From NCBI GenBank assembly GCA_023627715.1, contig JAMAHW010000015.1:434001-498000 (forward strand): 64,000 nt of DNA, given 5' to 3'. Shown here piece by piece: positions 1 to 64,000 of this stretch. This DNA comes from Periconia sp. R9002. Taxonomy: Eukaryota; Ascomycota; Dothideomycetes; Pleosporales; Periconiaceae. Every line of letters begins with the position of its first letter. The first letter of the stretch is position 1. The position numbers were made by a program, and so were the translations under genes. The notes below the pieces were generated by a model. That model ran no database searches. It saw only the letters and a list, made by a program, of their open reading frames with translations, and was not told the DNA's origin.

Positions 1-1704
1 ATTCCAGTGGTAGATAGACAGGACCTCCACGAATTTTCTTGGTCATCTTGACGACGGGAAGTTTGGGTGAAAGGGATTTGCCGTACTTCTCCCGGAAATA
101 TGTCATCAGAGAGATTTGTTTGTTGGCGTCGTCAGGGTCCGGGAACTTTGCCTCGTCTGGAGTCATATTGACGAACTCATCGATAGTCCACTGCTGAGGA
201 GTACCGTGCGTAGAAGTGACACCGACGTGCCTATAGCGACGAAGATCTTTCTTGAACAGAGACTTGTTCCAATCCTTGCGAGCATCTTGGAATCGCTGGG
301 CGAACTGGGCCTGGTTGCAGTTGAATGCCTGAATAACGGAGCGACCGAGATCTTGGGCGCGCCAGAAGGTACCATTGGCCACGTCGACGTTGACACCGAG
401 AGACTTTTTATAGTTGTCGTTCAGGACAGGGCGAAGTGACGAGAAGACACCTTTGAAGGCCTCGACTCCACCACCAAGATCGTGACGTGTCTCGCCACGC
501 TGGAAGAATGACTTCTTGATCTGCGTGTATCGCTGAGATGGATACTCGCGCATGAGGTGATCGAGAAAGTTGATTGCATCGATACATTCCGGATGCCAGT
601 CAGCCGACTTTTGTAGGAACGCATCAAGCCCAGCAAAGTTGACTTTGCGCGTGCGGCGAAGGAAGAGCGTGTGCTCATTGTTGTTTCCGTCAGCGCGAGG
701 CTTGCGAGGCTTTCCAGTGACGTTCTTCGGGTCGTCGAGATTGACTTTGATACGGGTTTCCTCCCTACCAAGGTCAAGAGTAGACCTAGACTAGTTAGTA
801 AAACACAAATGGATAAAGTAAGGGCAAGAGACTCACCAGGCAAGCTTGTTGCCATCAAAGATCCAGTGGTGATTCTCCTCTTTCAAAGCGTCCTTGACAG
901 TTCGTGAATTCCAGATCTTCTTGGCAAAGACGCGCATATTCTTTTCTTCCTTCATGTTGGCAGGCTTGGGAATGACAATCTGCATCATATTAGTATCCCT
1001 TCAAGATCTCTGCATGAGAGCTCCCAACTTACATCGTATTGCCAGACATCTCGAGAAGGAAAGCCGACCACGTTGAAGGAATTGAGCATAACCAGAGTCT
1101 CTTTACCAAGCTTGTTGAACTCGGTTGGGCGCTGAGGAAGGCCAGCGGGAGGAGTGATCTTGAAGGCGTCAGTATCGATTTTAAAATGTGTTGCTTGATG
1201 AGGGTTGTGGGAGATTGGGGTCGCCATGGTGATGAAGACGTGAGATAAAGAGTTGGTATCAAAGGAATGTATGAAAAGACAGTTGATAGAAAAAAAAGAC
1301 AATGGATGGGAAAACGACGAAATATATAACAAGCGGTAAGGCGCAGATGTCAAAACTTTTTCGACGCCAACGAGGCAGATGACACTCAAAGGTCGTACAG
1401 ACATTGACATAGTGGGTGGTGACAAGGGAGATGCAGGGAAGGGATGCTAGGAGTAGGTCTGTGTACTTACACCACGCGCAGTATACCAACCCCGGAGCGA
1501 CAGACACTCTGAGAGGTTCTTCAGATCCTTCTCTTGGGAGTATTCGACCGGGGGGCGGTAAGCGTCGGGGTCGCGGGATCCATCGAGGCGCGAAATTGAC
1601 TTGGGAGTTGAACGATTGGTACCCTGGTGAGAAGCAGATGAGCCACCTGACGAGCTAGATGGCTGCTGCTCAGCGTGGGCGCGGCGTTTTCCGGGGCCAC
1701 CCAT
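1..1704 (-). CDS. Argonaute (QDE-2/AGO-like), N-terminal half, truncated by the window edge
   Basis: Guide-RNA-binding effector of RNA silencing in the cytoplasm. Frame-consistent exons are 1704-1473, 1193-1033, 979-837 and 764-1, giving 433 residues before the sequence leaves the window; fungal Argonautes are about 900-1000 residues. The glycine/serine-rich start (MGGPGKRR) leads into the ArgoN domain, with NSFNVVGFPSRDVWQYD typical of its first strand. A linker L1 segment follows (GTFWRAQDLGRSVIQAFN), then the PAZ domain, ending in YFREKYGKSLSPKLPVV. MID and PIWI, with the slicer residues, lie outside the window, so catalytic competence cannot be judged. The first intron needs the donor GTGTAAGT at 1472 to hold frame with the acceptor at 1194. 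It is long (279 nt) and contains an alternative in-frame ATG at 1228. The family call is firm; the exon 1/2 junction is less so. Confidence 0.9.
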
Positions 1705-2760
1705 GATGATTACTGGTTAGAGTTAGCAATGGGCATTTGAGACGTAGGCCTGAGCTCATAGACATGCTTGCAAAAGCTCGCATAGCTTGTTTGCATCAGG
1801 CCAATGGCCGTGACGAAATAGCTACACGAGCGAAAATGCAAGCAAACCGTCCAGAGGGTCGACCCAATAGGGCTGGGGGGCAAACTTACTCCGTGCAAAG
1901 TGGTGTACCGGTCAAGCGCGTGATGAAAGTTGGGTACTAGGAAGCGGTCAGCGGACGCTCCGAAAGACTGAGCCCAAGAGCCTGTGAGGTTGCACACGGA
2001 AGACTGCAACGCCCGCGGCCTCGAAAAAACAAGCACATGAGGAGAGGAGCAAAAACTTACATGGTAGTATGTGCTCCAAGAGCAGTTTCGTGATGGTGGT
2101 GATGCAGACCAGCGTCGTCGGAGATGCCAAAAGGCGTTGTCTGTAGGGTTGTGTGAGAGGTGAAGGAGAAGGAAAGAAGAGGGAGGTGGACGACCAAAAA
2201 AGAAACATGAAGACCATGAGCGGCGCCAAGACCCAAATACAGGCAACGCTATGTTCATGAGGAAGGCACGCACTAGGCGGCAATGCAGGGACAGGGAAGG
2301 AGCGCACTCACAGGCAGTTTCTGTCACGTGAAGACAGAGGAAGGCGGGGAGCAAAAGGTGAGCCTCGTTTGAACTGACTAGCAAAGGCAGCCGAGATGCA
2401 GCTTGATTGGGTGCGCAGGTTGTGTCGATGGAGAGGAGCAGCTCGTAAGAGCACCTCAGTACTGTGTTGGGGCGTAGGGACCTGGGGACAGGGTGTGTGA
2501 GTTGTAGTAGAGTGGGATCAAAGAAGAGACAAGTATTGCAGTAGTGTGGTATCGGAGGGTTCGTCGTTGGTGTGTGTTGAGGAGTCGGTGGAAGAAGGGA
2601 GAGGAGGGGTGTATTTATACTTGACAGTCGACACCAGCAGGTGAGATGTGAGAGAGTTAGGTGAGAGTATCCTGTCGGTTGGAGCCTGGATGGCTTCAGG
2701 TAGGCTGCTAGATATTCAGAATTTCTCACTTTGAGGCACTCAGGGTGATTGATATCCGGT
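1705..2760 (-). promoter_or_regulatory. Probable promoter and spliced 5' leader of the Argonaute gene
   Basis: On the minus strand a TATAAATA element lies at 2619-2612. A pyrimidine-rich stretch follows, as in many fungal transcription start regions. Two perfect GTAAGT donors lie downstream at 2060-2055 and 1889-1884. A branch-like CTAAC with an AG acceptor lies near 1730-1717, just ahead of the MGGPG start codon at 1704. This suggests a leader of about 900 nt with at least two introns. A 339-codon open frame crosses the region, but it is serine/leucine/histidine-rich, matches no family I know, and probably reflects pyrimidine-rich composition. Initiation site and splicing are inferred. Confidence 0.45.
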
Positions 2761-5700
2761 AGCTATGGATGAGAGAGATCCTATGTAATAGTAGATAGAC
2801 GGTACCGTTCCGGTGAGGTAAGATATGGAAAGAAGTAAGAAATCGTGGAACCTGGACTTACGGGTGAATGACAGCCGCCCTATGCTGGCAGAAATCTCGA
2901 TCGTGATTCTCACCTAGGTGTTGAGGTGAAACACAGCAGTGACGAGATGCGAGACATCCACGGTGGGATTCACCGGTTGAATCACCATCTGAACCTCAGT
3001 GATTAATGGCAAGAACTTCCAACTTTACCAGAGCAGCTGAAGCTTTCGTTCATTCTTGGTGAGCCTGGCATAGGCCATACATAGAATCAATTTGGCATCG
3101 CGGCTCATCTCCTTTGAGAAGACTCAGATGATCAACTCCTTTCCAGCTCTTCCTCTCCATATCAGGCGGTGTCAGGCACCAAACCTCGGGCGAGCCAACC
3201 CGACCGTACCTACGGGATGTCGGCAGAACAGATGATAGCAGCAATCATATCGATCAAAATACTTCTTTGCAGAAATCCGTTCCATATGATTTAACCCGAT
3301 ATCCAGGATTTCAGTCCATTGTTCGTACTATGGTCGACCACAGAAATGTTAGGGGGCGTGTCTTGGTCTTACGAGAAGATCCAATACATCCTTTTCAGAG
3401 GAATTCAACGACACTTGGAAACAGATACGTGTCTCTCGGAACTTCGACATACTCTTCTCTGAATCAGTCCGGTGCTTGGTATGAGGGCTTCTTGTGTTAG
3501 TTCAGTCCGGTAGGGAGGATAGCTTAATACCATGCAAGCATCAGCCGGTCCAGTACTTTTTCGGATGCTTTCAGTTCAAGTAATCATTCATATTCCAGAC
3601 GATGGCTCGCTTCTAATCATATGTCAGTCAGCCGCTTCGAAAAGCCGCAGAGGGCAAAAGGAAAGGGGAAAATCGAGCCCATCACATCATCATACCCTCG
3701 ATCCATTAGCTGTACTTCTGCACATGAGAAAGAAACGACAGTCGACTTAGTTTTGCTGAATAAATCCTGATGGATATGGCCTTTGATCAAGCGCCATCAG
3801 TCCGAGATGTCTCTGTGGTTGTGGATTTCCTTCGTCGTCATGGAAGTAGTTCGTAGCAACGAAGCAGATATTCCCCTGGCGAGCATGTATAACTCTCTGT
3901 AGGCATCCATCAAGGGGCCTCCACTGGTCACGAAAAGACCACAATAACCTTACCACAAGCAATTGCGACAGAAGAGTTGTCGGTAGGTTTCCAGGGACAA
4001 GGACGTGTGGTTGGGAAAAAATGGATAATCCTCCACCAACGACAGATACAGGGAACGAAAACAAAAAACGATACCCGTTCATGACGCTGGCGACGCCTTC
4101 ACAGGGGAGGGGAAGAGTAGAGGAATGGCTTACCTATGAGAGGGTATCTCGAGGAGGGGGTTGTTCCAACATCGAACGAACGAACGCACACAAACCCATT
4201 TCGACTCCGACTTCGAGAGCGACAAGCCCGCGCTCTCCCAAGATCAGGGGAATAGTTGGTGAATGGTATTTCGAAAAAGAGGTCCATGTATTGATGGAGA
4301 TGGTGATGGAGATGATGATCATCATCAGAGGGTTGACTGATGTTCGGGTCCCGAAATGAGCGGTCGAGGCGTTGAGGGCTAGGAGCTCAAGCGTGTGGGA
4401 AGGGGGGAGGAAATCACAAGCGTGATTTATCCCCCTAGGCTTCACCCTCCACGTCATTGGTGGATACAAATTGGTATTACGAATGTATTCAAACAGAATA
4501 GCCCCCTTGTTTCGGTCAGCTGATAGTCCCCCTATCACAGCTGTGCAACCTTAGCCGACAGAACGGGATTGGTGTTCTATAAATCAAACGCATTGTTAAC
4601 GCGGTGGCAAGAATATTAACACAATTATCATACAGTTTTGCTCAATGTGATGCTATTGGCAGTCCTAGCCCCCCCTACTTTTCACTGAGCTTTACACCGT
4701 ACTTACATCTACCGAGTGAAGAGGTGGGTTTCACATGTATTGCTCAGTAGCTCATCAACCTTCCCTACTGCTCATGCCGTTTTCATCCATCGGCAAAGCC
4801 AGTACAATGTCCAAGGCCGTGTCTCGGGCTCCTACCCACTGGCCGTACCCTATCAATACACAGTGACCATGAACCCACACAACTAAACCACATTTCGCTG
4901 CCCTATGACCCCCAGGGGATAGCAAGCCCTCGATCGCGCGATCACGAACCCTAGCCAAACACTCGATACAAGGAAGGCAAGCAATAAGCAACTAGATCAA
5001 GGATACTCTGGACGCGAGACTTGAGGACAATCAGAAGATCGAGATTACTGGAACGATCTGGTGTGGCAGCATTCGCGGATGTAGGAGGACGGAATGCATT
5101 GTGCTGGATTGCATTGTGTCGGATCGAAAGAGGACACCGGCAATTTTTCCAACCAAGGAAGCTCATGAATGCGGATACTCGTTTTCTAGTCGATGACTTC
5201 CGCGAATGGGAGCTAGTGTGGACTTGAGTGAAGCTTGAGAGCATACATGAGATTGATATTGATCTTCACAGAGTATCGCTACCCTGGGTATCGACACAGG
5301 TAGGGCCCCTAAAGGGGTTTGAGAGCATACATATGTTGGTGACAGTTATTGGTCAGGTGTTGCATACTCTGAAATAGGATGTATTTCCTGTGTGTTCAAA
5401 GATCAATTGATGCAGTCTTGCGCTCCAGTGTGTATGTCCTGTCGACCATCGGTCTAGTTTCAAAGCAACTTCATGTACATTATTGTGGCCTCCTACTCGA
5501 GAATACCCATACCCATCAGTGTAGTTGTACGTAGGGATTGCAAGAGAGATCTCATTCATGTGTTGCCAAAATTTACTTGGTCTTCGACAGGAGGAACACA
5601 CTTGAGCATGTGGGCATACAAGTGCTCAAAATCGTATTGGGAAAAGATAGGAGCGACAAGGTTGGATGGAGACTAGATAACATATAAAAAACCTCGACTG

Positions 5701-6076
5701 GGCCTCTCATCACGATTGAATGCCAAGCACCAACGAATACGACATGGAAAGCGAAAGTGTCTGGGCAGAGACAGCTTGAGTAGCAGCTCCATACAAGTAC
5801 TTGGTCCACATGTGATAATGAAAGGGAGAACTGTGCAAGCAAAATGATGACTCGCGGTATCAAAGGATATAACTGATCACAAAGACGTCCAGGTTGTAGA
5901 CGTACACGGCAAGGTGCTTGGCAAACGAATACAACATATATTGCAAGTAAGATTCGATGTGAAGTAGAACAAAAGAAACACGATTTGTTGCAATTCTACA
6001 GGGCCGATTCCAGGCCGTGACCTAAGAGGGAATTATATACACAGCGCTCTTCCCGAATCCACTGTACCAACTTCCT
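2761..6076. other. Gene-poor interval of about 3.3 kb
   Basis: Only short unrelated open frames occur here (under about 140 codons), none with a recognisable domain or good start context. No tRNA, terminal repeat or transposase could be seen. A 14-bp direct repeat (TTGAGAGCATACAT) occurs at about 5235 and 5319, next to a small GGGGCCCCT-type palindrome near 5303-5316. The interval could hold distal Argonaute regulatory sequence, a non-coding RNA or decayed sequence; nothing in it decides among these. Confidence 0.5.
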
Positions 6077-7509
6077 CTATTGATCATCAATGACGTGCAA
6101 ATACTTCTTTTCCTCCCTCTTCTCGCGCTCAGTCATTGGAGGCAGGTCATAGTATGCTTCACTGCGGAATCCTTTCTAAACATGGGAATTAGCGGATGAC
6201 TTCCAGCCATATAATACAAAGCACTTACCAAGTAATCGAATACCTTCGATTCCAAAGTCACGGGTTGGATGTCCAGGTCTTCAAAGGTCTTGGCTTTGGG
6301 ATCCACGGTGTGATCGATAAATTCTCTCTCGACTTCATCAGCAGAGCCGACGGGCCACCAGATAAACTTGTTCATGTAATGAGCGATGGGTTTCATCACT
6401 GCCTTGGGGACATTAATGTGACGGCGTTTGTGGAACACTTCTTTGCTGACAATGTCGCTGATTTCAGCCATGGTGTAACCTTTTGGACCGTACAGTTCAA
6501 ATGTCTCGGCAGCCGTAGTGTCGTCGTGGAGCATCTTCTCCAAAGCCATACCAACGTCAACTGCATGCACAGGCCAGAGTTTCTCCTGCATCCAATTGGA
6601 GGTGATGACATTGGAGGGGCTAGCAAGGCGGTTGAGCAGACGATCCTCGAATCCAAACATGGGGCCGGGGCGGACAATTGTGGTTTCGGGGTAGATGCTG
6701 CGAGCGACTTCCTCACCGATGGCCTTGGTGCGGTAAAACTCCGAAGGTGATTCCTTATCGGCGCTGTGGGAAGAAACATGGACGAAACGGTCGATGTCGT
6801 ATTTGGCTACAGCCTCGACGATGCGCTCGGTACCTGCCACATGCACATCCTCGAGGGTAAAATTCTTGGTAGGATAGTCGCGACCGATCAGATTGTAAAC
6901 AATGTCGGAGTGTCGCACGCTTTCTTCGATGGAAGCTGTGTTCCGGAGGTCCATTTCCTGTGATTTGTTAAGCGCTTATCTTGTACGAAGGAAGCCTCGT
7001 GCTGTACCAAGAAGATGACCCTGCCCAAATCACCCGTGAGTTTCAAATGACGTTTTGCCATCTCCTCGCGAAAGGGTACGATGACAGTGCATCCCGAACG
7101 AGCTGTGAGGAACTGTAAGCTAAGAAAGTCTACAGTTTCGCGAGAATTCGGCATCTTCACCTAGCCTGTTCACAATGTATCGGCCCAAGAAGCCAGTAGC
7201 TCCAAACACAGTTGCGGTATAGCCTGTTGGTATTCATAAGCGGGGTGGTTCAAATCGCCATGTAGGACGCGCAAATACCTCCTAGAGATGACCTATAGCT
7301 TCCGTTAGCCGCAATTCTTCGTCGCCAGTATATGGCCATACGTACCGGCCGCCCGCCACGGTCAGAATGGGCTTCCCGGTCCTGGTGATCCTGACATCTT
7401 CGTTGAGGTATCGTCGGCAAACAACGGGAAGGGTCGAGGCGCGCGTCTTTTGGGGAATCTGGTGGGCCAATGCCGCCCCCGAGCGTGCACAGCGGAGAGG
7501 CGAGACCAT
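6077..7509 (-). CDS. nuo-40: NADH:ubiquinone oxidoreductase 40 kDa subunit (NDUFA9 family)
   Basis: Accessory subunit of mitochondrial complex I that binds NADPH and sits at the junction of the matrix and membrane arms. Six exons keep frame: 7509-7346, 7292-7279, 7223-7161, 7102-7008, 6957-6229 and 6175-6077, giving 387 residues, a normal family length. The N-terminus is rich in Arg, Ser and Ala without acids (MVSPLRCARSGAALAHQ), as expected of a mitochondrial presequence. The Rossmann nucleotide-binding motif VFGATGFLGRYIV lies near residues 65-77. The body shows the atypical short-chain dehydrogenase fold of the family (RFVHVSSHSADKESPSEFYRTKA, TIVRPGPMFGFEDRLLNRL). Exon 2 is only 14 nt but is needed to restore the conserved GGRSSLGGYTATVFG stretch. 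It is transcribed divergently from RPN9. Confidence 0.95.
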
Positions 7510-7769
7510 GTTTGCGGGGTTCAATGGCTGTCTGGATAGGTGCGTGTACTGGGTCTGAAGCTCGAGCGATGGGTGAGGTCGGCAAGGCGCTACTTTTTGC
7601 CGACACCTGCCAAGCAACCCGAAGCTCTGGAAGCATCCCGCCGCTCCCACCACATCAACACCGTTACTGACGTACATTGCGCCCGCGTTCCCTTCTATCA
7701 CCATCACCTCGTCAGTTCCAGTGATTACTTTTTCGAAGAGCAGGCCTGCTATACAAAATCAATCCCAAC
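7510..7769. promoter_or_regulatory. Shared intergenic promoter of nuo-40 and RPN9
   Basis: Two start codons face apart across 260 bp, so both promoters must fit here. The RPN9 side has a CT-rich stretch and CCAACATGG at its start codon. No clear TATA element is visible. Co-expression of the two genes is inference only. Confidence 0.5.
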
Positions 7770-9030
7770 ATGGCCATGGACACAGATACGATCCCAAATC
7801 TGCTGGGCGACTTACGCGACCAGGCACCGGAGGAGCTGCAGGAATACTTCATCCACTTCGAAGACTACTGGGAGCGGAAACTGTGGCACGAACTCACGGA
7901 CAAGCTTATCGAATATTTCGAGGACCCAGATAGCGCCAATCAGCGGATACCACTCTTCGAAACCTTTATCAAGAGCTTTGCCAACAAGATCAACCAGCTG
8001 AAGCTTGTGACGCTTGGTTTGAATGCTGCCACACAATACAAAGGTAGAATCACATTCCTCAAAAATATCACAAGGATTTGTGACTGATCTCTGCAGATGA
8101 CGCGGAACGTTTAAACTTCGTCGAAGACCTCGCAAAGCGGGTGAACAAGCCAGCCTCACAGGACGCCTATGTGTACGCCACAGTCGCCTCAGCAAGCATA
8201 CAGCTACGGACAGGAGATTACGACGGTGCTCGGAAGAAGCTAGACGAGTGTGAGCAGCTACTGGAGAATTTCGATTCGGTGGAGACCGTTGTGCATGCGG
8301 CATTCTACCGAGCCAGCGCAGAATACTACAAGGTGCGCACACCTTCACCGGGTTCCTACCTTCTCTAACTTACTGATCTTTTGGATAGGCCAAGCATGAA
8401 TTCGCCGCCTACTACAAAAACGCCCTCCTCTACCTTGCCTGCGTTGATCTGGGCGACCTCGATCTGACGGAGCGGCAAAAGCGCGCCTATGACCTCAGCA
8501 TCGCTGCCTTAGTTTCCGATTCCATCTACAACTTCGGCGAGCTGCTTCTACATCCTATCCTCGACACACTCGACAAGACGCAACACTCGTGGTTACGTGA
8601 CCTCCTTTTCGCCTTCAACCGTGGTGACCTCTCGGCGTACCGCGTGCTCTCCGACAACATCTCCAAAAACCCGCTCCTCAAAGAACACCAGACGTTCCTC
8701 TACCAGAAGATCTCCCTGTCCGCATTGACCGAGACCGTGTTCCGTCGCCCACCGCACGACCGCGCCATGACGTTCCAGACGATCGCGCAGGAGACACAGG
8801 TCAAGCCGAACGAGATTGAGCATTTGATCATGAAGGCGTTAAGCTTGGGGCTGTTGAGGGGCACAATCGACCAGGTCGCCGAGGTCGCGCGGATCAACTG
8901 GGTGCAGCCCAAGGTGCTGGATATGAAGCAGATTGAGAGCATGAGGGGCAGGCTGAAGGAATGGGATGCCAGCGTGAACCACCTCGGAAACTGGATCGAG
9001 GGAGTTGGGAAGGACGTCTGGGCTGCTTAG
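7770..9030 (+). CDS. RPN9: 26S proteasome regulatory subunit Rpn9 (PSMD13)
   Basis: Non-ATPase subunit of the proteasome lid, needed for lid assembly. Exons 7770-8043, 8097-8332 and 8389-9030 join in frame to 383 residues, matching the family. The N-terminal two thirds are helical repeats typical of lid subunits (LIEYFEDPDSANQRIPLFE, RTGDYDGARKKLDECEQLL). The C-terminal part is a PCI domain (residues about 250-350) with the winged-helix segment TQVKPNEIEHLIMKALSLG, followed by INWVQPKVLD. The ATG at 7770 has a good context, and an Asp/Thr-rich N-terminus follows it. The introns are 53 and 56 nt, and the acceptors follow CTGCAG and GGATAG. Confidence 0.95.
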
Positions 9031-9355
9031 ACGCGAGAGATGGTCGAGCATGTTGGAGAGAAGAGACAAGACACGTTGGACCTTCCCGTACTTACTAGGC
9101 TTCGGGATCGTTTTTACGGGTACACGATAGATGTAATCATAGATGACGAGGACCTGGGCCATTGAGCCAGCTCGTAAATGCATCACGACCGAAAGAAAGC
9201 AAAAAACTTTATTCCAATTCCAAACAAAAGGCATGATATTGTTACAAATGTTGTTCGTTCTTGACTAACTAATCACTCTGCTTTCCTTACCCTCTATTAT
9301 TCCCACATCCCCAACCATCACCACCATCCCCTTCTCCATCTCCCCTTAACACCAA
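9031..9355. other. Convergent 3' region between RPN9 and GAA1
   Basis: These 325 bp separate two stop codons that face each other. The sequence is AT-richer than the flanks and carries CCATC/CCATCACCACC-type pyrimidine strings. No gene is seen; it should hold the two 3' untranslated regions and their polyadenylation sites. Confidence 0.5.
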
Positions 9356-11430
9356 CTAATAAAACCCAAGCGCTACAACAAAAGCCGCAACCAACCACGC
9401 CGGAAACCAAACCAACCAAACGACAACCTGCGTCCACATGCCCCAAACCTGCCACCCTTCCGCGGCCTTCAACAACAACTCCGACAACCCCACCCCACTC
9501 ATCCTCGCCAGCATCTGCACCAGCAGCACCGGATTCAACAGCGCGACAATCCCATACAGCACGCCACTCAGTACGTAATTCCCACTGGGACGCACAAAGC
9601 TGAACGGCACGCACGCGAGGCCGACGAAGAAGGAGAGCGAGAAGTTGATGGTGGCGAGGGTGGAGAGGCACATGCCGAGGAAGAGGAGGGAGAAGGATTG
9701 GAGGAGGGTGGTTTCGCGGGGGGTGGGGCGCGTGTCGGTGGACCAGCGGATAGCGAAGGCGAGGGCGAGCGGGAGGAGCGTGGAGACGTTGGCCGTGGTG
9801 TGGAAGAGCGCGGTGAGTTCGATGCGGGGGAAGTTGTTGAACATGAAGAGGAGGACGAGGGGGACGAAGTGGAAAAGGAGGAGGAGGGCTAGGGGGAGGA
9901 AAAGCGGGCGGGGAGTGGTGGTGAGGGCGGCTGTCGGGATGACGGTTTTGTCTGGGCCGGAGGAGGTGGTGGTTAGGGAGGGTTCTTTTTCTTTTTTGGG
10001 GTCCTTGGATGGGGAGTCTTTTTCTGTGGAGTCTTTTGTGGACGGTTCTTCGGACGGTTTCTCCTTGGAGGTTTTGGCGTCGGCCTTTTCGGAGGTTTTC
10101 TTGGACGGAGGTTTGGTGGACGCTGGGTTGGGGACGTCGTCGGGCTTGCCGCTCTCGACCCATTTCGCAATGGCCATGATGCTGAAGCTTGCGGCGACCA
10201 ACATGGCGCTGGGGAGGTACGTCCCGATGCTCACGAACCGCTTAGATTCGAGCAGTAGGTAGAAGAAGAAACTCTGATGTAGCTTTTCAAGGAGGTTGTT
10301 CAAGCTCCTGAAAATGCTCTCCACGGTGCGTCCGAGGCCCATTTCGTCGTTCCAGCCGTCGCCCACGGTTTTGAGCGTGATGGCATCGACGTGGTAGGAG
10401 ATGAAGGCGCTGTGAGGGCCCGTGGCGTGACCTAGACTCTGCGATACCATGCCGCGGAAGATGGTCTGGAGACGGTCGCGGTACGAGTCGCTGTGAGACC
10501 ACATGCGTTGGATGGTGCTGGAGATGCCCATCTGGCCGCCGGCGATGTTGACAGCGGTGTTTATGAGATCGAGATTGGGGAGTTGGCCGTTGATGCCATC
10601 GTAGACAATGTGCAGCTTGTCGTAGCGGTGGCCCCATGTTCCAGCAGGGTAGTCCACGGCAACAGCACCTTGAAGAGCGCCGCTCTTTATTGAAAGGCTT
10701 TCGATAGTGTTAGGGTCGTGTGCGTCGTGGTAAGCATCGACCCAGGCCTGGGAACCGCTTGTGCTGTCGCCGGTGATGAGGAATATGACATCCTTGCTCC
10801 ACAGACTCCATTTCTTGAAGTAGCGGGCCATGGAGAGGACTAAAGCCACGCCCGAGTAGTTGATTTCATTATCCATGTTTTTCCAGGCCGCGATGAGGAC
10901 AATGGCCTCTGTTGCATCGGCGCGGGGACCTTGCAGAATGGCGTACACATTTTCGTTGGAGTTGGTGACGTTGGAGGACTCGTAGGTATACTTTTGGGTC
11001 GCAACCTTCAAATTGGACTCGCGGAACAGGTCGGCCAGCTTTTTCGAACGGCTATGTTTTTGGTCAGCACGATACTCTCTTGACTCAAGTCAGCAGCTGT
11101 ACGTACTCGGGGACGGACCATTCCGCTAGCGCGGCGACCTCCTGTCGATAGGCCCTGAAGATGTTATGCTCGCTTCCGCCAAAATACGTGTGCACTTGAG
11201 CGGGCAGCAGCGCATTCTCCGAGACGTAGGTTCTCCGCGAATACTCGTTCAGGGGCAGCAGAAACAGCCAGGCGATTCCGATGACAACGAGGAGGGCGGA
11301 GAGATAGGGGGGCACCTTCTGGACGCGGGCGTCGCGGCGGAGGGCGAGGAGAGTTGCTGGGCACACATGGGTTAGCAGGCGGGGAGCTCGATGACGGCGA
11401 CGGGGAATAGCACTCACAGATCAATGCCAT
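9356..11430 (-). CDS. GAA1: GPI transamidase subunit Gaa1
   Basis: Subunit of the ER-membrane GPI transamidase that presents the GPI lipid for attachment to proteins. Exons are 11430-11418, 11356-11107 and 11051-9356, giving 652 residues. The first coding exon is only 13 nt. An N-terminal membrane helix (YLSALLVVIGIAWLFLLPL) is followed by the large lumenal M28-peptidase-like domain, with GPRADATEAIVLIAAW and a MARYFKKWSLWSKDVIFL stretch. A C-terminal half with several hydrophobic segments follows (LFLPLALLLLFHFVPLVLLF, SFSLLFLGMCLSTLATINFS). Between the first and second of the C-terminal helices lies a Lys/Ser/Glu/Pro-rich low-complexity loop of about 60 residues. Gaa1 lacks peptidase catalysis in the known family. 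Divergent from the rhomboid gene. Confidence 0.93.
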
Positions 11431-11759
11431 GTTACCATTCACCCTCGACTGGCAGACGTGATGGAGGATAGACAGAGAAAAGCCAGCGACGGACAAATAA
11501 CAGCTGCCTTTATCTCTCTATCAGAGGATGGCCTCGCTAGTGCCGCAGTTCCAAGCCTTTGAAGTCTTGAGTCTACCTAATTAAGAGTAATAACTGACTA
11601 CTCTACTTACAGCTTGTAAGATTCTCGCGTCTGGCGGCGGCGCGTCTCCCATCCCATCCCCTCTCTCTCCATCAGTCCTTTCTTTTTTTTGTTCCACCTC
11701 CCCTGACCCCCACCCCTTCCCCGTCTCCTCGGCGTGCGTGCTCCTCCGACCGTTTTGTG
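11431..11759. promoter_or_regulatory. Divergent promoter region of GAA1 and RBD2
   Basis: This 329-bp interval lies between two outward start codons. On the RBD2 side it holds a long pyrimidine-rich run (about 11645-11735), a common feature upstream of fungal start codons. No TATA box is evident. Both genes encode membrane proteins of the secretory pathway. Confidence 0.5.
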
Positions 11760-12884
11760 ATGCCGTCATTCACCCAGTTCAATCCAACGCGATTGCGCTC
11801 CTACGTCTTCCGCCTGCCGCTCACCACCCGCCTGCTGCTCGTCGCCATTGTCGCATTATGGATCGCCGCCATTCCCTTTCCCTGGATCAGGGAAGCTGGC
11901 GCCCTGGCTCCGGACAAGTTTGACCTTACCCAGAGTACGTCTTGTCAGAAACAGCTGCGAGAGAAAGCACCCGAGGTTCTGCGGAGCATTGCTGGAATGG
12001 TCTTGCTGCGCTCAAACAGACACGATTTGGACAATCATGGCTAATTCAGACCTCACGCAGTGCACCGGCTCAATCTTTTCCCCTTGATGCATATCGGCTT
12101 CTTCCACATGTTCTTCAACATCATCGCCCTGACGCCCCTGCTCGAGCGCTTCGAATCCGAGTTCGGCACCATTGTAACATTATCCCTCTTCACCGGGCGT
12201 AAGGCACCACGACAGACTCCACAAACTCCGAACGAAGAAACATCGCTGATGGGAAGCTAGCATTCGGTCTCCTCCCCGGCGCATTATACCTAATAGTAGA
12301 GAAATTTATCTTGCGAGGAAACACTGCTGTTATGGGGTCAAGGTACGTCCATTTGCACCCCCAAACAGTCTTTCCGACCAAACGAGCAACTACTAACATA
12401 TACCCCCAGCGTATGGTTCTTCCTCCTTCTCTCCTCCGAAGCCATAAAAACAAGCAAACAAAACCCATCTTTCAGGTACTTCTCTCTCTCCCACCCCCTC
12501 TCACCCCCAACCACTAACACCAATCCACACAGCCTCGGCCCCTATAAAATCCCGACCTGGACAACCCCCCTCTTTCTCATCCTTCTCACCTCCGCCCTCC
12601 TCCCCTACGTCTCCTTCCTTGGCCACCTCAGCGGCGCCGCAATAGGATACCTTTGGGGCCTCGGATACATCAAATTCCTCGTCCCCCACGAGAAGATACT
12701 CCGCTGGATCGAGACGAAATTGAATTTGTTGGGGAGGCTGCCGCACTATGTGAGTGTGGATCAGAAGACATATGGAAGGTATGGCGTGTTGCCGACGGCG
12801 GGTGCGGCGGGAATACCGCTTGGTGGGAGGGAGAGGGAGCCGAGGAGTCCGCTTCCGGGTGATGAGCAGAGGTTGGGGTCGTAG
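11760..12884 (+). CDS. RBD2: Rhomboid intramembrane serine protease, Rbd2 type
   Basis: Polytopic membrane protease, Golgi/ER-located in the known fungal family; the S. pombe and Aspergillus homologues act in SREBP cleavage. Five exons (11760-11934, 12061-12198, 12261-12342, 12410-12475, 12533-12884) join to 270 residues, the usual size. Hydrophobic segments begin near residue 22 (TTRLLLVAIVALWIAAI). The second helix carries the family pattern HIGFFHMFFNIIAL. The catalytic serine is S132 in the motif G130-S-S132-V, split by an intron. The catalytic histidine is H185 in FLGHLSGAAIGYLWG, with the GxxxG-like packing typical of helix 6. The cytosolic tail is short. The ATG at 11760 is the first in frame; upstream only a GTG could extend it. 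Confidence 0.93.
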
Positions 12885-13577
12885 GGCTGCGAAAATATGG
12901 GTTTTAAAAAATTCGAGGTGGTGGTGGTGGCCTTGCATAGCATATGCTTACTTTTCGTATGAGCGTTTTCGCTGTTGATGCTTTTTCTTCTTCTGCGCCG
13001 CAAACATACTACTTGGGTGGGTGCGTTGATTTACCCTTCTAAGCTTTGTATTCTTGCTACTTACCTTGTATGAATTGCATGTATGAATGAATGTTTTCTC
13101 GCTCCGTCTGGTGAACGGAGCGGAAAGGAACTGGACTACAAAAAGAAAGGCGTGGTTGATTAATTCTTAGATAGTCGCGTTGAATTCATAATGGTGTGTG
13201 TTAGTGATCTTGAAACTCACATTCCCGTCCAAAGCTGAGAGAATGAGATTGTGAAGTAGACGAGCGATGGATATGATATACCATTTTACTGTGATATTGA
13301 GGAGTTGTTGCACACTTGGACAGTGCAACTTGATTCTGTAGATTCATGTTTAGCTGTGGCCAAATAGTATAACCCGATTGCTGATTGGCCACAGGACCCT
13401 GCAGTGGCTGATAAGTCTCCGCACTCGATGGCAAATCCGCACGAGATTCTTAACTCCACACATTGCAGCATCCGACGATAATCTCGTCCTTGTACATTTC
13501 AGTTTGAGAAAAATCTCCAAACTTATCGATAGTATTGTACGGTCGGTAGTAGTGTTGTAGATCACCAGTCCCAGAAC
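12885..13577. other. Intergenic region, RBD2 3' side to hydroxylase promoter
   Basis: About 690 bp without a plausible gene. The left part should be the RBD2 3' untranslated region, with T-rich stretches near 12966-12995. The right part should be the promoter of the downstream dioxygenase. Short open frames on the minus strand here (up to 103 codons) lack start context and recognisable domains. Confidence 0.5.
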
Positions 13578-15147
13578 ATGGCGAAACGAAAGCGAAATAA
13601 TGCCCACTCCAATGCCGTCAAGAAACACGCAACGGCAACGGGAATCCCAAGTCCCCCACAAGAACTGAATGCATCAGCGGGACCCGCGAGCTTGGAATCG
13701 GTGACCTCGCCTGAGGAAGTCGAAATTGCCGTTGAAACTCTCCAGACATTGGCACAGCATCCGGCCCTCATCAAGTCCAAAGGGTGTAAAGATCTTAGGA
13801 AAGCAGTGTACGATTTCCGCCAAGCGAGCACAACGGGCATGATATCGGCAGGTAGGTATCAATGATATATATATCTACGAAATGAGCATTGGTTGAACTA
13901 ACCCAATAACTAGAGGGGAGCAACCTTACCGCACGCATTTCTGCTGCGCTCACAGATGGCAATTACCTCGATGCACGCATCATGTTAGCCGAGATGCGCA
14001 TCAGGAAAGAGACGCCAACATTAGGTGCTCTCTGCCGCTGGGTCCGTACCCTTGATGTTGTTTCCGGGCTATCTATCCACGTTCGAGTGCCTAGCCAAAG
14101 TGTTGGAGGTGGCAATGCCCACAACAATCAGTTAATCGAAGTTCTGGATGCTATACTTCGAGTAACGGGCCCCACTGATACAACTTCACATGGAACAGAT
14201 GCCTCCTCAGAGCCAATCTCATTGCAGTCGACTTGGGATTTGCGTAATGTCAGCGAGCCTACCCGACAAGTGCGGCAAAGCATCGCAGACAAGTCCATCT
14301 TCAACCTATGTCCCCCCGGCTTCAAAGAGAGCTTTAGAATCATCGAAACGACCCCTGGACCTGCACGCAAACCACCCAATCTTCATCCTGCTGTCCTATT
14401 CGCGTCGAAAAACGACACCGTGTTACTTGGGAAAGCCCCCAAAACGCATTGTCATAAACACCCGATAGTACCGAACCTGAGGCTCATCCGGGATGTTCTC
14501 ACGCCCGAAGAGTGCTCGTCTATTATCGCTGCTGGCGAGACGATGGAGTTTATCCCAGATGCACCAATGCGACCTCAGGGAGAAGATACTAGCGTCCTTG
14601 CCCACAACTTCTACTGGATAGTGGATGAGGCATTCCATGACAAGCTTTGGAGTAGAGTAAATGAATTCGTGCCGAGTGATGTTGCAGGTCGACAGGTTCG
14701 GGGCATCAACCGAAGGTTTAGAGTTTACAGATATGTTCCAGGGGCAGAATACAGATGTCACATAGGTGAGTAGTTCTACGTTTTTTCGGATGATTACTGA
14801 CTATTGAACTATTAGATGGAGCGTGGCCACCTTCGGGTATAGATCCTGCGACTGATGCCTACCAATACGATGCCTCGCCAAAAGACGCGCGTCAATCTTC
14901 CTTGTTCACATTCTTGATCTACCTGAACGATGATTTCAAGGGCGGTGAAACGACCTTCTTCATCCCGAGCGTGAAGGAGGGAGTGATTAACGCCTACCCT
15001 GTGAAACCGATCATGGGCAGCGTTGCTGTGTTCCCTCACGGTGAAGCGCAGGGAGCTTTGCTACACGAAGGGACTGGAGTTGTTGAGGGCGCGAAATATG
15101 TCATTCGCACGGATGTTGAGTATGATGTTGATGTGACTGTTCCATAA
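13578..15147 (+). CDS. Prolyl 4-hydroxylase-type 2-oxoglutarate/Fe(II) dioxygenase
   Basis: Likely hydroxylates a protein substrate using 2-oxoglutarate, O2 and Fe(II). Exons 13578-13851, 13914-14765 and 14816-15147 give 485 residues. The C-terminal half (about 290-485) is a P4Hc domain opening with LRLIRDVLTPEECSSIIAAG. The iron ligands are H374 and D376 (CHIDGAW, interrupted by an intron) and H459 (LLHEGTGVVEGAKYVI); K469 is placed to bind the 2-oxoglutarate carboxylate. GGETTFF is also typical. The N-terminal 280 residues are unusual: a basic start (MAKRKRNNAHS) that could be a nuclear signal, then a helical region (ALTDGNYLDARIMLAEMRIR) I cannot assign. No signal peptide is seen, so it is not an ER collagen-type enzyme. 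The physiological substrate is unknown. Confidence 0.88.
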
Positions 15148-15341
15148 AGTTGGTGCGGACAAAGGGTTCAGCTCAAAAGTTATCCTAATTCAATATCTGC
15201 TGGAGTACGATATATTCAAGTGTACATATATAAAAACTATCCTGCTCGCTGGTATCACAAACAGTGTTGTCCCAATCTTCTCTCCCATTGATTTATCTTA
15301 GTCATCATCAACGACACTAATCCCTGTCAAGTCCCTCTCAC

Positions 15342-16110
15342 ATGGCGCGACCTGGAACTTTTTCCAACATCTTTCTAGGTCCGCATGCTCAACCAAAGAT
15401 GGCGGCACCCAGGACACCAAACGGCGTAGAGAAGCGCCGGAATAAGAAAAATAAGAGTCGCACAATCGGTGAGTCGCAAAAAAGATTCAAAATTCCCATA
15501 GTGCCAAGAACCCAAAAAGGCTGATTCTGAATTGGGTAGTCGACCTATCTTCCTCGTCGTCGGAAAGCTCGACCGAGAGTGAGAGTGACAGCGATGCCTC
15601 CGAAAAGAAGAGTGGGAAGGTGAATGGAGCGACGAAGGAGGTATGTGAACTGGATTGAAAAATTAATCGGGACATCGAAAGGCTTGAAGCTAAGATTTCG
15701 CTCCAAAGGCTTCCGCACCACACCCAACACCCACTCCCAAGAAATCAAAAACCAAAAAGCAGAAGAAGCAAGAAGACCAAGATCAAGATACAGAAATGTT
15801 ATATGTCGATCAACCATCAACCACCAACTCAACTTCAGTTTCGGAAGAACCAGCATCAGCACCGTCCTCCAAGGCCAAACCAAAATCCGCGCCGTTGTCA
15901 ACACGCGCGGTAGAAGAGGAGTATTCCGCACTTTATCTGCGCACGGTCACGGCTGAGCTCGGGGATGATCTGATCAAAGTGCGCGAGGCGCAGGATTTCA
16001 AGAGTAGTAGTTTGGCCATGTTGAGACATGCGCTGAGGCAGGGCGAGAGTATGTACGATGTGGATGAGAAGAGGCGCGTGGTTGGTGCGACTGTGGGACA
16101 GACGGTGTGA
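15342..16110 (+). CDS. RSA3: Ribosome assembly protein Rsa3
   Basis: Nucleolar factor of 60S ribosomal subunit maturation. Three exons (15342-15468, 15540-15640, 15709-16110) give 209 residues. The N-terminal half is low-complexity and charged: a basic patch (KRRNKKNKSR), an Ser/Glu acidic patch (SSSSSESSTESESDSDASE) and a lysine-rich patch, as in many nucleolar proteins. The conserved Rsa3 domain is C-terminal, about residues 130-185, with YLRTVTAELGDDLIKVREA and DFKSSSLAMLRHALRQG. The RSA3 call rests on this C-terminal signature. It converges with the minus-strand SKI3 fragment, leaving only 176 bp between stop codons. Confidence 0.85.
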
Positions 16111-16286
16111 GGAGTGTGTATGTTCAAGCCGTTTCTTGTGACGATGAAATGGTGTATAGTATGAGAGGATGATTGCATAGCTGTGGCATAAAACAAATGA
16201 ATACCGATACCCCTTTTGCAAGATTTTGGAGTCCAAAGACGTCCTACGAAGCTCAATAAGTAGGCGACCTTCCCATAACCCACAAT

Positions 16287-17206
16287 TCAATACGCCTCAA
16301 CTTCCTGCCCAGGTCTCCACTCCAACTCAATCTGCCACGCCAGCAAAAACGGATGTCGGATAATAACCATATCATGCGCAAGCTTCATCACCTTCTCCCT
16401 CTTCTCCGCCTTCTTCCCCGTAGGGAGCGCAAGTAGCGCATCATACGCCCGCTGCAGCAACTTCTCCTCATACACCCTCCGCTGCTCATCATCCCTCGTC
16501 CAATCAATGATTCCCTGATATATCTCCTCCAGTGGACTCGCCTCAAATATTTCGTTCTTCACAGACATGGTAGTTCCTTCCAATGTCGCGCCAATGCGCG
16601 TTTTGCGCTCTGCGATTAACCGCTTGATTGTTTGCTCCTCCTCGGTTTCGTGTATTTCGGCGATGCGCATGAAAGTGGTGGCGGGGTTTTGTAGGCGTCC
16701 CTCGAGGTAGGAGTACACGGGCGACGTGGGAAGTTGAGTGGCGAGCGCGCGAGCGTATTGCTGCTTTGTGCCGTGGGTGCGGGCGTGGTTGACGAGTTTG
16801 TCGATGGCGGTTTGGGATTTATGTGCATCGTCTCTAAATTCTAGTCAGACGCGCTTCCTTTGACTTTTTCTCTCTACATCGTTACGTACAGATCCGCATA
16901 GATTTCTGCCAATTTCAAGCCCACCCGCGTGTTTTCGTCGACTTTGGCGGCTTTTTGCTTCTCGTACAGACCCCGCAGTCCCAACCACGCCTGAGGATCG
17001 TCCGGCTTCAATTGAGTCGCATCTGTGTAGGCGGCTGCAGCCTCGTCGAACTTTCCAAGCCCATCGTTCGCACGTCCCAGGAAGAGTTTCGCGAAGTAGT
17101 TCTGGGGATCTTTTTCCAGGACTGTATTGGCTTGCTCGATCGCTTCATCCCACTTTTTGGAGTCAATGGCCGATTTGGCGGCCTTGAGTGCAGCTTTGGT
17201 AGACAT
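16287..17206 (-). CDS. SKI3: Ski3 N-terminal fragment (split superkiller scaffold, first part)
   Basis: Encodes what is normally the first part of Ski3, the tetratricopeptide scaffold of the cytosolic Ski complex that feeds RNA to the exosome. Exons 17206-16890 and 16833-16287 give 287 residues. It begins like canonical fungal Ski3 (MSTKAALKAAKSAIDSKKW), followed by TPR units (AKLFLGRANDGLGKFDEAA, DATQLKPDDPQAWLGL). The conserved region SPVYSYLEGRLQNPATTFM and KLLQRAYDALLALPTGKKA then follows. The last family-like block is AWQIELEW, after which it adds only RPGQEVEAY and stops. In an intact Ski3 the sequence would continue into the block that starts the neighbouring plus-strand gene. It shows no frameshift, so it looks functional rather than decayed. 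An upstream in-frame ATG at 17236 is possible but less likely. Confidence 0.9.
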
Positions 17207-17555
17207 TTTGGCAGGAGGTGTTGGAGGGGAAGGCAATGTCTAGGCCCTGGAAGGAGCGGTCGTGTTATGTGTACTCCATCGGCAGCTGGGGACTGGTGAT
17301 AAAGTGTGTGGAGTGAAAGTGGAGTGTCTGTAAAGGCAATGACGTCCCGCACTAGCCGAAAGCTTAATTCAGCCCTACAGGAAGGAAACACACAAACATC
17401 ATGACTTACTTCGCGTAACTTAACCCCACTACCACTCGTACTGTTTACCTTCCCACCTAGAACACACACTCCTTTGAAGTTGACCACCTTTAGTTTGTTT
17501 CTGCGCAGAGCCACTCCACAAACTCTCTCTCTTCACCTCAACGAGTTCGGTCACA
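17207..17555. promoter_or_regulatory. Bidirectional promoter between the two SKI3 halves
   Basis: 349 bp separate the outward-facing start codons of the N- and C-terminal SKI3 fragments. A pyrimidine-rich run (about 17500-17545) precedes the plus-strand ATG, which has the good context GTCACAATGGCG. Under the inversion model this interval holds the ancestral SKI3 promoter, now reversed, so it would drive the N fragment natively and the C fragment from its far side. Confidence 0.6.
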
Positions 17556-20500
17556 ATGGCGTCACGCGCAGACAGCGCGCATGATCTGCTCGATCTGGAT
17601 ATACTAACGTTACGGCAGTACATCCAGCTATTCCCCGAAGAAGGTTTATCCAAGGTTTTGACGGGCTACTTAAGTAGTGGCGTATCAAGATATCCGCTCG
17701 TGGAGAAGGCGGATGATGAAGCGCCGGATTTGAGTGAGGGCGGGGTAGCTCTGAATCAGAATGTTGCCCTTTCACAGGAGGACTGTCTGGTTATGATGAC
17801 CGTAAGCTTTTTAGATGTCTACATATCTAAGGCTCGATAGTTGACTAGGACGTAGGAAGGCATTCTCGAAGCCAAAAACTCGCCACTTGCTCATTGCTTA
17901 CTGGGGGACTACTACCTCTCGTTGGAAGAGTATGAAAGCGCCGTCGAAACCACCAGGAAAGGCTTGAAGCTCGCTGCAATCGAAGCCAAAAAGAGTGATT
18001 TGGCGTTCCAGAGGTCTGTCACACTCAGTCTGAGGCGTTGAACGGGACTAATCATCAGCACATAGGACGAAAGATGCACTGAGCAGCACCCTTGCTACCG
18101 CGCTGGTTTACTATCAGACGCCACGGAATCATCCCGAGGCGAAGCAAATCTTTCAGTCTATGCTAAAACGCAAGCCTCAATTTACGCCTGCTTTGATTGG
18201 AATCGGCCTGATCCTAGAAGAGGAGGAAGAGTATGGCCAAGCCGTCGATTTTCTCGAGCAAGCTCTGAAGCAGGACCCATCGAATGGTCGTATCGGAGCT
18301 GAAGCTGCGTGGTGTCAGGCTCTCAACGGTGACTTCGAAACAGGTCTTGCTAGGCTGCAAAAATATTTGGACTATCCGCAATTAGACGCGTCGACCAAAC
18401 GTGGTAGAGAACTTCTTGCGCAAACGCTATATAGAATTGGTGTCTGCATATGGGAGCTTAACCCGTCGAAGTCTTCCCGTCGGGACCGCCAGGGCGCCTA
18501 TGCGAAGTTCCTTGCCGCGATTAAAGCAAATCCCAATTACGCACCCCCTTACACAAAACTTGGAATCTTTTACGAGGACTACAGCAAAGATAAGAAGAGA
18601 GCGAGACAGTGTTTCCAAAAGGCTTTTGAGCTCGCTTCCTCTGAAGTTGTTGCAGCTGAACGACTTGCTCGGTTGTTCGCTAATCAAGGCGAATGGGACA
18701 TTGTCGAAGTAGTGGCTCAGCGTGTGGTAGATTCAGGAAAAGTACGAATAACCCCAGGCTCCAAAAAGAAGGGTGTCAGTTGGCCCTATTCTGCTCTGGG
18801 AGTTGTTCAAATGAACAAGCAGGAGTATCAAAAAAGTGTCGTCTCATTTTTGTCGGCACTCCGTATCAGTCCAGATGATTATCATTCCTACATTGGGCTA
18901 GGCGAAAGCTATCATAATTCAGGACGCTACAACTCTGCAGCCCGAGCGTTCAACTACGCCGAGAATCCGACGGATGGCGTTGTTATGAAAAAGCAGGACT
19001 CTGAGAGTTGGTTCGCCAAGTATATGCTTGCAAACGTACACAGAGAACTCAGCGAATTCGACGAGGCTATCAAACGTTATGAAGAAGTTTTGGTAGAGCG
19101 ATCTCAGGAGTTTGGTGTGTCTATTGCACTTGTGCAAACTCTAATAGAGAAAGCATGGGCATGTTTGGAAACTGGTTTCTTCGGCGAAGCAGCTGATAGT
19201 GCTACTCGAGCTATCGAGGTTGGATTGACGATTGCTGGATATAAGCCTGATGCTTTCAATCTATGGAAAGCTGTTGGCGACGCGTGCGGCATCTTCACGT
19301 TGGTCCAAGCAAAGTTGGAACAGTTTCCAATACGAACCGTGCTTGATCTTTTGAACAGCAAGTCCAATGTCGACTTGGATTACGATGAACACAAGGACAT
19401 CGATGGTGTTGGCAAGGAACAACTTGAAAAAATAGCATCGGATGAGACACGACTTGTACAGAAAGCAATAGGCTCGTCCCTTCTTTTGCACAAGCGAGCT
19501 ATAGCAAGCTGTGCGCACGATGTCCATGCTCAAGCTGTCGCTTGGTACAACTTGGGCTGGGCAGAGTATCGAGCTCATATATGTCTAGAGCAGGAGACTG
19601 CACAAGACCAAAAGTTGACAAAGTTCTTACGAGCGGCTATGCGGTGCTTCAAACGGGCAATCGAGCTGGAGGCCGGGAATGCCGAATTCTGGAACTCGCT
19701 CGGTGTTATCACGACCACCTTGAATCCAAAGGTTGCTCAACATGCCTTTGTACGCTCTCTCCACTTGAACGAGCGCAGTGTGAGTACCTGGACAAACCTT
19801 GGAACTCTCTACCTATTACAGAACGACCAGGAGCTGGCCCATCAGGCCTTTTCCCGTGCACAATCTACGGACCCTGACTACGCTTTGGCATGGGTAGGAG
19901 AAGGCATCATTGCATTGCTTTTTGGTGATACCTCTGAAGCTTTGTCCCATTTCACCCACGCTTTTGAGCTTTCGGATTCGTCGTCTTTGATTACGAAACG
20001 ACAGTTTGCGGCGTCAACCTTTGAATATCTACTTTCATCACCCTCGGCGTCTAACGACATTACCAAGCTTATACAACCTCTATTTGCTCTCCACCAGTTG
20101 GTCTATCAAGCACCGTACGATATTCCACACAAACATCTGGCAGCTCTATATCTCGAGCGTATTGGCGATCACGACGCCGCTATCCAAGCTCTGACAAGCA
20201 TATGCGAAGCAGCGGAGCAAGATTACGAGAAGTCGGAGTCTACTTCCGCACTTGTACGCTACGCTCAAGCCAAAAACGATCTCGCTCGAAATCTCCTCGC
20301 TAGCCACTCCAACAGCGCCGCCGTAGAGGAAGCCGAGACAGCCATTGAACTGCTCTTAGACATCAACTCCGAAGATGGCCAGTCCGTCATCAGTGCTGAA
20401 GCCTTGTCCAAAACCCTGCTCTCAGCACGCCTGACAGCAGGTCTAGCCCATTTCTTCCAAGGCGCTATCGAAAAGGCAATTCCCTACTTCCGCACCTGTC

Positions 20501-21105
20501 TCGAAGCCACAAAATCCAACCCGGACATCATCTGCCTCCTCGCCGAAGTCCTCTGGGCCAAGGGCGACGGCAACGCAAAGGAAATCGCCCGCGATCAGCT
20601 CTTCACAGCCGCCGAGACACATCCTTTACACATTGGTATCGTCACACTGCTAGGCGCCATGGCCGTTATCGACGAAGATGAAGATACCATGGAAGCTATT
20701 AAAGACGACCTCTCCCTCCTCCGCACCAACAAAGACCTGACCCCCGACCAACTCGTCCGCGTCGAGAAGGTGATTGAAGCCATCAGCTTCTTCCTCGGCG
20801 GGGAAGAAAAGGAAATCGACGAAGCGCGCACCAGCGTTATGCTGGCGCCGTGGAAGAACGTCGGCTGGACACAGCTCGCGGACGCTTCTGCGAATAGTGA
20901 TCGTGAGGGGAGCGAGTTTGCGGCTGCGATGGCCAAGGAGACGGCTAGGAGGACTGTGCCGCCGAATGGCCAGCTGAGTGCTGTGGGGTTAGCGGGCGCG
21001 ATGGCTGGGACGGGGATTGTGGGGGATGTGCAACGGGCGATTGTTCTTGCTCCTTGGGCGAAGGAGGGGTGGAGTGTGCTGGCTGGGTGTGTGGAGAGTG
21101 GCTGA
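17556..21105 (+). CDS. SKI3: Ski3 C-terminal fragment (split superkiller scaffold, main part)
   Basis: Encodes residues that follow the minus-strand fragment in an ordinary Ski3. Exons 17556-17801, 17856-18013 and 18066-21105 give 1147 residues. After a short lead (MASRADSAHDL) it picks up the family sequence LDLDILTLRQYIQLFPEEGL exactly where the other fragment stops. It carries many TPR-like repeats, for example LKRKPQFTPALIGIGLILEE, AIKANPNYAPPYTKLGIFYE and RALRIS-type units through the C-terminus. The block ITPGSKKKGVSWPYSALGVV is typical of Ski3. In the yeast Ski complex the C-terminal arm of Ski3 holds Ski2 and Ski8 and the N-terminal arm projects outward; an independent C-terminal chain could therefore still bind both. 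How the N chain is held is unknown. The coding region is intact. Confidence 0.93.
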
Positions 21106-21410
21106 GGGTGTTTTGCATGTTTGGCTCGAAGGGTAGCGGTATTATCGGTATGTCTAAGATGGTACCTGGGTTGATTGTATCTCTGAGGGTACAATGGTTA
21201 AAGAAGCGACGCGCGTGACTTCTTCACTTACGTTGAATAATTGTGGCAATAATCACTGCGAAAGTAGCACAACACAATTTCAAGAACAAAAATCGATATG
21301 TATGAAGAACACTCCTGTTTTCACAGACGCTCCGGATGTATCCTCCTTCCAGGTATTCTAAGATCAATAAACCCCCGCTTACACACAAATATATACTACA
21401 CAGAAGACGC
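21106..21410. other. Convergent 3' region between SKI3 C-part and OTU1
   Basis: About 305 bp between facing stop codons. AT-rich stretches on both strands (for example near 21236-21260 and 21385-21402) fit two 3' untranslated regions. Nothing else is seen. Confidence 0.5.
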
Positions 21411-22421
21411 TCAACTGGCCTCTCCAAAATCCATATGCCCCGTCTCCTCGGCATGCTTGACAGCGCCCTTCTCGCCCGCGCCCTTCCAACCACATAGATT
21501 GCACTTGATGTTGAATTTCTGCGTATCCGTGAAGTAATGCTTCTTGCGGAGCTCGCCGCACAACTGCCTCGCAGCCTCGAGTATCGTATCATCGCTCGCA
21601 TCGAAGAGCTTAACATCGTTCTCCGTATCGTACGTCGGTCCACCCTCAGGAACAAACGCCACCGTATCGTAATGGATGCCAGAGTAGACGAGTATGCAGC
21701 GTTTCGGACGTCCTTCGTTGAACCGATCCACGCGCAGATCCTGGACGTTGATACTGCAGATTTCGATGTCGAATTCTTTGGAGAGGATGCTTAGCTCGAT
21801 GCCGCCGCCCCACGAGTCAGAGTATGAGATCCACTGGCAGTATTCGTCGGGTTTGCGCTGCAGGATGGCCTCGTTGTACATTTCCGGGTCTGCTTGTATG
21901 GCTTGCGCGACGAGGGAGCGCAGTTCGGTCATTGAGTCTAGAGATGAGGAGAGAACGGCGCTGCCGAGGGCGCGGAACATGCATGAGTTGTCGTCGGGCA
22001 TAACGCGGAGAACCATTGTGCCGCCTCGCGAGGGAACTGGGATTTCTGGGGTGTCCTTTAGTAGGGCTTCATTTTGCTTCCGTTGGAGTGAGAGAGGAGC
22101 GGAGGGGTTGGAGGGGTTGGAGGAGGATGATTCGGAAGCTTGTTTGGCGGCGGCGGCGGCGGCCTCGCTGGGATCGCCTGTTGCTTTCCCTATCACTATG
22201 AGCTGTGCGCCGTTGAGTTTGAGGTCGGTTTCGGAGAGAGGTGTGGATAGTCCGTAGAGGGATGGGTCGAGCGGTTGAGGTGGAAAACCCCATTTCAGAT
22301 CGTAGAGAGGGAGCTCTGTGGTAGCAGTTATTGTTGACAGGAGGTCGGAGACGGCTGCGTTGTCTTCGAGAGAGATGGTGTGCATGCCATTCGGCGCGCG
22401 AAGCCGTATGCGAATCGTCAT
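21411..22421 (-). CDS. OTU1: Ubiquitin thioesterase OTU1 (YOD1 family)
   Basis: Cysteine deubiquitinase that works with Cdc48/p97 in ER-associated degradation. One uninterrupted exon of 336 residues. Residues 1-80 form a ubiquitin-like/UBX-like domain (IRIRLRAPNGMHTISLEDNA) that in the family binds Cdc48. An alanine/serine-rich linker follows. The OTU domain spans about 130-260, with catalytic C147 in PDDNSCMFRALGSA and histidine H250 in VYSGIHYDTV. A C-terminal C2H2 zinc finger closes the protein: IKCNLCGWKGAGEKGAVKHA with EETGH. All domains are in the family order. A TATA-like AT run lies about 100 bp upstream, at 22518-22528. Confidence 0.95.
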   Translation of the reverse strand: MTIRIRLRAPNGMHTISLEDNAAVSDLLSTITATTELPLYDLKWGFPPQPLDPSLYGLSTPLSETDLKLNGAQLIVIGKATGDPSEAAAAAAKQASESSSSNPSNPSAPLSLQRKQNEALLKDTPEIPVPSRGGTMVLRVMPDDNSCMFRALGSAVLSSSLDSMTELRSLVAQAIQADPEMYNEAILQRKPDEYCQWISYSDSWGGGIELSILSKEFDIEICSINVQDLRVDRFNEGRPKRCILVYSGIHYDTVAFVPEGGPTYDTENDVKLFDASDDTILEAARQLCGELRKKHYFTDTQKFNIKCNLCGWKGAGEKGAVKHAEETGHMDFGEAS

Positions 22422-23185
22422 GGCGTGATGTGTATGTTGCGAGAAGGCGGTGGAGAAGTTTGAAAATCTGAGGTTGGGTGGAGGTTAAAGAGCAGAGGGA
22501 AGAGAAAGAAACGATTCGTATATAAATATGTGTTTGGAAGGAGCGTACTGGAAGTAAAGGTGAGTTGCAGGAAACGATGCAAAGCTAAAAGTGGTGAGAG
22601 GATCCCCGCGGGGGTTCGGAACGGTGACGTGTGCTGTGCCTACGAAACTGAGACTCTGTGCACAATGTGAATCAATCGCAAAGCTCCAACGAGGTGATAA
22701 CAAATGACAAATAGTGGACAGAAAGCACTAGATATATGTCCTCAAGAGTAGTGTTTGCGGCAAAGCGCGGTGAAGTGGCACATTGGGCGCCACCATTCCG
22801 GAACGAAGCCGAACACGGCGGCTTTTGCGGAAATGGAGAAAATGGTGAGGTTTGTTTGTGCCACTGCTACCTACATGATATGGCGTAGCCTGTATAGGCA
22901 AATAGATAGTTGTTCGTACGTGAGTAAGGCGCTCAGAATCATGTCACAAAGTCACCTGAAGATGTTTATTGCCCCTAGGTACAACCTGATATTTGTGTTT
23001 CTCTGTTGGATGGATCAATGTGTCCAACGGCCAGGGGAGCTTCGCGCACGGACCCACGCTAGTCGGCGGCACCTCGTTTGATCTCTTGCGACGCGCATCT
23101 GCATTCAAACATGCGCGATTGAAGACGACGAATGCGCAGGTCAACCTCCACATCATAGCGAGACGATAGCCACGCAATTGCAGAA
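22422..23185. promoter_or_regulatory. Divergent promoter region of OTU1 and the RSC gene
   Basis: 764 bp separate two outward start codons. On the OTU1 side an AT-rich TATA-like element lies at about 22518-22528. No convincing gene occurs inside; open frames of about 107 codons or less overlap on both strands without domains. The interval probably contains two separate promoters. Confidence 0.45.
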
Positions 23186-25990
23186 ATGGCATCTGCTCGC
23201 CCCGAAAGCGAAACCCCGGTGCCGACCACCGAGAAGGCAGATCCAGGCACCGATGGCGCACCGTCAACAGTGACGGAAGCTGAACAGGCCGCCATGTCTG
23301 AAGTGCTGTCCAACGTGTACGCTTACAGGACTGAAGAGTGAGTTTGATGCCTTTGCCTATGTTTTATGTGCAATTTGGGCTGACGAAACGCCCCAGTGGC
23401 TACGATCCTACGAAGCTATTCCAACGAAAAGTCAACAAGCGATCGCTCCCCGATTATTACGAGGTCATCAAAGAGCCCATGGCCCTGAGTGAAATCAAGC
23501 GCAAGGTTGCTTCTCAGGAATACAAGTCATTTGCCGAGTTTGTGCGCGACTTCGCTCTCATCCCACACAATGCCCAAGTCTACAATAGGCAAGATTCTCA
23601 GGCTTATGTGGATGCTCTCGACGTCAAGAAAGTTCTAGAGGACGAGCTGAAGAAGCTGGTGGACGCTAATATTATTACCGAAGAAGTTGCCACACTACCC
23701 TACCTTGGAGAGATCCCTGAACAAGATGAACGAGATGATGAAGACGAGGAAGAGGAGGAGGACGAAGATGATGAGGAAGGAGAAGAAGAGATGGAAGACG
23801 AAGGAGATGACGACGAAGAGACCGTGAAACCTAGAAAGAGGCCGGGGCGACGCTCTACTGCCGGGGGCAAACGCGATGCAGGGTCCAAAAAAGACGACAG
23901 CAAAGAGGATCCGGAATCGAGGAAGAAGAGAGGGCGCCCTCCGCGCGTCGACACGCCCATGGAGGCTAGGATTAAGGCCATCATGAAGGCTATCAGGAAG
24001 CCGCGGAACGATTCCAACAAGCTCATGGTCAGCGCCTTTGAACGCGTCCCGGACAAGTCAGTCATGCCGGAATACCACGCCGAGATCAAAAACCCGATGG
24101 CAATGGACGTATTGAAGCGGAAACTAAAGCGCAAAAAGTACAATTCAGTGGACCATTTCATGGTGGACGTCGAGCTCATGTTCGAAAATGCCAAGAAGTA
24201 TAATGAGGAAGACAGTCAGATATACAAAGACGCTATCCATTTGCAGGAGGAGGCGCGTAGAGTTGCAAAACTGGAAAAGGAAAAGGATGACTCCGAGTAC
24301 GTTATGGAGGAAGGTCGTATACCGATGCCGAATGGCATTCTGCACAATGGCGAACTCTGGAAAGTGGGCGATTGGGTACACATCCAGAATGCCAACGACC
24401 TTACGAAACCCATCGTGGCTCAAATCTACCGAACCTGGCAGGACGTGGATGGCGGCAAGTGGGTGAACGCTTGCTGGTACTACCGACCGGAACAAACCGT
24501 GCATCGTTTCGACCGGCATTTCCTGGAAAACGAAGTTGTGAAGACTGGCCAGTACCGGGACCATCCCATCGATGAGGTGGTAGATCGCTGCTTCGTGATG
24601 TTTGTGACGAGGTACAACAAGGGACGTCCGCGCGACTTTCCTCCGGACAAAGAGATATACGTCTGTGAAGCTCGGTACAACGAGGAAAATCACAAGTTAA
24701 ACAAAATCAAAACATGGGCTAGTTGCTTACCAGACGAAGTACGCGACAAAGACTATGTCATGGACTTGTTCGACACACAAAGGAAACTGAAAAAGGTCCC
24801 GAGTCCGATCGCATATTTGCTGAAAGACGACCAAAAACCAGACGATGATTTGCCAAAACCTGAATGGGGAGCTGAAAACGCACCACCCAAGATTGGCGCA
24901 GTCCATTGTCGTCCTCGAGATCCAAAGGTATGTCATTATATCAAGTCTGGTACTTGCACATTTTCTAACTGTGGTGCAGGATTCTCCGCCTCCGGAGCCA
25001 ACACCCTCACCCCCACCACCTCCTCCACCAGCACCAGCTATAGCTATGCCTACGCCAACGATTCCCACACCACAGCCCACCAACTACAACAATAACGTGC
25101 CAGGCAGCTACCCGCTTGCACAAGCACCTGTTGCTTCGCCAATGCCCGCTCCTACGCCTCAACCACATCATGTGCAAGCAGCATATACACCCACCCATCA
25201 TGCTCACCAGCCACAATACCACTCTCAGTCTCATTCACAATCGCCTGCTCCCCATGTGCCTCATCCGGTCGCACAGCCCGGCGCATTTCAATCAATCACT
25301 CCACATATGCCATTCGCTACACCGCAGCAAGCTCAAGCACCTGTACCCCAGTATGCGACTCCCCGGGCTGCTGCTCCACAGTATCAACAGCCTTTGGTCA
25401 ACCAAGCACCCATAGGCTACAAAGCCCCGCAGCCGGTCGAGGTATACACTCTCAACGATCACGCGAATGCTTCTATCCCAGCAGACATCCGCGATCAATT
25501 CCAACAAGATGACCAGGGTCGAGTACTTTTCTTTACCGCTCCACCAATCAACAGCTCGCGTATCGTCGTCAAAGAAGGGAGCGCTCTCGGCCATTCCGCC
25601 AAGTTCCTTGCAGCCAAGGCCAAGCGTGATGCGCTCATTGCCGCAAAGCGCAAGGCCGAAGAAGCTTCTGCCGCTGAACGCGAAGAAGCCGCCAAGAAAG
25701 CCCGCCTGGAATCCGAAGAAAAGCTCAAAAAGGACATCGAGGCGGTTCGCGTGAAAGCTATTCACGCTCTGGAAGACCAACTCGCACTTGCTACGAAGAA
25801 GGATTTCGAGCTGTTGGTTGGGAGTGAGAACAGTGCGGCAATCTTAGCTCAAAGCTTGGACCGGCTATCGGTCGTGCAGCAGCAGGCTATGGAGAAGAAC
25901 AAGGAGCGGGAGGAACGATTAAGGCTGCAGGAGCAGGCCAAACAACTTCCCATTACTGGGATGACGGTGAGGCTGGAGGAGAAGATATAA
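23186..25990 (+). CDS. RSC1/RSC2-type chromatin remodelling subunit (double bromodomain and BAH)
   Basis: Chromatin-reading subunit of the RSC nucleosome remodeller. Exons 23186-23337, 23397-24927 and 24980-25990 give 897 residues. The first bromodomain (about 35-130) has SLPDYYEVIKEPMALSEIK and the acetyl-lysine-contacting asparagine in NAQVYNR. An acidic run (about 150-180) and a basic AT-hook-like stretch (RKKRGRPPRV) follow. The second bromodomain (about 240-345) has MPEYHAEIKNPMAMDVLKRK and ENAKKYNEED. The BAH domain (about 365-490) has ELWKVGDWVHIQ and WYYRPEQTVHRFDRHFLENE. After PRDPK a second intron leads to a long Pro/Gln/His-rich region, then a charged coiled coil (about 770-830). 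RSC1 and RSC2 cannot be distinguished because most filamentous fungi have one gene. Confidence 0.94.
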
Positions 25991-26601
25991 AGGTCAAGGG
26001 TTGTTGGGGTCCTTGATGGTGTTTGGTCTTTGCTGGAGTATGGAGTGGGATTGCTAGGGAGTTATTATGTATCAGTATGAACTGTTTGGCGGGATTACGG
26101 TGCTCACACATTGGAATGTGCGACATCGATAACGGATTTCCAATTGACAAGTTTGAGATCAACTCATAGAGCTGTGTCCTGATAATGTTAAGAATGTATT
26201 CTTACTCGCTTTGGAATCTCCTGTCGTAGTGGAAATTGCTGAGTTTGCTTCGTGTTGGTTGAGTCCTGCCACATGATATCCTTCTTTTAGTGACTGATTC
26301 TTGCGTAGTCTCTTCTACCTCCTCGTTTGACAGAGGGGAGTTGGGTAATGCAGTGGCCGGCTGATGTGAACACCGCTTGTTTCTTAGCTATTGGGAAGGC
26401 AGTACTCCTAGGGGAAATGCTGCGTCTCTACGTTTCCCTGTAGTTATTATCATTCTCTCTGAGTGAACGTCTTACCCGTATAACCCCCAGGGTCACGTCG
26501 CTCATTGTATATATTCCACTTCCCTACACCTCCATCATCGAATGAATCTTTCCCCTTAATCTGAATCATCTCCTTACCAGTGTCCTCCGACACATTTCTG
26601 C
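25991..26601. other. Convergent intergenic region between RSC gene and F-box gene
   Basis: About 610 bp between facing stop codons. Two short tracts rich in T and A fit 3' untranslated sequence. One 78-codon minus-strand frame has no recognisable content. No repeats or RNA genes are seen. Confidence 0.45.
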
Positions 26602-27954
26602 TTAGGCGGTTCCATACGGTGTATGCATATCCGCCATAAATTGAGGCCAAAGTGCACTCTGGGGTCCTTTCTTTTCCGTCTCCCATGCGGCATCATTGTC
26701 CAATTGCTCTAGCCAGCTCCGCTGTATCTCTATCCGTCTCGCTTCACCGCCCGTCTTCCATGCACCTTTGATCTCCTTGAATTGCTCTTGCAATTCTAAA
26801 ATCTTTCCAATTAAAGCCCGGCTGCGTTCTCTTAGGTTGGCTCCCACACTACTGCTAGGCAAAATGTCTACAAGCTTTACCCACTCATGAATATGATCCT
26901 TTGCAGCATGGGTTGTCCACTCCCCACCCTTGTTAGAAATGACTGTGCAGTAGGCGAAGGGGCAGGAAAAGGGCTCATTCCGTCCCATATCAAAATGATG
27001 TCGGTCTAGCGCTTCCACCATAAGCGCCTGTAGGCCATATCGCTGGAGGGGGAGGTACGTGCCAAGTTGATACTTAAGTGCCCAATAATTTCCAACTGGG
27101 CCGTCGAGTTTCTTGAGTGGCATCAGCACCGTTCTTCGGGAACTTTCCGGGTTTCTCTCCTCTAAAACACCTTGATCTGTTCGCCGAAGCAAACATTGTC
27201 GCCATTTACCAAAACGGGTAGCGGGGCGGTTGGGGGCTTGCTTTTTCTCGAGGAAAAGAACAGAGGATTCGATGCCGTGGGGAGCGGCTTGGATGAGAAG
27301 TCGCAGTGCTAGCGGAATCCGATCTGAACCAAAGACTCCGACTTTTCCCCCTATGTTATAGATCACGAGTACCCTTTTTACATTCGGAGCCTTGTCTTGC
27401 AAGGTCTTCCAGAAGTTGTTAATCACGTCGTGTCGGATCTCCGCCTTTTCAAAATCATCTCGTTGTCGCACGCATATCTCGCGGTTTCGCTGCGATGAAT
27501 AGTGTACCTCGACATTTTGCACTTGTGCAAAAAAGTTCACATCCCAGAGTGATTGCCCAGGGTAGGCTCCCGTCATGAGCCAATCTGCATCCACTGGAAA
27601 GTATGTGTTCGCCGTTGCCCAGAATCGCCTTGAGGCTTCGGTACGAAACTTCGAGCATGTATGCATAAGCTGGAAGAGGGTGCTGGGAGGGCACATGGCG
27701 ACTATGTGAAACTGTATTTCCACTGGAAACTGGGAGAAGAACCAGAAAGTTGCACTGTCATGTGATTTCACTGTACAACTGTCGTTGGGTTGGACATAGG
27801 TGTGGAAAGGAACGCGTTCCTCTCCGCAAGCTGTCATGTACATCACGCGATCGAGACTTTTAGTCCAAGGCGGGTAAGACAAAGTTGTGAGAAGGTTGCA
27901 GGCAGCATATCTATCTATGCTGGAAGCTTCGCGTCGAGGCGTGATAACGTGCAT
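26602..27954 (-). CDS. F-box-like protein with a C-terminal Cys/His segment, function unknown
   Basis: A 450-residue intronless gene. An F-box-like motif starts near residue 74 (FFSQFPVEIQFHIVAMCPPS followed by LFQLMHTCSKFRTEASRRFW). F-box proteins usually bring substrates to SCF ubiquitin ligases through Skp1. The middle part has an alternating hydrophobic pattern (NVKRVLVIYNIGG) but no leucine-rich or WD repeats. Near residues 335-365 a C-x4-C with two downstream histidines (CPFAYC ... THAAKDH) resembles a degenerate C2H2 finger. Such F-box proteins form large lineage-specific families in Dothideomycetes and other filamentous ascomycetes. The start at 27954 is the first ATG; a later Met near the F-box cannot be excluded. 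Substrate unknown. Confidence 0.7.
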   Translation of the reverse strand: MHVITPRREASSIDRYAACNLLTTLSYPPWTKSLDRVMYMTACGEERVPFHTYVQPNDSCTVKSHDSATFWFFSQFPVEIQFHIVAMCPPSTLFQLMHTCSKFRTEASRRFWATANTYFPVDADWLMTGAYPGQSLWDVNFFAQVQNVEVHYSSQRNREICVRQRDDFEKAEIRHDVINNFWKTLQDKAPNVKRVLVIYNIGGKVGVFGSDRIPLALRLLIQAAPHGIESSVLFLEKKQAPNRPATRFGKWRQCLLRRTDQGVLEERNPESSRRTVLMPLKKLDGPVGNYWALKYQLGTYLPLQRYGLQALMVEALDRHHFDMGRNEPFSCPFAYCTVISNKGGEWTTHAAKDHIHEWVKLVDILPSSSVGANLRERSRALIGKILELQEQFKEIKGAWKTGGEARRIEIQRSWLEQLDNDAAWETEKKGPQSALWPQFMADMHTPYGTA

Positions 27955-28415
27955 AGTATGGTGCCTATGTATATTTCTTATAGAATAGGTGAGGTGCGCG
28001 GATAGTCGATAGTCAATTAGTCGATTGCTCTGTCTCTACCTCCATCATCTTAAGGTTAAAATGAACAGGTAAATGGCTTCCTCTTTTGTCAATTTGGGAT
28101 GATCAGTCAACAAAGGCTGAACACATGCTTGATGCAAACACGGAGTAGTGGTTGGCGGGCGTTATGGAAGTCTACCTAACCAATCGGAGCAAAGGTAATG
28201 CGCGTTACCATGCCTCGAACCTCGGCTCGGCCATCCCCAGCTTCTCCAAGCAAAGAGGACGGACGGATAACTATGTGTGGGGAAATAACAAGGACTACGC
28301 TCCAAGTCCGCTATCCTCTTCGCTTCCTCGGGTTCTTTCCAATTATCTTTTCCTTTCCAAAGACTTGTTCTTTCTGCATTCACTCTTTGCCGTCTCATTC
28401 TTCACCATCGCCATC
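27955..28415. promoter_or_regulatory. Divergent promoter region of F-box gene and b5-ACAD gene
   Basis: 461 bp between outward start codons. The right part is open in frame with the ACAD gene back to 28152, but this is read as untranslated leader. It has the pyrimidine-rich look of a fungal transcription start zone (28335-28410), and the ATG at 28416 has the better context. Confidence 0.45.
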
Positions 28416-30001
28416 ATGCCTCACGCCGCACTGACCCGCGAAGCCGTTGCTACCCACAACAAGCCAGACGACCTCTGGTGCATCATCGACCACAAAGTCT
28501 ACGATCTTTCCGAGTTTGTGGACGCACACCCAGGCGGTTCGGTCGTTCTCGAACAGGTAGCTGGTACGGATGCGACGAAAGCCTTCTACAATTTGCACCG
28601 ACAGGAAGTGCTCGAGAAATACCAGTCTCTGTGCATAGGTACCATCGAGGGCGAGAAGCCCGAGGTAATAGTACCGGGCATTGGCGAGCTCAGCACCGTT
28701 CCTTACGCCGAGCCTTTGTGGCTACGACCAGAAGGCCACAGCCCCTACTTCAAGGAATCACACCGGGCGTTACAGCGCAAAGTCCGCGAGTTTGTCGACC
28801 AATACGTCACACCTGAAGCGCAGCAGAAAGAGAAGGATGGAACCTATATCTCGCAAGAACTCATTGACCGCATGGCGGCAAATGATGTTCTGGCTATGCG
28901 TCTCGGACCTGGCAAACAATTACACGGCAAGAACCTGTTTGGTGTAGTCAAGGGAGAGGAGTTTGACTATCTCCACGACATGGTGCAGGCACAGGAATTT
29001 GCGCGGATCAATGCACGCGGTTTTTCGGACGGTAACATGGCGGGTATGATGATCAGTCTGACGGCCGTCATACAGTGGATGCCGGAGTCTCCGCGTAAAG
29101 CAAAGGTGGTGGAGGAAGTCTTGAGCGGCAAGAAGAAGATATGTCTTGCCATCACGGAGGCTTTTGCGGGTTCGGATGTTGCTGGTCTACGCACAACCGC
29201 CACCAAGTCGGCAGATGGGAAGCACTACATCATCCGGGGCACAAAGAAATGGGTAAGCAGCATTCAATCATCACAGACGCATCATCAACTAATACCATGT
29301 AGATCACCAACGGAATGTTCTGTGACTACTTCGTAGTCGGCTGCAAAACCGACAAAGGCTTCTCCGTCATCCTCGTCGAAAGACAAGAAGGCGTCGAAAC
29401 AACTCTCATCAAAACCTCCTACTCCCCCACCGCCGGAACCTCCTTCATCGAATTCAACGACGTCAAGGCACCCGTCGAAAACCTGCTCGGCAAAGAGCAC
29501 AACGGCTTCATCGTCATCATGGCCAACTTCAACCACGAGCGCTTCATGATGGCGTCGGGCAGCATCCGCATGTCGCGCACCATCGTCGAAGAGTGCCTCA
29601 AATGGTGCAACCAGCGCATCGTCTTCGGCAAACCCCTCATCTCGCAACCCGTCATGCGGCAAAAACTCGCAAAAATGATCTCCCTCGTCGAATCCAACCA
29701 AGCCTGGCTGGAATCCATCGCGTACCAAATGTGCCACATGAGCTACGCCGAACAATCCAAGCACCTCGGCGGACCCATTGGTCTGCTCAAATCCCACGCC
29801 ACGCGCGCCGCTCACGAGATCGCGGACGAGGCTACGAATATCTTTGGCGGTCGCGGGATCACGCAGGGTGGCATGGGGCGCGTTATTGAGATGTTTCATC
29901 GCACGTACAAGTTCGATGCTATTCTGGGCGGCACGGAGGAGATTTTGGCGGATTTGGGGGTAAGGCAGGCGGTTAAGAAGATGCCTAAGGCTATGTTGTA
30001 G
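28416..30001 (+). CDS. Cytochrome b5-acyl-CoA dehydrogenase fusion protein
   Basis: Likely oxidises an acyl-CoA at the alpha-beta bond using FAD, with an attached heme domain. Exons 28416-29252 and 29303-30001 give 511 residues. Residues 1-80 are a cytochrome b5 domain with axial histidines H38 in DAHPGGS and H61 in FYNLHRQ, 23 residues apart as usual. Residues about 105-505 are acyl-CoA dehydrogenase, with AITEAFAGSDVAGLRTTATK, KKWITNGMFCDYFVV and NIFGGRGITQGGMGR. The position that holds the catalytic Glu in medium-chain enzymes is Gly here (ILGGTEEI). As in long-chain and isovaleryl-CoA enzymes, the base is probably the Glu of NHERFMM (E358). No targeting presequence or clear peroxisomal signal is seen; the C-terminus is KAML. 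Substrate and location are unknown. Confidence 0.92.
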
Positions 30002-32402
30002 ATGGGAGGGGGAAAGAGCAGGAATCATAGAAGAAAATTTAGGCTACATACATGTACGATTCTGGGCCTTTGTTTGTTATGCGTAGCATGTTTTTAGTAG
30101 TATACGTACGTACCCGTGTACCTATTTCATATCTTCCTTCAAGAATCGAAAATATAAATTCATCTTCGCAGAGTTGAATTCCTCGCGGTATCGACACAGT
30201 GAAGATTCACAATAACGTCCTCGGCCAAGTCAGACAAACACATTCAATCATGGCCCAACCGCCCACCGAAGTCGGCATCCAGGAATGAAGTAGATCAACA
30301 CATCTATCTTTGACATAGACACTTCATCTAAACATAATCTACTCCCCCCCTTTTCCCCTCTTCTATCTCCCTCTTCTATCGCCCACTATCGCTTACCGAC
30401 GAACATCCTTCTTCCTTCTAGAAGTGTGTCAGAATCTTCCCACGCGATGACAGACAGATAGATGGATGCAAGGAATCGGATCTTCTTTTCTTTTCGGCTA
30501 CTAGATACTAGACGATAGACGCTAGAGGGCAAGAATGGGGGATAGATACGCTGGTGGTGCCGGGCAGGGATGGTGGAGGTGATAAGGAAGGGAGGGTTTT
30601 CTTTTGGGGGGGGGAGTGGATAGGTGGGTATGTAGGTAGGTAACGGGAGTACGACGTGGTATTATTTCCATCTCTGTACTTGAATGTATGAATGTGAAGT
30701 AACTGAACAAGATCGTATTTTTGATTTATTTCACGGTCAACTAGCCTGATGTTTCACAATAAGAAAGACTGGAAAGAAAGAAGAAGAAGAAGAGAAAAAG
30801 ACTCTTACGCGCGCTCGCGCATTTTGTGCGACTTTTCGTTGTCTTTCTTGAGTAACTACGCTTTCATTCCTAATCCAGACATGAGTACATGTAGTGTGTA
30901 CACTTTTGACAAGGGACACGACAAGCGAGCGAGCGGCGCCACATGGGGGTGCGCGCGGTAAGCGGGGTGGCGCTTTCGCTTTCGCGTGCGTGCGTGGGTG
31001 TGAGATCTAGATGGTGTGATGGTGGATGGTTCTAGATTTGAGTAAGTACTATAGTACTTGGAGGCGGAGGGCACATGATGGATTGATATTTGCAGAGAAG
31101 AGGAGATGGATGATTTGGTGAGATTGATGAAAGGGGATGGATGGATGGTTCATTACTCATACTTAGTTAGGTGGGTAGATACATGTATGAGGTGATATGG
31201 TCGGTGAGCAACGTCAGTTGGTTAGATTGATGGATGGATGCTGTAAGCGTTGTTCGCATACGTGGCAAAGAAAGATGCAAAGGAAGGTGAGGCGGATTGT
31301 CGGTCGTCTAAGGTATTGGGATAGTCCATGGCTAATCGGTTCGGCCGTGACTAATTCGAGACTGGATGGTTCGAGAAGGCGTGTCAGTGCCGGGATGGCG
31401 AGGTACACTTAACTAAGCGCTGCTGGGATCATGGCTGTAGGCGAAAGATGCCGTTTGGCTTGAGTAGTTGGAGATACAGAGGTAGGTATGTGCCTTAAAG
31501 GGGGTTTGGAAGATGAAGGGATATACATGTTGTGTAAGGTTGGGTCATGGGTGCATTACCGCTTTCGCAATCATGTACATGATGAAGGACCAAGGTACAA
31601 TGTAGGGACATGGGTTTGCAGTTGCGCTGGGATCTGGCAGGCTTTGTGCATGCCATGCATCTGTCCATTATGCCATGCCATGCCATGTTGTGCTTGGACG
31701 ACAACACACGACATGCGTCTGTGGAAGGGGGAACATCACCTTTCAGCTCAAGACGGTGGTCTTGTGCCTGATTGACATGACAGTCTCACAGGTCCGGCGA
31801 CGTCTGATTGTATTGATATCCGTCGGTGCAAGAGTACCTAGATGCATGTAGATAGGGACAGATAAGGTGAAAGAACAAGACAATGGCAGAGATAGGTAGA
31901 CGTCTCTTTTCTTTCAAGACTTGTCGTCCTTCTCAGCTTCGCCAGAGATGAGGTGTGAGGTGTGAGGTGTGCAGTGAGTGGCAGGGTGCAGTGTGCGTCT
32001 GTGCCTGTCTTGTCACCTTGTCCTGTGAGCCGTGCCTCGCCGACCGAGTCCGCCTCGCATCTGCGTCACCAGTGATCTCTCTATCCCTTGACTAACTACT
32101 TAGCTACCTACATAATCACTTAACTACCTACTCCCTCCCCTTTGACTCTTCTCTTCCTCTCTTCTGCTCCTTCTCCCTGCTCTCCCTTCACAACCACAAT
32201 CTCAACCTTCCAACACCTATCAACCCTCCCCGCTGCATTCACCTGCTATACCTTGCCTAGCTCCATCTTATCACCCTCGGTCCACGCCTACCTCTACCTC
32301 CATCGCCACACCCGCCGTCACCGCCTCCTCTTCACCACAGCTACCACAACCCTCGGCGCACTCATCCACCTCCAAATCCTTCCACCTACACACATTCCCA
32401 AC
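30002..32402. other. Gene-poor interval with simple repeats
   Basis: 2.4 kb without a supportable gene. It holds short repetitive tracts: AAG/AAGA (about 30772-30800), GTGC/GCGT (about 30982-31000), GATG units around 31130-31240, and TGCCA units at 31671-31687. There is also a 9-G run near 30606. The last 300 bp are strongly pyrimidine-rich and probably form the leader of the AN1 gene. A 12-codon open frame with a good start context lies at 30250-30288. Confidence 0.5.
30250..30288 (+). other. 12-codon open frame with good start context
   Basis: The frame ATGGCCCAACCG... ends in TGA after 12 codons (MAQPPTEVGIQE). The context TCAATCATGG is as good as that of real start codons in this window, and AC-rich leader-like sequence precedes it. 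It may be a microprotein, a relic of a lost gene or chance; nothing downstream extends it. Confidence 0.15.
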
Positions 32403-33050
32403 ATGCGCCGTTCAGACTCCATCAGCAGCGTCGAATCCTTCGACGACGAGACCATGCAGATCTTCGTCAAGGACGTTTCCGGCACCTCCAGTACGTATAC
32501 CCTCGGTTCCGAACATCGGAATCGCCCCGACATCATCATCATCACTCCTACCTCCGCCACCCGCAAACTCTCCCCGACATCACACTTACACGCACACCAT
32601 GTAACCTAAACACCCATTACTAACAACCCGACAGCCGTTCCCCTCACAATCCCTTCTTCCACCACCCTTTCCACCCTCTCTGCCCTCCTCGCCCTCCGCC
32701 ACAACCTTCCCGCCTCAGACCTGCGCCTCGTGCACGCAGGGACACACCTGACCTCGCCAACCTCTACCCTCTCCTCTCTACAGATTCCGCAGAATGCAAC
32801 GCTGCACATGGCCCTGCCCATACGCGGCGGCATGCCACCTAAGAAGATCCGCTGCAACTTCAAAACCTGCCGGGACGCGGCGCAGCGCATCGTCGGCGAC
32901 TGCAGCTTCTGCTCCGGTCATTACTGCGGAAAGCACCGTCTGCTGGAGGACCACAAGTGCGAGGGCCTGGAGGATTGTAAGAAGGAGAGCCACGAGCGGA
33001 ATGCGGAGAAGTTGAATAGCGAGAGGACGGTTGCTATCAAGGGTGTGTGA
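32403..33050 (+). CDS. Ubiquitin-like and AN1 zinc-finger protein
   Basis: Small protein (167 residues; exons 32403-32490 and 32635-33050) combining a ubiquitin-like fold with an AN1 finger. The ubiquitin-like part (about 15-100) reads MQIFVKDVSGTSSTVPLTIP, then HNLPASDLRLVHAGTHL and SLQIPQNATLHMALPIRGG. It ends like ubiquitin itself, before a junction where a cleavable precursor would be cut. The AN1 finger follows directly (about 105-150) with ligands in CNFKTC, CSFC, YCGKH and EDHKC. In the known family, AN1 proteins bind p97 or the proteasome in stress responses. The order Ubl then AN1 matches metazoan ZFAND4-like proteins. The ATG at 32403 opens the conserved acidic start (RRSDSISSVESFDDE); a longer in-frame stretch upstream is low-complexity leader. 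Confidence 0.85.
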
Positions 33051-35337
33051 GCATGTCGTTGAAGTGGTCGGGCGGGAGCTCTCCGTGGCGCCGCCGATGA
33101 TACCTTCGTCCGGAGATACCCGAGGGTGTTTGAGAACGTCCACCTAGACCTTCTCACTCTCCGTCTTATCCTGGAGACAACTCCTTCCGACCACGACAAG
33201 AGGAGCGTGGACGAAGTGCATACGCTTCACTGTATTTTGATCTTCATTGCGCCTCTTCCTTTTTCTGGGGGGCATTTTCAGCGTGGTTTTTCTTTGTCCC
33301 TACGCGCGCGATTTCAAGCTTGGTCAGTTGGGAATCAGGAGTCAGGAAGGAACGTATGGGATGTTTTTATCTTCTTTCTCTTTTCTTCCAACCTCTTCTC
33401 TCCTCCCCCCAGTTCCCGTAGACAGGCAGATCGTTAGGCGCACTAGGCGTGCACGGAGTGAGTGCATTGTGGCCTTGTTTTTTTTTGGTACTTGAACTCG
33501 CTTTTATCTCGACATCGATCCACTGCTCGATGGGTTGGAAATCAAATGTATCTGTTTTCGAGAATGATCAACTATATAGTTAAATGGACGTATAGAATAA
33601 TATTTGCTCCTCTAGATTTGTCATGTTTCTTTCTTTCCTCGTCTTTTGATGTGCATGAACATACATATGTATATCTACTTTTCCACCTGTCTTTGTATGT
33701 ATCCAAACCCAGCCCTCTCCCTTCTTGAACCCATCAACACATACATACATGTATACATTATGGGGCTTAGCTAGGTATAGAATAGGGCGTTGACAGCTTT
33801 CCTTATCCCAACACACTATTTCATAGCATGTAGAAGGTACATATGTACTTTCAGAGGCTATTTAACAGTATTATTAAAGTACAAAGTGCGGTTAACACGC
33901 AATTTCGATTCCAGCCAAAAACCCCGTAATGTTACCTCTATCAACCTATCCCACTTTTTTTTTCGAAATCTGTCGTTTCTTCGTAAACAATGAATTGAAA
34001 TCCGATTATAATTATCGGATCAGGTGTTGAAAGACAGGAAGAAGGGAAAAAAATAAAAATCTCACGCCAATCTGGTGTTGGATGGAGGTGTTTGGGGGGG
34101 GGGAGGAATGTTTTGTTTTGGTGAGAAGTGAGGGTATATGTGTTTAGGGTTTAGGGGGGGGGAGCGTGAGGAATAGGTTTCTTTAAGACGGTGATGTAGG
34201 TTGAACTAGCAGGGCGTAAGGTTTAGTTCTTAAGCAGCACGAGTCTCGTGGGGGGTTTTTTCGCGTGTACTAGAGTCTTGGTGGCGTGGTGTGGTTGGCG
34301 AGGAGGATTCATGTGTGTGTGTGTGTGAGTGTGTAGACGCTACAAATAGTACGTACAGAGTACTGCCTCACCTTACCTTACCCTGCGTGTCCAAACCTAG
34401 TTTTTAGAAGAGAGATATATATGACACGGGTAAAAATGAAAATTCATCGATGAGGAAGGAGAAGGAAGGTGGGTGGAGGATGTGAAATGGTGTACTAGAC
34501 GGCGTGAGACAGTTCGGCCACAGGGATCCCAACCAAGCATTTGCGCAATCACTCTCGCTTTATTTGCTGATGACATGTCTCGCAAAGAGTATCTATCTGC
34601 ACGCAATTCCGGGTGGTTAAGCTGACGATTGAGTGGTTTTTGGCTGATGTTAGGTGGTGGTGGGTAGTGGGATTGGGATTTTGGTGCGTTTGGGAACTTG
34701 ACAGGACTTGTTATATGTCAATTCATCCCACGTGCGCCAACAGTTGCCTGTGTGTCTGTCTTGTGAGGACGTTACCTTCTGTTTTTTTTCTGCTTGCGTT
34801 GATACCGAGAGTAGTAAACACTCTGCGATGATTCATTCATACTTTCCACGACGATTTATCCTGTACGCCAGACCTCAGTCTGGGGCTGTCGTGGCGGCTA
34901 GACCATCTGACCACCTATCAAAGCCTTCTACCTATGCATAAGGCTTACAGCGGGGGGGCTCGACTGTTCACTGTGGGGCTTGTACTACCTTGTCGTCTCT
35001 TTATCAGCAATGCATTCGAGAGCCGACCAAACAGAGTCGAACTGTACCTTGCATATACCATTTTTCTCATTGCTTTTTTTCTCTCGTATGCCTATACTCA
35101 GAGTGAGACGATTTTCCCCTCTTTAAATCTCACAATCCCGTTTGCTTTGCCCCCATTCGGTAGGCCGCCACTCGACACCGCCACTTTGACATAAGAACCT
35201 CTTTTCACTGCGGGGCCTGACTCCTGTACATTGCTCTCTGTGCTCCTATCCACTGCTCTCTATACTCCTATCCATTGCGCTCTGTGTTCCTCCTTCAAGC
35301 ATTCTATCTTTACGAACGAATACCACAATTGCACATC
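33051..35337. other. Gene-poor interval with poly-G and GT tracts
   Basis: 2.3 kb without a supportable gene. It contains runs of 10 G (34094-34103) and 9 G (34154-34162), two adjacent TTTAGGG units (34143-34156), a GT repeat (34312-34334) and AT-rich blocks near 33840-34060. At 35232-35293 a 22-bp unit is repeated almost three times, just ahead of the metallopeptidase start. Nothing else is recognised. Confidence 0.5.
35232..35293 (+). repeat. 22-bp imperfect tandem repeat upstream of the metallopeptidase gene
   Basis: Units starting at 35232, 35254 and 35276 share TGCTCTCTGTGCTCCTATCC with a few substitutions; the third unit is partial. It ends about 45 bp before the start codon at 35338, so it probably lies within the leader or core promoter. 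Confidence 0.7.
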
Positions 35338-36435
35338 ATGATGTCGTTCCCCAGCACACCTTTAATCCACTCCCTTGAGACTTCCTATGGCACCCTTGAT
35401 GTCATTACCGAGACATCATTCGCGTCCAAAATCAACGCCCTGCTGCGATATTTCGATGGCACCGCTGATCTCTTCCTCTCGTCTATCTTGATCCCTACGA
35501 GGGTCCAATGCTATACCATACACCACTTACACAAAATGCTATCTTTATTTGTGGACATTTTTGGAAGAGAGTGCCTCGTGAGAATCCTTGCCGAGGATCA
35601 CGTCGCAAGTGCCGATGATGACTTCAACGTCGTCGACGACGACGACGCCGTCGACATATTGCATAGGGCGATGTATCAGCTAGCGTCTGATATCGATTCC
35701 CTGGAGCCATCCTACCCTCCTCTGGAGCAAGGCAACGATATACTGGAATATCAATCCGGGACGATGGCCAAAATGCAACGCTCAGTTTATTTCCGCGTGA
35801 CAGCCGGCAAGATCCCCATTTGGGAGCCAGGCACAGTTCTTCACTGGTATGTAGACGTGGCCGAGTCGTACGAAGACCTAGCGCCATATATGGCTGCCCG
35901 CTTCGCTGAAGCTGCAACTTTGGTCAACGACAGCATTCGCGGCGAAAACAATCGCCGTCCTCGATTGATGCGAACGCACATCAAGAGTGAGGCCAACATT
36001 GTCATCAAACCTGAGTGGAATCCATATAACACTACTACCTCTGACACTGACGTCGAGATCTGCAATGCCTTCTTTCCAGGACAATTACCCGTCATCCGGG
36101 TCAATGCGACCGCACTCGAGAACGATAATTTCCTCAAAACGCATCTCACCGGAATCTTCATCCATGAGATCCTTCATGTCCACGGGGCACGCCACTATTT
36201 TGCCCCCAAGGAAGACAGAGACAGAGAGTACCGCACTCAGTCGGTGGAGATTGGAAAGCCAGATGAATTCTCCGTCATGAACTACCTCCGCCCGGAACTG
36301 TTCAAGCTTCGCCCGTCGGATGTAGACGCGCTGGAGGATTTGTACAACAAGAGTGATACACATCCCGTGCCCGTGGAGTATAAACATGCGTATACCTGGG
36401 CCGAATGGAAGCCGAAAAAGCCTGTATCTCACTAG
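35338..36435 (+). CDS. Metzincin-type zinc metallopeptidase, unclassified
   Basis: A 365-residue intronless protein with a complete zinc-peptidase signature. HEILHVHGARH provides zinc ligands H276, H280 and H286 and catalytic E277. A Met-turn follows at M314 (FSVMNYLRP), and then LRPSDVDALEDLYNKS, which resembles the end of M10/M12 catalytic domains. The protease domain seems to start near residue 165 (MQRSVYFRVTAGKIPIWEPG). The N-terminal 150 residues are of unknown fold, with an aspartate-rich run (DDDFNVVDDDDAVD) near residues 99-112. There is no signal peptide after the first ATG, which is odd because known fungal metzincins are mostly secreted. The only extension possible upstream lacks an ATG. 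It sits alone in gene-poor sequence, and its substrate is unknown. Confidence 0.82.
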   Translation: MMSFPSTPLIHSLETSYGTLDVITETSFASKINALLRYFDGTADLFLSSILIPTRVQCYTIHHLHKMLSLFVDIFGRECLVRILAEDHVASADDDFNVVDDDDAVDILHRAMYQLASDIDSLEPSYPPLEQGNDILEYQSGTMAKMQRSVYFRVTAGKIPIWEPGTVLHWYVDVAESYEDLAPYMAARFAEAATLVNDSIRGENNRRPRLMRTHIKSEANIVIKPEWNPYNTTTSDTDVEICNAFFPGQLPVIRVNATALENDNFLKTHLTGIFIHEILHVHGARHYFAPKEDRDREYRTQSVEIGKPDEFSVMNYLRPELFKLRPSDVDALEDLYNKSDTHPVPVEYKHAYTWAEWKPKKPVSH

Positions 36436-37047
36436 TCGTAGAGGAATACGCCGGCTATACGTTTACGAGGAGTATTTTTTCTTTCTTTTCATGTACAAGG
36501 AAGTTTTTTAGAATGTGATGGAAGCGAATTAAAATAGAAACAATGCTCAGGCCAATCAGATCTTTACATTTTTTTTGCTCTATGATTTTATAGCAATGTT
36601 TCTGTGGTGACTCCCTTGTATGAACCAAAAAGAGGCATATCTTCGTTTCAATGGGGATGAATAATGTAGCGTCCAATTTGGCAGACCATTTTCGTGTTTA
36701 CTTTCCCAGAACAGAAAGATAGACTAGCTAGATCTAGTGAGCTCCTGATTGGCTGAATACTGAAATTTCTAGTCCAATCGGGTTACTAAGTCAGCACCAG
36801 ATTTAGTAAAAATCCGCGGCACGGAAACTTTCTTAAATGTATCCGCCGCTAGTACTAAATCCCCCGACGCCCTATATGCTTACTATGGACTCAATGCTCT
36901 CAGAAGTGACGGAACTCCCCCCCCTCTTGTTCGACATGAGAGTTGACTAATTTTGAATATGGGCTCTTTTGTATGAGAGTGAAATTGTTTGTATAAAAAC
37001 AACCAATGATTTATTTACCCTTGATAACGCTCGGTTTCGACAAAAGA

Positions 37048-37059
37048 GGGGGGGGGGGG
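37048..37059 (+). repeat. Poly-G tract of 12
   Basis: Homopolymer run in intergenic AT-rich sequence. Similar runs occur at 34094, 34154 and 43680; the exact length is prone to sequencing error. Confidence 0.7.
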
Positions 37060-37675
37060 TCTGTCACTTTTGATAGTACATAGTACAGAACCTCATACCA
37101 ACAACATCCATACCTACCTATACGTCTGTTGATAGCGATTTTTTGGTGATTCGAGAGTTTGAAACTAACAACACCCGTACAATGTCAATTTTGATACGTA
37201 CAATTTTTCGTGTTTTTCGTTCCCCACCAACCTTGGTATCGTCAACACTACAAATTCAATCTCCTACACTACCTCAACTCGCAGTGCTACTCGCAAAAAA
37301 AGAAACGTCAGGGCATTTTAGAGATTCTTCCTTCGTAATTTTTTTATCTTAAGAAAACAGAGTAATCCTCTCCTGTTCTCCTGTGGGCATCTTTTTAAGA
37401 TGGTGGCGGGGGAGAAAGCGTCCTATTTTGTTCAAGTGAATCATTGATACGCGTACACAGTTTCACGCGTTGTTTAGGTAGTAGCTGGCACCCTTCTATG
37501 AAGTAGGTTGGGTGGGGTGGGGTTGGGACGTTGTGTTGGGGGTGTGGAGGTTGATGATTGATGTTATGGCATTTTTTGTTATCGTTCGCGAGGTGGTTTG
37601 AGGATGTGGTGGTGTGCGATGGGTGGTGTCTTCTTGGTGAAGTTTGACAACTTTCTGATTACCTACCTACCCACC

Positions 37676-37705
37676 TATTTTTATTTTTATTTTTATTTTT
37701 ATTTT
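37676..37705 (+). repeat. TTTTA microsatellite
   Basis: Five to six copies of TATTT in direct succession, within AT-rich intergenic sequence. Confidence 0.85.
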
Positions 37706-40700
37706 GCAATTTTTTTTGGCAATGAGTTGGGTAGATAGCTAAGGTCGCGCCCACCTTTTGTTTGTCACTCATTTTTGGACGCTTCTTTTTTTTGGGTTGG
37801 AGTAGGTGGAACCCCTTTGTACCAGTTTGCCAAAAATTAAAAAACCGAAGTGTTTAGTACGGCCATCTGGTATTTCATGGACTTCTGCGAGTTTGTGGGG
37901 AGGGAGGTGTTTACGTATTCATCAACCTAGGGTTTTGTTTTTTTGAAAAAAATGATGCACTGCATCGACTCTGGCGTTTGTATGTATACATGGGAGCTGA
38001 CTAGGCTAATGTCTCTATGGCTACGTTTGACCTGTATGAAAAAATGTGGCTGTTTCTATAATAACAGCATCTGGAAACTCCACTTCACTCACGCATACGG
38101 TTTCTATAACTGTGGTGGTGCTCATGACGTTGTGAGCGTGTGGCTGAACCGTCTGTTGTGTGCTTACCTCTGTACGTATGTACTCATGAGTCTCGGGTCA
38201 TACATCCACGGCATATAACACCTTTCTGAAAAAGAAAAAAAGTCTTCACCGCTTTTCGAGACGAGAATAGATGAATGCGAGATCCAAGGAATCTAGGCTC
38301 GCCTTTGTACCACTTCACTTGCCGGGTATCCGCGCATGTGCAACGATAGGGTCAACACGTGTTTGGTTTGTGGTTTCCTTGGCTTTCTTCTTCGTTTCTG
38401 CGAGGGAGAATATCTCAGCTCTTCGGCCGGCAGTTGCAAAAGAGTGGAAGAGAGAGAGTGGGTGTGTGCGTATGCAGATATTGTTTCAGCATGGGGTGGG
38501 ATGCGAGTCGAGATCACCCACACGGGAAGGCATCTTTCGTGAGATGAGATGCTGAGATGCTGTGGCAGGGGAGAGATTGTGACAGTAGATGGGATTGTTA
38601 CGGATGCGGAACAGACCTTCCGCCTGGTCGGGATAGATGGGTCGCGCCCACAGTTCTCCGATCGGTAGGATAATCAAGGTATTCAGCCGCATTCTGCTGC
38701 ATACACGTAAGGTATTTGAAAGCATACCAAGGCCCCGGGAGAATAAGTTATAGCCTACAATCTATCGAGCAAATGCAGAAACGAGCAAAGCGAAAGCGAG
38801 TCTTCAAAACATGCGCATGAGAACGCACCCAGAGACTGGGAAGGAGGTCGACTTGTGCGACGCATACGCACCTCGCCCGATGTGAGGGCCCCGGTATTAG
38901 ATTTGGGTGGCAGGCTCTTGTGAAATGTAGCTAATAGTGCCAAGTGCTTGGGATGGTGATGGGCGTCTAACTTGGCCAAGTGCCGACGATCGCTACAGCG
39001 GAAGGAATAGGTAGGCGAAAGTTGCTTTTGCAGACGGAGTAGAAAAGTGTGGACAGGCGTATCAAATGGAATTACGGAGAAGGGCCCCCCACGGCGGGAT
39101 GGGGGTCCCGTAGCCTCCCGAGTCGCGCATATGGCCTTGGCCTCGGTGACGTTGAAGGGAATGAGTGGAGTGGCATGGTAGAGTCTTCGGCAGCTCAGCC
39201 GTCTAAGCCCCCAAAGACCAAGAGGCTAGAATTTGGCCCTGTCCGACATCGTGACAGATGAAAGGAAATCAACCTCTAGGTTCGTCGTGACTCGTGACAT
39301 TCTCGTCCCGCTGAGATTGTTGAGAGTTGCTAGTCATGGTGGCGAGGGTCATGCCCTAGAGAGCATGTCGGGCGACAATATCGAGTCGTGGGCGGAGCAG
39401 CGGAGTGTATCTAATCATCTAAAAATGCATCTAAGATTCACCACTTCACCAGATGGAGATGGAAATGTTCCGGCTGGGGTGGAATGACGATCTGCGACAA
39501 GGTCCAAGGATGAACCATCGAGCACGCCAAGCATTATCATCCCTCAACACCAAACTCCAATCCATCATGCCCTCTTCTCTATTCAACTTGTCATTCCCCA
39601 TATTCGCCTTGCTCCACAACGGCTATGACTGTACCGCTGTCGTCATCAGAAGATATTTCCAAACATCACCCACTCCCATCGTCTTGGCTGCTTCACCCTC
39701 CGCCATGCATTTACACACCACATCGGCTCCAACCTAGTTGGGGCGCCGGAAGAAGCAAGAATGTGCCAAGTCGGCACCATTCTGATTTTTATGTGGATAC
39801 ATGCTGCAGCTGTAGACGCGGGTGAGGCTGTGTGAAGCATGACGACTCACGAAGCAAGCATTTGCTTTCAGGAAACGGCCCAGGGCTCAAGGTTGCTTCC
39901 GTATGCGACGCGGATGTTATCGCAACGCCGTAAACAGCAATGCCTGCCAAGTACATGTCTTTCCGCCAACCCAACTTTGTGTGATTGATCGTCAGCCTAC
40001 TGCCGCATGTAGGCCTTGAGACGATCTTCAGCACAAGGGCATGCTGGCACACAATTGTACGGTACCAGTCGTATCTATTGTCTTGGGTTCGAATGTACGA
40101 ATGCCCTGGTGTCTAAACCGATGGCGCCTTCACGTCCAGCGGTTGTGCGGTCCGCCGCCGTTGGCTGTCGTAAGTGAGGTGTCACACAAAGACTGCAGTT
40201 ACTGCACGTAACCAGCCAAGCAACTACTTGAATGGGTGGAAGATCAAGGCGGGAATGGGAATGTACGCGTCCAAAGTACCCTCAAGCTTGGCTGGTGGAA
40301 CCTCATCGCTATCTTCTACAACCAGAAAGTCCACCATCCAATAGCAAGCCGGCCGAACACTCCCACATACATGCGCCAAGCGCTTCCGGCGTGGGCGCCG
40401 CCGTCCCGCTCCGCTATTCTCCGCGTTCTTCGCCCCAAAACATGCTCCTTTAGGGGTTTCCAAATCCCCCAGATTGAAACAACTGGTCATCGCTTGGATC
40501 ACCATAGGTCCCAATCTGGCAATGGCTACTTGACTACTCTCACATGTATGGCATAGTCGGCGGCTCTTCAATGCCTGTTGGTCGACAGGTCCACCGTTAC
40601 CAAAAGTCGGCTACGTACAGTATCAACACGTATCCAAGAAATGGAATCATCACCCATGAATCGCAGTTTCAGCTGTCACATGACGAACCAGATTCCCTTC

Positions 40701-41371
40701 CGTTACACATTTTCTTCCATAAAGCCACGCTCAGGGGCACGGTAGAACTGTCTGGTACGCACGCTTCCCTTTGGCTCGGGTTCATTCGCCCTTGGATGCA
40801 AAACGAGTGTTTGCTTTATCTCGGGCATTCTTGGGCACCATTGCCAGCTAAGCCTCTGCACATGCGCCTGCAGCGACTGGTGTTTTCAGCATTGGCTGTG
40901 GAGCCTTGTTTTCTTGGTACTTTCTTGGGGTTTTATCCTTGCATTGCTTGTGCGTCCTCCCTATCTAATTCATTCACCTTTCACAAGACGGGGCTTTGAC
41001 TAGCACGCACGTCATGGGTATTACACCCAAACCTCCACGGGGCAAGATAACGCGCGTGCTGACGGGTAGTGGGTCGCTCGAGTGTCGCCATCAAGAGTAT
41101 ATAGACGGATGCTACATTACCAAGAAATATACTGGATTAGGGAAGACAACAGCATCACTATTTAAACCGTGAAGACATCCTGAAACGTTGGCCGACTGAA
41201 TCATTTTCAAGCTTTTCTTTCAAACACATTGCCTCTTGTTCTGTCACTCCCGAGTGTTGACCGCCTTCTGCTTCTTGTTTGCTTGATTGCAGCTTCCTAC
41301 TGGGGCTCAGCTATCACTGCGTTGGGAAACCACCGCCTTCAATCCCCACAAAACCCTCAACTATCTCCACG

Positions 41372-43139
41372 ATGCCTTTCAGTTTCTTTAACGATGATAA
41401 GAGCCGAAACAACAGTGGGGCTGGACTTCCATCCTCAAACATGGCATCAGAGACTTGCTCAATACAGAACCAGCCCACCGATGACTCTTCCAACAGCAGT
41501 GAACACCACTCCAAGTGGCCAAAGACATGGCGGGCATACACATGCTGGCTCGGATGCTTCTTCTTGATGTTCAACTCTTGGGGGCTCGTCAACGCCTATG
41601 GCACCTTCTCATCCTATTATGTCGGCCACTCCCTTAAGTCCGTCGACCAACTGCAGTTGAACCTCATCGGCTCCACGCAGTCGCTGTTTGTCTTGCTGCT
41701 GTCAGCTCCTATGGGACGGCTTCTAGATGCGGGCCACTTTCGTTTCGTCCTTGGAGGCGGTGCTTTCCTCGTTCCTTTTGGCATGTTCATGCTCAGTGTT
41801 GCGCATCCCCACACCGAAGATGGAGTGGGCAACTTTGCGACGATTTGGTCTACTCAAGGCCTTGTTGTAGGCCTCGGTATGGCTTGCTATTTTGTAGCGA
41901 GCTCTCAGAGTATGTCATGTCCTATCCCTCCAGTGAATCACCCATCACTAACACCGGCAGTTGCGGCTACCTGGTTTCCAGACCATCGAGCTCTCGCAGT
42001 GGGAGTCGTCGCCTGCGGTGCCAGTATCGCCGGAGTCGTCTACCCTACGATGCTACGCTACCTCATCGAAGCATTAGGCTTCAACAACGCCGTCCGCTGC
42101 GTGGCTGCTCTCGTCACCATCACTTCCATTTTCTCCTTCATCTTCGCCACGCCCAACCCAGCAAAGGAGAGACGTTCACCCAAGAGCTATCTCGCCTTGG
42201 AAACATGGGTTGACCCTGAAGCCATTCGTAACAAATCGTTTTGTTGGTTTACTGTAGCCGTAGCGTTTCTGTTCTTTGGTTTCTACCCCGTATTCTTCAA
42301 TCTCGAAGAGGTACGTTCACTACAACTCAACCCGTCTCCACAAACCACCCATTAACTCCATGCAGTGGGCAGCCGTGTCCGGATTCGGCGTCCGCGATGG
42401 CCAAACCGTCCCCGTCAAACCTCAACACCCAACCATGAAACCGCTCCAAACCTTCTGGCTCCTAACCATCATGAACGGCGCCTCGACCGTTGGACGCCTC
42501 ACCATGTCTGCGTTCGGCGACAAGACAGGGCCCCTCAACATGCATTACGTCGCAACCGCCATCTCGGCTCTACTCATCCTCATCCTCTGGACGCTCGCGC
42601 GCTCCCTCGCCAGCGCCCTCGCCTTCTGCGTCCTGTTCGGCATCACCTCCGGCGCCGTCATCGGCCTCCCTCCCGCCTCCATCTCCAACATCCTCAAACA
42701 CTCGTACGTCACGCTCGAAACCATCGAATTCAAAACCTCCAAACTGGGCCAGTGGACGGGCATGATGTATACAGCCGCCGCCATCCCGTCGCTTGCTGGA
42801 CCCATCATTGCCGGGCACCTCGTCTCGCGCTACGAAACGTACGTCACGGTTCAAATGTGGGCCGGCGTCAACCTTGCCATTTCGGCCCTGTGCATGTTCG
42901 TCGCTAGATTGCACCTCCCGGCGCTCCCGGCTGACTACGCCGACGTGGAGAGGGAGGCGAAGTTTGGATTGAGGAGGTGTAGTCGGTTGAGCGAGGGTGC
43001 TACGTTGACGATGGGGCGGAGCGTTACGGGGGATGATACGGTGAGGGAGGCGAGTTTATCGGGGCAGGTGTCGAGGGAGAAGGTCGATGTGGAGGGCCGA
43101 GAGGAGAGGGGCGTGTTCGATGGTGGGAGGGTGGTTTAA
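41372..43139 (+). CDS. Major facilitator transporter, monocarboxylate (MCT) type
   Basis: Plasma or organelle membrane transporter of the MCT-like branch of the MFS; the solute is unknown. Exons 41372-41909, 41961-42310 and 42366-43139 give 553 residues. A Ser/Asn-rich cytosolic N-terminus (about 50 residues) precedes the first helix (TCWLGCFFLMFNSWGLVNAYGTF). The MCT-type pattern GLVNAYGTFSSYY and the loop SAPMGRLLDAGHFRFVL follow. The second half starts near NGASTVGRLTMSAFGDKTGP, with LGQWTGMMYTAAAIPSLAGP near the end. The C-terminal tail of about 80 residues is hydrophilic and rich in Arg, Glu, Ser and Gly. The segment ILKHSYVTLETIEFKTSKLGQ is slightly longer than in relatives; a missed short intron there is possible. 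MCT homologues in fungi often carry carboxylates, riboflavin or secondary metabolites. Confidence 0.88.
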
Positions 43140-44110
43140 GGTCTTCAGGGTTTGTTTTGTTCCGGGTTCTTTCCTTTTTGTTTTGATGATTAATGGGGAC
43201 TGGGTACGTCTTTATGATGTTATGACTTTTTTGTTTTTCCCTTTCCCTTTTGGATACACCGATATAGATCTCGATGTAACATTTCCTTTGTTCTTGATTT
43301 CCCGCGCCATAGACCTCACGCGATTATCCATCCATCCCTGCGGGTTCTGGGTTGGATGTTTGAATTCAAAATTCGTTATTCCTTTATATTCCTTCATCGA
43401 ATGTATGTAATGTACCTATCTATCCTGCCTCTTCTCCCGCATCTTTCTGCTTAGGCTTGTGCTTTAGTGTTCTGTTCGTCGTGTCGTGTCTGGTTTGGTG
43501 TGATTTCAGTCGGTTGCCCCTCCAACTTTTTTATTTTTATTTCTGTTTTCTCTCTTTTGCTTTTTTATGCGTAAGGAATTTATTTATCACGAAGACGACA
43601 CAAATTCTTCCACTCCACGTAACTTTAAAAAACGGGGAGTGGTTGATGGATATATTGCTACAAATTAAGCAGACTACGAGGGGGGGGGGGGAGTGATGAA
43701 CTCAACTTCAAAGAAAAAAGAGCACGTAGCTAACCACCTAGCCAAGTATCCATCTACTCATATCTACCGATGTAAAACTGGAGAATGGGGGGAAAATCAA
43801 TATAGGATACCATAGGATTGAGAGATAAGCAGTGAAGAGAGAGAGAGAGACGCAAGACGACGATGAGAAAACAAACTCCATGACACATTTCCATGCAGCA
43901 AACATGAGAGACGCCAGACCATGCAATGCCGCGTGCGTTGGATAAAAATTGGAAAAAACAAAAAGAAGAGACTCTGACTCGTCAAGTAGGATGGGAATAG
44001 AGGGAGATAGATGGATTGGGATGGACAGGCGGCCGTCCCAGCTCACACATCTCCCTATATTTCGAAGTGGCCCCCTTTGATATCGATATAGGCGGTATCG
44101 GTGCGGCTTA
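43140..44110. other. Convergent intergenic region with T-rich and poly-G tracts
   Basis: About 970 bp between facing stop codons. T-rich blocks (43200-43300, 43520-43570) fit a 3' untranslated region of the transporter. A run of 12 G lies at 43680-43691 and a short GA repeat near 43838-43852. No gene is seen. Confidence 0.5.
43680..43691 (+). repeat. Poly-G tract of 12
   Basis: Homopolymer in the intergenic region between convergent genes. Confidence 0.7.
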
Positions 44111-45740
44111 TTATGCGACATTTTTACCGACGCTGGGTGTCTGTACACCTGGTTTTTCCATGTGCGTAGCTACTTCAAGCACGCTCGTCGCACTCTCGGT
44201 ACCATCCTCTACGCTCATGCCCAGTTTCCTCCTGGCAACCTCTTTCTGCCCCAGACCTACTACGTTGTCCACGGGTGACTGAGTGGCGCTTCCCTCTACT
44301 TGAGCATCGATTTCACTTTCGGTGGGCTGCAGCCAAGGCGCAGAGAGGCATCGTTTGACAAGTCGGACAGTCGTTTCGTCAGTGGGAGCAAAGTGATTCC
44401 CACTTGTTGTGAGAAGGTAGAGAAGCCGGCAGATATCGTCTTTCTTGTAATGCGGCGGTTTACTGATCTGACTATTGGTGAGGATCGGGTGCAGGACGCG
44501 AAGATATGTGTGTCGAAGTGCATTAGCAGCGGGGGAATCGGCGGGTAAATCAATCAAGTTCCTTAATATGACATCGACGAGAACATGTAAATCGTTCGTG
44601 TAGAAATATTCGGCTGTCTGGGGGTTTCCGAAGATGAGATATAACACTTTGAGGATGAGGAGCTGAAGTGAAGTCTCCGATTCCCTGTTCAGGAGGAGGA
44701 TCAAATTACAACCGAATGTCTTGTAAGTGGTGCCATGGGTAGAAATGGCCTTAATGACGCGGTTTGTCATGCCGGCACGGCCATCGTGTTGTTGCGTTGT
44801 GGATGCGACGAGGTATTGCTCGTTCAGTACCAACTAACGGATTATTAGATTCTGGCAGCATAAGCCATAGAGATTGACGTACCAGAACGCGTATCACGGG
44901 GTAATGATATGGATCATCGACGTCGCCAGAGACGCCTTCTATGATTTCGAGAAGGTAAAGAATGAACGAATCATCGACGGCCACTGCAGTCGCGGGTCAG
45001 CATGCTGTACTGCGTAGACTGTATGGTAGCCTGAAATAATTCCACGGTCCCGACGTACTGAAGTCTTCCCATTTGAGCCTCTGTATGCGCGAAGACTCAT
45101 ACATGAGCTCTAGCAATATCTGATGCAGCTTCGTATCCTCCTGCACAGTTGGATTTTGTATTAAATCCACCAGCCTTGGAAAGATGCCCTCCTCGTACAT
45201 CATTTCGAATGTAGAGTCGTTTCCGTTATTGCGGCCATCGAAGAGAAGAAAGGCCGACACCATGTGGAGTGTGGGGTTATCATCTTCCTGGTGGAGAGTG
45301 AGCGAGGGCAAAGAAGCGGGGAGGATAGCGGGCACACGAACCTGGAGAAGGCAGTACAAGATCTGGCGGCGCACATATTCCTTGTGGGAGTTGAACAGCT
45401 CGCCTTGAAGGAGGCGGTATACGCATTTTGCTATGTTGTAGTCGGTTTGGAGGTATTCGGCTATGGGTGGTCAACGGCACGTCTCTTTTGGGGTTTGCGA
45501 TAGCGGGCGCGTACACTTGTAGCTGGTTGTGATTTCGAGATAGGAGCGGAGAGCATTATCTATAAATTCGTGCTCCTGGCAGCGGGTGGAGACAATGTCG
45601 TCGAGCTCTGCAGGGCGGAAGGGGGATCATTAGTGAGTGTATGAGGGCGTGGATATGTAGAAGAAGGGTTGCACTGGACAGTACTCACCATCCCAGAACT
45701 GCGTCTCATTGTCGAGGTTGTAGGATACCTCAAAGGCCAT
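44111..45740 (-). CDS. LDB17: Ldb17/Dip1 family actin regulator (SPIN90 leucine-rich domain)
   Basis: Endocytic cortical-patch protein; in fission yeast Dip1 activates the Arp2/3 complex without a pre-existing filament. Six exons: 45740-45689, 45607-45515, 45460-45342, 45287-45059, 44983-44883 and 44833-44111, giving 438 residues. The family core is plain: NPTLHMVSAFLLFDGR, TFGCNLILLLNRESETSLQL, NPQTAEYFYTNDLHVLVDVI and ALRHTYLRVLHPILTNSQ. The C-terminal 100 residues are hydrophilic; in Ldb17 this part often holds proline motifs, but few are visible here. The third intron (45341-45288) has a GTTCGT donor, is 54 nt long and free of stops, so an 18-residue insertion is possible if it is retained. 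The start MAFEVSYNLDNETQFWD is the first ATG. Confidence 0.9.
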
Positions 45741-46342
45741 TCTTGGATCGCGGACCAGCCACTGCACACATCCTCCCGAGCCTGTGCAGGACTTGGGTTT
45801 TGGGGTGGTTCGTATTGGGAACTTGGGCGCGGCGGTGAGCTCGAGAGGTGGTGGTGGAGTCTGGTGATTTGGATTCAAGTGTGTGCAAGAAAGTGGTCGG
45901 TCATCCATACCTGCCCTGTCTCGGCAACGCGTGCGTCACTGAGCCAGCAGGGGCGTTTGCGACGATGATTAGAATACATCCATGTCATGCAAAAGCACGT
46001 CGGCATCTTCACACGGCTACACGGTTAACTCGACTGACATTTCCAACAACATGGCCCAATCCATTGTACATGTAGCACGCGTCGTCGATCTGTGATATCT
46101 CGTGCCTTCACCCCACCTTCGCTCCGATCACGCGCCTTGCGATTCAGGATACAGACACACAGTTACAATGATTACAAGTATTTCGTGCACAGTTTCAGAC
46201 ACGATATTATATAATCGCTGGAGAGAGAAAAAAAGAGGCTGTAGAACTACATAATCTCGTGCAAAGACGCCGGAAAAAATACCTTGCACCCCCGCAATGA
46301 ATGTAATGATGAACCAACACCACAAACTCCACTCCACTTCCT
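45741..46342. other. Intergenic region upstream of LDB17 and downstream of the DnaJ gene
   Basis: Both neighbours are on the minus strand, so this 600-bp stretch should contain the LDB17 promoter on its left part and the DnaJ 3' untranslated region on its right part. Short frames of under 100 codons show no recognisable domain. Confidence 0.45.
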
Positions 46343-47959
46343 CTAAAAACCACCGAATCCTCCTTGCTGGAACTTGAACTGTGCCCCGCCGGGGAAACCA
46401 CCGCCCTGCTGGAAGAAGAAATTGCCTGCACCGCCTCCAAATGGTGAGCCATGGAAGGGGTTTCCGCCTTGCTGCTGCTCCGGGTTGTTGGGGTCGTCGC
46501 CATTGTCGAAGCGTTCCTTCAGCTCAGGAGTCGAGAGAACTTCGTATGCTTCGTTGATGGCAGACATCTTCTTCTGCGCTTCCTCGGGAGTAAGGTTTTG
46601 CGACGCAGCCTTGTCGGGATGGTAGAGTTTGGACATTTTTCGGTAGGCTTTCTTGATGGTCCGCTCATCGGCATCGCGATCAACGCCCAGAACCTTGTAG
46701 TAGTCCTTCTGCTTGGATCGCTTAAGGAGCTTGTGCGCCTTCGAAAGCAGCTCTTGAAGTTTCTGAGTTTGACCGTGGTGTTCTTTCGCTTGTTCAAGAG
46801 TGCGGATCGCCTCTTCGAATTCGTCTGCGTCGAGCTGTTGCGATCCTTTATGGATGAGGCCGTGGAGTGAATTGGGGTTTAATTCTAAAGCTTCTTTACA
46901 ATACGGTGTGCCCTTCTTGAGACTGTTCATCTACATGCAAGTTAGTATTTAATAGGATGCTTGATGAGGTGGCATTCTTACCTCGACGTAAGCTTCACAC
47001 GTCCGCTCCACCAACTCTTGGTAGAGACCCTGGGGAGCGTTCTTGTATATGTAGCCCAGCTCCACATACTCGTTAAAGTCTTGCTTGACTTCCTTCAGCA
47101 AGCCTGGCTCCTCCTCACCACGATCGATCAACGACTTGGATGCGGTAGCAAACTGCCGCTTTTCAAAGTTTTGGCGGACCTTCTTGAGCTTTTTGTCCAA
47201 GTTCTTCTCCCTTCTTCTCAGCTTCATGCACGTTTTGTTGTCCGGGTCGGATTGTAGACATTGTGCTATATGCTTGATACCTTTATCCGGCTCACCCAAC
47301 GAGTAGAAGGCCATGGCCGAACTCTGTAGATGCGGCTGAATATCGCCCTTGTTGATCTGGAGAAGGTGCTGCAAGTCACCAATGCCCTCCACCACCTCGC
47401 CCTTTTCGAACCGACATCTGGCTCTGGTCTTGCGGATGTCGTAGGCTGCGCCGGCGACGACGATGGCCGTGCCTGCGTGTGAAATGCAAGAGTCCCAGTC
47501 GCCCTTCTCTTCAGCTTCCTTTGCTGCTGCGGCAGCGCGCTCGGCTTCTTCAAGCTGAGCTACCTCGTCGGTCTTACCGGCGGCCTCATAGTCTTTGCGC
47601 GCAGCCTCCCATTCCGCTTTTCTTGCTTTTATCTTGGCCCTTTGCACCAATGCGCCTTCAAAATCAGGCTTCAATTCCAGCACCTTGTCGAAGTCCTGTT
47701 GCGCCTGCTGTGCTCTACCGAGCGATAGGTATGCGGCGCCGCGGCGGAAGAAGGTGAGGTAGTTCTTGGGGTCGCGGGCAATGGCGGCATCGAAATATAC
47801 GAGGGCATCTTGGGAGTCTCCGGTGGCGAGCTTCACACCGGCATCTTTGATTAATTGCGAAACAGGAATATCGGAGGGAATGTCTGCGGCGGAAAGGGCG
47901 TGGGTGAGGGGAGCGGTAGAGAGAAGGCCCAGGGCCAGGGTTGAGAGGCTCAGGATCAT
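46343..47959 (-). CDS. ER-lumenal TPR and J-domain co-chaperone (DNAJC3/P58IPK-like)
   Basis: Hsp40 partner of the ER Hsp70 (BiP/Kar2) in protein folding. Exons 47959-46982 and 46930-46343 give 521 residues. A signal peptide starts the protein (MILSLSTLALGLLSTAPLTHALSA). About nine TPR units follow (VKLATGDSQDALVYFDAAIA, RGAAYLSLGRAQQAQQDF, HKGSQQLDADEFEEAIRTLE). The J domain spans about 402-470 with KDYYKVLGVDRDADERTIKK and the essential HPD at H430 (KLYHPDKA). The C-terminus is a Gly/Phe/Gln-rich tail ending FQQGGFGGF. No KDEL/HDEL-type retrieval signal ends the protein. A TATAAA element lies about 115 bp upstream of the start, near an ACGTG core. A longer open frame upstream lacks a good start and would bury the signal peptide. 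Confidence 0.93.
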
Positions 47960-48407
47960 GTTGTGGATGCGACGAAGGCGAATGAGTGACACGGGTAGGG
48001 TTGGAAACGGGAAGGGCAAAGGAAACAGAGACAAAGTGTCCTGAAGTAACGCAGTGCGACGGCGGGCTCGGGAGTTTATATCATGGACGTGGTTGTGGAA
48101 GTGGACACCTTTTGCTTTGATCAATCGACGAGCCACATCTGGGCCCCCCCCGGCATAAACGTAGCCAAGTCCCGACTCCCGCCACTGGGGTTCTATGACA
48201 TGTGCGTACAGATACGCAGGGATCAGACATGGGCAACCGATAGCCATGGAGTAGGCGACGACGACATCTGACGACCATTTGTTATCGACCGTTTGCCTTT
48301 CACGACACTCGTCGTGCCTTACAATCACGGGAAAAAGAGCCATAACCAAGGGCATCGCTTCGTATCGCATCGCATCTCATCCCATCGGCAGACAAAGACA
48401 CGGACAC
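47960..48407. promoter_or_regulatory. Divergent promoter region of the DnaJ gene and the GH5 gene
   Basis: 448 bp between outward start codons. On the DnaJ side the minus strand carries GATATAAAC at about 48082-48074. The sequence GGACGTGG at 48085-48092 resembles the UPRE core (TGACGTGG) bound by Hac1-type factors. For an ER co-chaperone an unfolded-protein-response element would make sense, but one imperfect match is weak evidence. Confidence 0.4.
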
Positions 48408-50830
48408 ATGGCGCCTCTCCGCCTCCGCATCGATGGACGCACCTTTAGGGACTCGGACAATCGTGAAGTGACGCTCCACGGCATCAACTGTGCCGCCGAT
48501 GCCAAATTCCCAGCCACTCCCGATCAGCCTTCACACGTCGCCGATAAGTTTTTCGAAGGCGACACCGTCTCTTTTGTTGGCCGTCCGTTTTCCGTCCAAG
48601 ATGCTCACTCACACTTCGCCCGCCTACATAGCTGGGGATACAACACCATAAGATATGTCTTTACGTGGGAGGCGATAGAGCACGAGGGTCCTGGAAAATA
48701 TGATGAGGAGTGGATACAGCACACCCTTGCCATATTACGAATCGCAAAGCAGTATTCTTTTAATATCTTTATGGACCCGCATCAGGATGTTGTATGTAGG
48801 TTCTGCAATAAACTATCGGCTCTCCTTTCTAACTCTCCACGCCTAGTGGTCCCGCTTCACTGGTGGCTCCGGTGCTCCCATGTGGACGCTCTACGCTTGT
48901 GGGTTGGACCCCACCACGTTTGCCATCAATGAGGCTGCATTTGTTCAGAATACCTACCCAGAGCCAACCAAATTCCCCAAGATGGTCTGGGCCACCAATT
49001 ACTCAAAGCTGGCTTGTCAGGTCATCTTCACCGTTTTCTTTGCAGGCAAGGTGTTTGCTCCCAAGGCCATCATCGACGGGAAAAACATCCAGGATTACCT
49101 CCAGGACCACTACATCGGAGCCGTTGCGCATTTGGCCAAACGCATCAAGGAGGCGGGTGACCTTTGGGGAGACCCGGTAGTCGGATTCGAGAGTTTGAAC
49201 GAGCCCAACCGAGGTATCATTGGTTATCAAGATATCACCGTGGTCCCTAGCGAGCAGAAACTACAGTTGGGAAAAAATCCAACTGCGTGGCAGGCCATTC
49301 TCACTGGATCAGGAAGAGCTTGTGAAGTCGAGACGTGGGATTTTGGAGGACTAGGGCCGTTCAAGTCGGGCTCAGCACTGATCGACCCTCAAGGCACGGC
49401 AGCCTGGCTTCCTAAAAATTATCCGGACACGAAATATGGCTGGAAACGCGACCCTGGATGGCAGCTAGGTGACTGTTTATGGGCACAGCATGGTGTCTGG
49501 GACCCAGAGACTGACACACTTCTCAAGAAGGACTACTTTGGCAAACACCCTACCGATGGCACAACCATCGACGTTGATTACTTTACCAATCACTGGTTCA
49601 TGGAGCATTATCGTGCATACAGCAAGGCAATCAAGTCGGTATTCCCGGATTCTTTGATGTTCTGCCAGCCTCCCGTTTTCGAAATCCCACCTAGTATCAA
49701 GGGCACCAAGGATGACGACCCCAACATGATCTACTGCCCGCATTTCTACGATGGTATCACTCTCATGTCCAAGAAATGGTGCGTATGATTCTTGATGGCC
49801 GCATGAAAACCACTAACGCGACACAGGAACCGGGTGTGGAACGTGGATGTGTTTGGTGTTCTCAGAGGGAAATACTTGACACCAGCTTTTGCGATTAAAA
49901 TCGGGGAGACTGCGATTCGAAATTGTTTCGCTCACCAACTCTCGGCTATGCGGCAGGAAGGATTGGACTACATGGGCAACCATCCTTGCATCTTCTCTGA
50001 AATCGGCATTCCGTACGACATGGACGACCAATACGCATACAAAACAGGCAACTACAGCAGTCAGATCGCGGCTCTGGATGCGAATCATTTTGCTTTAGAA
50101 GAGAGTAAAGTAAATGGATACACATTATGGACTTATGTGGCCACTGTGAGTATAGGCACGACACGTACAAAGTATTCCATTGACAGGCCTGCAGAACACG
50201 CATTACTGGGGAGACCAGTGGAACGGGGAAGACCTTTCCATCTTCTCACTAGACGACAAAGCAGTAACAGGGGGCGCTTTCACGGAGGCAGAATCACGGG
50301 CTTCGCTTGACATGAATTCGCCCTCGTTCTCCCGAGCGCAATCCTCGTCGGATACGTTGGGAGTCAGTCCTGGAAATCTACGCAAAACGCTATCAGCAGA
50401 CCAGATGAGCTCCAAATCGGGCAATGGGGATATGCGGGGTCTGCGTGCAGCTGAGGCGTTCATTCGGCCTACGCCGATGGCTACACACGGCGATGTGACC
50501 AAATTCGTTTTCGACCTCAAGAGCTCGATATTTACCTTCTCGCTTGTGGCGCCCAGCGCAACGGCAGAAAACAAGCCTACCCTCCTATACCTTCCCGAGT
50601 TCCATTTTCCGTCTGGACAGACGACGGTAGAGGCCAGCGGCGGAAAATGGAGCATCTTCACGGAAGAGACCAACGGGGCGGAGCAGCAGATATTACAGTG
50701 GTGGCACGCGGAAGGCGAGCAGACGATTACAGTGAAGGGAGTGGTGCGCAAGCAAGGGGGGCCATTGGGAACGGAGGAGGACGAAGGATATTTGCAGCAG
50801 TGCCAAAGAGCAGCATGCGCTGTCATGTAA
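48408..50830 (+). CDS. GH5 glycolipid beta-glucosidase (EGCrP2/steryl-glucosidase-like)
   Basis: Retaining glycoside hydrolase, in the known family acting on glucosylceramide or sterol glucosides. Exons 48408-48791, 48847-49778, 49827-50145 and 50195-50830 give 756 residues. The GH5 barrel occupies about residues 15-560. It starts with the family motif VTLHGINCAADAKFPATP and contains WGYNTIRYVFTWEAIEH and FNIFMDPHQDVWSRF. The acid/base is E247 in FESLNEPN and the nucleophile E497 in CIFSEIGIPYD. HYWGDQWNGEDLSIFS lies just past the barrel. A serine-rich stretch (about 575-625) precedes a C-terminal beta-sandwich-like domain ending CQRAACAVM. No signal peptide is visible, so it is probably cytosolic or vacuole-associated. 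Confidence 0.92.
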
Positions 50831-51821
50831 GCCTTGGCGGTATACGCTATAGGTATACAGAAGCTGTACGGATGGGGTCTCGCTTGGAGGGTTATTTCAG
50901 CTGGGATTTGATTGGATGGGGCTTTGACATGCATGGTGATGTAATCAGAGATGACGCCGGGATGTTTTTTGGATTAGCTGGATTGGGCGTTGTTTGCATT
51001 ACTTTGCATTCAGTCATGTAACGTTAACCATGGTATAACGAGCAACTATTGGAGCGGGTGGATGTACATTTTTTTTTCTGTTAGAGGAGCACACAAGTTG
51101 GGATACATTGGGCATGGTGTAGATTGCTTATAAGAGCGGACAAAGACTCATATCTACATAGTTCAATGATATCCAATGAACCTGTCCCATTAGCCTCATG
51201 TTAGGCAACAGCAGCCGTCCAAGACAAACAAAAACAAAAGCTCTCGACGGGATTTGCTTGCTCAACACGACAAAAGGGTTGGTTACTTAGGTAATGTTAC
51301 ACAGGTCTGGCAGGCACATGACACCGCGACCAGTGCTAGGCGCGATTCATTTCTCCTCCAGTCCCTCTCCGACAGAGTCCCACTTTGGTAACCTCGACTG
51401 CAAGCCGACAGCTACATGTACCTCTCTCACCTCCTCGACTCCACCGCCGTTTTTCATGCACACGCTCACTTTGCTTCTCCTCTGAACTCCCTTCACTCTC
51501 TTTTCTGACCCTAGCTTCGGGTCATCCATGAAATTCGGCTCACGGCGCGCATCAGCCCATCCATCTGCCTGTCACCCACCCACGCTTCGGCTTCACATCT
51601 AGCCCATCTCATCTGCCCTACCATACCCACGTCGCCGCAAAAAACCGCGCCTGCAACCTCACCGCTCCCTCAACAATCACAAGCACGCACAACGGAGCAC
51701 AGTGCAGCACAATCCTTGGCAACAATCGTTGCGCCTTCCTCCACCTAAATCAATCTCTCGTCCGCCCGGGCACTTTTGCAGTCGCCAGCCAGACTGACTG
51801 CTCTAAGCCTGCCTGCCTGCC
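50831..51821. other. Intergenic region before the exportin gene
   Basis: About 990 bp. The left part should hold the GH5 3' untranslated sequence. The right part (51340-51810) is strongly C/T-rich, typical of a fungal promoter and leader. Short frames there have no recognisable domain. Confidence 0.5.
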
Positions 51822-54800
51822 ATGGACCCATCGGACAGATCCCCGCAGGCTGGTCTAGCCAACGGTCACAGTCACGCCTCCGCCGACCTCACACAAGTCC
51901 TGCAGGCGCTGCAGGCCATATACAATCCATCCTCGACCAATGACACTCGCCGCGATGCCACCACCTTCCTCGAGGAAGCAAAACGCCATCCGCAAGCCCC
52001 ATTTCACGGCTATACCCTCGCCCGCGAGACGTCGCAGCCAGCACAGCTCCGCCATTATGGTCTTACCATGCTGGAGTTTTCAATAAAATACAAGTGGGAC
52101 GATTTCTCGACTGGTGAATTGGAAGCTATGCGTAATTACATTGTGCAGTTGGCGCAAAATGTGACGGCAGATGACCCGGTATATTTACGGAACAAAATAG
52201 CTCAGTTATGGACCGAGGTTGCAAAGCGGACGTGGGGTGATGAATGGATGAATATGGACCAGCAGCTGGTCGAATTGTGGCACACATCGCTCCACCACCA
52301 GGCCGTTGTACTGTATGTTCTTGAAACGCTGTCCGAGGAAATCTTCAACCGTGAGGACGCGACAGCTGGGCTACGAGGTTCTGATCTTGGTCGAGCATGT
52401 GTCGAAGTTTTTACACCAGTTGCTGTGCTTACGGAACATCTCCCCAACCGCGATAAAAATTTAGATGTGCGCTACGGGGACGAAGGTTGGCTTAAGAGGT
52501 TATGCGACAATCTATCGTGGTGTTTATCCCAAGACTACCAGAACCAAGAAAACATACGGACTGCTGGGGTGAAGACAATTAATGCCATTCGCGCCTGTAT
52601 GACGTGGGTCATTCCAAAAGCGATCGTGGCGGTTCAAGTAATTGAGCACGTGTGCAAGGCGCTTGCTGTGCCAGTGGTAGATTTACAAATTGTATGGCGC
52701 CCCTTAACGTTCCATTCCAAAAGTTTAGTGACTGACAATGCTTTCTCTGCGCAAAGGCTGCTATCGATGTATTACAAGCAACATATAGTCGACACCACGT
52801 CCCCGACGACGAATTCCAAGAGCTAGTATGCCCAATGTTCACACCCGGGAATGTGTCACTGTTAAGAGAAGTGTACGGATGGACACTCTCGGATATGGAC
52901 GTAAACGATTTGAACGTACAAAAATACACATTATGCAAGAAGTTGGCAGAAGTAGGTTGGACCGGCATCCCCACCCCTTAAACCTTACTAATATACCCAG
53001 TTGGCACATAGCCTTGGGCTCTTCATTGAACGCAAACCTCAGAATATACCCGAAGGCAGTGACTTGCCTGGAATCTTCCAACTGCTATTCGATATCTGCC
53101 GGAATCCAAGCCTTGTCGTGTCTGTTCCCGTGCTTCACTGCTGGACCAAACTTCTGCGCTCGCAAATCGTGCGTGATTCCGAGTATGTAACGCAAATGGT
53201 CGGCGGTCTACTAGAAACCTGCTGTGCACGATTGATACGGTATGAAGTTTTCCCAGAAGATTCGGAAGACATCACGATTTTGTTTTTGAACGAAGATATC
53301 GACACCATACCCGAACGACATGCATTCCTAGGCAACTATCGGCGCTTCTGCGCAGACCTAATTGATGTTCTGGTCAGGCGAACGCCCGTAGAAGCAATGG
53401 AGCACATCTTGAGCCAAGCTTCGAATACATTCCAAAACCTCTATTCCCAACACCCTCCGTTCAACCCGGAAAATTTTGCCAAGAATTCGCCTCCCGTGCT
53501 TCAAGTTGACGCCCAAGTAACCATTATCGATGCGGCTCTGAAGGGATATCTGAAATGGCTTTCAACTCACGGCGAAAATCCGCAAGAAGACGAGCGAAGC
53601 AGAACAGCAATGGAAGATTCTTTCGAACAATGGGCCAGGCAACTTCTCCAAGCCAAGTTTGAGGATCCTGAAATTTCCAAGAAAGTCATCCAGCTCATGT
53701 CAACATTCTCCACCAAAGCCCTAGCTGACCGCCCCGGCTTCGCTCTCACTTTCTTGGAGTATCTGCTCACCATGAGACTTCTCGATAAACCTTCTTACAC
53801 TCAGTATTCTGATGCTGTAAAAGACCTCGAACGGATATGCAGCCTGGAAATGCAGAAACTGGCCATGAAGTTCCCAGATAGCTTCATGGATGTGTATGAG
53901 AGCCTGGAAAATAAGGTCAACGAAATGATTGCTGATCCTTCGACCGACGAGCGCCAGCGCATGGCTTACTCGGCTTTCCTGTTCATCATCATCCATCGCT
54001 CCACAAAGCTAGATCGCTCGACACAAGAGGCTCGTATGAAGCAGATGATGGGCCAAGTCAACAGGGCCTGGCAGAATGAGGAACTGACGAACTCAATCTC
54101 AGATTTTCGGTCGTTTTGTGGCGTTTTGGGTATGGGAAAGCTGCCGGACTTTTTGTCTGCGAACAACTTCAGGGGCGTGCAAGACTGGTCTGAACAGCCG
54201 TTGAACAGCGAAGGGCAAGCACTTCAAACAAGCATTATCGACTCGGCTCAACATATCCCTCTGCGGCTGACGAAAACACTTCTTGCCGCTTCCACGGAAA
54301 AACTTCGTGACGGCTCTACGGCTTATGAGATGGCTGCTGCACTATGGGCGGAGTCAATACCCTTCATGCTGCCCAACCTCCTCCAGATCATAAGTCACGC
54401 ACAAGCTTTCAATGATGTGGATAGTAACTGGTCTCATCTTCCCCCAGATCTTCAGCAGGTCATCCGGAGAGTGTTGACTGACCGATTTTGGCAAGCTGGC
54501 ATCTCTACGGAGAGCCGAGACGACTTTTTCGCTCGTGTGAGTGGATCCAAGAGCACCTACGAGGGCTTTGCATCCACTGTCAGGGGAACTGTTAGGCAAA
54601 TACGAGAGAGCTCTTACTATATACTATACTCCCTCGCTCGCTTCAAAGACTACTTTTACGCGATACCCGATCTCCCTGGCCCCCTTAGCCAGGCACTATT
54701 TGGTCATGCACATGCCCTGACCGCTCATCATCTTTCCGTCTTGCTCACTGTGTCCACGCATCTCATCGAGGGCTGTCCGCACCCTTTGCGACCACACTTC

Positions 54801-55668
54801 TTGCCGCCTATGATACAAGGTTTGTTTCGGGAACTCAACAGGAAGATCTCAAGCGAGTGGGATCAGATTAGCACTCAAGTGGTGCAATCTGGTGAGAACG
54901 ACAACCTCACAGACGAGATGAAGACAGAAAGCATACTACGACAGCTCACGTACTCTTCAGTCTCCCTTGTCGCTGTCCTGCTTGATTCAAGACAAGGTAA
55001 ATGCAACTGACCTGCAAGCGTATTAGAGTCCTGTATTCACTGACTCCCTCACAGAATTCGTCGAGTACTCCAAAAAAGAAGACGGCCACCCAATGTGCGA
55101 CTACATCCTAAGCGCGCCCGAAGCCCTCGAGCCCATCTTTGTTTTCTGCAACTCGTGCATCCGAGTCCGCGACTCGCGATCCGTCATTACCGTTGTTCGC
55201 GTCCTGCGCATGCTTCTCCCCCGCTTCAAAGAAAAAGGACCCATCCGCGACTACTTCTGCAACGACATTCTCAAGAGTGCAATCACGTCTCTGCACGAAC
55301 CCTACTTCGTCGACTGCCAAAAGGACCTCGCGTCCCTCATCGCTGGCATCATCCACCTCGACGACGACCTCCCCCGCTCCATCATCCTCACCCTCCCCGG
55401 CATGGGCGATCCCACCCGCGTCGACCGTCGTCTGGCCAAGCTGCGCAGCGTGAACCGCAGCGACGATCGCATGCAGCGCAGCATCGTGCTGGATCTACTG
55501 AGCAGCGTTCGAGGCGTGAGCATCCACGAGCAAGGTCGGATCGAGCGGGCGAAACCAAAGAAGAAGTCAGCCATCCAGGAACAGTACATGAGCGTCGATC
55601 AGCCCGCAACGATTGTGAGGGGCACGAGTCCTGGGTTGGAGGGCGTGGCGGGCATGTTTGGAGATTAG
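51822..55668 (+). CDS. MSN5: Karyopherin Msn5/exportin-5
   Basis: Ran-dependent nuclear transport receptor. Yeast Msn5 exports phosphorylated proteins and imports RPA; animal exportin-5 exports pre-microRNA. Exons 51822-52691, 52757-52951, 53001-54996 and 55055-55668 give 1224 residues, close to the family length. The N-terminus holds the importin-beta-like HEAT repeats (LEEAKRHPQAPFHGYTLARE, AQLRHYGLTMLEFSIKYKWD). This is followed by the exportin-1/5 helical block (NKIAQLWTEVAKRTWGDEW). Most of the protein is helical repeats without other domains. The C-terminus is hydrophilic (AKPKKKSAIQEQYMSVD). All introns keep phase. In fungi both protein and RNA cargo are possible; the sequence does not decide this. 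Confidence 0.94.
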
Positions 55669-56779
55669 GCATCGGGACCTGGAGGAAAACTAGAGAAGTA
55701 GAAGAAAAAAATGGGTTCTCGTTTTATGGGAGGTTTCCTTCTTGCTCTTTTTTGGTCGCTGGAATTGTGGGTTTTGACCTCTTTTTAAAACGTTTGTGTA
55801 TGTAGATATACCGAGCAAGACTTTCTTAATGTTTGCATTTTCCTTAAACTTGGAGAGATGATGGTACGGGGGTTTCAATACCCTTCTTTCCTTTTTTTGC
55901 TCTTCTTTCTCTCTGTGGCATGCATGCATGGACATCCATTAGACTAGCATTTTGTAGTTTTGTATGTATTGATGTATCTGAAGTACGTTAAACCAGGTAA
56001 CATTCTCTTCAGGGATATCATGCGACTAAATTCATCACAAGGCATCGATTTATGCCAATCGGACTCCCTGTTCGTGAAATACCGATGAGGTAGAGTTGGT
56101 ATGCGTACGTACAAATTTCCTTTGAATTGTTCTCGTCGTTGACCGTTCGTGTGACTAAAGCTTACATGTACGTAATTATGTACATATGTACCTTACCCCG
56201 CCACCATCCCGATCCCATCCTATCCAATACTTGCAGCTTTGTGTCCAGGACCTGCTTACCTCACATCTCCCTCACGCGTGAAAAAAACGTAACTGCGTCC
56301 GTCCGGTTTTGTCTGGCTTGCATCGAGGTATCTTTTTTTAGTGCTGATTCTTCTAAATGCTTACTACCGGAATGACTTTTGTTCCCTCAATGCGTGATGG
56401 GTCTGCGGGTTTATAATCAATGCGTTGAGTCGATCGGAAAATTACTTGAACGGTGGTGATTGGTGAGAGCTTTGAGCTGGAGCTGCTGGGTATATAGGGA
56501 GGGAAGGAAGGTGGGTGGGTGAGGGTTTGCTTATTTCTTGTTCATGTTCTTGTTCTCTTTTGTTGGCTTCCGTGTTGAACGATACTGAATGATATAGGAA
56601 ACTCCTTGAGTAGGCATGTAGGTTTTCGTCTTGTCTTGAGTATGTTACTGACATTGATGAATGGTAGATTCATACATACGCACCGCTTCTTCCTCTTCTT
56701 CCGACTAACTCCAGCGAACAGACACCAAACCCCCAACTCCACCCATCCATCCCCAGAAGGAAAAAAAGGGGGGGAAAAC
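55669..56779. other. Intergenic region between MSN5 and the IPNS-like gene
   Basis: About 1.1 kb. T-rich tracts near 55727-55800 and 55888-55915 fit the MSN5 3' untranslated region, and the final 150 bp are pyrimidine/CCA-rich leader. Frames here are below about 130 codons, without known domains. Confidence 0.5.
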
Positions 56780-58041
56780 ATGTCACCACCACCACCCACC
56801 CCAAGCATCCCCATCATCGACTTCACCCCCTTCACCACACCCTCCCCCTCCCCCAGCGCCCAACAACTCGTCGCCCAACAACTCGACACCGCCTTCCGCA
56901 CCACAGGCTTCGCGTACCTCACCAACTTCGGCATCGATGCCGCGGTTGTTGAAGAGATGTTCGCGTGGAGTGAGAAGTTTTTTGATCTGCCTATGGAGAA
57001 GAAGATGTTGGCGCCGCATCCGCCTGGTGGGAGTCATCATCGGGGGTACTCGGCGCCTGGGGTGGAGAAGGTTAGCCAGCATGTTTATGATGAGGAGGGG
57101 GTTAGGGGGGAGAGGGAGGTATGTTTGTGTGATGGGGGGGTTTTTTTTTTTTGGTGGTGGTTGGTGTTTTAGCGGATGGGGAGGGGGGATGAGGATAGGG
57201 ATGTTGATGATGGAGACATTTGATATCTCCATCTTCCCTCCACCCACTCACTCACTTCTACACCCAAAAACCAAACACCCTCCCACGTCACCACAAACCC
57301 TCCACCCTCAACTAACCACCCCACCAGATCCCGGACTACAAAGAATCCTACGAATCCGGCAACCCACACGACACCTCCCAACCCAACATCTTCCCACCCC
57401 CCGACGTCCTCCCAGGCTTCCAACCCGCGCTAGAAACCTACTTCACGCACTGCGCCCGCCTCATCCACCAGCTCCTTTCCGCCCTAACCCTCTCGCTCCG
57501 CCTCGCCTGTCCCAAAAAGGACACCCCCATCCCCGACCTCTCCCCCACGCACGCGCAGTCCCTCTTCCAGCTGCGTCTCCTACACTACCCCTCCCTCCCC
57601 GCGAGCCAACTCCGCGAGAAGAAACGCAGTAGGATCAACGCGCACTCTGACTTCGGAACCTTGACGCTTCTTTTCCAGGATGAAGTCGGCGGGTTGGAAA
57701 TCTTGCAGCCGGGGAGCGAGGACGTGTGGCAGCCGGCGCCGCCGATCCCGCGGACCGTGCTTGTGAATGTCGGGGATTTGATGGCGAGGTGGTCGAATGA
57801 GCGGTGGAGGAGTAGTGTGCATAGGGTGGTGGGTGTGTCTCCTCGGGGGGGAGATGGGGAGGAGGGTGAGGAAGTGGTTCCCCCGCGGTACTCGATTCCG
57901 TTTTTTGCGACGGCTGATCCAGAGACGGTTATTGAGGCGCTTCCCGGGACGTGGGATGATGAGGTGGGGAATCCGAGGAAGTTTGAGAGCGTTACCGCGT
58001 GGGGGTATGTGCAGATGCGGATGGCGGCTTTGTATGAGTGA
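56780..58041 (+). CDS. 2-oxoglutarate/Fe(II) dioxygenase, isopenicillin N synthase-like superfamily
   Basis: Oxygenase with a DIOX_N and a 2OG-FeII_Oxy domain, probably acting on a small molecule; the substrate is unknown. Exons 56780-57118 and 57328-58041 give 350 residues. The N-terminal part has IPIIDFTPF and TAFRTTGFAYLTNFGID, then the family's GYSAPGVEKVSQ. The iron ligands are H219 and D221 (INAHSDFGTLTLLFQD) and H278 (SSVHRVV). R300 in PPRYSIPFF is the expected 2-oxoglutarate-binding Arg-x-Ser. An acidic, Gly-rich loop (GGDGEEGEEVV) lies between these last sites. The single intron is 209 nt, longer than most here, and contains long G and T runs near 57136-57151. No biosynthetic neighbours are present, so a secondary-metabolite role is not supported. 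Confidence 0.9.
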
Positions 58042-58174
58042 GTGAGTGGGCGTGTTGGGTAGCGTAGCGTAGCGGAAGATGAGTTTGTAGATGGTGAGGA
58101 TTTTATACAGATATATATATTGAGAGGGGTATCTAAATGATCACATTGAAACAGTGGAAGAAGAAGAAAAATCT

Positions 58175-59627
58175 CTATTTCCGCACCTCGGCAGTCGTCT
58201 CTCGGAGCAGGAACCGACGAAGCAGTGACTCCGTACTCTTCTCGTCTTTCCTCTCCTCCGAATCCTTCCAGTGACGATAAAACTCCAACACCACCTCCAC
58301 GGCAATCAGCGCAATGATGGCCCATTCCAGCCTCAGCCCGTGCTTCTCACTCAACGTTTCCCGCAACACGCTGGCAATCTCCTGCGCGAAACCAATCTTC
58401 TCGTTCAGGACTTTGATGCGAACGCCGACATCAAGTGCCCGGCCGACCTGGTCGTAGTACTCCCCCAACCCCAATTCATGTCGACTATCCCAGAAGATAT
58501 CGGGTAAGGAATCGGTGAGTTCGGAATAGAGGTTGAGCTGGGCGCGGATGCTGAGTAGTTCGCCGGTCTTGCGCAGGATGAAGGAGCGCGTGAACGGCAT
58601 GTTTTTGCCGCGGAGGGAGATGGTTTCGCCCTTGGCGAGCATGACGGGAATCTGGCGGGTAGAATGTTGGTACGAGCTGAGGAGACTTTCCAGCACGGCG
58701 AGTTTGGTCGACCGAGCGAGGCCGGAGGAGAATGCTATCTTGGCCAGAATGGTGTCGATCTCGTGACGCTGGTCGATTCCCTCTGCTGCCGTCTCTTTTG
58801 ACGCATCGCTGACTTCGGCTTCGGCTTTGGTTCCCAGGATGATGGTGTCGCCCACCACTTCACTGTTCTCCATTGTAGGGTCTTCCAGATAATCTAAATC
58901 CTCGGTTTCCAGCAGGTCCAAATGGGATCCTTCCGCGGCTGGGATCAAAACCCGTTGAACTAGGTTCAACACCTCTCTTTCGCGCACGTTCCATGCTACA
59001 ACGGTTCCGGATGGGAATATGAAGATGTCTCCCCGTTGGAAATCTTTCACTTCGGAGGGTTTCTCGGTCGTTTGTAAGTGGATGACCTGCGGGTAGAGGC
59101 CGGTATTAAAAGGGTCGATCTCGTAGCCATGCTTTTTGACGAGCCGTGCGGCTGAGGATATGTTGTATGTTTCTGCGCCGCAGTAGGCTGTGACAGTCTG
59201 ATTCCTTTGTCAAATTTGGATCCCCTACAGCGTCTTTTTAGATGGTTGCAGGACATACCTTTGTATCAACGTCAGGATCCACAAATCTCTTGTTCCCTCT
59301 GCCTTTGACGAAGCCGCGCGATCTTTGAGCCTCTACAGCTACTCTCCGTAGAGAAGAGGTTTTGGTAGCATTTTTCCTTGCGCCTTTGCGGGTTTCCACT
59401 TCACTGTCTACCGCATCTTCCTTCTTGCCCGAAATTTCCCCTCCAATCTCAGTCTTTTGTGTAAAATCGACTTTATCGGCTCTTTTGTATATTACGGAAG
59501 TAGACGTGAACGTTCGCGAGATCGGTAGAGGAGTCTGCGGGCGGTAATGGGCGGAAAGAGGTCGGAATGCAGGAGCAACGCCCCTGATTAAGCGACTCAA
59601 TGCAGCTCTGGATGGAACGAACGTCAT
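58175..59627 (-). CDS. Mitochondrial DUF155 protein (RMND1/Mrx10-like)
   Basis: Member of the DUF155 (RMD1/RMND1) family. In mitochondria the relatives are inner-membrane proteins linked to mitochondrial translation. Exons 59627-59259 and 59197-58175 give 463 residues. The start MTFVPSRAALSRLIRGVAPAF and the following Arg/Ser-rich stretch to TFTSTS form a clear mitochondrial presequence; an upstream ATG at 59675 is possible. The DUF155 domain starts at TVTAYCGAETYNISSAARLV and includes FQRGDIFIFPSGTVVAWNV and LARSTKLAVLESLLSSY. Near its end, DVGVRIKVLNEKIGFAQEIA is followed by one hydrophobic helix (LEWAIIALIAVEVVLEFY) close to the C-terminus, as in the family. A basic segment (RRVAVEAQRSRGFVKGRGNK) links presequence and domain. 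Confidence 0.9.
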
Positions 59628-59884
59628 CTCCTTTCGGACGAGACCATCTGCATCGTGCTCTTCAGCAATCTGCAATTGAACGAACTGATGTCAAAAAGAA
59701 AGAGCGGCGATCGTTCAGGGTAGATCCCGAGCATTCGGGCTTGGCGGCGCATCATTGGACGTCAGAGGCGGGAACCTAGGTACGGCAGCACAGCACCACC
59801 GAGCTTCACACGCCTCACACAGTGGAGCTCCGCAATCACCCACCATTTCGTGTATAGTCCGCAGCTCATGCATCCGAGATCAGC
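59628..59884. promoter_or_regulatory. Divergent promoter of the DUF155 gene and VPS41
   Basis: 257 bp between outward start codons; both promoters must lie here or overlap the leaders. No TATA box is obvious. The VPS41 start sits in GATCAGCATGGC. Confidence 0.45.
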
Positions 59885-62800
59885 ATGGCTGCGGCAACTA
59901 CCCAAGACGACTCTGCTCCGGCTGGACTGACCGAAGAGTCCCGTCGCCAGCGCGCCGCCAGCGACAGCAAGAACAGTGTCACCCAATCTTCAGACGACGA
60001 TGACGATGCCGACGACGATGATGAAGACGACGACGAGGGCGAGGAGGAAGAGCCGAAGCTCAAGTATACGCGCTTGACCGCCAGCTTAGGCCCTGTATAC
60101 AGGAACGGCGACGCGACAAGCACCTTTGTGGTAGCAGGCGACAAAATGGTATGATGCATGTATAATCTTCACCGTGGCAGAGTATATGCTAAGTTTTAGG
60201 TAGATTGTAGGCACTCACAATGGCAATATAGTAAGTCTTGCTTCATCTATCTAATTCATCGCTCGTGGATTGACCTCTGTAGCACATTTTGACACTCCCC
60301 GCTTTGCAACCCCTCCGCACCTACAATGCCCATCCGTCGGCCTCGGTCACCTCTCTGTCTGTCTCGCCTTTTCCACCCGCTCTTCCTACGCTTTTAGAGA
60401 ACTCTCCTAATCGAAGCTTGGAGTCATCCGATACCTCTACCAAGAAAGCCGCTACGCCGCAAGGATCTACCCGCACACCGCGCAATCAGACCCAGGTTCC
60501 CCCGACGCCTCAGAATCAGATTTATATAGCATCGTCGTCAATAGATGGTCATGTCTGTGTTTCATCACTAGTAGATCCAAAAGATGTTACTCTCAGGAAC
60601 TTTGCTCGTCCAGTCCAAGCAGTAGCCCTCTCCCCAGAGTATAAGACCGACAGGCAATACCTTTCAGGAGGATTGGCTGGCGAACTCATCCTCACTACCG
60701 GCGGACAAGCTGGTGTTCGATCCAATGCCAACACCAGTCACGCATCGCAAGCGGCCCAAGGCTGGCTGGGTGCCATCGGTTTAGGAGGCAACTCGGGGAA
60801 AGACGAGATATTGCATTCTGGAGAGGGTACAATCAGTACCATAAAATGGTCGCTGTCTGGCAAATTTGTTGCATGGTCCAACGAGCACGGGGTTCGGATA
60901 ATGCGGAGCAACCTACATCTTCAAAATGCCGACTCGGATTTAGCATGGAAAAGGATTGGCTTCATCGATAAGCCCAATCGACGGATTTGGGAGGACATGG
61001 CTGGCGTGTGGAAAGCACGTATTGAGTGGATCGATGATGATCGGTTAGAATCCGACGACGATGCCATCATCTCTCTCAACAATAGTCACGATACTGAGAA
61101 ATCAGATGCTACCCTCCCACATCATCGGTTGCACAAGCACAAGAAAAATGGTGAGAAGAAGAAGAGTGAGAGTCGACCAGAGAAGATGGTTATCGGTTGG
61201 GGGGATGCTGCATGGGTCGTACATGTACATCCTGGGGGCGCTGGGACCGGCAAAGATGTCGGTGAAAGATCAGTGGGCAGCGCTGAGATTGTTCATTTGT
61301 AAGTCTGGAGCCTCTTTACATATTTCACAACTGACACATGTCCAGCCTTCGGTTTGACGACTGCATTGTTTCTGGCATTTCGCTTTATACCCCTTCCTTA
61401 CTTCTTGTTCTTGCATACCGGACTCGCGACGACGACGACAACCCTATCCCACACGATGATACAATACCGCGCCGCGGGATGCACCGAAGGAACAACGGAT
61501 TATCTCCTGAACTCAAGCTAATCGATGCTGCTACCTCCGATGAGGTGGAGGTTGATTCTCTGACTGTCAGTAGATTCGAGAGTCTTTCTGCAGCCGACTA
61601 CCATCTCAATACTTTGTATGTACCGCATCCAAAGGCGATGACTCCTGCCCAGAGGAGTGCTTTAGAAGCAATCAGTGGTGGCATCTGGGATGCGGGCATT
61701 AGCGCAGCGAGAATCTTCAGTTCCGGTGCAAGCGTAGTCAGCATGCCGAGCAGTGCAGACGTGAAGGGCTCAGCTGCCTCTTCGGCCAGTGCTGGTACCT
61801 CTTCAACGTCAAACCCGGGAAGACGACTCGCTCAAGCTCATCCAAATGCATGTGGACCCGGACTGAAGGTGTATATTCAAAGCCCGTATGACTGTGTGCT
61901 GGCAATAAAACGTGATTTATCTGACCACTTCGATTGGGAAATGAAGCACGAAAACTACAAGGATGCATGGCAGCTACTTGATGATCATCCGGAGGTTGTC
62001 TCATCTTCTGCCCAACATGCCTCTGAAGCATCCCCGTCTAGTACACCCTCCAAACGCCAAGGAAGTCTACAGGAATTCTTTGCCGATGAGAATGAGTCTC
62101 AGACGACTATATCCGCCTCAAAAAATATAAACTCGGCTGTTGAAAAGGAGAAACGACGTATTGGCGACCTCTGGGTCCAGCAGCTTGTCAACGCTGGTAA
62201 CTGGAAGGAAGCTGGCAAAGTCGCCGGTCGTGTCTTAGGCACCTCACAAAGATGGGAGCACTGGGTGTGGAAATTTGCTCAGGCGAATCGTTTCAACGAG
62301 ATTGCCCCTCATATTCCCAAGAAGCAAATGCAGCCACCACTACCGTCCATGGTCTATGAGGTGATTCTAGGTCACTACATCATCAACGACCGAATAAGAT
62401 TCAAGCATCTCTTGGAAGATTGGGATCCGGAGCTCTTTGACATCAATAGTGTCATTGAAGCAATCAAAAGCAAGCTATCGACTGGCGATGTTACTGAAGA
62501 TACAATAGAGGGCGGCGAATCAGGCAGAGACTGGCGTATATTACAGGACGCACTGGGAAAACTGTATCTCGCTGATGGACGACAAAGAGAAGCACTGCGC
62601 TGCTACATCCGCCTACAGAATGCCGACGCTGCCATGTCTCTCATACGAGATTTTCACCTTGTGGAAGCTATACGAGATGATATCCCAGGTTTTGTCTTAC
62701 TGCGTGTATCAAAGGAGCAGTTGGAGTCTGCTTCGTTGGCTGAGCTCGAGGAATCTTCATCTGAAGCTATTGCCACGTTAGTTGAAGAAGCTTGCCGTGG

Positions 62801-64000
62801 TAATGTCCCTGCTCATGACGTTGTTGAACAGCTCCAGCTCCGAGAAATCTTCAAGCCATTTCTCTTCTTCTACTTGCGTACATTGTGGAAACCCGAGAGT
62901 CAAGAGCGCAAGGGTAGAACAGCTAGGGAACGTGTCAATGCAGGCCATCTTGCGGTCAATGGCAAGCACATCGCTGAGGAATTTGCGGATTTGATGGTCG
63001 AGCTTTTTGCAGAATACGACCGAGAGCTTCTATTGAAGTACTTGCGCGAATCTCAGAGCTATGACCTGGGCAAGGCGACTGCCATTTGTGAGAGGAGAGA
63101 GTACATTCCCGAGCTAGTGTAAGTCCATTGTTGTACTTTTTTTTTTACTAACGATAAGTATTAACATGATAACAGACATATTCTTTCAAAGACAGGCCAA
63201 ACAAAACGCGCCCTTTACCTCATTATTGAAAGACTCTCCGATGTTTCTTTCGCCATCTCGTTTGCCAAAGAACAAGATGATCCAGAGCTATGGGACGATC
63301 TTCTTGAGTACTCTATGGATAAGCCACACTTCATTCGCGGCCTCCTAGAAGAAGTAGGGACGGCAATCGACCCTATACAACTCGTCCGACGCATTCCCGA
63401 AGGCTTAGAGATCGAGGGCTTGAGAGACGGAATTGGTCGTATGGTCCGCGAGTACGAAATCCAACACTCAATATCTGAAGGTGTAGCAAGAGTGCTTCGG
63501 GGCGAAGTTGCAACCGGCATGGAGACACTGCGTGCAGGACGAAAACGCGCCGTGAAGTTTGAGGTCATACCTTGTGACGATGACAATACCGAGGCTCCGG
63601 GTTCTACTGAAGATCTGTCGAACAGTAAAGAAAAGCGGAAAAATACTCGTTCGAAAGAATTCGACTTACGTCCCAAAAGCATTGGCCCACCAACTGCGGC
63701 TAATCTCACGACAAAAGATACATCAACAACAGCCAACACTTCTACTGCTCCGGGTCCGCACCTGGACCCGCCGCCGCCGGAAACTCATGGCGGCGAAGCC
63801 CCGCCTGGTCACTGCACCGGATGCCACCGACCCTTTACCCTTCCCACTGCGGAGGAAGAAAGCATCACGGAGGGTACGCTTCCGTTATCTCGCGACACGC
63901 TCGTGGGTTTCGCGTGTGGGCACGTCTTCCACCTCTCTTGTCTTCTGCCCAAGACCAGCGCCAGCGCTAGTGTGGCTGCCACTTTGCAGCAACAGTTGAG
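59885..64000 (+). CDS. VPS41: Vps41, HOPS tethering complex subunit (C-terminus cut by the window edge)
   Basis: Subunit of the HOPS complex that tethers endosomes and AP-3 vesicles to the vacuole through Ypt7/Rab7. Exons 59885-60148, 60204-60230, 60283-61298, 61346-63118 and 63176 onward keep frame and give 1301 residues to the edge. An acidic N-terminal run (DDDDDADDDDEDDDEGEEEE, about 39-58) precedes a WD40/beta-propeller (RLTASLGPVYRNGDATSTF, IVGTHNGNIHILTLPALQPL). A clathrin-heavy-chain-like helical region spans about 650-1110 (AGNWKEAGKVAGRVLGTSQR, KLYLADGRQREALRCYIRLQ). The C-terminal RING-H2 begins CTGCHRPF and continues CGHVFHLSC; its last cysteines lie beyond the window. Exon 2 is only 27 nt. 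Serine-rich insertions break the propeller. Confidence 0.94.

Follow-up and report, generated by a model that had tools for sequence, protein, structure and literature searches.

Ski3/TTC37, a protein of RNA decay, is the TPR scaffold of the Ski2-Ski3-Ski8 complex and is a single chain in yeast and human, as seen in solved structures, and in the 120 fungal intact-chain rows listed in our search. The nearest precedent for a natural division of such a protein is the split-Doa10 of Kluyveromyces, described in the passages of PMC3464245 as a nuclear gene fission at the base of a clade within a fungal lineage, the parts of which were kept as neighbours and the fragments of which were shown to bind each other and to form an active enzyme. 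The two Doa10 genes are arranged in tandem, the 508-bp sequence between them carrying a promoter, and approximately 100 loop residues are apparently missing compared with the S. cerevisiae protein (PMC3464245, same passages). In the case of mitochondrial cox2, one protein gene has likewise become two complementary genes, according to PMC5374615 and, for Dielis wasps, PMC9895450; this split is mitochondrial and, by the title of PMC5374615, insertional, and is not a nuclear inversion. For the Dothideomycetes, passages of PMC3516569 document frequent intrachromosomal inversions as a mode of genome evolution, referred to as mesosynteny, which re-orders and re-orients genes within chromosomes; these passages describe no inversion that split a conserved gene into two lasting genes.

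The original prediction, that a two-chain Ski3 of this kind is not known to have been described, is in line with the literature searched. No publication on Ski3 in Dothideomycetes or on the Ski complex in Pleosporales was found among those searched, gene fission is absent from the superkiller/Ski3 literature among the matches listed, and Ski3 is absent from the main text of PMC2557144. Here, we describe a SKI3 in two genes and weigh how the division may have arisen and what may have become of the two chains.

The SKI3 locus

The window analysed, a stretch of 64,000 nucleotides from Periconia sp. R9002, contains two genes, SKI3-N and SKI3-C, which lie head to head on opposite strands with start codons 349 bp apart. 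SKI3-N (minus strand, 17206-16287, one intron) codes for 287 aa and SKI3-C (plus strand, 17556-21105, two introns) for 1147 aa, each with its own ATG and stop; the splice models bear out the coordinates, strands, lengths, clean frames and splice sites that had been claimed. For the SKI3-C introns there are many alternative frame-keeping choices, and those given here were picked by their splice sites and by fit to the family. The features are as follows:

15342..16110, plus strand: RSA3 (ribosome-assembly protein 3, PF14615), left neighbour, convergent with SKI3-N; start codon picked by eye
16287..16833, minus strand: SKI3-N exon 2, with PF18833 (TPR_22); its 3' end codes for AWQIELEW-RPGQEVEAY-stop
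16834..16889, minus strand: SKI3-N intron, 56 nt, GTACGT..TTAG
16890..17206, minus strand: SKI3-N exon 1, ATG at 17206; codes for TPR repeats of the N-terminal arm (splice model, translation, Pfam TPR)
17207..17555, no strand: start-to-start interval, 349 bp, presumed shared or back-to-back promoter
17556..17801, plus strand: SKI3-C exon 1, ATG at 17556; codes for the first helices, MASRADSAHDLLDLDILTLRQYIQLFP.. (splice model, translation)
17802..17855, plus strand: SKI3-C intron 1, 54 nt, GTAAGC..GTAG
17856..18013, plus strand: SKI3-C exon 2 (splice model, translation)
18014..18065, plus strand: SKI3-C intron 2, 52 nt, GTCTGT..ATAG
18066..21105, plus strand: SKI3-C exon 3, coding for the main TPR superhelix as far as the stop (splice model, TPR families)
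21411..22421, minus strand: OTU1-type deubiquitinase, right neighbour, convergent with SKI3-C
44351..45611, minus strand: Ldb17/SPIN90-like gene, four partial matches (C15:478351-479611)

Both genes are present as one copy in the 42.9-Mb, 267-contig assembly (SKI3-C was searched for with the 1017-aa reading frame that includes the third exon), and no second, intact SKI3 was found in it. Ski2 is encoded in the same genome, with PF17911 (Ski2_N) above cut-off at C8:291425-291853 and PF08148 at C8:288042-288551. At gathering scores, Rfam gave no match in the window.

One Ski3 in two chains

It is nearly certain that SKI3-N and SKI3-C are one Ski3 split in two genes. With a profile of 49 chains, SKI3-N aligns to residues 4-295 of yeast Ski3 (E 1.3e-31), and the PF18833 family found in it was also present in the four single chains scanned. 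In the C chain of Periconia digitata, residues 67-1026 match yeast Ski3 400-1332 with 352 bits and residues 9-50 fall on yeast 295-336 in register, but with only 1.7 bits; the structure model of C aligns over residues 7-1139 with yeast Ski3 293-1432. In structure searches with the N half, the Z scores of other TPR proteins were within 1 to 2 units of those of Ski3, and with C unrelated TPR proteins were interspersed with the Ski3 rows; Z scores thus separate Ski3 poorly from other TPR proteins, and the identification is based on aligned length and sequence instead. N supplies the N-terminal TPR arm homologous to Ski3 1-295 and C the long C-terminal TPR superhelix, the features by which the Ski3/TTC37 family is recognized, and the usual single polypeptide of ~1400 aa, taken as non-defining architecture, is replaced here by two chains from opposite strands. 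Sequence and fold are shared with single-chain Ski3, the differences being two polypeptides, divergent genes, a cut near the base of the mobile arm and new ends.

The alignment of both products to single-chain Ski3, as had been proposed, places the cut to the residue. The reference set comprised 111 single chains of 1370-1450 aa, taken from the 120 listed intact rows (nine were dropped). In all 111, seven residues separate the EW of the AWxIELEW motif from the next LD block, and C carries seven aligned residues before this block (DSAHDLL over, e.g. KDVESLQ). Taken together, N and C make up one complete Ski3 in which no residue is lost or doubled, and the family pattern is kept at the cut; the expectation that almost nothing is lost and that the total size is normal is thus confirmed, with 1422-1441 aa for N plus C (40 species in which both chains are complete) compared with a median of 1401 aa for the single chains. 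No helix is interrupted by the cut, which lies close to the base of the mobile N-terminal arm and follows the same residue of the ELEW motif in 119 of the 120 listed N rows, DW being counted with EW. Past the cut, N has gained 3-15 extra residues and C a new start (MAS..), and these ends are alike across genera.

In contrast to the parts of Doa10, those of Ski3 are head to head and lack no residues, and a split at the level of a genus (passages of PMC3464245) compares with one at the level of an order or wider.

Distribution and constraint

The original prediction described the split for this locus. It is real here; it is also not peculiar to this genome, being common to the Pleosporales, in which both chains with the same ELEW cut are present, and for the N chain extending to the Mytilinidiales and Gloniales. 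Among the 120 C matches listed, none comes from Glonium, Lophium or Lepidopterella. The N part is present in none of the 120 listed C rows and in all 120 listed rows of the intact-chain search, in which Botryosphaeriales are foremost. In relatives, the two genes are linked, with 49 contigs carrying both (49 of the 120 listed N rows pair with a C row by a contig of exactly equal size). A tree built from 36 split and 44 single rows needs a single change (100/96) and places the split rows in one clade adjoining the Botryosphaeriales. The two genes jointly cover an orthologue that is single elsewhere, and the division is restricted to a clade and of single origin, as expected of a gene fission; the split looks like one old event confined to this clade. 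That many related fungi share this cut, to the residue, suggests one very old rearrangement that was kept, with pieces that still work. Among the matches listed, the name given to either half may be Superkiller protein 3, TPR-like protein or hypothetical protein.

N and C continue to evolve together under constraint: their distances are still correlated and the constraint on N is near normal. At matched distance, the N/C rate ratio has a median of 1.11 in split versus 1.01 in single chains, and in the 0.1-0.2 distance bin it is 1.25 versus 0.99; with N faster relative to C than in single chains, some relaxation is possible. When split and single-chain Ski3 were compared in sliding windows, the cut did not stand out consistently: the 20-column window spanning it ranks 5 of 273 over the wider distance range and 32 of 273 over the narrower one, and windows at the N end and the C start are unremarkable. 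The columns beside the cut are not unusually conserved in the split clade and so give no positive sign of a new interface.

Origin of the split

The split is probably one ancient fission, most simply by in-place inversion. Gene order and strands in the window fit a 5' part reversed in place with its promoter in the middle, as the original prediction had it, and in this respect the prediction stands; the inversion itself is still inferred, and a duplication would give the same layout. In the proposed course of events, an ancestral SKI3 coding for one chain of ~1400 aa would have been broken, after the Botryosphaeriales had diverged and in the ancestor shared by Pleosporales, Mytilinidiales and Gloniales, by one rearrangement that fell between two TPR helices. 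In its simplest form, the promoter and the first ~280 codons would have been inverted, leaving SKI3-N and SKI3-C head to head with new short ends on each. The divergent orientation was observed in this one genome and is presumed to be shared by the relatives, none of which turned up when collections of viral and genome contigs were scanned with the C alignment; the interval between the start codons may co-express the two genes as a putative bidirectional promoter.

In the annotation of Neofusicoccum parvum, an Ldb17/SPIN90-like gene lies directly upstream of single-chain SKI3 (fused model P0242). Its homologue here does not adjoin N and is found 23 kb away, beyond C on the minus strand, so that at least one further rearrangement is needed. 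A MAM33 protein is fused upstream of Ski3 in an Aulographum model, and the MAM33 homologue here is on another contig (C10); the piece at the end of a Phyllosticta paracitricarpa model gave no match, which is uninformative. Three short inverted repeats in 16100-17800, including one with 12-nt arms 1,197 nt apart within N and C, were set aside as candidate breakpoint traces, being short and uninformative at such an age.

A possible, though rather unlikely, alternative is that the whole gene was duplicated in inverted, head-to-head orientation and that one copy then lost its C part and the other, in complement, its N part. The layout would be identical, each half would have had a promoter from the outset and no broken gene need have existed at any stage; the present products and their function would be the same as after an inversion. 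Complementary loss should, however, leave overlap or gaps, and the observed cut is exact to the residue and free of overlap. The SKI3 region beyond the genes themselves holds only weak TPR-like matches (best E 0.009), and the frequency of intrachromosomal inversions in Dothideomycetes (passages of PMC3516569) also argues for the inversion.

The arm and the Ski complex

We consider it likely that an ancient fission, probably by in-place inversion, gave rise to two chains that reassemble as Ski3. N would be an autonomously folding arm, and C, which contains the counterparts of the human SKI3 regions for binding SKI7 and the 40S subunit, would be the main scaffold; N would dock onto the first helices of C via the surface that joins them in intact Ski3, and a working Ski3 would thereby be made from two chains, predicted to assemble with Ski2 and Ski8 as one scaffold.

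We put forward, tentatively, that in Pleosporales and allies it has become a separable extra subunit, which is added to or left off a Ski2-Ski3C-Ski8 core. If true, loading of the arm onto this core could be regulated, and an inversion within a gene would have given a core machine of eukaryotes a new subunit, lasting for ~100 million years or more.

More doubtful still is a full departure of N from the complex, as a free or occasionally bound TPR adaptor, with C alone as the scaffold. In its favour, N is predicted with high confidence to fold alone, and its evolution is slightly faster than that of the same part of single-chain Ski3. Passages of PMC8860381 report no ordered density for the N arm (TPR 1-8) of the human complex; 8q9t_E, a yeast cryo-EM chain with only 1060 residues modelled, aligns with the C model from residue 297 on, and 8qca and 8qcb align from 662 and 781. 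This absence from cryo-EM models and density indicates that the arm is mobile and that the core complex may not need it covalently attached. Against a departure, the N and C distances are correlated with near-normal constraint on N, the genes stay linked on the 49 contigs, the family pattern persists at the cut and the arm is modelled in a yeast crystal structure (4buj_B, residues 2-299).

Restoration of a single-chain Ski3 by trans-splicing of transcripts or ligation of proteins is very improbable: no support for either was found, N has a stop codon shortly after the cut, C begins with an ATG of its own, and each new end is similar from one genus to the next. An assembly or gene-model artefact is barely conceivable, for the assembly of the window could by itself in principle err, but the cut recurs in numerous genomes and metagenomes that were sequenced separately, its position is identical in all but one of the listed N rows and the treed rows form one clade; with a split shared by so many fungi, an error of assembly can no longer be taken seriously.

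Implications

To our knowledge, no clear role of the N-terminal Ski3 arm is known. A large clade in which this arm has been severed near its base, yet kept, is a natural experiment on its role and probes whether it must be covalently attached. The annotation of these genomes is affected as well, as the halves of Ski3 can carry differing names among the matches listed. More generally, the split illustrates how a core-pathway gene could, by chromosome inversion, become two genes that both endure, with no residue lost.

Two divergent genes encode the halves of Ski3

The assembly of Periconia sp. R9002 that holds the window (C15:434001-498000) comprises 42.9 Mb in 267 contigs, and a taxonomy look-up places Periconia in the Pleosporales. 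The original prediction of two oppositely oriented SKI3 parts is borne out, with 349 bp between the two start codons.

Features of the SKI3 locus (window coordinates)
17206-16287, minus strand: SKI3-N, two exons, 287 aa
17556-21105, plus strand: SKI3-C, three exons, 1147 aa
Left neighbour of SKI3-N, convergent with it: RSA3
Right neighbour of SKI3-C, convergent with it: OTU1-type gene
44351-45611, minus strand, 23 kb beyond SKI3-C: Ldb17/SPIN90-like homologue

Also to the left of the SKI3 pair, on the plus strand, 13578-15147 has the look of a 2OG-Fe(II) oxygenase (PF13640 at cut-off in one exon and absent from another) and 11760-12885, judged by eye only, that of a rhomboid-like membrane protein.

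N and C are two halves of Ski3. A profile from 49 N chains matched yeast Ski3 residues 4-295 (E 1.3e-31), and residues 67-1026 of the Periconia digitata C chain matched yeast 400-1332 (E 5.9e-105); its residues 9-50 fall in register on yeast 295-336, with a score of 1.7 bits that is too weak alone. Structure models were built from the P. digitata chains, since the window proteins are spliced from separate stretches of DNA. The N model (14 helices, pLDDT 91.7) superposed on 4buj_B 2-299 over 277 residues at 3.4 A, and the C model (pLDDT 85.4, pTM 0.65) on 4buj_B 293-1432 over 1055 residues at 4.8 A. Since other TPR proteins reach similar Z scores in structure comparison, the identification as Ski3 rests on sequence and aligned length. 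The partner Ski2 was found in the same genome. Among the matches listed, the closest named relatives are P. digitata for N (87%) and P. macrospinosa for C (93%).

At the cut, directly after ELEW of the AWxIELEW motif, no Ski3 sequence is lost and none is doubled. Exactly 7 residues separate this EW from the next conserved LD block in 111/111 single-chain Ski3 proteins (the 120 listed minus 9 outside 1370-1450 aa). Where both chains are complete (40 species), N runs on for 3-15 residues (median 9) past EW, and this tail does not resemble the family; C opens with a few novel residues, after which all 7 positions are present.

Distribution and age of the split

The split is not confined to this genome; it is clade-wide. 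The N search, which admitted proteins of 158-502 aa only, gave 158 matches, and the C search 1494 among 7999 candidates scored; the best 120 of each were examined. The N matches are separate proteins, exactly 287 aa long in 67/120, from many Pleosporales, from Lophium and Lepidopterella (Mytilinidiales) and from Glonium (Gloniales). EW lies in the last 30 residues of 117/120 listed N rows, with DW in two and one truncated; 17/120 are shorter than 240 aa and cover N incompletely. In blastp comparisons, the N chain matched 0/120 of the best C rows and the C chain 0/120 of the best N rows, and the two longest listed C rows (1243 and 1239 aa) carry extensions other than the N part. A simple pattern places the C start motif close to the N-terminus in 74/120 listed C rows; of the other 46, 5 start with a variant motif, 2 carry the motif after an extension and 39 begin further down. 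A listed C row on a contig of exactly equal size (shortest 5,933 bp) was found for 49/120 listed N rows; unpaired rows, possibly due to clustering and the restriction to the best matches, were not counted as evidence of separation. In five annotations among the matches listed, whose gene-order-style tags share a prefix across both chains, N and C are numbered consecutively; JGI-style DRAFT tags, which are not taken to follow gene order, were left out.

Single chains of 789-2510 aa were sought with a query of N fused to C, of which the N part alone was scored. The best 120 of 257 matches all contain the N part, and 118/120 contain C over at least 1000 aa. Macrophomina ranked first (62%, 399 bits), with other Botryosphaeriales next; further named rows listed belong to Dothideales, Mycosphaerellales, Venturiales, Aulographales, Trypetheliales, Aspergillus and lichen fungi. 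No Pleosporales, Mytilinidiales or Gloniales appear among the named rows of these 120, though many of the 120 lack a name. A Pleosporales single chain, if existing, would be expected above Macrophomina, and one resembling those of Glonium, Lophium or Lepidopterella (N chains of 368-389 bits in the N search) close to the top. Since Venturiales and Aulographales also belong to Pleosporomycetidae in the NCBI taxonomy, the subclass as a whole does not share the split; Hysteriales and Jahnulales were not seen by name among the listed N or single-chain rows. The orders of Periconia, Lepidopterella, Glonium, Lophium, Venturia and Coniosporium come from taxonomy look-ups; the other genera are given under their usual orders.

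On the tree, the split has one origin. A maximum-likelihood tree of the N region combined the window with 35/120 listed N rows and 44/120 single-chain rows, picked as named representatives plus some unnamed deep rows. All 36 split rows fall together on one side of a single branch (bootstrap 100, SH-aLRT 96, 200/200 bootstrap trees), adjoining a group of Botryosphaeriales and Coniosporium (95/86). The outgroup is not cleanly on one side (one row amiss), but the count of changes is independent of the root. The single chain is ancestral, since it is the form present in yeast and human and in the rows around the split ones. Ohm et al. 2012 (PMC3516569) date the Pleosporales radiation, with caution over sampling, to 133-97 million years and the class to beyond 280, so on that estimate the split is older than ~100 million years.

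Judged by divergence, N is not decaying: N and C distances correlate in the 40 species (r 0.84, 780 pairs). N may be slightly relaxed, the median N/C distance ratio being 1.11 in split versus 1.01 in 1028 single-chain pairs of the same distance range, and 1.25 versus 0.99 in the 0.1-0.2 bin. Columns adjoining the cut showed no special behaviour in split versus single-chain conservation.

Origin of the divergent arrangement

A single inversion of promoter and 5' coding part would give the observed layout, with N reversed and its 5' end toward C; gene reordering in Dothideomycetes is reported to proceed mostly by intrachromosomal inversions (PMC3516569). In this genome, order and strands fit the in-place inversion first proposed, but the Ldb17-like gene lies 23 kb past C and not beside N. 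The gene model P0242 of Neofusicoccum parvum is a fusion in which an Ldb17/SPIN90-like protein directly precedes SKI3; this hints at the ancestral gene order, part of which may survive here with order and strand changed. As a construction, two successive inversions give the present order and strand of all three: the first would invert promoter and N, and the second would move N, C and the right flank away from the Ldb17/SPIN90-like gene. Other genes precede SKI3 in Aulographum and Zasmidium, so the Ldb17/SPIN90-like gene is one candidate for the ancestral neighbour. Four over-long single-chain models (P0242, P0244, P0259 and P0294; 1641-1796 aa) each include another protein (SPIN90/Ldb17, an unnamed C-terminal piece, MAM33 and fungal rhodopsin); they are probably annotation fusions with neighbours and hints of gene order. 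Inverted duplication followed by complementary loss is a possible source of two such halves, but it would be expected to leave overlapping or missing sequence, of which there is no sign.

Split-Doa10 (PMC3464245) is a known case of a nuclear gene that broke into two cooperating subunits. Within the literature searched, Ski3 fission, head-to-head fission without sequence loss, and a fission common to a fungal order and its allies each appear undescribed.

Consequences for the Ski3 scaffold

The N model ends in a complete helix pair and a disordered tail, and the C model has helices at 8-40, a disordered loop at 50-70 and then the main array. This low-confidence loop (P. digitata C chain P0122; window ~17703-17765) parts the first helices from the main TPR array, and, in split and single-chain sets alike, conservation over the first 200 C columns is lowest in the block surrounding it. 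The human Ski complex is described with an N arm (TPR 1-8) that lacks ordered density (PMC8860381). The yeast cryo-EM chain 8q9t_E aligned from residue 297 (1060 modelled residues); by alignment ranges and chain sizes only, the yeast arm (1 to ~296) seems largely unmodelled in 8q9t and present in 4buj. The chains of 8qca and 8qcb aligned from residues 662 and 781. On the same basis, the natural cut in these fungi coincides roughly with the boundary of the yeast arm at ~296.

The main rival to a re-docked N is an arm that stays free of C; we prefer a model in which N would re-dock onto C helices 8-40. According to PMC11540850, human SKI3 contacts the 40S subunit at TPR 39-40 and SKI7 between TPR 29 and 30, though conservation of the SKI7 site reportedly does not extend to budding yeast. 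Both sites lie within the part matching the C half, so the cut takes off a mobile arm roughly at its base and leaves these sites together on one chain.
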